This document shows, piece by piece, positions 1 to 64,000 of a DNA stretch of 64,000 nt (positions are counted from its first letter, which is position 1; each line of letters begins with the position of its first letter). Source of the stretch: Physcia stellaris (taxonomy: Eukaryota; Ascomycota; Lecanoromycetes; Caliciales; Physciaceae); assembly GCA_018902385.1 (NCBI GenBank), contig JABSSW010000004.1, forward strand, positions 1,274,823 to 1,338,822, given 5' to 3'. Position numbers and translations under genes: made by a program. The notes beneath the pieces were generated by a model, which saw only the letters and a program-made list of their open reading frames with translations, searched no databases and had not been told where the DNA came from.

Positions 1-160
1 ACAACATTGATTTTTTAAATTTCGTTATATTTTCAAAAAAAATACAAATGCGAAGAAATAAAATCGATGTTATACAAAAATGATCGACGTTCAAAAACGT
101 ATCAAAAATTTTGAAATTTTTTGAATTGTGCAATTTTTATAAACGATTTATTAAAAATTT
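1..160. other. AT-rich, no gene seen
   Basis: Heavily mutated AT-rich sequence. No repeat, motif or coding segment is recognisable. It ends sharply at 161 where a GC-normal repeat begins. Confidence 0.6.
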
Positions 161-1345
161 CTATTGAAAGAATCATGAGTGACTATCATTCTATTGCTCT
201 GAATCTCGTTGTTCTAGTAAGTTACATGCAGGTGGGAGCACAAGAAGTGTGCGGATGCCAAGGCACTAGTTCCAACAAGGACGCACTAGTCCTGCTTTCG
301 TCAGGTTATACCAAGTGGATCCTGACTGCAGCACCTGCACAGCACACCTGCGGAGGCTGTATTTCCAACACTCCCCCACAGCAACCGCTTGTGCCACCTG
401 CCCTGTATCCTAACGAGCCCAGCCTGGAGCTTCCGTGCAAGCTCCCCAGCGATGTAACTCCCCAGCGATGTAACTCCCCAGCGATGTGGCCCCCAGCGAT
501 GTGACTCCCCCAGCGATGCATTGCCTGGAGCTTCCGAGCAAGCTCCCCCAACCTGGTATGACGTAGGTCCTAACGGGCTAGGCCATACACCGATGCGAAG
601 ACTGCAGAAACGAACGAATCGAGGTCCGATTACCTGTTGGCGTTCAGATGTGACGTAAGGCCGAAATGTAAGGCGTGCGACCGAGCATCTGAAGGATTGC
701 GACGTTCTGGGTTTCTCCATGAGGTAAAGCATCGATGTGAGATCCGGTACCTAGAATTGGATGGAAGGTATATCATGGAGCAAGTACCAATTGCCTGAGT
801 AGTGCGATATTGACGAGAGTGCGGGTCACACCATGATCTGGAAGCATCATTGTGGATTTCAGGGTTCTCAGGTACTTTTTGCGACATCAATGGTTCAATC
901 CTTATGTAATTTGGCTGTAGGAAGTCCATAAGGTATGCCAACGATGTGGGACAGACAGAAAATGGTCGAGAAATCGATAAGAAAGGAGTGTACCGATGTA
1001 AAGAGTGCAGATTCGGGCTTTTCGGTTCTGACTAAGTCCTGCCAGAGAATCAGGTCGATTAGTATGCGAAAAGGTCAGATATCTCCAGCACTATTTGTCC
1101 TTCTTGATCGAGTTCCTGCTCTGCAAGGCCGGGTATGTAATATGGCTGCATAGTACGCTCCCCCGAAGCGGTACTATGTGACTCTATCGAGTTCCGAGTG
1201 TGTAATGACTGGATAGTACGCTCCCCCGAAGCGGTACAATCTAGTCTGTTCCTTCTCTTCTAACAACTGTTCGTACAGTACGTCAAGTACGACGACTGTA
1301 CTCATTCTCTCTCTTTCGTATTTATCGGGCGACTAAGTCTCAAAA
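161..1345. repeat. Unmutated GC-normal interspersed repeat
   Basis: About 1.2 kb of balanced base composition, rich in CC, CT, AG and GG, set in AT-rich mutated DNA. Its first 210 bases have a gap-free, heavily C-to-T/G-to-A mutated relative at 3267-3476, so it is a dispersed repeat that has escaped mutation here. It contains a 16-bp minisatellite, two copies of a hairpin (GGAGCTT..AAGCTCC at 427-446 and 527-546), a 26-bp direct repeat beginning GATAGTACG/CATAGTACG (about 1150 and 1212), and a pyrimidine-rich stretch near 1245-1320. Open frames in it show no recognisable protein. It may be a solo LTR, a non-autonomous element or a subtelomeric repeat; the sequence does not decide this. Confidence 0.7.
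444..520. repeat. 16-bp minisatellite (CCCCAGCGATGTAACT), 5 copies
   Basis: Five head-to-tail copies of a 16-bp unit, with 15-17 bp spacing and small differences between copies. The array is flanked on both sides by near-identical 24-bp blocks (about 423-447 and 523-547), each of which can fold as a GGAGCTT/AAGCTCC hairpin. Overlapping open frames on both strands simply reflect the repeat. Confidence 0.85.
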
Positions 1346-2158
1346 ATAGTAAAAAAAGAAACAATTGATTAGTCGTGTTAGATCAAAACGAAATCACAAC
1401 AAAGATAAGTTTTTATCATATTCGTTAAACAATAAACAAACAAACAAAGCATACAACAACTTGTAAAACTTTTTCAAATCGATGATAGAACGAAAAAAAC
1501 GAAACATCGAATTCATTAAAACAACAACTTTTAGCTTTTTCAAATCGATCAACGATTAATAGAAAGAACGAGCGAGCAAACAAACAAACAACATGTTAAT
1601 TTTTTCAAAGTAATGATTTCGAAAAGATCAATACTTTTTCAAAGTAAAATGAAGAAAAACGAAACGTCAATAACGTTGTTTCATGAATATTTCATTATTT
1701 TCAACTTTGAAGACATTTGACATAACTCAATCGATAAATCGATAAATGACAAAACGTTTTTGACAATGTTTGCAAACAGAAAATGAACGCGAAAATGTCG
1801 AAAAAAGAAACGCATCGAAGCAAATCGAAAAAAAAAAATAAATGAAATCGAAAATCATCGCGAAATCGAAAATTGACGCGAAACGTTTTCGCGAACATGT
1901 GTTGATTCAAATGTTTCGAATTTGATCGATTTCGAAACAAATGAAATCGTCGCATGAAAATATGACGTAATGCGATTTTGTATGAAATCACATTTGTTTG
2001 CGAAATTGCATTTGTCAAAATCGCGAAAAGAAAGCGAGCGCATTTGATGTCGTTGCAAATCAAATGAATTCGACTTTTCAACGAATATGCGAAACAAATC
2101 GTTTACGATGAAATAAAATCTCGATGCAAAAGTTCGAGACGAAGTAGACGAGCAAATA
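1346..2158. other. Partly mutated DNA, no gene recognised
   Basis: Mostly AT-rich with scattered AG and CT left, so mutated less than sequence further right. A phrase of about 20 bp (ACTTTTTCAAATCGAT and relatives) recurs near 1470, 1530, 1600 and 1635, suggesting a decayed tandem repeat. Minus-strand frames at 1701-2081 and 1855-2187 overlap each other and resemble nothing known to me. Confidence 0.5.
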
Positions 2159-2485
2159 ATGTTTGCATTTTTCGAGAATTTGCACATCGATTTGAATGTC
2201 GCAATCGAAAAACGAGAAAGTTTCGATGCAACGACTGATCGTGAGACGATTTCTGTTCAAGATATCGACTTTCTTGATGTTGCAATCGACGAGAATTTTG
2301 ATGAAATAACTGATGACTCGATTATTGATTTCGATGATGCGTTTTCTGAACGTTCGCGTACAATTTCTGATGCGAGCATCGAGAGAAATAAGAATTTCGA
2401 CGACGAGAAAGATGAGAAAATTATCGATTCAGATGACGAAACAGAAAAAATAAAAAATAAAACAACAGACTCAACAGATTGTTGA
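2159..2485 (+). CDS. Hypothetical acidic protein fragment
   Basis: Open frame of 108 codons from an ATG. The preceding in-frame stop is about 40 bases upstream. The product is very acidic (runs such as DDSIID, DDEKDEK and DSDDETEK) and low in complexity, and has no recognisable domain. The region still holds AG and CT dinucleotides, so it is less mutated than its surroundings and may preserve a real coding fragment, such as an acidic tail of a decayed gene. It could also be a chance frame, because mutation of this kind removes few stop-free frames. No partner gene is visible nearby. Confidence 0.25.
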   Translation: MFAFFENLHIDLNVAIEKRESFDATTDRETISVQDIDFLDVAIDENFDEITDDSIIDFDDAFSERSRTISDASIERNKNFDDEKDEKIIDSDDETEKIKNKTTDSTDC

Positions 2486-3266
2486 GCAGACTGTTTCGAT
2501 TTTTTCGCATGTCGATTGCGAATATGTTCGTGTAACTTGATGTTGTTGTCAAATTTGATCGTTTTGCAACGTTTGCGACGTATATTTTCTCTGCTCGTTT
2601 TTGAGCTAATCGAGTTTTTTCTTTTGTTTTAATAATTTCTTCGTTTTCTGTTTGAGTTTGTTTTTGATTTTCGATTCATGTTTACGCATCAAATAATTCT
2701 CTTGTGCTTTTTTTGTTTGAACGAATCAAGCGCACTTTTGATTGATTTGATTCTGTTGATGTTGCTCGTACAAACATCGAAAATTTTGCGTTATTGACTT
2801 ATTCGCGAATATGTCATTGACTGAAATGCAAATGCATAGAAAAAAAAATCAAAAAAGAAAATCAGATGCGAATTCGGAAATGAACGATGCGAAACTCGCA
2901 AAAAAAATACGAATCGTCATTCTGACTGAGTGATAAATAGATTTCGCGTAGAAATTCGATATCGTAAATACGCGAATTCGTGACGAATTCGAAAGATGAA
3001 TGTTTCGAAAAGCTCGTAGATAAATGAATAGATAAATGTTATCGATGTAATTGAGAATGTATCAAGATATTGAATATTGCTCGATTGCAATTGAGTCGAT
3101 TTCTGATTTGACAAGATTGAATATTTCATTGAGTTGATATTGTTGTTGTATTGCAAATCTGTTGTATTTCGTGCGATTAATTACTATTGTTCATGACGTG
3201 TTTCGACATGTTGTTGCTGTAATTGATACTAAATGTAACGAAAACTGTTAATTCGATTCTCATAAT
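2486..3266. other. Partly mutated DNA, no gene recognised
   Basis: AT-rich sequence with residual CT and AG. The frames here are short and unrelated to any family I know. It ends at the mutated copy of the left-end repeat. Confidence 0.5.
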
Positions 3267-3476
3267 CTATTGAAAAAATCATGAATGATTATCATTCTAT
3301 TGCTCTGAATCTCGTTGTTTTAGTAAGTTACATGCAGATAAGAGCACAAAAAGTGTGCGAATGTCAAGACATTAATTTCAACAAAAACGCATTAATTTTG
3401 TTTTCGTCAAATTATATCAAGTGAATTTTGATTGCAACATTTGCACAACACATTTGCGAAAATTGTATTTTCAACA
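3267..3476. repeat. RIP-mutated copy of the head of the 161-1345 repeat
   Basis: Aligns without gaps to 161-370. I count 39 differences in 210 positions. Reading 161-370 as the unmutated form, every difference is C-to-T or G-to-A. Thirty-eight lie at CpT, CpC or their complements ApG and GpG, and one at TpG. Homology stops abruptly near 3476. This is the clearest direct record of the mutational process in the window. Confidence 0.9.
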
Positions 3477-4253
3477 ATTTCAATAAATTGACATTATTTT
3501 TAATTTTAATGTTAAAAAAATCAACAAAATTTTATTAAAAAAATTAAACGAAAACGTAATTCAAACAAAAATCGAAACAAAAATTACAACAAAAAACGAT
3601 TATCGAATGATTTTTTGATTTTCGAAATTTACGAAATTTTCAAACATTTACGAAATGCATTTTTAAAAATATTTATTTTATAATATTTCGATTCGATTAA
3701 ATTTATACGTTTGAAAATCGACGTTTCGAACAAAACAATAAATAAAATTTTTTGATAATTCGACGATCAAAATCATTGACATTCGATAATTTATTTTTTT
3801 AAAAAATTAAATTTAACGAAATGCAATTATGAAATTCACGACAAAAAATTTTTGATTATAATTTTCGCATTCAAACAATAACGTCATTATTTCGAAAAAA
3901 CGAAAAAACAAATATTCGTTTTGACGAATTATCGAAATTTCAATCGTTTTATAATCACAACGAAATTATCATTTCGAAAAATACGATGAACGTAAAAATT
4001 GTTTCGTTACAATTTCGTTATCGATTATCGTTTTGACAACAAAAATTTTGCAAACGATTTATTTCGACGATTTGATTATATAATCACAATTAAAAAAAAA
4101 TTAAAAATAATCGTTAAATTTTAACGCGTTTGCGACAATTTTTGCAATCGATTTCGAACGAATTTTAAATTTGCGTGAACGAAATTAAAACGACAATGTT
4201 CGAATTTAATAATGAAAAAAACAAATTTGCGAATGATTTTTTTGATTTTCAAA
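3477..4253. other. Heavily mutated DNA, no gene seen
   Basis: Nearly devoid of CC, CT, AG and GG. No protein family, repeat or RNA gene can be recognised. Confidence 0.6.
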
Positions 4254-4524
4254 AATTATATTGTTAAATGAATTCAAATTGAAATGATTTTCGTCGAATT
4301 TAAAAATTTTCGACATTTTGAAATTTTTTTCAATTATTTCGATTATTTCGTTATATCAAACGCAATTTTCAAAATGAAATTATAATTTTGTTTATAAAAA
4401 TCTTTTTTTTATATTTGATTTACAATTTAAATTTAATTATAATATATTATATATTCAATGTTAAAAAGTATTTTATTACGTAATATTGCGACAATCAAAA
4501 TTTATTCAAATAATGTTTTTTCAC
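4254..4524. repeat. Dispersed repeat R1, copy a
   Basis: About 270 bp, matching 11308-11581 almost colinearly, starting ATTATATTGTT and ending TTCAAATAATGTTTTTTCA. It is non-coding as far as visible. Copy a is followed within a few bases by the constant box of palindrome element P1. Copy b interrupts the first helicase copy. Its right edge (TTCA) and left edge are sharp, which suggests a small mobile element or a solo LTR, but no clear target duplication is visible. Confidence 0.7.
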
Positions 4525-4530
4525 ATTTTT

Positions 4531-4760
4531 TAACATTCATTTTAACGATAATCGATATCGATTATCAATTGATTTTGATAAATGAAATTAAAATTAACTA
4601 AATTCATTATCAACAAAAAAAATTTTGTTGATAATGAATCGAGTTTTCAATGAATAATGTTCGTATCAAAAATCTGAAATCAGATTTGAAATTTACGCAA
4701 AATTTTCATCAAAATACACATACATTATGACTCGATCGAATTAACGTCTGATTTTTTAAA
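4531..4760. repeat. Palindrome/hairpin element P1
   Basis: A constant 16-bp box (TAACATTCATTTTAAC, 4531-4546) is followed directly by a perfect 20-bp palindrome (4547-4566; half site GATAATCGAT). About 36 bp later there is a 17-bp inverted repeat with a 4-base loop (4602-4618 and 4623-4639; arm begins ATTCATTATC). The next 120 bp match the constant part of the roughly 183-bp satellite (AATCTGAAATCAGATTTGAAATTTACG), ending in decayed sequence. The same layout with a different palindrome sequence recurs at 7621 and 43831. Only one satellite unit follows here. Confidence 0.8.
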
Positions 4761-7600
4761 AATTTTTGAAACTTTTTTTGAAACGAAAACGTCGAAAAAT
4801 GTTCGATTGATTTCGACGCTCGAAATCGATTTCGAGTCGTTTAATCAAATAGTCAAAATCATTGTTTTTCATTGTTTCAAATCAACAAAAATTCGTCAAA
4901 AACAAATTTCAAACGATTGAAATTTGTTTTAAATCGTTCATTGTTGATTCAAAATTTACATTTGAAATATTTAATTGTTTTAAAATGTTTCAAAATTCAT
5001 CAAATTGTTTTCGTATTTTCAACAATTTTGTTTATTGAACGTTTTTATGTTTTTTTCATGTTGTTTCGTGCGCGTTATGTATCATTTTGTATTTTCGTTT
5101 CTTTAATGATTTTTTCATTTATGTCATTTTTTTCGTTTTGAATATTTATATCGTTTTTTTCATTTTGAATATTTATATCGTTTTTTTATTTGATTATTCA
5201 TATCGTTTTTTCTGTTTTGAATATTTATATCGTTTTTTTTAATTTGAATATTTATAACGTCATTTCGATTTTTGAATCATTGACAATTTATATTGTTTTT
5301 GTAATATTAAATTTGTTTTATTTTTCTCATTTCGCGCACGTTTTGAATTTTTTGTTTTACGATGATCGTTAACGCAATTTTTATCATTGTATTTATTAAT
5401 TCGTATTAAATTATTAATTAAATTTTAATTGATTGTTTTTTTTAAACACGAAATGCAAAATTTTTATTCAATATATATTAAATCGTTTTCATCATCACAT
5501 TATTTCGCATCGTTATTGATTTTTCGAAATATTTTTTATAATTTATTTGCAATTTTTTTTTCATTGAATTGTAATTTTCATTTGTTTTGATAAATCAGAA
5601 TTTTCGATGCAAAATATATTTAAATATTTTTTCGTTTTGTATATTCATTTTTTTACATCATGTTTATCAATTCAAATCGTACGAAAACGTTCATTTTTGA
5701 TTGTTTTGTTGTTCAATAAAATGATAAATTTCATTTTTTTCGACGATTCGATTTCAAAATTTGCGTTTTTTATATTTTGTTATTTATGATTGAACAATAA
5801 ACACATTGACATCGCATGTGTGAATTCGATTTATCAATTTTTCAACACGTTTTTTAGTTTTTTCGTTTTCGTATGAAATTCGTTTTTTTTTATTTCGCGT
5901 TGTTTTTTTTGTTTTCAATGAATCGACATTTGAATTTTCGACAATTGATATCACGCGATCATTGTTTGTAGAAAATTTAAAAACGAAACGACATTTTGAA
6001 ATCGTGTCAAATTTTTTTTTCAAAAAACATGATATGATTTTGTTGTAATTGACATTAATATTTCGATTGACGATTTCATCGATTAAATTCGAATTATTAA
6101 TATCAATTTGACAATTGTTGAACGTAAAAATTCGTAAAACAATTTTTTTGTTGTTTCGCAAAATTTTGATTGTTTCGATCGAATAATCACATTTTAATGA
6201 AATGATTTTTGATGTTTCATTGTTTTTTGCGTTAATTGTGATTCGATTTTAAATTTTGTTTTGAAAATATTTGCAAATTTCGTTTTAAATTTGAAAATTC
6301 AAATTTTTTCATGTTAATATGTAAAATTCGTAATTGTTTATTGCATATCAATATTTTAAAAAATCGAAACGACGTGTATTATATTTTTCATTGTCAAATT
6401 TTCGAATATCATGTTTGTTTTTTTGTCATTCGCAAAGAATTTTCTAATCGCATAATATATGATTGTAATTACAAAAAATGTTATAACAAAACGAAATTTA
6501 TTAAATATGTTTTTGATGTACATTTGAAAATCGAAATCATTTTTGAAATTTTTGAAAAACAAATCGTAAATCGCGATGATTATAATATCGATTATAAATG
6601 ATATAAATTACACAAACATTTGTAAATTTGTATCATGATTGTTGACACGCAATTATTTATTCTCGATTCAAAATTCTTATAATTAAAACGAATGAAAACA
6701 TGATTGTGTAACAATTTTGCAATCAATTGATGAAAATTGACAATGATTTCGATTTTATAATACGAAATCATTATGTTTTTGATTTTGTAAATTGCATTAA
6801 ATCGAAAAACGTCGATTGAATCGTACATTTGTGTTGAAATTAATATATTTGCATATATTCGACGTAAATAATTTTACGATTCGCGTTTCGAAATTTTGCG
6901 ATACATTTATAATTTTCGAATGTCGTTTTATGTTGCGTTCAAACATTCGTTTGTATTTTTGTTACATTTTCAAAATAAAATCGTTGATCGCATTGAGATT
7001 ATATTTTGTTCAAATATTTAATTTGATTTTGATACATTCATTGAATATTAATGTTTGAAAATAAAAAAAAATTCGTTTCATCAAATTTGCATGTTCATCA
7101 TTAAAGAAATTTTTTTTGTTTTTTCGTCGTTTGATGATTTTTCAACATCATCGTGTAATCGAAATTTCGTTCGAACATTCATGTGACAAATAATTTTGTC
7201 GAAAAAAATATCGATTTATATCATGTCGATATTTTCGATTGTTCGTTTTTAATAAAAAAATGAATTCGTTTGATCTGTTTCGATTTAATGACGATTTTTT
7301 TTCACGATCGATGTAAAAATGTTTGAAATATTAATTAATATCGAAATTTTAAATTGTAAATGATTTAATACATTGTTTGATATTTTTTGAATAATATGAT
7401 TTACAATAATGATCAAACGTCGTTTTGATGTGATATTCATATTCTTTTTTGAATTTTTATTGTTGTTGTCGTTTTTTGTATCGATTTTGTCGTTCGATAT
7501 ATTTTTGAAATTATTCGAAATAATTTTGCGTTTTTGAATGATTTTTTTTGTTTTTTTTCTGTTGTATTGTTTAGATGTATTTTATTATATGCGTGCAAAT
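4761..7600. other. Heavily mutated DNA, no gene recognised
   Basis: Long open frames exist on both strands, for example 5784-6161 minus (lysine-rich, 125 codons) and 6311-6601 plus (with C-x4-C and a downstream histidine, faintly like a zinc finger). Their openness is expected when stop-creating CpA is spared, and I recognise no family. About 5130-5260 holds four or five copies of a roughly 32-bp unit (TTTGAATATTTATATCG). The region probably consists of decayed transposons. Confidence 0.5.
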
Positions 7601-7620
7601 GATTAATTTGTTTTTAAATT

Positions 7621-8420
7621 TAACATTTATTTTAACGGAAGTGATGCATCACTTTCAACCGATTTGATGAATGAAATTAGAATTACTTAGCTTCACTTTC
7701 AATCACTAGAGAATCTGTTGAAAGTGAAGTCGTTTCTCGATGAATATTGCATTTATCGAAAATCTGAAACCAGTTCTGAAATCTACGTAAAAAATGAAGT
7801 TAAAAAGACATATGGTTTGTCCGGATCGGGTTAGCGACTAATTTGTTACGAATTTTTCAAATTTTGTTCACTCGAAATTTCTCGAAGTCTCGAGATTTGG
7901 TTGGAAGTGAAGTCGTTTCTCGATGAATGATACACGTATCAAAAATTTGAAACCAGTTCTGAAATTTACGTAAAAAACAGAATTGAAAAGTGATAAGATT
8001 GGGCCGAATCGGGCTAGCGACTAATTTGTTACGAGTTTTTCAAATTGAAAACTTCGAGATTTGATTGAAAATGAAGTCGATTCTCGATGAATATTACACG
8101 TATCGAAAATCTAAAATCAGTTCTGAAATTTACGTAAAAAATGTTATTGAAAAGTGATGAGGTTGGATCGAATCGGGCTAGCGACTAATTTGTTACGAAT
8201 TTTGAAAATTTTGAACTCGTAAATTTTTCGAAATTTCGACTTTTAATTGAACGTGAAGTCATTTCTCGATGAAAATTACACGTATCGAAATTCTAAAATC
8301 AATTATGAAATTTTCGTGAAAAATGAAATTAAAAAGTGATAAAATTGAAATTAATCACATTAACGATTAATTTTATACGAATTTTTGAAATTTTCGTCGA
8401 AAAAATGATTCGAATATCGA
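7621..8420. repeat. Palindrome/hairpin element P2 with ~183-bp satellite
   Basis: The constant box (7621-7636) is followed by a 20-bp palindrome with one mismatch (7637-7656; right half CATCACTTTC). Then comes a hairpin with perfect 12-bp arms (7691-7702 and 7718-7729; arm TTGAAAGTGAAG). The right arm starts the first satellite unit. Further units repeat a related word at 7903 (GGAAGTGAAG), 8067 (GAAAATGAAG) and 8249 (GAACGTGAAG), spaced 183, 164 and 182 bp. Each word precedes the constant TTTCTCGATGAATATT segment. Later units are progressively more mutated. It lies about 1.9 kb upstream of the first helicase copy, on the same side as P3 relative to the second copy. Confidence 0.85.
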
Positions 8421-9129
8421 ATTTTCTTGCGTACAATTGATTTAAAAATTGACGTAAAATTTGACAATTTTATGAAAAAAAAAACGTTATTGAAATTGCT
8501 ATTAAAATTGATATATAAATTGTAAATAAAAGAAAATTAACATGTTATCATTGTATATTAAAAATAAATTAATAATTTAAATCAATATAATTCGAATTTC
8601 AAATTTACATTGTATTTCGAAAAATTATTGAATTTTATGATCACAAATTCTCAAAATAATTTTCTTGTTCGTTCGAAAATGAAATAAATTTCTATAACAA
8701 TTAAAATTTTATAATTTTTAATACAAATTATTGATCATTTACATTAAATCGTTTGTATTCACGAATGATAATTTTATTCAATCGTTTTTTATCGTTTTCG
8801 TCGTCATAAACAATATTTATTCAAAAATAATTTTCGATATTTTGTTTTGATTTAAGCAAATAAATCAAAAATTCGTCATTGATTATAAAATTTGAATCAA
8901 TAAAATCAACAAAATATGTTTCGAAATCGTCAATTGTTGTAAAGTAATTGTTAGAATTTTCGTGTACAAAAATCGACATATTTATGTTGAATAATAAATA
9001 TATTCATTGTATGATGAATTTTGATTGAATAAATGATTTGAATCAACAAAAAAAATAAACGTGAAATGATGATTGTTTAAATAAACATGAAAATTCATTC
9101 AAAAATAAAATTAATTCATAAATAAATAT
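8421..9129. other. AT-rich spacer
   Basis: Heavily mutated sequence between the P2 satellite and the 14-mer array. No gene, RNA or repeat is recognised. Confidence 0.5.
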
Positions 9130-9745
9130 TTTTATTCATGTACGAATAAATTGAATATTATTTACAATAGAAATTTATTTATGCACGATTAAATAAATAT
9201 TCATGCACGAATATAATTTAATTGATGCACGAATAAAATTTATTTAATACACGAGTAAAATTTAATTTATGCACGAATAAAATTTAATTCATACACGAAT
9301 AAAATTTATTTGATGCATGAATATAATTTAATTTATACACGAATATAATTTAATTCATGCACGAATATAATTTAATTTATGCACGATTAAAAATTATAAT
9401 AATAAAAATAAATATTCATGCACGAATAAATTTAATAATTCTAACAATACAAATTAACTTTTACACGAATCAATTTAATTCACGCACGAATAAAAAAATA
9501 TTCGTGCATAAATAAATAAATATTCGTGCATGAACAAAAAAATATTCGTGCATAAATAAATAAATATTCATGCACGAATAAATTTAATAATTTTAACAAT
9601 ACAAATTAATTTTTACACGAATCAATTTAATTCACGCACGAATAAATAAATATTCGTGCATAAATAAATAAATATTCGTGCATAAACAAAAAAATATTCG
9701 TGCATAAATAAATAAATATTCATGCACGAATAAATTTAATAAATT
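9130..9745. repeat. 14-mer array in both orientations, copy 1
   Basis: Many copies of ATTCATGCACGAAT and of its exact reverse complement ATTCGTGCATGAAT (or one-base variants), separated by AATAAATAAAT or TTTAATTT. Neighbouring copies in opposite orientation can pair, giving a cruciform-prone tract. The same array occupies 44940-45490, again just upstream of a helicase copy, so it belongs to the promoter or 5' region of that gene family. Confidence 0.85.
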
Positions 9746-9835
9746 CAATAATAAAATTTTAATTTTTTTGCAATATATAAACAACGAAATTTTCTTTGTA
9801 ATTTTTTTTCAATCATTCACATTTTTTACATTTTC

Positions 9836-10060
9836 ACATATTTACACACGAAACATACACACGATACACATATTCGCAACAAATATACAAAATATACACA
9901 CGAAACACACATACGACATATATATTCAAACGATATACACAAAACACAAACACGAAACACACGCACGAAATATACACAAACAACATATTCACAACACATA
10001 TACACGTATAACGTTTACACGTATTACATACGCGAAATACAATTCAAATATAAAAAAAAT
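9836..10060. repeat. ACA-rich asymmetric tract, copy 1
   Basis: Nearly G- and T-poor top strand made of CACACGAAACATACACACG-like phrases with 7-12 bp quasi-repeats. The matching tract at 45590-45795 lies in the same position upstream of the second helicase copy. The 107-codon frame through it (9768-10091) is low in complexity and not a believable protein. It may be the transcribed leader or promoter of the helicase gene. Confidence 0.7.
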
Positions 10061-10103
10061 TTTCAACGTTAAATTTATTTCAATTTGTTAATTTGTTTTT
10101 TGT

Positions 10104-10278
10104 TTGTTTTTTCAATTGTTTTTTCATTGTTGCTTTATTGCTTTATTGTTATATTGTTTTATTGTTTTTTGTTTATTGTTTATTGTTTTATTGTTTTATT
10201 GTTTTATTGCTTTATTGTTTTATTGTTTTATTGTTTTATTGTTTTATTGTTTTATTGTTTTATTGTTTTATTGTTTAC
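10104..10278. repeat. TTTTATTG microsatellite, copy 1
   Basis: An 8-bp unit, TTTTATTG, repeated about twenty times with occasional interruptions. All three forward frames are open because the unit contains no stop in the forward direction; none is a gene. It ends about 45 bases before the ATG of the helicase copy. The equivalent tract at 45880-45975 is shorter and contains TTTTGACTTTATTG variants. Confidence 0.85.
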
Positions 10279-10322
10279 GTTCTTATTTCTATTTGTTTCA
10301 TTAAAAAAAACAATTTTTGAAA

Positions 10323-11312
10323 ATGTCTTTTTACGATATTAACAATTCTAACGTTATTGACAACGTTCAACAAATTAACGATTTTCTTTATTACAATGAA
10401 AAAGTCAAAATTGTTTTTTGTACAAAATGTCACGTCGTTATAAACAACGAAAATAACGACAAATCGATTATTCATTTCAATTTTAACGTTCAACATCGAA
10501 ATTTAATTTTCAACGAGAAAAAAACAATTATCAACGAATTGAAAAAATATTCATTTGTTTCAACGAAAGATATTCAAATTTCGAAAAATTTCAAACATTT
10601 TTTTTCGTTTTTATACACATATAACGACGTTTTTTCGTGTAAATATTGTTCGTATGTTGTACGAAACAACAAAACAATGCGTATACATTGTAACAAAAAA
10701 CATAAATTCAAAAATACGATTCATTCAACAAAATCGTTTTACGATTCGAATATTCACGCACAAATTTTTACAACAAATCGATATCGAAAATATTTCGCTG
10801 TTTTATTCAATGACAATCAAATTAACGATACACGTCAAAATTCAACGTTACAAACAAAATTTACAAACAACGAAACAAATCAAATTAACGAATATAATTA
10901 ACAATTAAACGATATCAAAATGCAATCAATTTAACGAAACGAAACGACGCAATTCAAAAAATACAATTTGTTTTTACAACAATCATATTTTCACGAATAT
11001 TTCGAAAACAAAAATATTGACGATTTAATACAATTTGTCAATACAAAATTCTTGAAACAACACGAACAATTACGTCGTTTACACGAATTAACGTTTGAAT
11101 TCGCAATCGAATCAAACGAATTAATTCAAAAATTCGATATTCGATTAAAACAATTGTTACATACAAATAAAGCAATCGATATTGCTTTACATAACAAAAA
11201 AATGAATTCGTTTCAAAAATTACAAAATACGTTGTCAATTAAAAATTATTATTCGACGTTTGCAAATTTAATTTGTTATATTTATTATTCAATCGAAATT
11301 GAAAAATCAAAT
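10323..11312 (+). pseudogene. Telomere-linked-type helicase, N-terminal fragment (copy 1)
   Basis: This matches the first third of the helicase at 46009-50203 along its whole length. The start is the ATG at 10323 (MSFYDINNSN), shared with copy 2; a TTG-initiated extension six bases upstream is not needed. Two zinc-binding motifs are visible. One is C-x2-C at residues 33-36 followed by histidines near residue 51. The other is a C2H2 finger of the form C-x2-C-x12-H-x4-H (CKYCSYVV..). The pattern recalls the OrsD-type zinc domain often fused to fungal RecQ-like helicases; that link is from memory of the family. Two in-frame TAA codons (10899-10901 and about 10932) replace CAA codons of copy 2, a rare CpA change here. 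The reading frame is otherwise unbroken. Homology stops at about 11312, where repeat R1 begins, so all helicase motifs are missing. It is more mutated than copy 2. Confidence 0.85.
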
Positions 11313-11581
11313 ATTATATTGTTGAATGAATTCAGATTGAAATGATTTTCGTCGAATTTAAAAATTTTCGACATTTCAAAAAATTTTTCAGTTATTTCGA
11401 TTATCTCGTCATATCAAACGCAATTTTCAAAATGAAATCATAATTTCGTTTATGAAAATGTTTTTTTACATTTGATTCACAATTTAAATTTGATTATAAT
11501 ATATTGTACATTCAATGTTGAAAAATATTTTATTGCGCAATATTGCGACATTCAAAATTCATTCAAATAATGTTTTTTCAA
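11308..11581. repeat. Dispersed repeat R1, copy b
   Basis: Second copy of the 4254-4524 repeat in the same orientation. It begins exactly where the first helicase copy loses homology to the second, so its insertion, or a recombination through it, removed the rest of that gene. It still contains a few AG and CT that copy a has lost. Confidence 0.75.
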
Positions 11582-11789
11582 ATTTTCAAATTAACAAAAA
11601 TAAATAACAATTATTTGCAATCATAACATGATTCGATCAATAAAAATTTCGACATTCAAAATTTTAAAAATTTAAATTACACGCGTGTCGCAATGTCGAA
11701 ATTTTCATTAATTGCATATTTTTGTTTATGTTTACATTTTTGTATTTTTTCAAAATGTATCATGTATTAATCAAACAATTAAATTGTTT
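11582..11789. other. AT-rich spacer
   Basis: Short mutated stretch between R1 and the 147-bp satellite. Nothing is recognised in it. Confidence 0.5.
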
Positions 11790-13650
11790 TTTTATGTTTG
11801 AAAATTTTTTTCAAATTATTTGTTGTAACAATCGTAACATCAAATTCAACGATCGCAATATTTAATTTTTTTGTAATATTTTTTTCATTAAACAAATTTG
11901 CAAAATTTACATCAATGTTTGCAATGATCGTCATATTTACATTTTTTTTTATATTATAACAAACATTTGTTGCAATTATCGCAACATCAAATTCAAAAAT
12001 CACGATATTTATTTTTTTCGCAACATTTTTTTCATCAAACAAATTTGCAAAATTTATATCAATGTTTGCAATAATCGTTATATTTACATTTTTTTTATAT
12101 TATAACAAACATTTGTTGCAATTATCGCAACATCAAATTCAAAAATTATAATATTTATTTTTTTTGCAACATTTTTTTCATTAAACAAATTTGTAAAATT
12201 TATATCAATGTTTGCAATAATCGTCATATTTACATTTTTTTTTATATTCAAACAATCATTTGTTTCAATAATCGTAATATCAAATTCAAAAATCACGATA
12301 TTTATTTTTTTCGCAACATTTTTTTTATTAAACAAATTTGTAAAATTTACATCAATGTTTGCAATGATTGTCATATTTATATTTTTTTTATATTTAAACA
12401 ATCATTTGTTTCAATAATCGTAATATCAAATTCAAAAATTACGATATTTATTTTTTTCGCAACATTTTTTTCATTAAACAAATTTGTAAAATTTACATCA
12501 ATGTTTGCAATGATCGTTATATTTATATATTTTTTTATATTATAACAAATATTTGTTGCAATCATCGCAATATCAAATTCAAAAATTACGATATTTATTT
12601 TTTCGCAATATTTTTTTTATTAAACAAATTTGCAAAATTTACATCAATGTTTGCAATAATCGTCATATTTACATTTTTTTTATATTATAACAAACATTTG
12701 TTACAATTATCGTAATATCAAATTTAAAAATCACGATATTTATTTTTTCGCAACATTTTTTTCATTAAACAAATTTGCAAAATTTACATCAATGTTTGCA
12801 ATGATCGTCATATTTACATTTTTTTTTATATTATAACAAACATTTGTTGCAATCATTGCAACATCAAATTCAAAAATCACGATATTTATTTTTTTCGTAA
12901 CATTTTTTTTATCAAACAAATTTGCAAAATTTATATCAATGTTTGCAATGATCGTCATATTTACATTTTTTTTTATATTATAACAAACATTTGTTGCAAT
13001 TATCGCAACATCAAATTCAAAAATTACGATATTTATTTTTTTCGCAACATTTTTTTCATTAAACAAATTTGTAAAATTTATATCAATGTTTGCAATAATC
13101 GTCATATTTATATTTTTTTTTATATTTAAACAATTATTTGTTTCAATAATCGTAATATCAAATTCAAAAATCACGATATTTATTTTTTTCGTAACATTTT
13201 TTTCATCAAACAAATTTGCAAAATTTATATCAATGTTTGCAATGATCGTCATATTTACATTTTTTTTATATTTAAACAATTATTTGTTTCAATAATCGTA
13301 ATATCAAATTCAAAAATTACGATATTTATTTTTTTCGCAACATTTTTTTCATTAAACAAATTTGTAAAATTTACATCAATGTTTGTAATGATCGTCATAT
13401 TTACATTTTTTTTTATATTATAATAAACATTTGTTGCAATTATCGCAATATCAAATTCAAAAATCACGATATTTATTTTTTTCGCAACATTTTTTTTATT
13501 AAACAAATTTGCAAAATTTACATTAATGTTTGTAATAATCGTCATATTTACATTTTTTTTTACATTATAACAAACATTTGTTGCAATTATCGCAACATCA
13601 AATTCAAAAATCACGATATTTATTTTTTTCGTAACATTTTTTTTATCAAA
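11790..13650 (-). repeat. 147-bp satellite, open as a 49-residue protein repeat
   Basis: About twelve or thirteen head-to-tail units of about 147 bp (landmark: ATCAATGTTTGCAATGAT on the plus strand). On the minus strand the unit is a multiple of three and stays open, giving a 49-residue repeat that starts MTIIANIDVNFANLFNEKNV and continues AKKINIVIFEFD. Two unit types differ in the segment after EFD (AIIATNVCYNIKK and TIIETNNCLNIKK) and are interspersed. Short insertions or deletions in T runs break it into several frames (13279-12740, 13614-13255, 12401-12084 and others). Copies are about equally mutated. Either it is the decayed repeat region of a coding gene, or a satellite whose unit happens to be a multiple of three. 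No flanking non-repeat coding part is visible. Confidence 0.8.
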
Positions 13651-14139
13651 CGATTCAATATTCGTGTTTATATCATTTAAATTTCACGAAATGATGTCGA
13701 AAATTTTATTTTCGAACACATCATTTGTCATATCATTTGTAATATCAAAAAAATCAATATTTTGAATCGAAAAAATCACGCGCAACTGTTGTATCAAATT
13801 TTAATTTTTTTGTTTTTGTATTTTTTTACATTAAATTCATCATGTTGAAAAAGCGTGTTCAAAAATGTTAAACAATTTATTGTTGAAAAAATTTCAAAAT
13901 TCATATCGTTGAAAAAATTCGTTTTGAAAAAGTTTCAAAATTTATTGTTTAAAGAAAAATGTACACAAAAATTTCAAATCGATTTTGTTAAAATTTTGAA
14001 CAAACATCACAAACAAATTTCGTGAAAAAATGATTGACAACACAATTTTTCAAATATTGTAATCGAAATTCAATTGTACAAATCGATCAATTGAAATTAA
14101 CGTGTTGACATTACATTTCAATGCATTTCATTTTATTGA
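13651..14139. other. Mutated DNA, no gene seen
   Basis: AT-rich sequence after the satellite. Phrases of the type GTTGAAAAAATTTCAAAATT recur three times near 13850-13950. No gene is recognised. Confidence 0.5.
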
Positions 14140-15390
14140 ATTCACAATATGCGTTCAATTCAAATTTCAATTTGATTAATTATGCAATTTAAATTTTCAA
14201 TGTTATAATTGTTTTGCATCAATATATAATTTAACAATTAATGTTGCATTGATTTTTTTATCAGAAATTGCGTCATGTATCACATGAAAAATTTTTTAAT
14301 CAATGTTTATAAATCAATTCAAATAAAACATTGTTTATATTGCATCAACAATATTTTTTTGTTATAACATTGTCATATTTCAATATTTCATTTTCGTAAA
14401 AATATTTTATAATTTTCAAATCAATTCAAACTCAATAATAATCGATTGAATTCGTCACAATACGCGTTCAAATCGCATTTCGATTTGATTGAACGTACAA
14501 TTTAAAATTTTAATATCATGTTTATTTCGAATCAATACATAAATTAAATTTTAATGTTATATTAATTCATTTGTCAAAAATTGCGTCATGCATTAATTTA
14601 TTTGTTAAAAATCGTGTCATGCGTCACATGACAAATTATTCATTGTTTTTTCACAAATCATTTCACATAAAACATTGTTTATTTTGAATTTACAATCTCG
14701 ATATAAATCACGATTTACGACATATTCAAAGTGAAAATATATTTCATCGCATAATAATTTTGTGTTATTCAAAATTTTCATTCAAATGAATATTTTCACA
14801 ATTTTCAAATCAAAATTTTTCAATAATCGATTGACATCGTCATTATACGCGTTTTATTTGAATTTCGTTTTAATTCAACGTGCAAATTTAATGTTTAATT
14901 TCATGTTCATTTTGAACAAACGCGTAATTTAAATTTTAATGTTATATCAATTCATATATCAAGAATTTACGTCATGCATCACAAAAAACATATTTTATTA
15001 TTTTTTTTTATTTAATGCAAACAAAGAATCGTTTGTCGTGAATCAAAAATTTCGAATCGAATCACAATATATTGTACATTTGATATTAAAACATGTTCAT
15101 TGCATAATCATATTGTGATATTGAAAATTTTTTTTCGACGAGAAGAAATTTTGCGAAATTTTTCAATTCACGCTTTATAAAAATTCATTGAATTCTTTTC
15201 AATATGCGCTCGATTCGAATTTTGATAATTAAATTTTCAAAAAGTTTCAAATTTGATGTCATGTTTATTTTGAACAATCGTGTAATTTTAATTTTGATTA
15301 CATTCGTTCACATATCAGAAATTTTCATTGATTTGAATGTTTTTGTTCAATTTTGCATTTTATATCAAAATTTTCGAACGTCGCGTTTAT
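14140..15390. repeat. Degenerate tandem repeat, ~310-385 bp, four copies
   Basis: Four diverged units begin near 14145, 14457, 14843 and 15192. Each has the order ATACGCGTTCAA, a CATGTTTATTTTGAA block, AATTTTAATGTTATA, and ATCAGAAATTTGCGTCATGCATCACATGA. Spacing is about 312, 386 and 349 bp. The last unit is truncated. No coding capacity is evident. Confidence 0.65.
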
Positions 15391-18239
15391 AAAAAAATAT
15401 TGTTTATTGAATTTTTTCGTGCAAATTAATAATAACAATAATTTAATAATAACATCGTTATCGAAATGTTGAAATTATTTATCATTTCAACGAATTTTTT
15501 TCGCATCAAAACAATAATTTTGATTAAAAAACAAACAATCGTTTTTCATCATTTTTGAAAATTTGATTAATCATAATTTATTATTATTGATTTTTTTTAT
15601 TTCATTACATCGAAAATTTGTTTTTTTTCAAGTTTAAAATTTCATTTTCGCAATTTTTTTTTTTTTTTTTATGTTTAAATCATTCATTTATGAATGTTCT
15701 AATCAAAATCAAATTTGAATCAAAACGTGAACAACAAAACGTTAAAAAAAATTACGACAAATTAACAAAAATTATTGTCAAAACGTTCAATATCAATTTG
15801 ATTTTTTCAATTAATCACGATTATTATCGAATGTTTTCATTATTCGATCAATTTTTTTACAATAATTATGCAATTTTCACATCAACAATTTTTGCAATTT
15901 TACAATCATTTTGTAAATTTTTCAAAACAATTGTTTAAATATTACATATTTATGTTGATTGCAAACAATGTTCAACAACATATATTGTTTCAATTTTTTA
16001 TACATGTTTCATTCAACAAAACATTCGATTTTTGTTATAAAAATAACATCGATAATTTTACAATTCGCAACACATTTGTATCGATTGTAATTTTATTTTT
16101 TCGTTTATCGTTTTTCAAATTTTTTATTTTCAATCGTTTATTTGTCATTTTTACAATTTTATCAAATGTTAAATTGTTTTTTTTCAACAATCACAATATT
16201 TCATTGTCATTATTTAAATTTTTTTCAAATTTGATATTTGAAAAATTTCAAACGAATTTTACGAAATTAATTTTTTTTTCATTCAACAATTTTTTTATCG
16301 TTGACATTTTTGAATTAAATTCGAATAAAAAAAATTTCATGTTGAACGATTTCGACGAACAATTTGTTATTGATATATTTTATAATATTGATGTCGTTCG
16401 ATTTTTATTTATTATTTCGTCATTCACAAAACATTTCGAAAATTTCGTTTCAACAAATCTTTTCGAAAATTCGACATTTCAATTTTTTTTTTCAAATTTT
16501 TTTTTTTTTTTCACGATTTAATTTTAAACGTTTTCGATTCATATCAATTATATTTTCAATGAAATTTTTATCATTTTTCAAACGACATAATCAATTTCGT
16601 CAATTTTCAATTTATTTTTCAAAATTTTTTGTTCTTTTCGTTTGAATTCAAATATCGAACATTTCGAAAATTATTATTTTTATATTTTCGTTTAGCAAAT
16701 TCGAATTGCAAAATTTTGTAATTAACAAATTTATCAATAATTCAAATCATATTTCATTTTCAATCGTGTTTTTTCAATCAAATCATGATTTCATTCGATA
16801 ATTTGTCAATGATGCAAATCATTCAATCGAAAATTTTTTTTCAAAATTCAATAATTTTGTATCGATTGCACAATTTCGCAACAAATTTAATTCAACAAAT
16901 TTGATTGAATTGAAGCGTTTGTTTTTCAACGCAACAAATTTGATATATTCAAACGATAAATTTCACGATCGATCATTTTTTCAATTTTTTGTTTATCAAA
17001 ATCACAATTTACATTTTTATTTTATCAATCGAAATCGAAAACAAAAAAAACATGAAACAAATAACGAATTATCAAACAAAATTTCGATTTTCACGATCGT
17101 TTTTTTTGAATCGATTTTTTTATTAAAATTATCGTGTTATTTCGCAATGAACAATACGACGATTATATTAAACAACGTTTTTTGAAAAATTGTTATGCGA
17201 ATATTCAATTTTTTGAATTTTAAATTTTGATAAATTCGAAAACAAATTTTTTTGCGTTAATCGAATTTCGTTCAAATTATTTTACGACGACATTTATGAT
17301 ATCGACAATTTCATCGCATGTATTTACATATTGAATATTTTCAAACACGATTTCAAATTTTGTTATTGTTCGTTTTTTTTTTCAACAAAATTACATCAAA
17401 ATGCGTCGAATCATATCGCACAATATCATTATTGAATGAAAAAATTAAACAATTTGTCATCGATGTCGAAATGATAACAAAAAAATTGAATTATCACGTG
17501 TATATTTTTTTCATAATCGATTTCGAATGTTCAAAAACATTATTTATTTGAACAATGAAAATCGTTTTTTTGAATCGATCACATCGTGTTTTTTAATATT
17601 GAAAAATTATGCGACATCAACATCGTCGTGAAACATTTTAATTCGTTTGTATATGTTCGCAATATTTCAAAAAATGAAAAACGAAATTCAAAAACGAATT
17701 GAATCGATCACGTTTTTTTGTCAAAAATGTTAATTTTCGCAAAACAATTTAAATTTTTTGAAATTTTGTTTTGCGTAACATCAATCAATTCGACAAAATT
17801 TTTTTATTCGAATCGATAACGAAAAATTTTTTTTTGTTTTATTCGTTTATGATTTCAAAATTTTCATTAAACAAAACACGATACAGAAAATGCAAAAATT
17901 TCGAAATTATTTCGATTTTTGTTTTAATTGATTATTCGATTTTATTTTTCGAAAAATCGTTTGAATAAATTTTGAAATTGAAAACATTTCGAAATGTGTT
18001 GATTTTTCAAACATTACATTTTTGTGAAAAAAACATTGTTTTGAACGATAAATTATCAAATTTCGTGATTTTTTCATTTCATTTTTCAAATCACGAATTC
18101 GAATCGAACGATATATTTGAATTTTGACACGTAATGTCGCGTCGTGTTTTGTTATTATTATTACATCATTTTCGTTGCATCGAAATTTTCAATTTGCGTA
18201 TATCAAAGTTTACGTTTTGTTTAAATAATTTTATTCGAA
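15391..18239. other. Heavily mutated DNA, no gene recognised
   Basis: Includes long plus-strand frames at 15618-15938, 15868-16521 and 16901-17185. In 16021-16260 I find no CC, CT, AG or GG at all, so frames here lack Gly, Pro and Trp and are rich in Phe, Asn and Ile. They resemble no family I know and may be translations of decayed transposons. Confidence 0.5.
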
Positions 18240-18490
18240 AACATTAAATTGTTGTTCGCAAATTTCAGATTTGACAAATTGTTGACAAATTATCATTTTA
18301 ATAAATCGTTCGATATGATATAATCGAACAACGAATTATGTTTATACGTCGAGATTCGTCGAAAATTTTCAAAAATTTGACGTCGATTTTTGCAATTTCA
18401 ACATTTTGTATTTATTTGTTTTTCAAATCTTATTGTTTTCGTTTAATTAATCAAAACACGTCAAACGATTCATGATATTCGATAAATTTT
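18240..18490. repeat. LTR-like repeat, left of chromovirus relic
   Basis: Shares long blocks with 24690-24902: GATCGAACAACGAATTATG, TTTGACGTCG, a near-identical block at 18391-18445 (begins GCAATTTCAACATTTTG) and TTCATGATA. Its upstream part also matches 24925-25110. The pair brackets a recognisable gag-pol relic, so these are read as its long terminal repeats. Exact ends are not determined. Confidence 0.55.
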
Positions 18491-19520
18491 GAATTTTTAT
18501 CGCTCGTGATACGCGAACGTTCAAAAATAAAATTTCAAATCGATCAAATTTTTCACGTTAAAAAAAACAAACGACGAAAATTTTTTTGACGAGAAAAAAC
18601 GACGAAAATCGTGTAATTACAAATCGAATTTACACGCAAACAACGAATTTTCGACGATAAAAAACGACGAAACGACGACGATTTTTATCGCATTTTTTTT
18701 ATTTTTCGAAATGATTCGAAAATCATGCAAACAATTTCATTCAATTCATTTCGTCAAAATTTGAATATCGACAAATACAAAAAACGTTCAAATGTTGACG
18801 AAATTCACGAAATCGATGAAAAATTCACGATTCGTTACAAATTTCGTAACAATTTTTTTATTTCAAAACGTTGTGTCGAAGAAAACGACATTGTTAAAAA
18901 TCATCATTTTTGAACATAAAAATTGTTCGTTAATTGAAATATTGAATTCAACATCATTTCGAAATTTTTTGAACGTGTTCAATTTTTACGCATCGATCGA
19001 AACAAATATTCGATCGTTTTAAAAAATTCACGAGTTCGTCAAGTTGTTCAAAATTCAAAAAAAAATTTATTCGATATCGATAATATTTTACGAGCAAATA
19101 CGCGACAAATTTAAAACGTTCGAAAAAAAATCACGAATTTGAATTAACTCGTTGACAAACGTATGAATATGACGATTTGATTAAATTAAATAAAATTCAT
19201 CGTTTTAAACGTGTTTTTAATTTCGATTCAAATGAAAATTCAAATAATATTGATGTTAACGAAAAAAATTTGTTGATGACGATTCGATCGTTACAAATTT
19301 TGTTAAATTTTCGAAAAAAAAACGCACGAACAAACATTCGAATTTCGATAAATTCACGAACGATATGAATTTTGATTGATTCACGTAAAAAATCAACGTT
19401 CACGATAAATTCACGATCAACAACGATTGATACGAAATTGTTCGATTCATGATCACGACAATAATTGACTGAATTGAAAAAAAAACAGTCAAACATATTC
19501 AATCTCGTCGATATAACAAT

Positions 19521-20090
19521 TTGAATTATTTCGAAAATGAAATAATGATAATCAATTTTTTCGAAAACATTTATGAAAATTCAAATCATCAACGCAACGT
19601 ACGTCGAAAATATGAAAATTTGATCATGTTCGACATTCAAAATTTTCAATTTTTTTATTCGAATTTTTATCGTTTAAATATTCAAATCAATTTCGATCAA
19701 TTCATCTTGATAAAAAATTTGATTGACAAATTCATCATGTCGTTAAAACAAATTTTGAACAATTCGTTTCGTCATCATTTTTTTTGTTCGCGTGAAAAAA
19801 TGACATTCAACAAATTTATAACGATTTGATCAGCATTCGAAAAAAAAAACTCGAATTCGAATTCAAAATCAATTTTAATGATTTTCAAATCGACGTTTGT
19901 TGTTTCGATTGCAACATCGTTCGTCAAATCAATCACATCGACGTTTTTTGTCAAATTCAAAAACGATCATAAATATGATTTTGTCACGAATCAATTGATT
20001 GTCACGAACAAATGTTTCACGTGTGAAAAATTCGATCACATTTGAAAATTCTGTTTCAACGTCAATAAGTTTCAAAACGTCAATGACATA
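19521..20090 (+). pseudogene. Gag relic with CCHC zinc knuckle
   Basis: Segments such as FYSNFYRLNIQ (within 19521-19829) match the capsid part of fungal Gypsy gag proteins. A CCHC knuckle follows at about 20008-20055 (CFTCEKFDHI, then a TGA, then KFC): C-x2-C-x4-H-x4-C. The usual glycine before the histidine is changed and one codon is a stop. In an intact element the protein would package the RNA. Here it is broken by stops and at least one frame change. Confidence 0.55.
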
Positions 20091-20280
20091 AATTACAAAT
20101 ACATCAATTGAATTTCGATATCGATTCGAACGAATTTGATTCGAAAAATTGACGATTCACGTCAAAAACGCGATTGATAAATGTTTAAAAATTTTTTTAT
20201 TCACGATGATAATATGTTTGATTTTTTCATCAAACGATTTCTAATCATCATTTGTACGTTATTATTCAACGATAATAAAC

Positions 20281-20590
20281 ATAAATTAAAAACTTTAATA
20301 AACATTGATGCAATTGATTATGCGTTCATTGATAAAAAATCGCGCAATTTGTATGCAACATGTTGAACATGAAATTCGTATTTTTATTGAAATCGAAATT
20401 ATTGATTGAATTCGACGATCGTCATGTTTTTTTTATAATTCACGCGATATATTTCAAATTGACGATAAAATTACATTTCGAATTGATCGTTTTTTTGTTA
20501 ATCATTGATTTCGATAATCATTCGATAATTTTAGAAAAATCGTGAATGAACAAACATGAAATTATATTGAACATAATTTACGATAAATTG
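20281..20590 (+). pseudogene. Retroviral-type aspartic protease relic
   Basis: The motif INIDAIDYAFID (about 20295-20335) corresponds to the family's D-S/T-G-A active-site loop followed by YAFID. The catalytic triad glycines are changed to Asp, Ile or Asn. Downstream, IIHAIYFKLTIK and the MNKH motif after a TGA (where a conserved Trp is expected) match the flap and the segment linking protease to reverse transcriptase. Frame changes and stops make it non-functional. Confidence 0.7.
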
Positions 20591-21062
20591 ATTTTTAAAT
20601 CGTTCAAATGCAATTATCACGACAACATATTCAATCAAACGATGCAAATTCGTCGTTTAAAAATTTTCAAATCAAATCGTCGATGAAATATATTTAATTG
20701 ACGTCGCGATGCAAAATTATCGCAAAAAAATAATACAAAACACATAACGACGATGAAATTTCGATATATCATTTTGTTTCGTTTCAAAATCAAATTTTTA
20801 TTTTTTATTGTTGAAAACGAATCAGATATAATCGATTCGAAATGTTTCGAATGTTCAATTCATTCAAAAATCGATATCGACGACGAGTCGTCAACAATCG
20901 AATCAAATAACTCAAAAATTGATATTACGACTGTTACGAAAACGACATTCGTCAAAAAAAAATTGAAAAATCAACGTAATAAACAATGAAAAACGAAAAA
21001 CAACAATCAAATTTCGTTATTTTCAGAGTTGAATTCTGACGATTCGATAAATATCGCAATAA

Positions 21063-22000
21063 TTGATGCAATTTTTTTTGTTTGTTAATCGATGTCAAAA
21101 ATCGAAAACAAAACGTTCAATGTTTTTTTATTACGATCAATCAAATCGATTTCGCGTTCAAAACATTACAACGAATTTTGAATCGTTAAAAATCGTCGTC
21201 ATGATCAAAAAAATTTTAAAACACGAACAAATCAAATCGATATTCGAACGCATAATGAAAAAAATATCAAAATATTTTCGTCATTTATCAAAAATATTCG
21301 ATTTTCAAAAAATTATCAAATTGTTTTTTCACAAATTATATGATCATAAAATCGAATTGTTGAACGATAATAATTTTTTATTTCGCAATCGAATGTATTT
21401 TTTATTCGAATTCAAATTCAAAAAATTCAAAAAGTATTTGAAAAAAAATTTGCAAAAAAAATTTATCGTATTTAATCAAACGACGTATGTTTTATTTGTT
21501 TTATTTGCGATCAAATTCAACGATCAATTACGTTTGTGCGTGAATTATCGTCGATTCAATCACATCACAAAACGAAATCGATATTTTATTTTTTTGATCG
21601 AAAAAATTTTGATCAAAATTCAAAATTGCAAATATTTGATCAAGCTGAATATCATATCGATTTTCAATAAATTTCGAATGAATGAAAAAAATGAAAAATT
21701 CATCACGTTCGTCACTTTTATGAAATCGTATAAATATCGAATATTATTTTTTGAATTAATCAACGATTTTGCAAATTGACAACATTACATGAATGATTTT
21801 TTGTTCAATTTTTTGAACGAGTTTTGTCAAATTTATTTGAATGACATATTCATTTACAACAAATTCAAAAAGAAACATATCGTGCACGTTCGAACAATAT
21901 TGAAAAAATTCAAAAAAATCGATTTACAAATAAATATTGAAAAATGCGAATTTTTAAAAAAAAAATGATTTTTTTTGACGTTATATTTTCGATGAATGAT
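21063..22000 (+). pseudogene. Reverse transcriptase relic
   Basis: The open part (to 21779) carries the Ty3/Gypsy fingers and palm: LYDHKIELL, YLKKNLQKKFI, LRLCVNYRRFNHITKRNRY (family: LRLCVDYRxLNxIT) and LIKLNIIS (catalytic Asp region, Asp replaced by Asn). After a TGA the frame continues with MNDFLFN and QIYLNDIFIYN at about 21828-21860. There the YLDD box reads YLND, with Asn for the first catalytic Asp. Loss of several catalytic aspartates and the stops show it is dead. Confidence 0.85.
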
Positions 22001-22259
22001 TTTCGCATGAATTCAAAAAAAATGCAAATCATAATTGATTGAACACGTTTTATCAATTTCAAAAAAATACAAATTTTCGTGAATTTCGTCAATTTTTATC
22101 GACGTTTCATTCGTGACTTTTTCAAAAAAATCAAAATTTTCATTCGAATGATCAAGAAATTCGTAAAATTCGAATGAAAAACGAAAACAAAAAAAATTTT
22201 CAATTTATTCAAAAAAACGATAATCGAAATTTTCATATTTCGTCATTACGATAAAATCA

Positions 22260-22640
22260 AACAAGTCATTTTAAAAATCGATTTTTCAAATTACGTCAAT
22301 GCGAAAATGCTATCGCAATACGACGACGAAAAAATTTTACATTTCGTTGTTTTTTACAATCGAAACATGATTTCAATCGAATGCAATTACGAAATTTATA
22401 ACAAAAAATTATTGATCATCATTCGTTGTTTGAAATATTGACGTTCAAAATTCGAAAACATTGACGAATCGATTAAAATTTTCATCGATCACAAGAATTT
22501 GAAAATTTTCATGATTTCGAAAAAATTAATTTTTCGTCAAATTCGTTGAACAGAAATTTTATCGAAATTCAATATCGTCATTCAATTTCAATCAAAAATT
22601 CAAAACGTTAAAACAAACGTTTTAATTCGCATGTCGAATT
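22260..22640 (+). pseudogene. RNase H relic
   Basis: Translation around 22270-22450 gives KIDFSNYVNAKMLSQYDDEK and YEIYNKKLLIIIRCL followed by a stop. This is the retrotransposon RNase H pattern (D-A-S-D, LSQ, YSR, EIYDKELLAI), with the second Asp changed to Asn and a conserved Trp replaced by TGA. The frame continues with the linker to integrase (RMSNSRFKNDNDKRHQY near 22630). Confidence 0.75.
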
Positions 22641-22799
22641 CACGATTTAAAAACGATAACGATAAACGACATCAATATAAAAAACAAATATTGTTCATTT
22701 TAAAACGATTCGAAATTCATGTCGTCGAATTTGACGAATTAATTTACGAACGAGTTTTCGTCGTAAACAAAACAAACGACGATTGTTAAACATATCGTG

Positions 22800-23957
22800 A
22801 AACATTCAATCAAAATTTCATTTTCGTGAATAAAATCAATTTACGCGATTGTCAAAAAAAAACGATGTTTTATATTACAAAATCGATTATGAATGTTCGT
22901 CGATGTTTTTTTTGCTCGTTGATTTTTTCAAAAAAATTCATGAATTTTTCGCATCGAATCATTTTGAATTTAATCGCATGAAAAATTTTCTACGTCGTGA
23001 TTATTATTGATTCAATATGCGCAAAACAATTCGTCGATACGTACGTAATTGTCACGAATATCAACGAATTAAAATTTTCAAAAATCGTAAAAACGAATTA
23101 TTTATTTTTTGATCATATTTTTGCAACGTTGAACGAATATATTCATTGATTTCATCACGAAATTATTTGACGTTCACGATCATAATGTCATTTGCACGAT
23201 AATCGACAAATTTAATAAAAACGTCATTATGCATTTTGTACAACGAAGAACGAAAACACAAATGTTAAAATCATAACAAAATATTCATTCAATACGTTTT
23301 TCGTATTCATGATTTATTTTTTTATAACATTTGATCGAAATTTTCAATTCGTGTTTTTCGTATAACAAACTTTTTTGCAAAATTCTCGACATCAAATGTA
23401 AGTTTTTCACGATTTTTTACTCGAAAACTGATAATCAAATCGAGAAAATCAATCAAAACATCGAGAAACAATTGCGACAATACTGCAATTACATGCAAAA
23501 CGATTGAAACGTCTGATTATTTATGATCGAATTTACAAACAATAACGCAATTTTTGCATTCATTGAATTATCACTTTTTTTCGTCAACAAGAATTTTCAT
23601 TTTCGTATGAGTTTTTCATCGAATTTTATTTCGTATGTTACGACAAAGAAACGATTTTTGATCGTTAAAACGAAAAACATTACGAACACAATGCAAAACA
23701 TTTTCGATTATGTACGAAATCACGTCGAAATAATTCAAAAACGCATGACGACACAAATCAACAAACATCGCAAAATCGTCGAATACGTCGAAAAAAATTA
23801 CGTTTTTTTGAATCGACGAAACATCAAAATCGTTAAATCATTCGACAAATTTGATGACAAAAAATTTGATTCATACAAAATGTTAAAACGTATGAACAAT
23901 TTTTATCAATTTGAATTATTTGAAACAATGCGAATTTATGATGTGTTTCATTGCTGA
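22800..23957 (+). pseudogene. Integrase relic
   Basis: Core pieces in order: IDFITKLFDVHDHNVICTII DKF (about 23145-23215, first catalytic Asp region), FDRN (expected S-D-R-G), and KTDNQIEKINQNIEKQLRQY near 23423-23490 (family: TDGQTERxNQ), with the catalytic Glu kept. The open frame 23523-23957 follows with EFTNNNAIFAF, FFVNKNFHFRM and, at its end, FETMRIYDVFHC, matching the C-terminal integrase segment that precedes the chromodomain. Several TGA codons interrupt it. Confidence 0.8.
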
Positions 23958-24019
23958 TTTTTGCGCAAAAATTTTTGTGATTTTTTCGAAAATCAAATCA
24001 ACGAATCATTCGATTTCGT

Positions 24020-24230
24020 TGTAATCAACGAAAATTTCGAATGAAAAATAAACGACATTTTAAAATTTCGATATCATTACGATCGTTTTCAATATCGTGT
24101 TAATTGATCAAATTGATCACATAATCGAATTTGATATTACGTCGACAACGAAAAATTCGATAATGTTCGCGACGTGATGAATGATTTCATCGAAATCATT
24201 TTCGTCGTCGCAAATTCGAAATCATTCAAA
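24020..24230 (+). pseudogene. Chromodomain relic
   Basis: One frame reads INDILKFRYHYDRFQYRVN followed by stop, SN, stop, SHNRI, stop, YYVDNEKFDNVRDVMNDF. This is the fungal chromovirus chromodomain (E-W-x-V-x-x-I-L-x-x-R, QYxVxW, W, W-x-P). Four TGA codons sit where the family has Trp or Gly-Trp positions. In live elements this domain steers integration to heterochromatin. Confidence 0.75.
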
Positions 24231-24689
24231 ATCACATTTTTCGTTTTTCAAATCGTCGATCAAAATTTTGCGAATCGTCGTCGTTTTCGAAAAAAATCGT
24301 CGTTTTGACATTCATTGAAATTACGTTCGATTAAAATCTGAAAATTTTAATCGAATTTGAATTCATTTTGATTTTTCATTCGTTTCAGAATTTTTTTTTT
24401 CAATTTCAAATTTCATTATTATCGTTTCGACGTTATTTACAATCAAAATTTACGTCGCATGAAAAATTGAATCGTATTAAAAACATTTTCAAAAATTGTT
24501 GTTCGATTTTATTGAATTGTGAATTGATGCAACATATTGAAAAAATCAAAAAATGATGATCGTGAAAATTTCGAATTTTGAATTCGTTTAAAACAATCGA
24601 CAACGTTTTCGTTTCGAATCAACGACGAATCGTCGAGACGACGTTCGCGAAAAGAAAAAAATAATGTTACGAATATGTTTGACAAATAA

Positions 24690-24902
24690 ATTTGACAAAT
24701 GTTTGACAAATAAATAATTGATATGATATGATCGAACAACGAATTATGTTTTAATTTTACGTCGAAATTAACGTGATTTGAAATTTGACGTCGCACATTG
24801 TTTGCAATTTCAACATTTTGTATTTATTTGTTTTTGCAAATTTATTGTTTTCGTTTAATTAATCAATCAATAATCATACAAACACGATTCATGATAATAG
24901 CA
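24690..24902. repeat. LTR-like repeat, right of chromovirus relic
   Basis: Partner of the 18240-18490 repeat by shared blocks in the same orientation. A third, partial copy of the upstream half follows at 24925-25110 (AAAACATTAAATTATTCGC and ATTTTCAAAAATTTATTCG), so a second, more damaged element of the same family may begin here. Confidence 0.5.
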
Positions 24903-25110
24903 ATTCAACATTTTCATCAAAAACATTAAATTATTCGCAAATTTCATGTTTGAATTGTTGAATTATCATTTTAATCAAATCGTTCGTTGATACGAAATCA
25001 ACAAAAAAAATTCGAATGTTTATATCGATTTTGTCGAAAATTTTCAAAAATTTATTCGTGATTTTCGACGCGTTCAACAATTTCAATTTTTTTTGCATGT
25101 CAAAATTCGT

Positions 25111-28100
25111 ATCGATGAAAATTTTCGTTTTTCGATCGAAACACGTCAAAATTACGAAATTCGATCGAAATTTCGTATCGAATTTTACGATTGTTTAAAT
25201 TTAATCGAATGAAAAATACAACAATTTGATTTCGTCACGTTCATCAAATTATTTCATGAAACATTTTCGAAATCGTTTGTCGTCAATTTATCGTTCGACG
25301 ATTTCGAAATCAAAAACAATTGTTCATCATTGTTGTTTGTCGAAAATGATGATTTCATGCGAAAAAATCGCGTTGAATTTCATCGCATGTTTTGAATTTT
25401 TTTTATCAAAAAATGCAATCAGTTTTTGACAATTTTTTTCAATCGATTTTTTGAATCGACAAAAATATTCGCGTTTCGAATCGTCGACGAAATTTTTTGT
25501 TTATCATTAACGAATTACGAAAATCAACAGCGAAACAATTATATGATCAATGTCATGATGAGAAATTTCATTTTCATCGTTAAAAATATTAATTTTGTAC
25601 AAATGTTTGAATTTTGACGCGATTATTGAAAGTTTTGTTATTGCAAAATTTTGTTCGATCACGAACAATCGCGACGTCGACGACGAATTGAATTAAATTA
25701 CGAACAAAACATTAACATTTACGAAATTGTTTATTTATCACGAGATAAAATCATTTGAACTTTTTTATTTAATTTTCAATTTCATATTATTTCACGATTC
25801 GTTTTGATTCGCAATCGAATGCAATTTTTTTTCAAACATAATCAATTTCAATTCAAATTGAACAATTTTTCGCGCAAATTTATTTTGTTCATTCAACATT
25901 TGCATGTTGATTTTATTTTCAACGAAAACATTTTTTTTCAAAATACGTATACGTTTGTCGTCGAATTTTGTATTCAAATTTATGTGATAACAATGTTTGC
26001 ACAAATTCAAAAATGATAAATCAAAAACGATTTTCGATATTGTTTTTTTGACATCGACAAAACGATCATTAAACAATTTATTATCGATCGACTCAATGCG
26101 AATCAGAAACAAAAATGTCATGATTTGAATTATTTAATTTTTGAACGTTTTTTTCAAATTTTTTTTTTGATTATTTCGATGTCAACGAATTTTTTTTATT
26201 TCAATTCAATTCGATCGACACGTTTTTCGAAATATCATTACATCGATTTATGACGTGATCGATTGAAAACATTGTTCAACATTCAAAAACATGATTTTAT
26301 CGATTCAGTCAATCGAAAATGAAAAAGAAAAGATTTTCGTCAATTGATTCGAAATTTGTATCACGTTTTTTTTATCACGATTAATCAACGATTTGTTAAA
26401 CATTTTATGAAAGTTCTGTTCGATCATGTCGTTTTTCATTTATTGACGATTGTTCATTACGATTTCGATCATTTGATTATCATGAAACGAAATCGAATGA
26501 AAATTTCGCAATGAATTGTCGTTCGCGTTTTTGAAAAATTACAAAACAATGTGAAAAATATTTTAACATATCGTAATTTGAAACATGTCGATCAATTTCA
26601 TCAATTCGAAAAATTCGATTGAAATTTCGATTATCATCGATTTATTTCTCAAAATTACGAGATATTTCTGATTCGTGTGTTGATGTTGAATTTGATTTCA
26701 AAACATATAAAGATTTTGTGCAAAAATTTTTTTAAATCGATCATAAAAAAACTGTTCAAAAATTCGAAAATAATGAAACAAAATAACAACATGAATTTGA
26801 TTACGACATTTTTGAACGATATGAAAATCGATCAAAATGACGACATTTTCAATAACGATATCGATTTCAATAACGATTCGATCGAGTCGAAAAAATTTGT
26901 CGATAACGATTTTCGAATATAAAATTACGTTCAATCAATATTTACAATCGTCATTGTATTATCATCAACATTTCATCAAACAAAATGAAAACTTGATCAA
27001 AATTTCAATTTGAATTGATATTTTTTAAAATGTTCGATTCAATTTCTGTTAATTCAATGCAAAATTTGTTTTTTTTCGATTTTTTAATACGAAAAACACA
27101 ATTTGCGAATATTTGTTGCATTGATACGATTTTTTTTTTCAAATTAGAAATTTTGATGAATCGAAATTCAAAATCATTTTCATCAAAATCGTGAAAAAAG
27201 TTTTCGAACGTTAATTTGTATTTGTTTTTTCGCTTTTTATATAAAAATTTAATTCAATCGTTGTAATTTTGTATTCATCAATCAATTATTCATTTCATTC
27301 AAACATTTCACATCAAAAATTTCGCTGTCGAATATGATTCGTGTTTATCAATTATTTCGTTCAAATTCAATGTTTCGATTACATTTAATTCGTTCAAAGT
27401 TAATTCAAATTAAAATTATATCATTGTTTTGTGTTGAATTTCACGATTTGAAATTTCAAATCGAATCACATGTTACAAACATATATATTCATCGTCGATA
27501 TATTAGATGAATATTGATATATTTTTCACGATTCGTTTTATCGATTAGATATAACATGAACAAAAACGTTTAATCAATTTAAATTATGTCAAATTATTAT
27601 TTCGAATTTCACAAAATAATTTACAACTGTATTACGAATTGCATGCAAAATTCGATCAAATGAATTTTGTATTTCACGTTTTCGACAATATATTTTTTTC
27701 GAATTTATCGTCAAAAACGACGAAAATATCGAATATTTTGTAATATTATTGAATATTACATCATGTTCAATCGCAATTACATGACAAACATAAATTTGAA
27801 ATTTGTATTATTTTTTTATCATTTCATTTCCGATTCAGAATTCGTTTTTTTGAATTTGTCACAGAATATTTTCTGTTGAAAACATAATTTCGTTTCGAAT
27901 AAATTAAACGAATGAATCGTCAATCGTCATCATTTCAAAAACAAAACGCGAAATGTCGATTTGTATCAAAATTTCGCAAAAACGCGTTAATTTTTTTCGA
28001 TCAAATCATTTCATTTTCAATTTCACGTGAAAATTGAAACGACACAAACAATCGATACAAAAATCATGTTTGTCAATACAACATTGACATCAATATTCAC

Positions 28101-29549
28101 ATCGATTTTTTCATCGATTCATTACAAATTGTTTAAAGTTATTTTTAAACGTTCAATCGATTAATAAACATGAATGATGTAAAAAAAAAAAAATGAATTT
28201 ATTTTTGTTTTTGTTTGATATAAAGTATAAATACATTATATATCGATAATATTGATCATTCAATCGTCATCAATTTTCATTTTTGTCATTTTTCGATTCA
28301 TCAATTTTTGAAAACTTGTTTTTTTTGTTTTGAGATTTGTTTTGAATTGTTCAAACAAACATTCGCGATTTTTCATTTTTCATTATTCAACGTTTTTTGA
28401 AATTTTTTCATTTTGTCGAATCAATTATATTATTTGTTTTATCATTCACATATTCGAATTTTCTTTTGAAATTTTTTTTCATTTTTTGATTTAATTCGTT
28501 TTTCGTTTCGATTTTTTTTGTATTCGAATTTGTTTGAAATGTTTGAACAACGAACATTCGTTTCGATTTTTGATTTTTATCGCGTAATATGTTATTTTCG
28601 AATATCATGATCATTACAAAACAAATTTATCGATGTTTTGTGTCAGACATTAAATTTGTAATATTGTTTTTTTTCATTTTTTTTTTTTTCAAATTCAATT
28701 TTGTTTTTTTCAAAATTCACGTCATCAAAATTTTTTGCGAAAATGAAATCGATACGAAATTTCGATATTTGTATCACGATCGATCAATTTTCGATGTCAT
28801 TGTTTTCAAAATTTCAAAATAATCACAATTTTTTTTTGTTTCATAATGATTTCATTTTCGTATCGATTGTTTCATTAAATGTCACATCGTCACAATTCGA
28901 ATTGTTGACAATTTCGATTTTTTTTTTCAACAATGTTTGTGTTTTTGTTGCGTTGTCATTTTCGATATTTCGCTAATAATCATTTGTGACAATGTGAAAT
29001 TTCTGAACGATGACGAAAATTTTTGATGATTTGTTTGTCGATTTTTCGCACAACGACGTGTTTTTGAATGTTTTCGACAAAGACGAACACAACGATGTGT
29101 TTTTCAATGACGAAAACGATGACAAATTGATTGAAATTTTTTTCGTGATTGATATCGACAACGTCGTGATTATCGATTTGATATTCGATTTTAAACGAAT
29201 AACGACGTTAAATGTTGTCAACACACGTTTGTTAACACAAGTTTTCGACATATCGACAAAATCAAAAAATGTTTTTGATTTGTAATTCACGATCAATTTC
29301 GCAATAATTGAAAAATAATAACAATTTGTTCGAATCAACAATCGTTATCACGTGTCGAAATTGAACAATTATAATGTTTGCATGTAAACAAAAATTTGCA
29401 AACAATCAATATTTTCGTAACGCGTTAAAATTAACAAATCAAATAACGTTTATAATCATGCAATCACGTCACAATATCGATAATGTCGAACAAATATATT
29501 TTTTCTCATTCACGATCAATTTCAATGTATGTTACATTTTTCAATTATC
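25111..29549. other. Heavily mutated DNA, no gene recognised
   Basis: Frames such as 25426-25617 plus, 25792-26121 minus and 26677-26922 plus (continuing a mostly open frame from about 26340) show no family I recognise. 28990-29290 plus is acidic (HNDVFLNVF, EHNDVFFNDEND) and resembles phrases near 40120-40330, so the two places may share a decayed repeat. Probably several overlapping transposon relics. Confidence 0.45.
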
Positions 29550-30009
29550 ATTTTATATTCAAACAAGTAAATCCGAAAGTTTTTTTAAAAAAAACTTTGT
29601 CGAAAATTCTTAGAGTTAAAGTCAGATCTGATAAGATTGCACAATTCGAAGCGAACACAAATTTGACAACGACGTACTTTTTGAAAATTCAAAACTATTG
29701 CGATAATGAATCGATTTTTGTTATTTTTGCGACGTTGAAATGCGCTCATTCTGTTTTACAATTTTGACTAGATAAGTGAAAATCATGTGTGATTGTTGAC
29801 TGAAGTGCAAGATGCGAAACAACTGTATGACGCAATAAGTTCGATGATTGAGCGTCAAGAAAATTTTGAACTAATCAAATCAGAAAAGAGTGTCGCAAAA
29901 TCTGAGAATTTCAATGTCAAGCATGAAGTCTGAATTGCAAAAATTGCAATTTTTGATCACATCTTCGAAGCATATCATGATTTTCGATTGAATATAGCGC
30001 AATAGAATA

Positions 30010-30273
30010 TTAAAATGTATTTGTTCTAATATCGATCATTTTGAATTCTATGTACATATGCTGACATTTGGAAATTGCAAAATGATTTTTCTTTTCGATG
30101 ATTTTCAACAACGTTTGCAGACAGAGATTATCTGAATGTTTTCTGCGAAAGACAGCAATGTTGATCAAATCTGAACGTAATTTCTGCAGAAGACGTGAAA
30201 TGACTGAAAACGTTTTCGATTTTTTCAACAATTTCATTTCATGATCGAATGATTTTCTGAGAAAATCGATCAT
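30010..30273 (-). CDS. Hypothetical fragment, lightly mutated
   Basis: Minus-strand frame of 87 codons (MIDFLRKSFDHEMKLLKK..), helical and charged, with no recognisable domain. It lies just downstream, in the minus direction, of the better preserved block 30325-30830 and could be its next exon or a continuation after a frame change. I cannot confirm a splice site. Confidence 0.25.
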   Translation of the reverse strand: MIDFLRKSFDHEMKLLKKSKTFSVISRLLQKLRSDLINIAVFRRKHSDNLCLQTLLKIIEKKNHFAISKCQHMYIEFKMIDIRTNTF

Positions 30274-30324
30274 GATTCAATTTTTCGTTTCTTGAAACGT
30301 TTTAGAAACATTCAATTGATCGTG

Positions 30325-30830
30325 TTATTTTTTTTTTTTTGCTTCAGATTCAAGTATCGATCGAAAGTTTTCAATGTAAAAGCGAATGTCTGTTTCAACA
30401 TTCTCGTCGTTGCCGTCGTGAAATGCCTGAAAGTATGAGGGATCAGAACGCCGAATCGAGTCTCCTTGCAGAACCGAGAGCAAATGACTTCGAATGTCTT
30501 GATATCGTGACCTTTTGATGCGACCGAAGACCTCGAGGTGTTCGTCAATCGTGCCTTCTAACCACTCCCTATCTTGTTCAATAACTTCATGTTGTAAAAT
30601 CTTGCAGAACGCTAGCTGTTGATCTCGCAATAAACTTTTCAATGAAAAGATGTTTTTCGTAAAACGTTGAATGAAAAATAATATATCGTAATTTCTGTCA
30701 ACATTGTTCATATCGTGAATATATTGAATGAAATTATGCTTTTTAACAGATTGTTTGCCGACAATAAGAATGAGTTTTCGTGAAAATGACTTGAATCGTC
30801 GAAAGAAAAAAAAAAAAAGAAAAAAAGTAA
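30325..30830 (-). CDS. Unmutated coding block of unknown function
   Basis: The minus-strand frame runs on from a low-complexity start near 31038. Only the part from about 30830 down looks like genuine protein. It contains Gly, Pro and Trp (REWLEGTIDEHLEVFGRIK, SHLLSVLQGDSIRRSDPS, FHDGNDENVETD), which mutated neighbours lack. The composition is that of a soluble, helical, charged protein; there are no membrane segments and no motif I recognise. It is flanked by two copies of a short repeat (near 29695 and 31070), as if inserted or captured. The end (ESEAKKKK then stop) sits in an A-rich run, so an exon or gene end there is uncertain. Confidence 0.4.
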
Positions 30831-31545
30831 TTCGTTCTCGATGTTTTCGCGAATTTCTCGTTTTTTGACGTGTTTGTTGATCTGTTTTCGAAAACGAACA
30901 TTGTTGCATAAATCGAAATCGAGAAGACTTTTCATGACGAACGTGCAGCTGTTTGAGAGATTTCAATTTCGCGTGAGTAAATAAATAAATAAATAGATAA
31001 GTGAATACGTAAATAAATAAACAAATGAAACTTTGCAAGAAGTTTGCAAATCAACTAACTTACATAAATCGTAACTATTGCGATAATGAATCGATTTTCG
31101 TTATTTTTGATGCGTTGAAATGCGCTTATTTTGTTTTATAATTTGATTTCAGCAAATCAATGTCAGATGTGATTGTTGCTTGATGTACAAAGTGCAAAGC
31201 AATTGTATGATCACAGAAGTTTCGATGTTCGTGCTAAACTCAATAAGCAATGATATATTTTCTTTTTGAGAATCTGAATTCTCAATTGATGAAAACATCG
31301 AATTTAACGAAAAAAATTTTGATTTGCGAAGCAGACTCGACGAACTCGAAAATCATTTTACTTTCAAATTTCATAACAAACTCAATATTGCTCGAATTAA
31401 TGCGATTGTTGATGCGTTGAAATGCGCTCAATTAATTTTACAATTTGATAATTTCATGAGTCTGTGTGCACGCGAAGTGATTGTGAATGAAAGTGCGATG
31501 AAATTTGATGTTTTTGTTTCGAAAAAATTGACTTTCTGATTCGAC

Positions 31546-33510
31546 AAAAAAGTCAAATAAGAATAATCAAATACTTTTTTTTATAAATTGTGTACTATTT
31601 CAAACAACGATTGAATTGATCGATTTTCGAACAAATTTTTTTTTTTCGTTAATGCGATTGTCGACAATATCGTCAAATTCAAATTTTCAAATTCGAACAA
31701 CAAACGTCAATTTCAATCGTTGTCGATAAAAAATATTTTGTTATTTTTGTTATCATTTCGCAATTCAAATTAATACAAACAACAATGTTTATATATTCGA
31801 TTGAATGATTGCAATCGTTCGAATTTTTTTTTTTTTTTTTTCAATCGTTTTTTCGTCATACGTATATATTTTTTGACGATAATTTTTCGAATTTCGACAT
31901 TTTTATCGATAAATTCAAATTTTGTTCAATTTTGTTTTCAAGTTTTTTTCAAAAATAACGATTTAATTTCACAAAAACAATCACGTTCGATGTATTATGT
32001 TTTTGCGTAAAAATTCGTTTTTTTTTTTCGACAGATGTTATATCAAACACACGAATAAATTCGTTTGTCGATTAGAATCAAACACATTTCGATATTCGTC
32101 ATTTCGATTCAATCGCGATTTTTTCGTTTTCAAAATTTTTGTTCAAATCAAATTTCAATTTTGTTTTCAAACAATTCGTTTTCAATTTTATCATTTCAAT
32201 CATCGTCACGATAAACAAACAATTTATTTTTATTATATTCATTACAGTCAATTAATCACACGATGTACAGAATTTTTTATTCAATCAATGTTCATCGAAA
32301 TTTTATTTTATTTTCGATTCGACAATTATTATTATTATCGAAACATTCGACAAACATTTTTTTATTTCATTTTTATTTTTGAAAATTCGAAATTCAAATC
32401 ATGCAATTTATTCATTTTTTGAATTTTTCAATCGACATGTTCAGAAAACAAATTTCATTTTTTTTGTCAATGTCATTTTCAATAACGTTTTATTCGATTT
32501 GATTTCAACATTAAGCAAATTTCGATTCGACATCGCAATAAATTGTACAAATTTTCGAACACGCGTACATCGTTTGAAAAATTTGAACGAAATTTGACGA
32601 AACAAATCATAAAAATCAACAATTATTTAATTTTAATACGCAATTCGTCAACAAACATCAACAACAATGACGAAAAAAATTGTATCAAAAACAAAAACAA
32701 CGTCGATCGAAAATCAAACAACGAGCAAATATTCGATTGACGAATCAATTCATTCGATTTTTCATTCAAAATTTCGAAATCGAATAATTCAAACAAAAAC
32801 GAAGTTTTGTTCGATTTCATTCATCAGTATTTCACAAATCGATGTCATGAAAAACAATTTTGAACAAAAAAATCGTCGTTTGCATTGTCATGTTTGTTTT
32901 TATATATCAATCGATTCACGAAACATGCGATCGATGATTGCATTGTCGAAATTTGATTTTATTTTTACAACATTGTTTGTATTTGTTTTGTATGTATTCG
33001 AATGACGATCGTTGTTTAAAAAATCATCATGTGATTGAATTATAAATATCAAATTTTTATCACGATTGTCAAGAAATTGTCAAATTTATCGATTTCGATA
33101 AATCGAAATCGTCGTGACAAAAAACGATTTCAAATCGACGATGTCAAAAATTCTCGAACATGATTTTTTATGTTTATGTGCACGTTTTTTGTAAATCAAC
33201 GCTCGTGCGAAAAATCATTTAAAAATTGACAATTTTCGCAAAGTTAAATTTTCGTGTCAATTAATATATGAAAATCGAAAATTCGCGATTGATTTTATTG
33301 TATCACGTCGATTCGTTCAACATCAATTATCGTTAAAATTATTGCAAATCACGATCACACATATGACGAGCATGAAATTCGTAATTCAATCAAATCGAAA
33401 CATCGAAAGTTCGAATATCGATAATCATGTTTTATTCAATCAATTTTATCGATTTGAATCACATGTTTTGATCGACGATGAAATTAATGTCACGACAATA
33501 AATCATCATA
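31546..33510. other. Mutated DNA, no gene recognised
   Basis: Frames at 31801-32010, 31997-32422, 32379-32597 and 32667-33005 plus form an almost continuous string rich in Phe, Tyr, Arg and Asn but match no family I know. Probably a transposon relic. Confidence 0.4.
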
Positions 33511-33920
33511 CAATCAAAGTTGTTTTCAAAACAAATAAACAAATTTCATAAACAATTCATCGCGATTATCATTTTGTTTTTTTGAATCATATTTAATATC
33601 GAAATTCAAATTTTTTACAGAACGACACGTTCAATTCATTAATTTCGACGCGTAAAAACACGTCAAACACGACAATCGTCAATCAAACAAATCAAAAACA
33701 ACGACAAAATAACGCAATCAAAATTGTTTTCAAAACAAATAAACAAATTTCACAAACAATTCATCGCGATTATCATTTTGTTTTTTTGAATCGTATTTAA
33801 TATCGAATTTCAAATTTTTTACAAAACGACATATTCAATTCATTCATTTCGATTCGTAAAAACACGTCAAACACGACAATCGTCAATCAAACAAATCAGA
33901 AATCACGACAAAATAACGTT
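33511..33920. repeat. 204-bp tandem duplication
   Basis: Two adjacent copies (33511-33714 and 33715-about 33918) beginning CAATCAAAGTTGTTTTCAA and CAATCAAAATTGTTTTCAA. They share TCATCGCGATTATCATTTTG and AAACACGTCAAACACGACAA. Differences are mostly single transitions, so duplication preceded at least part of the mutation. Confidence 0.8.
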
Positions 33921-34174
33921 TTGAAACAATTTTTCGCATTTATTTTTATATCAGACGATGTCACGAATGATAAAACAATCGAACATGACAATTCAAAAAA
34001 TGAAATTGAAAATATCGAAATGTTCGACAACGAAAACAGTCAATGAAACAATTTTTTCGCGTATTTCGATATCGTGAATGAAAAACAAACGATTGATCAT
34101 GATACATTTTCAAATTTCGATAATTTTGATGACATCGATCAGATTTGAAATGATAATCATGTGAATAACGATAA

Positions 34175-34334
34175 TGTCATGAAATAATTGCAATATGCAT
34201 AATGTGAAAAATAAAATGATTGATTGTTATTATTTAAAAAACAAAATGCGAAATATGAATTAAATCGTCAAAACGTTAATTCGTTCTTGTCAAGATATTT
34301 TGATTTCAATTCTATGTGAAAATTTATCGTAACA
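34175..34334. repeat. LTR (left) of short Gypsy-like element
   Basis: About 160 bp, begins TGTCATGAAATAATTGCAA and ends CGTAACA (TG..CA ends). It matches 37863-38024 along its whole length, including AAAACAAAATGCGAAATATG and GACGTTAATTCGTTCTTGTC-like blocks. Being on the left of a minus-strand element, it is the 3' LTR. Confidence 0.8.
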
Positions 34335-35124
34335 AATGTCATCGAACGAAAAAAATCACAACGTTCTTGTTGTGTCTTGTTGAAAAAAAACGATTCGTTT
34401 TTCAAAATATTTAATAATAATACAGTTTAATTAATAAGAAAATGATTTCATTTTTTCGTTAAATGTTGAGTTTTTTTCAAAGATCGTTGAGATTGCGACG
34501 ATCGCGATTGTTTTTCTGAGTTGATTTCATAACGAAACGTCTGTTCATGATCGAATTAATATGAAAAACACGTCAATTAATGTTCATTTAACGAAATCGA
34601 ATGTGAAAACAAAATTGAAAAATCTTTGCGAAATCATTTGCGAAATCATTTGCGAAATCATTTGCGAAATCATTTGCGAAAATCATTAAGTTCGCAATAT
34701 TCGAATCATGCATTGATTCGAAGTTCTCGATTTTGCACGAGTTGATTTGTTGAAAAATTTCTGAAAAAAAAATCGATTTGTATGAAAATTTGTTCACTTT
34801 TTTCGAAAACGCGAAACGAATTGATTTTTTCGATGATTTGTTATCGAACGATTTGAAACAAAATCAACGATTTGTATAATCGTTTCTTGATGTTGCATCA
34901 GCGAAAAAATCATTGATTGATTTTTTTAATCGTGAAATTAACGATCACGTGACAATTATTCAGTGACATTTTCTTGCGATTTAGTCAAATTGCTATATCG
35001 TTTTCGATTTTATCGAATTCGTTCATATCGAAAATGACGTTTGTTTGAATGTTTTTATTGACATATGTTTTGACATTTAGTCGCTTCAATGATTCGTCGA
35101 TAATAATAATATACAAAAATATAT

Positions 35125-35760
35125 TCATTTGTTTATCAACAATACGCTCATCAACGATATTTCGTACGATAATTGAATGACAATTATGTAATCGATTTCA
35201 AAAGTTATTTTTTGAAATAAAAATTCGTCAATGAAATTGACGTTGAAATCAATATCGATGCAAACAAATATTTTCTCGTTGTTTTCATCATACAATCGCG
35301 TTTGAATAGTGACATATTTACGTTCTGATAACGATTCACGAATAATAAATACATGCAAAATTGCATGTTTCATTCAATTGATGTATCGTTTTTTATTCAT
35401 TGTTTGATTTGATTTGATGTCAACATCATGAATATTGAACATATGATTATTCAAACGAACACGATCATCGTTGTTGACGTAATTCTTTTTACACATATTG
35501 CAAAATAATGAAATCATATTATGACGAATGTATTTTTCGTCATTGAATTGTTCGAGTTGTGAAATTTTCGCGTGAAAAATGATCGTGATATCATCGAAAT
35601 TGACGTGTTCAAAAATTATGTATTTGATATTTTCGTTGATTGAAATTTGTTTTTCGTCATATTCGTTGTCAGCGTTGTAATCGTACTGTTCGTAAAAAGT
35701 CGATATAAATGTATTATAATTCGCATTGTTCGTCAACAACTTGTGCGCAAAAAGAGACAT
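35125..35760 (-). pseudogene. Zinc-finger plus aspartic protease relic
   Basis: Two adjacent minus-strand frames. 35760-35374 ends with FCNMCKKNYVNNDDRVRLNN HMFNIH, a C-x2-C...H-x4-H finger of the type seen between gag and protease in some fungal Gypsy elements. 35373-35125 contains ERKYVTIQTRLYDENNEKIF followed by VCIDIDFNVNFIDE, the retroviral protease loop (family D-T/S-G-x-x-x-x-x-I-D) with the Thr-Gly changed to Ile-Asp. In a live element it would cleave Gag-Pol. Here the active site is lost. Confidence 0.65.
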
Positions 35761-36420
35761 GAAATATTGAATTGTACGCGTAAAATACTGAGTAATACGT
35801 TGCGAAGAAAATAGATTTTGAATTGCAAAAATCTGATTTTGCTGAAAATATTGCGATCGATTTTGCTGCGATGTAAAAATGTAATGATTTCGAAAAAGTG
35901 TCTGTCAATTACGTGACGACTGACTATTTTGAAATCTGAAAAAATAATTCGTTGAGTAATTTTCAGTGTATGATTTCGAATATCGTTCAAAACGTTCAAA
36001 ATTTTGCTTTTGATTCGATTTCATTTCACGTTGATAAATCGTTTTTTTTCGTTTTTTCTATTGATATCGTTACTAGTATAATATTCGACAACATTTTTCA
36101 AATTTCGAATGAATTTCTCGATCGTGATGCGTTTATCAGACTTTCGTACATGTTTACGAAATTTCTTATCGAAAACATTTCAAATCATCGAAAACACGAT
36201 TAAATCGAACATATCGAAAAAAAACTGCATAACGCATGAAAATGTTGACGTATTCATCGAATTGACGTCGCTTTTGAGCGTTTTTAATAATATAATTTTC
36301 GATTTGCATTTTTTTCAAAACATTCGTTGAATGTTTCTCATATCTTGTTATTAAAATATTGCAAAAAATATCAACGATAATCAAATAAACAAATTAATTC
36401 GTAAAATTTTGATTTGTTTA

Positions 36421-37437
36421 TCATATTTGAATTGCATCGCGCAAACAAAAATATAAATGTTTCAAAACATTCTCGTTGTTAATCACGTATTGTTTGACTG
36501 TTTGAACAAACAATTGAACGCTAATATAAATGACTTTTTTTTCATTGATCACGTAATCAATGAAGTTCTTATTCTCGATATATTTGAAATAAAAAAAATC
36601 GATATTTTCGAATTTAAATTGATTTTGTTTGATCAACATCACGTCACGAAACTCGTCGAACTTATTCGATGACAAAAACGCATGACGAAAACGAAAACGA
36701 TTATGTGAATGAATGTAATCATCGCGATGACGAAAACGAAATTGACGTTTTTCAATAATTTTATTGTAAACGTTGATTTGTTGTAAATGATCGTGCAAAA
36801 ATGAATTTCGATTCTGATCAAGAAAAAAAAAACGAAAATTTTTCATCATTTTGATGTAGAATGTCTGCATCAAATGAACGTTTTTTTCGAATTTTCTGAA
36901 ATGAACGAAAATTTGAAATTTGATATTGAATGTTTCGAGTTTTTGTTGATCGAATGATTGAATTGCAAAAAAAAATATCTGATTTTGATGCGAAACAAAT
37001 ACCTTTATTGCAAAAATTTTTTGATTCGATTTCACAAATTTCGAAACAGAATTGATTGAATTGATATTGTTTTGAAATTTCGTCATAACAATATTTATTG
37101 ACATCGACAAGTTTTTAGCGAAAACAATGACGTCGTTCTTGATGACGAATTCGTTGTTGATTTTGAATTTTATCGTATTGATTTGTTTTTGCAAATCGTT
37201 GTAATCATCGATAACGTTGTCAAAAATATTCATAAAATTTTTCTGAATTTCGCGTATGATGTTTTTGAAATCAAAAAAAATAAACAATTTTTGAAATCGC
37301 GTCTCAATATCGCGACGATGAAAATTTTTGACGATTTGTGATTTGTTCGACGATTCAAAAACGATTTCATATTGATTTTCATGATTTTTCGACGAGAAAA
37401 AAAATTGCTCGTGCATTTTAGCAAAAAAAAACGTCAT
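36421..37437 (-). pseudogene. Gag-like protein relic
   Basis: Open frame of 338 codons on the minus strand, the longest in this element. The N-terminal half is helical and charged (IDDYNDLQKQINTIKFKIN). A middle part is rich in Arg, His and Phe (KRQFRFRHRDDYIHSHNRF). The end, FFYFKYIENKNFIDYV.. IYISVQLFVQTVKQYV..LKHLYFCLRDA, matches the start of the capsid-like domain of some fungal Gypsy gags (a Phe-Tyr-Pro motif, then ..RSVxxFVxRVK.. and HLxxCLRG). The expected Gly and Trp after CLR are mutated and a stop follows. Decayed gag continues through several frames down to 35770. Non-functional. Confidence 0.6.
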
Positions 37438-37862
37438 GAAATCGATTTAAAATTTGTTGAACGATTTTATCAATGAATTTTCGAATCGATCATGATATCG
37501 AAACATGCATTGTTCTGAAAAAAACGAATTTGAAAAATTTGAAAATAAATGAATAAATAAATAGATAGATAAAAAATTAATCGATTGTTGAAATTTTCGA
37601 TTTGCAAAAACGACGAAAATTGTTAAACGTTTCGAAAATCAATATTCGTGTAATTTTCGACTGTTAACAAATTGACAAAAATATTCAGTTTGAATAATGT
37701 TTTAATTGCATGCGTTGCGAAATATTTCGCGATTGTTGTTGTATTAAAACGATAAACATTTCGTCGAACGAAATGAATTTCGCGATGATTTTATTGCTTT
37801 TGCAAAAATTAAATTTTGATCATAGAAATCAAATAATCGATAACTTGAATGATGTTATCATT

Positions 37863-38024
37863 TGTTATGAAATAACTGCAATATGCATAATATGAAAAAT
37901 AAAATGATTGAATTGTTATTATTTAAAAAACAAAATGCGAAATATGAATCAAACTGTCAAGACGTTAATTCGTTCTTGTCAAAATATTTTGATTTCAATT
38001 CTATGTGAAGATTCTATCGTAACA
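37863..38024. repeat. LTR (right) of short Gypsy-like element
   Basis: About 162 bp, begins TGTTATGAAATAACTGCAA and ends CGTAACA. It is the 5' LTR of the minus-strand element. It keeps a few C and G that the left LTR has lost and vice versa, so the two mutated independently after insertion. Confidence 0.8.
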
Positions 38025-41000
38025 AATAACGAAAAAACAAAAAAGTTTGAAATTGAATTGTTCGAAAAAATTCATCATTGAATCAAAACATTTGAAAATA
38101 TCAAAAAAATTAATATGATTACGTTATCAAATCGAATAATAATTAAAAAATTCGAAATCAATATCGATATCGAATTGCATTTAATTATGTTTATTCGAAA
38201 AATTCAATTCATTTACAAAACAATATCGTCGATCACAAACAAATCAATTAATATCAACGTCGTGAAACACAAATTTCGAATTCAATTCAAAATTTTCAAA
38301 TCGTCGATTGTGAAATTTGCAATTTTGTTCGTTGTCGAACACGACAATTTATCAAATTTGTTCGTTCGAAACATGTATGTTTGTGTCATTTCAATCATGA
38401 TTTTGATGTTAAAAACAACATTACGATATCGAATCGAACGATATTTTGCGTCAAATAATTTTGATATTTTGAAAAAAATGATCAAAATTCAAAAATTGAT
38501 TTTTCGATTTGACGTTCAAATTCGCAATTGAAACACGATTTTATTTATCAAGCGTTTTATCAAGAAAAAAAAAATTCAATTCAACATTCGATATTTCAAA
38601 AACAATCATTTCAATTCGAAGTTAAAATTTCGACAAATGAAAAATCGAAAAATATTGATTTTTCGACAATTTGCACGAAATCATGAAAGATTGAAAAAAC
38701 AACGAAAACAAAAAAAGCGAAAACGCAAATTTGAAATTGTCGTTCGAAAACAAAAAAAATTACAAATTTTACAAAAATCGAAACAAAAAAACGATCGACG
38801 AAAAAAACAAAAAAACAACGACAACGACAAATTTTTCGATCGATAACAATGAAAAATGAAAAACAAACACGACAAAATTTGTTGTTTCGCGACAAATTTT
38901 TTTCGCACAAACGTAATCGATTTTAAATTTCAATTCAATAAACAAAAATCATGTGAATCAAAAATTGCGAAAAAAAAAACATTATCATCGAAATTTTTAC
39001 AGTTTGATAAAATTTTTTTTTTTAATTTTCATATATCAAGTTCGTCGAATTTGTGATCGAAACGTATACAAAATTATATAATATATCGTTGATATGTTTT
39101 CATTCATATTTTAAATTCACGAAATTGTTTATGTAACAAATTGTTTCGATCGATCAAAAAAAATCGTGAAATCGATTATAGACAATGCATCGATTATTTT
39201 GCGTGAAAAATGTTATCGATCAATATCTGAAATCGTTTTTTGATTTTCAAAATCATTTGAACAAATAATTGTCGTTCAATTCAAAGTTGAACGATCGATT
39301 TTCTATATATTTTCATTTGAATCGTTTCAAAAACATAAAAACGCAACACATTTGAATTTCGTCTGTTTATTCATATCATTTTTATCGCATCGAATTTCGA
39401 TATCGTTCAAATTTTCATGTTCGATTAATCGAATTCGTTTTAATATTTAATTTTTTTGATTTCATATCGTCGTTTTTCAAATTTATGTCGTGTTCACAAA
39501 ATTTTCATCAAAAACAAATTTTTATTATCGATATTCGTATTTGCGTGATCAAATTTTTTCTTGTCGTTTGTTTTTTTTGTTTCTGATTCAGAATTTTTTT
39601 TTGTTGATTGTTTTTTTTTCACTGAATCTATTGAAAAGTTTGATAAAAAAAATGTCAAAATTGATTTTTGTTTTTTGTAACATGAAATGTCAATAATTGA
39701 ATCGAGTATTGTTCGATATTTCATTCACATTTTTTTTTCGTTCGAAATTGATTTTATGATTATCGTTTGTTTTTTCGTTTTTTTTTTTTCGAATTTATTT
39801 GTATTTTTTCACAATTTTACGCGTTCGAAATTTTCGTGTGATAAATGTTAATATCGAATTTCGATTTTTAAATCACAAATCGTTACATAATCATTTCATC
39901 ATTGCAAAAAATTCATGATATTTACATTTTCAATCGATTTTTTCGTTGTATCGTTTTTTCATCACATGAAAAATCAAAAATCGCATTTTTTTCATCAAAC
40001 AAATCGTTGTGAATTTTTTTTTTTTTTGATATTTTTTCGATCATGATTTTCTGATTGTTTTTAACATTTCGTCGATCATAACATATCGATGTTCGAAATT
40101 TTTCGACAAATTTCAACATTCACGATGACGTGTTCATCGATATCGTGTTCAACGATGTGTTTTTCGAAATTGTCACGAATGAAATGCACGACGACGTGCA
40201 AAACGACGTGTTTATGAACAATGCATTTATCGACGTGTTTGTTGATATTTGATTTGAATTCGACATCGATTCAAACGCGATCGTCGAATTTTCGTCGAAA
40301 TTTGAACGTGTATCGATATTGAATTTCGACAATGAAAAATTTTTATCACGAAAATTTGACGACATGTTTCAAAACAATCACAAAATAATTTTTAATTTCA
40401 AATCGCAACACATCGCAAATGTTGTAAAATTTCGCGACACATTATGTTCAAAAACATCGATTGTAATATGCAAAAATCAATCATTATCGAATTTTAAAAT
40501 CAATCATGATTTGCAAATTGTAACGTTTTCGTAACGCGCAAAATATATCGTTTATAACATATTGCATCAATTTATTTATCGAGCGTTATCAAACGAAATC
40601 GCATGCAACAAATTGCATGTCACGAATTTCATGCAATTTTTTTGAAACAACGCGAACGATTGAAATTTCGTGAATTTTATGATTGCAAATTGCATGCAAC
40701 GAATCGCATGCAACGCATCGTTTGCGACGAATTGTTTATGATTCATTCAATCGATTATCGAACGATATCGTCGTCAATTTTCAACATTAAAATTAAACAA
40801 ACAATTTGTTTAAAATTAATGAATCGTATCGAGAATGTCAATCATTTTTTCACGTTTTTTTACACAACTTTCACAAAATTCTGATTCAATGATTAGACAA
40901 TCGTTGATTTTGAAAATTTCACATTTTTTCGAATTGACATGTAAATTTCGATTTGTTTTATTGTAATTTTTCGTTAATTCACGCATTTTTCGCAAAATAT

Positions 41001-43455
41001 CATCGTTGTTCGATCATGATTATTGCAAATTGATATGTTCGAAATCAATCAATATTTGTTTTGCAAATATTGCAATATTGTGTTGATCGATTCGTCAGAA
41101 TTTTTTTCAAACAATTTTTTTTTTCGATTTTCGATTTGACATGTTTGATTCGATATCATTTATTCGTTTTTAAACTTTTCGTCAAGTTCGTCGTGCATAT
41201 CAAATTTTTTTTTTTTTTTTTCAAATTTTCGACAAAGAAAATTCGCATCATGAAACGTAATGCAAAATTGAACGTTCGAATCGAACGTTTTCAAAAAAAA
41301 AACGTCGTCAAAAAATCAATCGATTGAAAAAAAATTCGTTTGAAACAAAATCGAATTATACGATTTTAAATTCGCAACGCGTTTTTCGTTTTCGTTTTTT
41401 TGTTTTTTCATCGAGTCAGATTTCATTAGACGATTTCTTGATTTCGACAAAAAAATTTATTCGTTTTGTCGATATTTCAGCAATGTTTTGTGTTATTGTC
41501 GAATCAGAATTTGCATTTTCGATCGTATCAAAATCGATTAATTACGACGAAATTTTCATCAAAACAATCAAATTCGAACAAATTTCGATTCAACAATCGA
41601 ATTTTATCAAAAATACATCGAATGAAAAATTTTACATGTTTATTCAAAAATTTCGAAATTTGTTCGATTGTTGAATCAACAAATTTATTTTATTATTTTT
41701 GTTCGATCGCATAATTTCGTGACGATTATTTGATGTCGTACAATCGTTGTATTTTAACGCGAAAGCGAAAATATTCAATTGTTCATGTCGTTCAATTTTT
41801 GTTGCAAATCACGTTGAAAAAATTCGATTCGAAATTCGTTTGATTTCAAATTTGCGACAAACATAACATGATTTGAAATTTCATATATCATGAACGAATT
41901 TGTTTCGATTAACATGATGTTTGTCGTATGATTTTTAATCGTCGTTTTTATCATTTCGTTAATCGAACGATCAAATCAAATCAAATCGCGAATCGCGTGA
42001 AAAAAACATTGAAACATCAACGAAATCAAACAAAGAAAATAATTTTCATCAAAATTTTTTCAATTAACATTCATTTATCACAATAATTTCAATTCAATTC
42101 GATTTTATATTTTTTTTTTTACAAATCAAATACAAATACAATTCTTTTCAAAATCAATTTTTTGTTGCATAACATTTTCTTGTTGTCAATTTTCGAAATT
42201 TTTTTGTTTTCATAAATTCGTTTCGACGTGTTCAACACACAACAACATGAACGAATTCGATAATAATCATATTCGTTAATATTGTTCGATGTTAATAAAA
42301 TTTCGACATCAAACGAAAATTCAAAAGTTATTTTTGCGATTGCAAATTTTTTTGTTCGTTTTATTTACATTCAATCAACAAAAATCGACAATCAGTCGTT
42401 TTTTTGACGAATCGAAAATCAAAATGAACGATTCGTGTTTGTTCATGAATTATATTTTTCGATTGATCACGATTGTGTCACAAAACTATTTCACGTCGTG
42501 ACTTTGATCATATAATTGAATCAATTATTTGTTCGATCATTTTCGTTGTTTTTTCAAAAAGTTTTTTTATTTATTGTATTTTTCAACGATCGTCAATCGC
42601 ACAGTTTTTTTTTTTCACAACAAATCAATCATTTTTCGACTGTTCATATGTCGCAATTCACGATTTTCGAAAACAATTTTGATGTCGTATTTTCGATTTG
42701 TTTCAATTCATTCAATATCACATTCAATATTTTAATCGTTCAAAACAAATTGCGTCGTTTATCGATTTCGAATTCACGTTAATTCAAATAGCATTTTCGA
42801 ACACGTAAAAACGATCACGTCATTTTTCGTTTGTCGTTTTTGTTTTACGTTTAAATCGTTTTTCGTTCAACAACACATCGTTCAACGAATTCGAAATCGA
42901 TTTTAATTACAAAAATCAATTTTGTCGTCGTCAATCGTGAACGAAAAAAATGAAAAAATAAAAATTTGAAATAAAAAAAATCAAAAAACAAAATCACATT
43001 ATACATCGTGACAAACGATGTTGTTATTAAATTGATCGCGACGAATCAAAAACTTGAAAAAAATCAAAAATTTGATTCGAAAAAATCGAATCAAGTTTGA
43101 AATGTAAAGTTTGAAATTTGTCTTGACGTCAAATTCAAATTTTTGATTTTAATGTCAAATTCAAATTCAAATCGACATATTCGACTTGAAATTTGTTTTG
43201 ACGTCAAATTTTTTTTTTTTCTTGAATTTTTTGATTTGAAAAATTTGACTTGACTAAAAAATACTATTTATAGAAAATAATAAAAATAGATTTTTTTTTA
43301 CAGATTTTATTGAAAAGAAAAAATATTGAAAAAAATTTCAAACATGAATAATGAATAATGAATTTTGATAATGCAATTTGAAAAAAAAAAAAAAATCATT
43401 ATTCACAGACAAATGATAATGCATAATGATAATGCATTTTCGTTATTTAATCAAA
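38025..43455. other. Heavily mutated DNA, no gene firmly recognised
   Basis: 38115-38531 plus followed by the very basic 38637-38846 plus (RKQKKRKRKFEIVVRKQKK) faintly recalls the C-terminal tail of Fot1/Pogo transposases, but no DDE core is visible and I do not call it. 40590-40735 repeats GCATGCAAC several times. 41061-41327 and 41324-41674 plus are long but unidentifiable. 43080-43250 repeats GACGTCAAATTCAAATTTTT-like phrases, and 43340-43440 repeats AATGATAATGCA. Confidence 0.45.
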
Positions 43456-43830
43456 CTAAAAATCGAACATTATGAAATTTGTATCGTTCGTATTTTCGTT
43501 GATTTCGAATTCGTTTTCGTCATCGAAATTTTTCACGTTGTTTTTTTTCGTCATCGTCGTCGCTTTTTGCATTTTTTTCTTTTTGATCGCATTGAAAAAT
43601 TCGATTTTAATATTTCGATTTTTCGCATTGTGCGAAAAAGCAAAATTTCTAATTGTTTTTCGCATTTTTTTCATCGCGTCAACAAAATTCGTCGTTTTCA
43701 ATGCACGAATTTTTATATTATTATAGAAAACGCGTTGCGCGATCAATTTCGTCATTGAATACAAATATTTTTTTATTGCGTTTTGCGTTCGTTCAATGTT
43801 TTCATCGTTTTGAAATTGAAATGAATTATC
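43456..43830 (-). pseudogene. Hypothetical lysine-rich fragment cut by P3
   Basis: Minus-strand frame of up to 126 codons, lysine- and asparagine-rich, probably helical (TQNAIKKYLYSMTKLIAQRV, VDAMKKMRKTIRNFAF), with an acidic C-terminal tail (FDDENEFEINENTND). No family recognised. Its upstream end coincides with the constant box of palindrome element P3 at 43831, suggesting that P3 lies inside or beside a broken gene. Alternatively it is only an open frame in mutated DNA. Confidence 0.3.
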
Positions 43831-44890
43831 TAACATTCACTCTAACGGTATCGGTGCACCGGTACCGCAAATTTTGGTGAGTGGAATTAGGGTTAACTAG
43901 CTCCGGTATCGATGAAATGCTGTTCCAGCGATACCGATGCGAGTTCTCGATGAATACTTGACATATCGCAAATTTGAAAGCAGTTCTGAAATCAGCTCAA
44001 AAAAACGCATCTTTTTCACATATATTATGTCTCGATCGGGTTAGCGGTTAATTTTTTAAAAAATTTTCAAGCAAGTTTTTCGAAAATTTCGATTAAGTCC
44101 CGAGATCTTTGCGGTACCGGTGTTGTTTCTCGATGAATATTTGACGTATCGTAAATTTGAAACCAGTTTTGAAATCTACAAGAAAAACTGAATAAAAAAG
44201 TGGTGGGATTGAGCCGGATCGGGTTAGCGGCTAATTTGTTACGAATTTTTCGAATTTTGATAACTCGAAAATTCGACTAAGTTTCGAGATTCTTGCGATA
44301 CCGATGCTGTTTCTCGATGAATATTTGACGTATCGTAAATTTGAAATCAATTTTGAAATCTACAAGAAAAATTGAATAAAAAAGTGATAAGGTTGAGCCG
44401 AATCGGGCTAGCGACTAATTTGTTACGAATTTTTCGAATTTTGATAACTCGAAAATTCGATTAAATTTCGAGATTTTTACGATATCGATGCTGTTTTTCA
44501 ATAAATATTTGACGTATCGAAAATTTGAAATCCATTTTGAAATCTATGAAAAAAACAAAATAAAAAAGTGATGAGATTGAGTCGAATCGAATTAACGATT
44601 AATTTTTTACAATTTTTTTGAAAATTTGTATTTTGAAAATTTAATTAAATTTCGAGATTTTTGCGATATCGATGTTGTTTCTCGATGAATATTTGACGTA
44701 TCAAAAATTTAAAATCGATTTTGAAACTTACGTTAAAAATAAAATAAAAAAGTGATAATGTTTAGTCAAATCGAATTAATTAATGTTTGATGTTTTACGA
44801 ATTTTTCGAATTTTTTTATCTCGAAAATTTGATTAAGTTTCGGAAACTTTGCGATAACGCAATCGTTTCTAAATTTATACATGAACGTTA
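43831..44890. repeat. Palindrome/hairpin element P3 with 184-bp satellite
   Basis: The best preserved copy. The constant box TAACATTCACTCTAAC (43831-43846) is followed by a 20-bp palindrome with one C-to-T mismatch (43847-43866; right half CACCGGTACC). About 37 bp later there is a hairpin with arms CGGTATCG/CGATACCG (43904-43911 and 43929-43936). Words related to the palindrome recur at 44113 (GGTACCGGTG), 44297 (GATACCGATG), 44481 (GATATCGATG), 44665 and 44853, spaced 184, 184, 184 and 188 bp; the hairpin arm is also 184 bp before the first. Each word precedes TTTCTCGATGAATATTTGACG. Another constant block, GGATCGGGTTAGCGGCTAATTT, contains TTAGC-N-GCTAA. Mutation increases from left to right. 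It stands about 1.1 kb upstream of the second helicase copy. Confidence 0.9.
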
Positions 44891-44939
44891 ATTGAATTGA
44901 AATAATAAAATAACAAAAATATTAATATTAAATCAACAA

Positions 44940-45495
44940 AATTCATGCACGAATAAATTTTAATTCATGCACGAATAAATAAATATTCATGCACGAATAT
45001 AATTTAATTCATGCACGAATATAATTTAATTCATGCACGAATATAATTTAATTCATGCACGAATATAATTTAATTCATGCACGAATATAATTTAATTCAT
45101 GCACGAATATATTTTAATTCATGCACGAATAAATAAATATTCATGCACGAATATATTTATTAATTTTAACAATACAAATTTACTTTTACACGAATCAATT
45201 TAATTCATGCACGAATAAATAAATATTCGTGCATGAATAAATAAATATTCGTGCATGAATAAATAAAATAAATAAATATTCGTGCATCAATAAATAAATA
45301 TTCATGCACGAATAAATTTAATATTTTTAACAATACAATTTAATTTTTACACGAATCAATTTAATTTTCGCACGAATAAATAAGAATTCGTGCATGAATA
45401 AATAAATATTCGTGCATGAATAAATAAATATTCGTGCATGAATAAATAAATATTCATGCATGAATAAATAAATATTCATGCACGAATAAATTTAA
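44940..45495. repeat. 14-mer array in both orientations, copy 2
   Basis: ATTCATGCACGAAT and its reverse complement ATTCGTGCATGAAT, roughly two dozen copies, separated by ATAATTTA or AATAAATA. The left half is mainly one orientation and the right half mixes both. It corresponds to 9130-9745 and lies in the same place relative to the helicase start. Confidence 0.85.
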
Positions 45496-45589
45496 TAAAT
45501 TTAATAATAAAATTTTATTCTTTTTGCAATATATAAACAACGAAGTTTTCTTTTTAATTTTTTTTCAATCATTCACATTTTTCACATTT

Positions 45590-45975
45590 TCACACATTTA
45601 CACACGAAACATACACACGATACACATATTGACAACAAACATACAAAATACACATACGAAACACACATACAACATACATATTCAAACGATATACACAAAA
45701 CACAAACACGAAACACACGCACGAAATATATACACGCAACATATACACAACACATACACACGTACAATTTTCACACGAATTACATACGCGAAATACAACA
45801 CAAAAACATTAAAAAATCTTTGAACGTTAAGTTTATTTCAATTTGTTAATTTGTTTTTTGATTTTTTTGATTTTATTGTTTTATTGTTTTGACTTTATTG
45901 TTTTGACTTTATTGTTTTATTGTTTTGACTTTATTGTTTTGATTTTATTGTTTTATTGTTTTATTGTTTTATTGT
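45590..45975. promoter_or_regulatory. Helicase 5' region: ACA-rich tract and TTTTATTG tract
   Basis: 45590-45795 is an asymmetric ACA-rich tract (CACACGAAACATACACACG-like). 45880-45975 is a TTTTATTG/TTTTGACTTTATTG microsatellite. Both are conserved in order and position with copy 1 (9836-10278), and the ATG follows 34 bases after the second tract. They are probably leader or promoter sequence of the helicase gene. No TATA box or transcription start can be fixed. Confidence 0.55.
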
Positions 45976-46008
45976 TTCTTTCTATTTTCAAGAATAAATT
46001 TTTTCAAA

Positions 46009-49000
46009 ATGTCGTTTTACGATATCAACAATTCTAACGTCATTGACAACGTTGAACGAATTAACGATTTTCTTTATTACAATAAAAATTCAAAATCGTT
46101 TTTTGTACAAAATGTCACGTCGTTATAAACAACGAAAACAACGACAAATCAATTACTCATTTCAATTTTAACGTTCAACATCGAAATTTAACTTTCAACG
46201 AGAAAAAATCAATTATTAACGACTTGAAAAATTACACACTTGTTTCAACGAAAGATATTGAAATTTCTCAAAATTTCAAGCATTTTTTTTCGTTTTTGTA
46301 CACATATAACGACGCTTTTTCGTGTAAAAAGTGTTCGTATGTTGTACGTAACGAAAAAAAAATGAGTACTCATTGTAATCAACAACACAATGACAAAAAA
46401 ACAAAACAATCAACAGAAACGTTTTATAATTCGAACGTATACGCGCAAATTTTTACAACAAATCGATATCGAAAATTTTTCGCTGTTTTATTCAACGACA
46501 ATCAAATCAACGTTACACGTCAAAATTCAACGTTACAAACAAATTTTACAAACGACGAAACAAATCAAATCAACGAATATAATCAACAATTAAACGATAT
46601 CAAAATGCAATCGATTCAACGAAACGAAACGACGCAATTCAAAGAATACAATTTGTTTTTACAACAATCATATTTTCACGAATATCTCGAAAACAAAAAT
46701 ATTGACGATTTAATACAATTTGTCAATACAAAATTCTTGAAACAACACGAACAATTACGTTGTTTACACGAATTAACGATTGAACTTGCAATCGAATCAA
46801 ACGAATTAATTCAAAAATTCGATATTCGATTAAAACAATTGTTACATACAGATAAAGCAATCGATATTGCTTTATATAACAAAAAAATGAATTCGTTTCA
46901 AGAATTGCAAAATACGTCGTCAACTCAAGATTATTATTCGACGTTTGCAGATTTAATCTGTTATATTTATTATTCAATCGAAATTGAAAAATCAAATTAT
47001 TCGCAACTCGTTATTACAACGACAATTTCGAAAATTATTCGATTAATTACTCAACTTCTGTCTCGAATCGAACAAAATAACGACGAAAAACAACAAACGA
47101 TATTTAAACAAACGATTCAAACGTGTATAATTCGATTAACATTCGAATTGTTACGTCAAAAAACAGAACAAAAACGATTTGACAAACACGCAACGTTTGA
47201 CAATATTGTTGTCACGTTTTGTGTTTGCAAATCAATAAATTCTGTTGATAAAACATTTATCAAAACGTCAATGATCGAAAAATTATGCAGCAAACTTCTT
47301 TACATGCTTCGATATTTTTACATGTTGTACGTCAATTATCGAAACAATCAAGCAAACGACGACGACGATAATGATTTCAATTTGTCATTGTTTTTTCACG
47401 AAAATTTACTTGAACACGTATCAAACGATTCACGAAATTGTTTCGAAACAATACAAAATTATCGAGCTTTATCGCGAAAAATCTCTATGAACGAAACGAA
47501 AAATTCAAAAATTACAAACGTTTTTAACGATATTTTTCGATACGAAAACGTTGAAATTTCAATCAACAAATTGCGAATGTTTTTCGATCAATTAATTGAT
47601 GATCTTGAACGACAATTGTTTGATAAATTGTTACAAATCGACAAAAACGAACTCGAAACGTCATTTAATCTTAATGAAATATATGACGATTTACACGAAC
47701 AAAAAAATCAATTTTATTTCGTTGAACACGTCACGAAAAATCATGATTTTTTGCATTTAAAACAATTTTTAATTCGACGTTTTTTCAAAATAACGACTGA
47801 ATTTCATTGTTTTTTTCACGACAAAAATACAACAATTAATAACAATCAACTTTCGTTGTATTTACAACATCGAAAAGACTTTTTAAAATTGTTATTAATT
47901 GTTATTTATTTAACAATCGAAACGTTTGCTCGAGACGAAAAAATTATTAAAACAAAATTCAAAAATTCGTTATATACGAGTTTACGCGAAATCTTTTACG
48001 ACGAAACATCGAAATTAATCATGTTTAATTTACGATATCACAAAAATCAATCGAAACAACGAAAAAACAACAAAAATATTCGATTTTGTAACGAACGCGT
48101 TTCAAAAATTATCGTTTATTATTTATTGTTCGTGCAATCTTTTTACGAATTTTTACAAATTCGTTATTTAGATTCGAAAACGTTGTCGTCGATTCATTTA
48201 TTCGAAAATAACGACAAAACATTCACATCTGAATCAATGTCTGATTTTATTAAATTAAAATCGTTAGAATATATTCAAACGCCGTTACGAATCGCGATGT
48301 TACGTCAAGTCATGACGTATATTATTCGTGAACGAATTTTGATTTCAAATTACAACGACGACGATTCGTCGAATTCTGACAACGACGAATCAATACAATT
48401 TATACAAGCGAATCATTCTCGTAAAACGAATCAATTTCATTACGGACGCGATCAACATACGTTGATAAATACATCGAAAAATGCACAACTCGAAGCGTTG
48501 AAATTTTGCAAAAAATATCAAGAATTTTTCAATTTAAACGGAAATACGATTACGAAACGTATTCGTTCAAATTCAAACGACGACGACGACAACGTTATAA
48601 CAACAAACAAAAAATTAAAAACGTCAAATGAAATATCTTTCAATACGTCGTTATTAACACGAGATGTTAACGAAAACGTTTTTGATTTAAATTTATCGTT
48701 ACAACGATTTTTCAAAAATTCAAACGCAACGTTTAAATCAAACGCACAATTCGAATCAATAAAAGCAATCGAAAATAACGTTTCGAATGTGTTTTTTCGA
48801 GCAGGAATCGAAGCAGAAAAAAGTCTGTTATTTATGTTTTCGTCATTTATTTCGAAAGAAACAATTAACTTTGTAGCGTTGTCACTTGTATCGTTAAAAT
48901 TCGACATGAATCAACGATTGAAAACGTTCAATATTCACGCAGAATTATTCGAAAACAACGTACAACATTCGTCAAATTTGCAATTAATATTTTACGAAAG

Positions 49001-50203
49001 TTTACTCGAAAATTCAACGTTTTACGATTATTTATCGTTACAAATTCGACAAAATAAACATATTCGACTTTTTTTCGACGAAGCACATTTGATTGTTTTG
49101 CATAAACAATTTCGATATATCATGAAACATCTGTCACAAATCAATTTGTATAAAATTCAATTGATATTTTTATCAGCAAGTTTCACAACAGAAATTTTCA
49201 AGAAATAATTACGCAATTTTCGATTCAAAAATACGAATTATTTCACACATCAACGACACGAAATAATATCAAATATATCGTTCGAGAACATAAACAAAAT
49301 ATCGATATATTTGAAGATTTGAAAAATTATATTCAACAAGAACTTTATCAAACGTTGAAAAACGACGAAAAAATATTGATTTATACAAAAGAAAAACAAC
49401 AATGTGAAAATTTCGCACGTAAATACAAAACATTGTATTATCACGCGAAAATGACACAAGACGACAAAGAATCGACGCAAAAATCGTTTTTTCAAGACAA
49501 TAATCAACGTATTTTAATTGCTACTTCAGCATTTAACGAAGAAATCGATTATTCGTCAATAAAATACGTTTTACACGTTTCAAAACACGAATCAATGATT
49601 ATTGTCGATCAACAAATCGGACGAGCCGGTCGTAATAACGAGAATGCAACATCGATTTTTTTCGTTCCTTACAATTTTCTATCACGAAAAATAGAAAATA
49701 AAATCGATCGAAAAATAACGAAAGAAAACGACGTTTTTCGAATCGATCAAAATATGTTACATGCATATTTATTAGAAAAGAAATGTTTACGACGCGTTCT
49801 CGACAATTATTTCGACAATAAAAAAACTGAAAAGTGTTCACACAATCAAAATCTTTGTTATTTATGTGAAAAACGATTCAACGAATTACAACAACAAAAA
49901 ACAAACGAAATTTCGAAAATTTCGTCGAATTTTCACGAAGAATCGAATTTTTTACGATATTACGAAAAATTTTCGAATTTTTGTTTCAATTGTTTTCGTT
50001 ACAGAAAATTTGACGATATGCATTTACACGAAACGTCAAATTGTAAATATGAAAAACTTTTCGATTTTCAAGTTTTAGCAAAGAATATCAAAGACGAAAT
50101 CAAGAAAAACAAATTACTCGTTGAAGAATTTTCTTGTTATTATTGTTTATTGCCGCAAAAATTGTGTAACAATACACGAAAAATAACAAATGTCAATATT
50201 TAA
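46009..50203 (+). pseudogene. Telomere-linked-type RecQ-like helicase, broken (copy 2)
   Basis: A long helicase gene in three frame segments. ATG at 46009 (MSFYDINNSN, as in copy 1) runs to a TAA at 46126 because one base is missing near 46083-46096 relative to copy 1. The main frame runs to 49208 and ends ..FTTEIFKK. The last part, open from about 49205 in another frame, ends at 50203. Visible features in order: a C-x2-C zinc motif; a C2H2 finger (C-x2-C-x12-H-x4-H, about 46323-46388); a long helical middle; a Walker A region AGIEAEKS (48801-48824), where Glu stands in two positions normally Gly; DEAH (49077-49088); SAS (motif III); motif VI QQIGRAGR near 49607-49633; and a C-terminal zinc domain (CFNC.. 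HETSNC.. CYYCLLPQKLC, 49980-50170). Motif VI and DEAH put it in the RecQ-like group, and the N-terminal fingers recall OrsD-type fusions. Known relatives sit in fungal subtelomeres; their function is unproven. Damaged Walker A and frame breaks make it inactive. Confidence 0.85.
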
Positions 50204-50255
50204 CAACGTCTTTGTACGTTTTGTTAACTATTGCGTTTTGTCATAAAAAAAATTC

Positions 50256-51419
50256 TTGATGAATTCGTATTTAACGAATTTTTCGAAATCGAATTCGAAT
50301 TCGAATTCTTTGACGTTTTCGAAATTTATCTGTCAAAAATCTTCAATATTCGATACAGATTGCATACACGCTATGCATATTATTTACGAATTTATTCAAA
50401 ACTTCGACAGATTGATTTCAGAATTAATGAAAATTCACAATTCTCACAAAGAACGACAAAAACAATTGAAAAATTCAAACAACGAATCAAAACAACAATC
50501 GAACGTTCAATTCAACGATAATTCAAATAATAAATCGATTAACGATTCAAACGACGAATCAAATGACGATTCAAACGACGAATCAAATAACGATTCAAAC
50601 GACGAATTAAATAACGATTCAAACGACGAATCAAATGACGAATCAAACAACGAATCAATCGACAAATCGAACGATTTATCGCGTCAAAAATCAAACGATT
50701 CTTTGCATTTACAATTCGAATCAACGTTAAATATAAGTCAACGTGACAATAATCAAATTTCGTCGAATATTATACAGAAATCGAGTCACGATTCGATTTC
50801 GAATTCAAGTATCGATTCAAAATTTGAAACAACATCTTTTCACAAACAAGACAAAATTGTGAAAGAAAAATACAAAGAATATGTCAAACAAGCACGCAAA
50901 AACGTCAAAAACAAAACAATGATTCAAAACATGATAATGTCAATTGAAAATTTCGTAAACAGTTCAGAATTTTACGATTTAATCGACGAAAAAACGTACG
51001 ATTATTATCACGATAAAAAATCGACTCAAAACGTTACGAAAAAACAATCGAAATTTATAATCGATGACAACAATTTATACGATATATCATCGTCTTCAGA
51101 CGACGAAATTGTCGACGAAATTGTTCGAAAAAACAAAACATTGAACATGTACGATTCGTTTGTTCAAAACGAATACAACAAATATGTTCGAAAATGTCGA
51201 AAACAAAAAACAACAACAATGAATTTCATTTTATCAATTGACGATTTGTTCAAAACGACGAATTTCATAACAATATTAACGACGAAAAATCGAAACGTTG
51301 TCGCGAAATATATTCAACACAAAATATTCGACAACAAAAACGTAATTTACGAAATCAACAACAAACGAAAAAAATATTTCAAGAACATCAAAACAAAAAT
51401 ACACGCGAAATTGATATGA
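50256..51419 (+). CDS. Companion protein, N-terminal part (Ser/Asn/Asp-rich)
   Basis: Open frame of 387 codons starting 53 bases after the helicase stop. It has an N-terminal helical part, then a low-complexity tract of repeated NDSNDESN (12 bp per NDES unit, about 50540-50660). It then has two related domains of about 55 residues. The first contains KYKEYVKQARKN and IMSIENFVNSSEFYDLI; the second contains EYNKYVRKCRKQ and ILSIDDLFKTTNFITIL. This is an internal duplication. The frame ends in ATGA, overlapping the next frame by four bases. In a fungus this is more likely a frame break inside one gene, or an unrecognised intron, than two translated genes. No known family. Composition is mildly mutation-affected (few Gly and Pro). 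Confidence 0.5.
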   Translation: MMNSYLTNFSKSNSNSNSLTFSKFICQKSSIFDTDCIHAMHIIYEFIQNFDRLISELMKIHNSHKERQKQLKNSNNESKQQSNVQFNDNSNNKSINDSNDESNDDSNDESNNDSNDELNNDSNDESNDESNNESIDKSNDLSRQKSNDSLHLQFESTLNISQRDNNQISSNIIQKSSHDSISNSSIDSKFETTSFHKQDKIVKEKYKEYVKQARKNVKNKTMIQNMIMSIENFVNSSEFYDLIDEKTYDYYHDKKSTQNVTKKQSKFIIDDNNLYDISSSSDDEIVDEIVRKNKTLNMYDSFVQNEYNKYVRKCRKQKTTTMNFILSIDDLFKTTNFITILTTKNRNVVAKYIQHKIFDNKNVIYEINNKRKKYFKNIKTKIHAKLI

Positions 51420-52306
51420 CAAACGTTGAAAAAAATGAAATATTCAACAACGAATTTATACAATTGTCAAACAGTGCGAATTCAATCGACAAATCAAACG
51501 AAAATTCAAACGAAAATTCAAACGACGACGAAAATTCAAACGACGACGAAATTTCGAACGACGAAAATTCTGACGACGACGAAAATTCTGAAAATGAAAA
51601 CACAACAACGTCGAAAAATCGATTGTTAAAATCAAACGATATCGATGTTGAATTTTCTGATAATTCTGACGACGAACGAAAATTCGACAAATTTCAACAA
51701 TTATATCAATCTCGAAATCGTTTCGAACTTCTTGAAAACAACGATACAAACGACGACGAATTCGATATAGACGACGATTTATTACAACACATGAAAAATC
51801 AAATCGAAAACGAAATAATCAACGAACAATTTTCGAAAATTATCAAAAAAATTCAACGATTGATCACACGTTGTATATTTTGTAAAATATACAAATCGTC
51901 AAATTATCTTTCACATTCGTCGTCAAAATGCAAGAAATTTAAAAAATTAGAATTTCAAATTGCGTACGAATTGTTAAAACAATCGAGTCGACTTTTTAAC
52001 GATTCAAAATATTCGAATCGAAAATTCGAAACGATTTGTTCTGAATGTCTTATGTCGTTCAAAATTTGTTCTATTTTTCGTCGAAAATCGAAATATTCAA
52101 AAATGAAACGTTGTGTTTTATGTCAAGACATATTTGCATATTTACACGTTATTCACGCGTACAAAAACGATTTGAAAGAAGAAATCGTTAAAAATTTCAA
52201 CGTTGACAATAACGAATCAACGTGTTTTGCAAATCATTTATCAGACAAAATTTTATTTCGAAAATTAGAAGCGAGTCAAGCGTTTAAATACATTGTCAAT
52301 TTTTAA
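51416..52306 (+). CDS. Companion protein, C-terminal part with helicase-like zinc domain
   Basis: Open frame of 296 codons. An acidic Asn/Asp/Glu/Ser-rich start (NENSNDDENSND, about 51500-51600) is followed by a helical segment and a cysteine-rich domain: C-x2-C (RCIFCK, about 51872), HSSSKC, then CSECLMSFKIC (about 52040-52075), and C-x2-C again (RCVLCQ) with H-x3-H-like residues after it. The first three groups match, in order and approximate spacing, the C-terminal domain of the helicase just upstream (CFNC, HETSNC, CYYCLLPQKLC). The two genes therefore share a zinc-binding domain, which suggests a common partner or nucleic-acid target (inference). An AATAAA at 52348 could serve polyadenylation. 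The next gene is convergent. Confidence 0.55.
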   Translation: MTNVEKNEIFNNEFIQLSNSANSIDKSNENSNENSNDDENSNDDEISNDENSDDDENSENENTTTSKNRLLKSNDIDVEFSDNSDDERKFDKFQQLYQSRNRFELLENNDTNDDEFDIDDDLLQHMKNQIENEIINEQFSKIIKKIQRLITRCIFCKIYKSSNYLSHSSSKCKKFKKLEFQIAYELLKQSSRLFNDSKYSNRKFETICSECLMSFKICSIFRRKSKYSKMKRCVLCQDIFAYLHVIHAYKNDLKEEIVKNFNVDNNESTCFANHLSDKILFRKLEASQAFKYIVNF

Positions 52307-52563
52307 TTTTTTGTATTTACAATTTATATCAACGAAATAGTTTTACGAATAAATTCATAAAAGTATCAGTTTTCAAGCTAAAATTCTGCAAAAAATACAT
52401 GACAATCACAAATCAATGAAGAATTTTTAAAAAGAAACAAAAAATTAATTGCGTCATGAATTGACGAAATATGTTGAATATTTCGCGTAAACTATCTACA
52501 GAGACTATCTAGTAATTACGTTTCAAAAGTTGCAATTTCTCACGACATTTCTATAAAAATTAG
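52307..52563. other. Convergent intergenic spacer
   Basis: Space between the ends of the companion protein (plus) and the AT-hook gene (minus). It holds AATAAA at 52348 and normal dinucleotide composition begins here. No gene is seen. Confidence 0.6.
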
Positions 52564-53320
52564 TCAAATATCACGTGAAATGACACATTGATTTATCTCG
52601 AATTGCTCGAGACAATGTTGCATTTTAGTGAAGATTTTCTAATAACGTTAATAATAAAATAAAGATTAATACAAGAATAACTTACTTCTGTCTTCACTGC
52701 CTGACTCTTGACTATTCTAGCCGACAGTCTAGTCCCAGAATGACTAGTAAGAGTCGATTTCGGGCGATTTTTTGAGCCTTTAGGTCGCTAAACAAAATTA
52801 GCAAATAATTGACAGAAAATTACAAAAAAGAAAGAATTACTTACGCCTCGAGAACGACGTTCGTTCGACTGGTAATTTTCAGCATTTGTAGCTGTATTAC
52901 TGTCAATATTGACAGAATTTTGGCCGAACTATAGCAATTGTTAATGATTTATTATTGAAAAAACAAAAAAAGTACTTACAGTTGTATTGACATGAGTGGC
53001 TTGCCAATTGCCGTCCGAGTCAACGTGATACGTCAGATTGTCGTCAAATGACGTGTTGTTATACAACATTGCGTCATCGACGTAATTGACAGACTGTATG
53101 ACATATTAATCAATAATTAATGAAGTTAGAAATAAGAAAAACTTACTGTCGGCATCACTTCTCAACGCGATTCCCAATTGTTGTACTCGTCTCTGACAAA
53201 GACGAATTTCTCTCCGGCATTTACCGGCAGAATATTGAGCATTTTCCAGAGATCTTGAGAAGTAATCTCGGGATGTGTAGACGCATGAAATCGAAAATAG
53301 TCTTCGAACGCAGATGACAT
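52564..53320 (-). CDS. AT-hook protein, five exons, one premature stop
   Basis: The minus-strand gene starts at ATG 53320 (MSSAFEDYFR). Exons: 53320-53147, 53093-52980, 52928-52845, 52787-52686, 52638-52564. All four introns (53, 51, 57 and 47 nt) start GTAAGT, end CAG/TAG and fall between codons; intron 1 has CTAAC. The conceptual product is 182 residues. Exon 1 encodes a small folded-looking part (ITSQDLWKMLNILPVNAGEK). Exons 2-3 are Asn/Asp/Thr-rich. Exons 3-4 join to RRSRG and RPKGSKNRPK, a classical AT-hook (core RGRP) that binds the minor groove of AT-rich DNA. Exon 5 is short and helical. An in-frame TGA at 53164-53162 lies in exon 1 between ESR and EVMPT; it would arise from TGG by one G-to-A change. 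Base composition is normal, unlike all neighbours, so this is probably single-copy DNA spared by RIP. Function unknown; location presumably nuclear. Confidence 0.75.
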
Positions 53321-53599
53321 CTTCTGTATGTGTATGTGTGTTCTATCGACTATCTAGCTAGCTAACAGAAGAGTTTTGTCATGAATAAAGACGAAAAGAA
53401 CGAGAAATTTCATGAATTATATAGACAAACTGCTCGGAAATAATTGAAAGTTTATTTGAATATTTTCAATATAATTCGTATTAATTTATTGATATTCTAG
53501 TGAAACTGCATTAGTTTATTGATTTTCAATGAATATTGCATTAGATTATTGATTATGCATGCACGTATATGTACATATATATTGATTGATTATGCAATT
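53321..53599. promoter_or_regulatory. 5' region of the AT-hook gene
   Basis: Just upstream of the minus-strand ATG lie a pyrimidine/TGTG run (about 53333-53345), CTAGCTAGCTA (53354-53366) and an ATTATATAG box (53415-53424) at a plausible TATA distance. Further out, GCATTAGTTTATTGATT and GCATTAGATTATTGATT repeat (53508 and 53548). The assignment is by position only. Confidence 0.35.
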
Positions 53600-54640
53600 A
53601 ACAAAAACTCAAAATCGAGTCATTTCGAGAGAGTAAACCATGCAGCCACGAACGTGAAAATCTTCTAAAATGATTTCATGAAATGAATGCAAAATATCTG
53701 AGATAGTGACTGAATAGAAAGCAGATTGCAATGTTCTCGAACGAAATTTCGAACGATATCAACAAGCGCTCAGAATCGAGTCATTTCGAGAAAATAAATC
53801 ATGCAATCACGAACGTGAAAATCTTCTAGAATGATCTCATGAAATGAATGCAGAATATCTGAAATAATGACTGAATAAAAAGCAGATTACAATGTTCTCG
53901 AACGAGATCTCGAACGATATCAACAAGTGCTCAGAATCGAGCCATTTCGAGAATGTAAATCATGCAGCCACGAACGTGAAAATCTTCTAGAATGACCTCA
54001 TGAAATGAATGCAGAATATCTGAGATGATGATTGCATTGAAGACAGATTGCAATGATCTCGAACGAGATCAATAGATTTTCGAAATCGAATCATTTCGAG
54101 AGAATGAAATCTGCAGTCACGAACGTGAAAATCTCCAAAAATGATCTTATGAAATGAATGCAGAATATTCTGAGATGATGATTGCATTGAAAAAAATTGC
54201 AACAAATTCGAAATGTTTCGAAATGAACGAGCAATCTCGAATAAAAATTTTTAAAATATCATGAAAACAAAATATTGAAATAATGATTGAATAAAAAACA
54301 AATTGCAATGATTTCGAACGAAATTTCGAACGAAATCAATAAATTTTCGAAATCGAATCATTTCGAAATAATGAAATCTGCAATCACGAACGTGAAAATT
54401 TTCAAAAATGATTTCATGAAATGAATGCAAAATATTCTGAGATGATGATTGCATTGAAAACAAATTGCAATGATTTCGAACGAAATCAATAAATTTTCGA
54501 AATCGAATCATTTCGAAAGAGTGAAATTTGCAATCACGAACGTGAAAATTTCCAAAAATGATTTCATGAAATGAGTGCAGAATATTTGAAATGATGACTG
54601 CATTGAAAACAAATTGTAATAATTTCGATTTTGCAAATAA
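53600..54640. repeat. ~150-160-bp satellite with a left-to-right mutation gradient
   Basis: Landmark CACGAACGTGAAAAT at 53647, 53809, 53969, 54118, 54385 and 54535. The unit also contains TGATCTCATGAAATGAATGCAGAATATCTGAGATGATGATTGCA-type sequence (split across copies) and TCGAATCATTTCGAGA. Left units keep CTTCTAGAATGACCTC. Right units read TTTTCAAAAATGATTTC, so mutation rises away from the AT-hook gene. Minus-strand frames through it are repeat shadows. Confidence 0.85.
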
Positions 54641-54699
54641 GCTTTTATTATTTGAGAATGTGAATTTTGCAAAATGTAAAGTAACTAGATTCGAAATTC

Positions 54700-56140
54700 G
54701 AAACATTCGATTATTTAATTGAATTCTGATTTTCGAGTCTGTTTCGTGCTCGAAATCTGATCGAATTCGAATTTCCAGACAGAAAACAAATTCAAATCTC
54801 GATTTTGAAATATCAAACTTCGAACAAGAAGAGAAAAAAAAAAGTCGAATTTCGAAATAAAAAATTGAATTTTGATCTGTTCGAAATTTGATCGAATTCG
54901 AATTTTCGAAATTAACAAATCAAATTTCGACGAAAATATAAAAATTTCGAAAAAAAAAAAAATCGAATTTCGCAAAACGAATAGATTTGAGATAATTGAC
55001 AGTTTCGCATTCAATTAAAATCCAAAAAAAAAAAAATGCTTCGAATAGCTCGAAATAATTGACAATTTCGCATTCAATTAAAATTTGATTTTCGCGCATG
55101 TTTCGAGTTCGAAATAATTGACAATTTCGCATTCAATTAAGATTTGATCTTCGCGCATGTTTCGAGCTCGAAATTTGATCGAATTCGAATCTTCAAACAG
55201 AAAAAATCAAATCTCGATGAAAATATCAAATTTCGAACAAAAATGAAAAAAGTCGAATTTCGCAAAAAAATTTCATCTATCTGCTCGTGACGAGATTAGC
55301 AAATCTCGATGTGTATGTAAAAATCGAAAAAAAAAAAAAAAAAAAAACGAATAGATTTGAAATAATTGACAGTTTCGCATTCAATTAAAATCTGTTCTTC
55401 GCGCATGTTTCGAGCTCGAAATAACTGACAATTTCGCATTCAATTAAAATCTGTTTTTCGCGCATGTTTCGTGCTCGAAACCTGATCGAATTCGAATTTC
55501 CAAACAGAAAAAGTCAAATCTCGACGAAAATATCAAACTTCGAACAAGAATGAAAAAGTCGAATTTCGCAGAGAAAATTTCATCTATCTGTTCGTGACGA
55601 GATTAGCAAATCTCGATGTGTATGTAAAAATCGAAAAAAAAAAAAAAACGAACGAATAAAATTGAAATAATTGACAATTTCGCATTCAATTAAGATTTGT
55701 TTTTCGCGCATGTTTCGAGCTCGAAATAATTGACAGTTTCGCATTCAATTGAAATCTGTTTTTCACGCATGTTTCGTGCTCGAAATCTGATCGAATTCGA
55801 ATCTTCAGACAGAGAAGGTCAGATCTCGACGAAGATATCAGACTTCGAACAAAAATGAAAAAGTCGAATTTCGCAAAAAGAATTTCACTTATTTGCTCGT
55901 GACGAAATTAGCAGATCTCGATGTGTATGTAAAGATCGAAAAGAAAAAAGAAACGAACGAATAAAATTTGAAATAATTGACAATTTCGCATTCAATTAAG
56001 ATTTGTTCTTCGCGCATGTTTCGAGCTCGAAATAATTGACAGTTTCGCATTCAATTAAGATTTGTTTTTCGCGCATGTTTCGAGCTCGAAATAATTGACA
56101 ATTTCGCATCAATTGAGATTTGATTTTCGCGAATTGATTT
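54700..56140. repeat. Higher-order satellite (~61 bp within ~306 bp)
   Basis: A unit of about 61 bp (AATTGACAATTTCGCATTC.. TCGCGCATGTTTCGAGCTCG) occurs singly or in pairs, alternating with a longer block that contains CTCGTGACGAGATTAGCAAA. That block recurs at 55284, 55591 and 55896 (spacing 307 and 305 bp). Poly-A runs near 55330 and 55635 vary in length between copies. No coding content. Confidence 0.85.
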
Positions 56141-57039
56141 CGTGATTATTTCGAGTCAAATAAAATATCGAAATTGAACGTTGAAATCGAATTTGACGTA
56201 TTGTTATTAAATAATCATATATATTTCAACGATAAATCGTTGTTTATTTACAAAACAGATTCGAATTTGACATTTATAATTGTTACGTTTTTATTTGTTT
56301 GTTATGATTTATTTCATTCAGAATTCGTTTAGTAAAAATGTTGAACAAGAATTAAAACAAATAATATTTAAATAAAATTTGATTATTTTTGAATATTTGT
56401 ATTAATTCATAAAAATTATTCGAAACAAATTCAATTCGTTTGAATATTGTTTGAATTTTGTATAAATTATCAAATTACGACATTGAAATTTAATTATTAA
56501 ATTTAGAAAAAAAATTAAAACAATATTTGATTTCTATTTTAATAATAAAATGATTTGTTAATATCGAATCAAATTTTTATATAAATCGTTAAAAATATAT
56601 AATTTTGCAATCATATTTTAAAATAATAAAAATCATTATATTTTTTATGTATATCAAATATTTCATTACATTATCGACAAATTTTATACAAAAATTTAAT
56701 ATATTCGTTCGAAAATTTTATTTTATGTTAACATTATTTAATTTGCGAAACAACATTTTAAAAAATCATGATATCATTGAAAATCAAAATAAAATTATAA
56801 TTTAAAGTTTAAATTAACGATATTATAATTACGATATTATCGATTTCAAAATTCGATTTAAATTAAATATAATTAAAAAATCAAAAAAGTTATATATAAA
56901 AAAACAAAATTGATTGATATAAAAATAACGAATTTTGAATTTCGTAAATATAATGTCGATTTTCGTTAGAATTAAAAAAAATTGAATATTCGAAATTAAA
57001 ATTCAATTAAAATTTGTAAAATAAAATGTTTATTACATA
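56141..57039. other. AT-rich, no gene seen
   Basis: Extremely AT-rich spacer. One short frame (56605-56805) without family resemblance. No repeat noticed. Confidence 0.55.
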
Positions 57040-58260
57040 CGTTACGTTTCGATTGAATTAACGATTAATATTATAAAAAACTTTTCAAGCAAGTTTTTCG
57101 AAAATTTCGATCAAGTCTCGAGATTCTTGCGGTATCGGTGCTGTTTCTCGATGAATATTTGACGTATCGTAAAACTGAAACCAGTTTTGAAATCTACAAG
57201 AAAAACTGAATAAAAAAGTGATGAGGTTGACCCGGATCGGGTTAGCGGCTAATTTGTTACGAATTTTTCGAATTTTGATAACTCGAAAATTCGACTGAAA
57301 AGTTTTGAAATCTACAAGAAAAATGAATCTTGTTGAGCCGGATCGGTTAGCGTGCTGTTTCTCGACGAATATTTGAAGTATCGTAATTGTGAAACCAGTT
57401 TTGAAATCTACGTAAAAAATGAAAATAAAAAGTGATATTGTTGAGCCGGATTGGGTTAGCGGCTGATTTTCTACGAATTTTTGAAATTTTCGTATCTCGA
57501 GAATTCGACTAAGTTCAGATAAAACATCGGTACCGAAGCTGTTTCTCGACGAATATTTGACGTATCGAAAATGTGAAACCAGTTTTGAAATCTACGTAAA
57601 AAACTGAAATGAAAAGTGATAAGGTTGGGCCCAATCGGGCTAACGGCTGATTTTTCACGAATTTTTGAAGTTTTGTATCTCGAAAATTCGATTATGTTTC
57701 GATAAAACATCGGTACCGAAGCCGTTTCTCGATGAATATTTGACGTATTGAAAATGTAAAATCAGTTTTGAAATCTACGTGAAAAATAAAAATAAAAAGT
57801 TGTATTGTTGGGCCGAATTGAGTTAGCAATCGATTTTTTACAAATTTTTGAAATTTTGTATTTCGAGAATTGATCGATATCGAAATTTTTTCTTAACGAA
57901 TATGTGACGTATCGAAAATCTGAAATCAAATTTGAAATTATAATAAAAAATGATATCATTTTTACATAAATTAAATTTCAATTGAATTAGCGATTGATTT
58001 TACACGAATTTTTGAATTTTTGTATTTTGAAAATTCGATTACATTTCGATAATTCATCGACATTGAAATCGATTTTCGTCGAATATGTGTCGTATCGAAA
58101 AAATAAAATCAATTTTAAAATTGACGTAAAAAAAATCAAAAATGATAAAATTGAATCGAATCAAATTAACGATTGATTTTTTACGAGTTTTTGAATTTTT
58201 GTATTTCGAAAATTCGATTTAATTTCGAAATTTCGTTAAAAATGAAATTTTTTTTCGATG
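57040..58260. repeat. ~183-bp satellite, third array (no palindrome head)
   Basis: Begins in a segment homologous to the start of the P3 satellite (TTTTCAAGCAAGTTTTTCGA) and carries the P3-type word at 57131 (GGTATCGGTG), then TCGGTACCGA at 57527 and 57710 and TCGATATCGA at 57874 (spacings 183 and 164 bp for the last steps). One unit near 57300-57360 is partly deleted. Constant blocks GGATCGGGTTAGCGGCTAA and TTTCTCGATGAATATTTGACG are kept. Units after 57850 decay progressively. The constant box, palindrome and hairpin are absent at its left end. Confidence 0.85.
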
Positions 58261-59010
58261 CACATTACATGTGTTGAAAATTTGAAATTATTTCGAAAAT
58301 TTACGAATTTTTAAAATATTGATTTTTCGAAAATTTCAACAAAATTTCGAAATAATTCTAAAAAATTCAAATTGTTTTTCGATGAATAGTTGATATATCG
58401 ATAATTTGAAATCAATTTTGAAATTCACGTAAAACACGAAAATTAAACATGTGAAAATTAAATCGAATTAATTTATCGATTAAATTTTCAAAAATATGCA
58501 ATATCGAAACGATTTTTTGTGAAATATTTCACGTATTAAATATATAAAATTCATTTTGAAATTTACAATAAATATAAATAAAAAATAATAAAATCAAATC
58601 GAATCGAAATAACGATTACTTTGTTTCGAAATGTTTCGTTATATTGAAATTCGAAATTTATCGAAAATTCGATAAAAATTTCACATATAAAAAATTTGAA
58701 ATTAAATTTCTTATTTGTTTTAGTTATATTGTAATTATTGTATTCAAAATTTCGTATAAATAATAATAAAAATAAAATTCAAATATCAACGAATAATTGT
58801 ATTCGTTAAATAGCGTAAATTTTGATGTGTTTAACGATGAATTTTATAAAAATTTTCAATGATATTGTATAAAGTTTTCGATATATAAAATTCGATTATA
58901 ATTGTAAATCAATAAAATGTTACAATACGTTAAACGATACATTCAATTTTATGTTTTAATTAATTTATATTAATAATATCGATTGACAAATTATGTACAA
59001 AATTGAAAAC
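58261..59010. other. AT-rich, no gene seen
   Basis: Decayed tail of the satellite grading into AT-rich sequence. No gene or new repeat is recognised. Confidence 0.5.
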
Positions 59011-59960
59011 AATTTATCTATTTTCTATGCGTTCGTTTATCAGAACTCATAAACGAGATTTTGTATGAAAAGCTAAGATCTTGACTTCCGTGCAGAAAAC
59101 TCATAAATGAGACTTTGAAAAAATTCATAAACAAGACATTCACGACATGAATTCGATATGTAAAATCAAATATCGATAACGCTTGACGAGAAAAATTCAA
59201 CGATGTAAAAATCAAAATTGTGTGACAAATGCGCATCGAGACATTCAACTGCGAAGAATTGATTGCATACAATTTGATGAAATCGATTTTCGAAGCTAAA
59301 ACTCTAATTCTCGTTCAGTAAACTCATAAACGAAACAAAAAATCTCATAAACGAACATTCAAGAAGCTCATAAACAAAACATTCACAGTATCAATTGAAT
59401 ATATAAAACATGATATTTGTAACGTCGAACGAGAACGATTCAACGATGCAAAAATCAAAATGATGTGACAGATGCGCATAAAATTATTCAACTGCGAAAA
59501 TTTGATTGCATACATGAAACTTTGACATTCAAATTTGATTCGAATTTATGACACAATTCAGCAATCATCATTAAATCAAAACGCAAATGATTGATATGTG
59601 TGATTTGATTTTTATAACGTTCGACGAGAAAAATTCAACGATGCAACAATTTAATTATTGTGACAAAAACGCATTGAGTTATACAATTGCAAAAGTTCGA
59701 TTGCACACAAACGCAAAAAAATGATATTGAATGCAAAATTCGATCGAATCATCGATTAATCATCATCTCAATGACATTTTCTAATATTCATACAGTCAAA
59801 TCTGATATTCGAAACGTCTAGCAAGAAAAACTCAACGATGTCAAAACGAACTTTGTGTGACATTCGTGCAATCAAATATTCAATTGCGAACATTTGATTA
59901 CATACACATTTATGAATGTTTGACATTCGAGTTTGATCGTTCAATCGAATCGTATTTCGT
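59011..59960. repeat. ~200-bp satellite (CTCATAAACGAG / GAGAAAAATTCAACGATG)
   Basis: Four units marked by CGAGAAAAATTCAACGATG-like sequence at about 59187, 59430, 59623 and 59823, each followed by GTGTGACAAATGCGCAT and ATTCAACTGCGAA-type segments. Units also contain CATAAACGA phrases shared with the next array, so the two families are related or interleaved. The minus-strand frames are repeat shadows. Confidence 0.8.
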
Positions 59961-59989
59961 TCAATCATGAGATTCGTAAACGACGCGAT

Positions 59990-62560
59990 AAATTCATAAA
60001 TGAAATTTCAAAAAATTCATAAATCAACGATTCATCGAGTCGATTTTTTATTTTTTGAATTTTAATTGTAATTTTCGTTTGACGTTTTCGAACGTATTTT
60101 TCAAATTGTTTTATTTGCGTTGACGTCACATGCAATGAATTGAAAATCATCGTTTAGTAATGAGATTCGCAATCGAAACAATAAATTCATAAATCAACGA
60201 TTCATTCAGTCGATTTTCTATTTTTTGAATTGTAATTGTAGTTTTCGTTTGACGTTATCGAACGCACGATTCAAAAATTCTATTCGTGTTGATGTCACAT
60301 GCGATGAATCGAAAATCATCGTTCAATCATATAAATGTAATGATAAATTCATAAATCAACGATTCATCAAGTCGATTTTTATTTTTGAATTTTAATTGTA
60401 ATTTTCGTTCGATGTTATCGAACGCATCATTCAGAAATTTTTATCTGTCTTGACGTCACATGCAATGAATTGAAAATCATCGTTCAAACATGAAATTCAT
60501 AAATAAAATCTCAAAAAATTCATAAATCAACGATTCATCGAGTCGATTTTCTATTTTCTGAATTCTAATTGTAATTTTTATCGAATGTTATCGAACGCAC
60601 TATTTTGATTGTTCTATTTGCGTTGACGCATTAAACATTGATAACATGATTATGACGAACAACACATTCGAAAATCATGTCAAACATCGAGTCGTATTTC
60701 GTTCAATCATGAAACTCGTAAACGACGCGATAAATTCATAAATGAAATTTCAAAAAATTCATAAATCAACGATTTATCGAGTCGATTTTCTATTTTTTGA
60801 ATTTTAATTGTAATTTTCGTTTGACGTTTTCGAACGCATTTTTCAAATTGTTTTATTTGCGTTGACGCAACAATCAATGAATTGAAAATCACTGTTCAAA
60901 CATGAAATTCATAAATGAAATTTCAAATTCATAAATCAACGATTCATCGAATCGATTTTCTATTTTTTGAATTTTAATTGTAATTTTCGTTTGACGTTTT
61001 CGAACGCATTTTTCAAATTGTTTTATTTGCGTTGACGCAACAATCAATGAATTGAAAATCACTGTTCAAACATGAAATTCATAAATGAAATTTCAAACTC
61101 ATAAATCAATGATTCATCGAGTCGATTTTTATTTTTTTAATTTTCATTGTAATTTTCGTTTGACGTTATTCAACGCACGATTCAAATTGTTTTATCTGTG
61201 TTGACGTCACATGTTTAAAATTGAAAATCATCGTTCAATCAACGTTCGTAAATGAATTTTCATAAATCAACGATTCATCGAGTCGATTTTCTACGATTAT
61301 CGATTCGAATTTTCATGTTTAAAATTGAAAATCATCGTTTGAATAAATGAATTTTAATTTTCGTATCGAGTCGATTTTTATTTTCTGAATTTTAATTTTC
61401 GTAAAGTGCTATCGAATGCACTATTCAGAAATTTCTAATCGCGAACGTCACATTTTCAGAAATTTTTAATCGCGTTGACGTCATCATGTTTAAAATTGAA
61501 AATTTTCGTAAAATCACTATCGTTCAATCATGTTTAAAATTGAAAAATTCGTCAAAATGAATTTTCAAACTCATAAATCAACGATTCATCGATCGATTTT
61601 TTATTTTTTGAATTTTAATTGTAATTTTCGTTTGACGTTATCGAACGCATTATTTCAATTGTTTTATTTGCGTTTTGATAACGTTGACGAACAACACATT
61701 CGAAAATTGTCAAAATCGAATCGTATTTCGTTCAATCATGAAATTCGTAAACGACGCGATAAATTCATAAATGAAATTTCAAAAACTCATAAATCAACGA
61801 TTTATCGAGTCGATTTTTATTTTTTGAATTTTAATTGTAATTTTCGTTTGACGCTTTCGAACGCATTTTTCAGATTGTTTTATCTGCGTTGACGCAACAA
61901 TCAATAAATTGAAAATCATCGTTCAGACATGAAATTCATAAATGAATTCTCAGACTCATAAATCAACGATTCATCAAGTCGAATTTCTATTTTCTGAATT
62001 TTAACTGTAGTTTTCGTTTGACGTTATCGAATGCACTAATTCGAAATTTTTATTCGCGTTGACGTCACATTTCATGAAATTCATAAATGAATTCTCAGAT
62101 TCATAAATCAACGATTCATCGAGTCGATTTTCTATTTTCTGAGTTTTAATTGTAGTTTTTGAATTTTGAAAATTATAATTTTCAGATTCATAAATCGACG
62201 ATTCATCGAGTCGAATTTCTATTTTTGAATTTTTTGTAGTTTTCGTCTGACGTTATCGAACGCATTATTTATTGTTTTATTTTCGCAATAACATTGATAA
62301 CATGATCATGACGAACAACACATTCGAAAATCATGTCAAACATCGAATCGTATTTCGCTCAATCATGAAATTCGTAAACGACGCGATAAATTCATAAATG
62401 AAATTTCAAAAAATTCATAAATCAACGATTCATCGAGTCGATTTTCTATTTTTTGAATTTTAATTTTAGTTTTCGTTCGACGTTTTCGAACGCATTTTTC
62501 AAATTGTTTTATTTGCGTTGACGCATTAAACATTGATAACATGATCATGATTGACATCAC
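59990..62560. repeat. ~160-170-bp satellite, about 14 copies
   Basis: Landmark CATAAATCAACGATTCATCG at 60018, 60188, 60350, 60521, 60760, 60930, 61100, 61261, 61572, 61788, 61957, 62102, 62188 and 62416. Typical spacing is 160-171 bp, with some deleted or enlarged units. The unit also holds TCGTTTGACGTTATCGAACGCA and GCGTTGACGTCACATG (a TGACGTCA palindrome). Some longer units add AACATTGATAACATGATCATGACGAAC-like sequence split over two places. Adjacent copies near 60930 and 61100 are almost identical, pointing to recent amplification. Confidence 0.9.
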
Positions 62561-62599
62561 ATTGAAAAACAAATGTCAAACATCGAATCGTTGTTTTCG

Positions 62600-64000
62600 C
62601 ATTGTCATCGCGTATTCAAACGCGACATGTTCAACGTTTTTGCATCATTTCAATTTCATAACATCGCTTTATTCATCATCATTAATTTATTTAGACATTA
62701 AACATTGACAAATATGATAAAAATCATCAAAATGACATTTCGTCAATCGCGTCGCGACATCGCGTCGTTTAAATTTGCACATTCTTTGATATTTACGCAA
62801 CATTGTTTTTCATCAACGATTGCAAATTATGAATGAACATTTGATCGTGTTTTCGCAATGACGTGTAATCATTTGCATCAAATGCGAATATGTCGTAAAA
62901 ATAAAGCACGTCGTCATTCATTTCACGAATTTTTCGAAACACAATTTGTTTCAAAATCAAATTCAATTGATTCAAAAACAATTCGCTCGCACGAATGTAA
63001 TTCGAAACATTGAAATTTTCGAATTTATTCATGATTTGAACGAATTCATTCATGAATTGAAAATACATGATCAAATTTATTTATGTGTAATCGATTTTGT
63101 TTGTTTTTACACAACATTAATTTCGATCATTATGAAAGCGCATTGTTTCAAACATCACAAAAATCATCGAAAACGCGTCACGACAAAGCAAAATTCATCG
63201 TCGAATTTCGATGTCACGATGTCAACAAATGTTTAAAATAAATCATGACAACAATTATTTTCGAATGAATTCGATAACGACAATGTTGAACGAAACAAAC
63301 GACGACGCGATTTTCGTGAACGTTGTTCGCAAATGCATCAAACAACGAATTCGTGTCGTTCGTGTCGTCATGAATTTTGTTTTCGTCGAACGCGAAAAAT
63401 CGTAAAATTGAAATCGAATTCGAATTTTGATTGAAAAAAACGAATTGACGTCGTTATTTCAAAAAATTGAATCGACAAAAATTGATGAATTTCGTAAAAA
63501 TTTTTATCGTCGATGAAATCGCCGACGTCATCGTGTGAAAATCGAAACAAATGTTGCGACAATTTCAACAAACGATCAAATGCACGTCGAATATTATTTG
63601 TGCGTGAAAACGATTCGCAACGAAATCGATCAAAATCAAATATGAATCGTTGTTAACGTACATGCATCGATCACGTTTTCAAGAATTACGACGTTCGTGA
63701 AAACAAATCGTCGTTTTTTTCGTTCGCATTCAAATTGATTGAAAAAATCAAAAAATCAAAAATGTCAATTTACGAATTCGACGAAATCGAACAACGTTGT
63801 TTCGACGTCATGACGCAACACGCGCAACAAACACGCAATCGCGATTTTTTGATCGAAAAAAATTTTATCAATTCATTTGTTCATTCTTTTTCAACGAAAC
63901 GATCGTAAAACAGCAATCACGAATTCGTTCGTGACAAAACATCATAAATTTCGTCGTTGAATTAAAATTAACGTGTTTGCGATTTTGTTTTGCGTTGTTT
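62600..64000. other. Mutated DNA, fragments of unidentified coding sequence
   Basis: CpG-rich but CpC/CpT-poor. A plus-strand reading from about 63390 to 63700 (ELTSLFQKIESTKIDEFRKN, then stop, then RRRHRVKIETNVATISTND) and a minus-strand frame 63074-62793 (FRKIREMNDDVLYFYDIFAF) look protein-like but belong to no family I recognise. The window ends inside this region. Confidence 0.4.

Follow-up and report, generated by a model that had tools for sequence, protein, structure and literature searches.

What kind of element carries a recognition word that differs from one locus to the next but is repeated within each locus? The question is raised by three units, at 4531 (P1), 7621 (P2) and 43831 (P3), of the window, by which we mean the whole stretch of DNA analysed here (C4:1274823-1338822, the final 64 kb of a 1.34-Mb contig in a 44-Mb assembly of 147 contigs; contigs are designated C with a number). 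Its GC content per kb is 0.19-0.35, the first 3 kb excepted. A sequence-only reading had described a constant 16-bp box, a palindrome, a hairpin and iterons at these places, and had compared them to an iteron origin or to transposon subterminal repeats read by a cognate factor, with gene conversion as the alternative. Our comparison of copies across the genome suggests that the unit probably forms the recognition end of mobile subtelomeric elements of the telomere-linked helicase (TLH) type, in which the OrsD domain of the encoded protein would read the family word. The original frame is thereby extended by a precise element end beside a helicase gene and by a candidate factor that covaries with the word.

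Results

Copies of the unit

The units were confirmed at all three positions in the window (Table 1). Each box directly abuts a 20-bp dyad, followed by a G-rich stretch and a hairpin. The box recurs at all three loci, but its letters are not constant, as they vary through C-to-T decay (TAACATYCAYTYTAAC). The P1 word GATAATCGAT is likewise a decayed form of GGTAGTCGAT. Iterons follow the hairpin at P2 and P3, but not at P1, where the hairpin word is readable and no iteron is. The hairpin right arm is indeed the first member of the iteron phase at P3, but the phasing is not exactly 184 bp throughout: the first step is 183 bp and the later ones are 184 bp.

Table 1. Position of the unit, the element gene and neighbouring repeats in the window
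Feature	Position	Strand	Basis
P1 decayed B-family box, dyad, hairpin, no readable iterons	4531..4639	+	pattern search, dyad reading
P2 box, dyad (C family, GGAAGTGGTG type), G-rich stretch, hairpin	7621..7729	+	pattern search, dyad reading
P2 C-family iterons, steps of 183, 164 and 182 bp	7718..8394	+	repeat listing, frame-anchored words
Element gene start behind P2; C-type OrsD cassette at 10407-10880	10323..10949	+	profile search, alignment
P3 left-end box TAACATTCACTCTAAC, target TC (43829-43830) just before	43831..43846	+	box pattern search, flank reading
P3 20-bp dyad, family A word GGTACCGGTG (GGTATCGGTG/CACCGGTACC)	43847..43866	+	dyad reading, covariation alignment
P3 G-rich constant stretch containing TTAGGGTTA	43876..43895	+	copy comparison; telomere repeat of the genome is TTAGGG
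P3 hairpin; right arm word at 43930-43939 opens the iteron phase	43901..43943	+	word count, covariation; folds computed on other copies
P3 A-family iterons, 183/184 bp; words at 43930, 44113, 44297, 44481, 44665	43930..44870	+	repeat listing, frame-anchored words
22-bp repeats (ATTCATGCACGAATAAATAAAT), iterons on one side, leader on the other	44941..45491	+	repeat listing
Leader preceding the gene; inter-family transversions 1.8-4.4% over about 270-290 aligned bases	45540..46008	+	alignment
Element protein codons 1-28 (MSFYDINNSNV...), conserved in the compared families	46009..46092	+	translation, alignment
OrsD zinc-finger cassette, A type, varies between word families	46089..46563	+	alignment
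Open frame P0001: remaining OrsD, central domain, RecQ N-terminal motifs (by eye)	46224..49208	+	ORF list
RecQ helicase C-terminal part, Helicase_C 1.6e-16, RecQ family 2.2e-20	49319..50203	+	profile search
Two more open frames of the element, without Pfam match	50256..52306	+	ORF list, Pfam
Box-less iterons right of the element: A type, then E type (CATCGGTACCGAAGC)	57080..57871	+	repeat listing

The genome search that had been proposed for the box followed by a palindrome was carried out on the whole assembly with a relaxed box pattern, which matched 52 places; the same pattern reversed, as a control, matched 15. A dyad, defined as at least 12 of 20 positions symmetric, is present at 40 of these 52 places. 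Forty-seven were read, and five, of the TAACATTTATTATAACA kind, lie outside the reading. Broken C-type dyads occur at two places (C144 and C105:26071), and no dyad was found at five of the places read (C3, C8, C21, C7 and C29:355382). The copies in C105 may be C10 duplicated by the assembly.

The unit recurs in one order, from the box (TAACATYCACTCTAAC) through the 20-bp dyad and some 10 bp more to the G-rich stretch, the hairpin and the iterons, after which come 22-bp repeats and then the gene. In several of the least decayed copies the G-rich stretch reads GGTGGGTGGGGTTAGGGTTA, and GGGGTTAGGGTTA lies within it in the less decayed ones. Iteron spacing is mostly 183 bp, mostly 184 bp in family A, with one 164-bp step in C arrays, and the iterons are in phase with the hairpin right arm. 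As single strands, five of five copies tested folded with z-scores of -4.4 to -9.3. In four of the five, the minimum-energy fold encloses the dyad hairpin by pairing part of the box with the G-rich stretch, in registers that differ. The 22-bp repeats at 9133-9735 and 44941-45491 of the window, which stand ahead of the element gene behind P2 and P3, are made up of the inverted word ATTCATGCACGAAT / ATTCGTGCATGAAT.

Word families and covariation

The 40 copies fall into six word families, whose half-dyads are GGTACCGGTG (A, 13 copies), GGTAGTCGAT (B, 11 copies), GGAAGTGGTG (C, 12 copies, including that of C36 with three mismatches), GGAACCCGAG (D, one copy), GGTACCGAAG (E, two copies) and GGAACCGGTG (F, one copy). 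Words were assigned by their place in the frame of the unit, and C-to-T and G-to-A decay was tolerated. The claim that the hairpin carries the word of its own palindrome held throughout, since the right-arm word was that of the dyad family in 32 of 32 readable copies; the filter left eight of the 40 unreadable (C10:74202, two in C34, C41:37965, C91:21514, C91:24192 and two in C105). The same claim for the iterons was borne out genome-wide by 127 of 137 words, where the family iteron words were defined from these same copies and the test is one of agreement between features. Random 10-mers of the same DNA were assignable to a family in 267 of 8000 draws. The ten off-family words comprise eight E words, distal in A or B arrays, and two chance-like AT strings. 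Further loci with unrelated words, or without the box, had been named as the observation that would speak against matched words, and the genome-wide count did not refute them.

A first word count without frame anchoring was dropped in favour of the anchored one, since C and D words, once decay is tolerated, find matches in AT-rich background. In that count 36 of 40 rows had the dyad family as best-listed family of the hairpin, with some ties; the exceptions were C10:74202 (hairpin missing), C36, whose dyad tied between A and C and whose hairpin was C, and both E copies, in which A tied with E. Apart from their distal place in A and B arrays, E-type iterons occur at 57530-57871 of the window and, in C10 and C142, right of ORF4.

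The suggested test for covariation was performed on an alignment of 36 copies (35 distinct), from which four of the 40 were omitted as broken or noisy. Dyad and hairpin are paired in 95.3% of the cells, and their covariation score is 0.670, compared with 0.258 +/- 0.016 after shuffling; none of 500 shuffles reached it. Both-sided changes were found in 17 of the 23 pairs, which two of 500 shuffles equalled, and the count of further pair types was not unusual (193 of 500). When a dyad half was compared with the hairpin left arm, a separate feature, the score was 0.600 against 0.246 +/- 0.024 (0 of 500 shuffles), and further pair types were again not unusual (105 of 500). The scores dropped to 0.02-0.13 once the partners were slid out of register. 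In two families the dyad word and the hairpin/iteron word are one letter apart at a fixed position: GGTAGTCGAT against GGTAGTGGAT in B, and GGAAGTGGTG against GGAAGTGGAG in C.

Left boundary and target site

The upstream flanks of the 40 copies differ and are not shared in register, except in a few nested or tandem cases. Their last two bases are TC in 30 copies, TT in nine and AT in one, while TC accounts for 6.0% of the dinucleotides in the flanks. Undecayed boxes follow TC in 22 of 22 cases, and decayed boxes follow TC in eight, TT in nine and AT in one. The TT junctions are explained by decay, since a junction TC followed by T lies in the decaying CpT context. The base preceding TC varies among copies.

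Unfilled sites were found for three insertions (a slash marks the junction). P1 sits in a repeat whose other copies, at 11440 in the window and in C53, read ...TTTTC/AAATTAAC uninterrupted; its target site was identified through the unfilled copy at window 11440-11586. The E element of C5 sits in the start of an OrsD gene, of which uninterrupted copies elsewhere read ...TTC/AAAA. The B element of C10 sits in an iteron, with the unfilled reading ...TTC/TGAAAT. Since the unfilled sites carry TC, it belongs to the target. The box is thus the sharp left boundary of the element, directly 3' of a target TC.

On contigs longer than 100 kb, 30 of 33 copies face the nearer contig end, the exceptions being that of C36 and two of the three in C5; the other seven of the 40 lie on contigs shorter than 50 kb. 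The contig ends may partly be caused by these repeats, an effect that does not account for the orientation. TTAGGG telomere repeats are present at ends of five contigs (C1, C46, C69, C72 and C77) and not at the end of C4. The genome-wide search listed no box on any of the five, and no unit was found in the 1.5 kb read beside the C1 telomere. Contigs with copies near their ends show no telomere repeat. After the C1 telomere repeat comes CCCAGCGGTACCGGCCGGG, in which 13 letters agree with the A hairpin arm (CCAGCGGTACCGG), perhaps by chance.

Host genes that we take to encode a polyketide-synthase-like acyltransferase (C18) and a condensation-like protein (C5) are cut or flanked by copies; genes of these kinds point to a filamentous fungus. 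At C5:956115-969305, an A element faces a D element that holds an E element inside, and the helicase genes converge near 960500. The layout resembles that of two fused chromosome ends, or a join made by the assembly.

Element gene and OrsD type

Of the 18 places with a helicase gene, 14 have a box 2.4-6.8 kb upstream of the gene and oriented like it, C144 with its broken dyad counted; no listed box was found at the other four (C10, C12:36216, C142 and C92). Fungal TLHs are recognised by a RecQ-family helicase with an OrsD domain in or beside it, and both were found here. In the helicase frame of the window, Helicase_C matched with 1.6e-16 and TIGR00614 with 2.2e-20; the latter match has 72.9 bits, under the curated cut-off of 219.8, for a scan of the C-terminal part alone. 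The copy in C67 has an open frame of 1763 codons, with OrsD (PF12013) at 3.7e-11 and 43.9 bits against a cut-off of 26.6, and with RecQ motifs recognised by eye. PF12013 also matched the gene behind P2 (2.6e-07). In the P3 copy a frameshift separates codons 1-28 from the OrsD cassette, and P0001 had no homologue at E 0.001 or better in a large protein set.

The central domain contains an R...YHK...R...QxNH...Y pattern, which we take to be tyrosine-recombinase-like. The domain aligned with the divergent F-type copy of C29 at 18-22% identity (E 1e-07 and 1e-06, without composition correction), in a run in which wrong-strand matches reached E 0.002. In this weak alignment an R, the YHK and a further R line up, and QxNH...Y is present in both copies but unaligned. 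No tyrosine recombinase was matched by sequence in Pfam or PDB, and a single-sequence structure model was unusable (pLDDT 36). No HUH (Rep) nuclease was found by Pfam in the element proteins. The gene relative that follows the F-type unit of C29 is thus decayed and far diverged, yet the box and G-rich stretch of that unit match those of the other families.

Families were compared by transversions, which C-to-T decay cannot produce. Codons 29-185 differ by 0-5.0% within families and by 9.8-36.0% for B or E against other families. A and C, whose dyad words have the last four letters in common, differ by 3.3, 7.2 and 1.3% in codons 29-100, 100-160 and 160-185, respectively. Between families, the values are 0-2.4% for codons 1-28, 0-5.6% for codons 185-209 and 0-2.7% for later codons, which were compared over their length in A and B copies only, with C to codon 250 and E absent. 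OrsD is the protein part that differs between the four word families compared. As judged from these alignments, inter-family divergence lies in two blocks, the array and the OrsD cassette, with little between them, because the leader and codons 1-28 hardly differ. The C62 element combines a B word and a B OrsD with a backbone nearer to the A copy of the window (0.1-0.9%) than to the B copy of C67 (1.2-2.7%), as would be expected from cassette exchange.

OrsD was found at 18 places genome-wide, 13 of them with a readable upstream box; four of these served as queries and nine as test elements. The OrsD type clearly equals the box family in seven of the nine: C4:1320914, C91, C5:959251 and C41 (A), C57 and C34 (C), and C62 (B), the agreement of C34 being narrow (283.6 against 278.4 bits, 88 against 86%). 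The remaining two, C12:72960 and C12:84422-84893, are frameshifted and of ambiguous type by protein score. C12:72960 scores 252.2 bits with A and 249.3 bits with C, and its DNA in codons 29-160 is nearer to the C copy of the window. Five places were excluded, four for want of a readable box (C12:38853, C10, C142 and C92) and C144 for an A/C tie. The cognate factor that had been postulated has thus acquired a candidate, the OrsD zinc-finger domain, which varies with the word and whose binding to it we infer. Word and OrsD sit on the same element, at a distance of about 2-3 kb or more, so that their association is partly simple co-inheritance.

Right side of the element

Eight of ten copies have about 0.7 kb or more in common right of ORF4. 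The shared region reaches window position 54628 in the comparison with C12, and continues until the contig end in C53. The C10 and C142 copies run from ORF4 straight into E iterons. This comparison omits C67, which runs off its contig, and C12:79419, which is cut. No fixed right end and no target duplication were found right of ORF4 in the ten copies. Position 52372 (after TATC) was dropped as a right end, since eight of the ten copies share sequence past it, and AAGTC (tandem B copies, C53) was dropped as another repeat interrupts the C53 stretch. Viewed as an inverted-repeat transposon, the element has a sharp left end and two kinds of right region, without a common terminus.

In C12, a nested C element cuts the outer ORF4 after residue 37. 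No ORF4 piece there continues the cut copy, and the ORF4 copies at 33 and 67 kb have their own starts. In the window, the only continuation of the P1 target was the unfilled copy near 11400, short matches aside. The missing ORF4 continuation would be consistent with a lost distal part, but the assembly has breaks in such regions.

Two other stretches were observed. After ORF4, at window 52340-54628, come tandem repeats of 150-160 bp and a stretch that resembles a gene and is less decayed. A B iteron array in C53 contains, at 311694-314175, a repeated sequence of normal GC content and about 2.1-2.5 kb in length, a second copy of which is found in the C36 element (93% over 2.1 kb, opposite orientation).

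Discussion

Under the reading that we favour, a TLH-type element with its own recognition end, the OrsD domain would bind the word of its own family, as a dimer on the dyad and at repeated single sites in the array, and this binding would place the protein at its own element's end. Either an invariant portion of the protein or a host factor for telomere repeats may read the box and the G-rich stretch. The box would then be joined to a new TC site, by recombination or by transfer of a single strand. The word would have diversified along with the OrsD cassette, such that the families retain separate recognition, and the rest of the gene would stay nearly alike and recombine between families. A broader proposal, which we offer tentatively as a possibility rather than an expectation, is that TLHs are mobile elements that tell self from non-self. 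A swappable OrsD cassette would specify a 10-bp word that is present many times in the element's own end; the elements would attach after any TC and replace or cap the distal DNA, and the chromosome ends would become stacks of competing families. On this proposal, TLHs and the OrsD domain would gain a function.

An alternative that we regard as unlikely is that the unit is a subtelomeric chromosome-end module, that is, a replication, insulator or silencing element read by the host and spread by end-to-end recombination. The words would then be host or chromatin binding sites, and no element-encoded recombinase would take part. The yeast X and Y' subtelomeric elements, with which such a module may be compared, have a helicase gene, tandem repeats and telomere-repeat-like motifs, all common with the present element, and have spread among chromosome ends; they are not known to have a family-specific word matched to a coding cassette. 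The telomeres of this genome are TTAGGG, TTAGGGTTA resembles a telomere-repeat factor site, and GGGGTTAGGGTTA occurs in the less decayed copies. The orientation of copies on large contigs (30 of 33 towards the nearer end) would also be accounted for, as would the displaced target halves (ORF4 of C12 and the P1 target), which were not refound, as if all distal DNA had been exchanged. However, the boundary always lies 3' of TC, or of its decayed form, at unrelated flanks, unlike homologous exchange, and one host factor could hardly account for six words, to which the OrsD types correspond in the four families that were compared.

It is improbable that concerted evolution suffices, with conversion and unequal crossing-over copying one word along an array without a cognate protein. 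Iterons are alike inside arrays, and some A and B arrays switch family distally, which resembles conversion or array fusion. In contrast, the fixed one-letter difference between the dyad and the hairpin/iteron words throughout B and C argues against free copying, and dyad and hairpin keep their arms matched through changes on both sides in 17 of 23 pairs. Moreover, the OrsD cassette differs in step, while the intervening leader and codons 1-28 hardly change. Gene conversion alone, the alternative raised by the sequence-only reading, is therefore unlikely, since the one-letter difference persists and is paralleled by differences in a protein-coding cassette. The arrays may nevertheless still be undergoing internal homogenisation.

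There is little to recommend a rolling-circle or single-strand transposon end (Helitron, IS200/IS605 or parvovirus-like), in which a folded end is recognised and the helicase unwinds the element: the five folded copies, the pairing of box and G-rich stretch in four of them, the one sharp and one variable end and the insertion after a dinucleotide are as it would predict, but no HUH nuclease was found by Pfam, the helicase matches RecQ models, TC is the target's and not an element terminus, and no 3' CTRR end was identified. A Helitron in particular fits poorly, because no Rep was matched in Pfam and the helicase matches RecQ models rather than the expected PIF1 type. A Helitron would also have a 5' TC of its own and insert between A and T, whereas here TC is present in unfilled targets and the base before it varies.

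The proposed TLH-type element can be compared with several known systems. In Cryptons and Starships, the first gene lies near one end and reads inward, and insertion occurs next to a short target word. The present element resembles them in gene placement, in the short target word and in the weak tyrosine-recombinase-like residue pattern. It differs in combining RecQ and OrsD in one protein, without a Pfam recombinase match. In geminivirus origins, the iterons lie near a hairpin. Geminivirus and other CRESS-DNA origins carry short repeated words that differ between close relatives and match the cognate Rep (PMC12548392). The likeness lies in relative-specific repeated words with a cognate protein near a hairpin; in contrast, the present system is chromosomal, has a zinc-finger/RecQ protein and 183-bp spacing, and no Rep nuclease was found.

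TLH regions are described in Ustilago maydis (UTASa/UTASb), Magnaporthe and Fusarium oxysporum (tlh) and fission yeast (tlh), and TLHs are RecQ-like, with OrsD nearby or attached, and occur in many copies; U. maydis UTASb is described with an OrsD domain, and chromosome-end regions of F. oxysporum show RIP decay and tandem repeats, according to passages of PMC10532341, PMC12857005 and PMC8381367. Fungal TLHs, as presented there, agree with the present gene in having a RecQ-like helicase with OrsD, in being multicopy and in lying towards chromosome ends. In contrast, those passages contain no sharp TC-adjoining left end, no dyad-hairpin-iteron unit and no OrsD-matched words. The TLHs that they describe in U. 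maydis and F. oxysporum are at telomeres or chromosome ends, whereas the telomere-bearing contigs here are without a listed box. The titles and abstract beginnings of the literature searched contained no description of such an end unit or of a word/OrsD match. Within those sources, TLH genes are already known and the matching of word to OrsD is apparently new. TLHs occur in many fungi.

If the recognition-end reading is true, it would be a eukaryotic case of cis sites co-evolving with a DNA-binding domain inside one mobile element, much as iterons and Rep are matched in small DNA viruses. A sharp end, a repeated family word and a variable protein part coexist in one genome with natural variants, which makes the match testable in vitro.

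The repeats of this genome also differ in their decay from classical RIP, which favours CpA. Their decay is C to T, mainly at C before a pyrimidine (window 3000-64000 and other copies). In eight comparisons, which include alignment noise, the decayed sites were 49-86% for CpC, 29-57% for CpT, 10-26% for CpA and 13-33% for CpG. A CpT bias is reported in PMC4352252, the main text of which does not mention CpC. The observed/expected ratios in the window are 0.08 for CC, 0.24 for CT, 1.26 for CA and 3.34 for CG.
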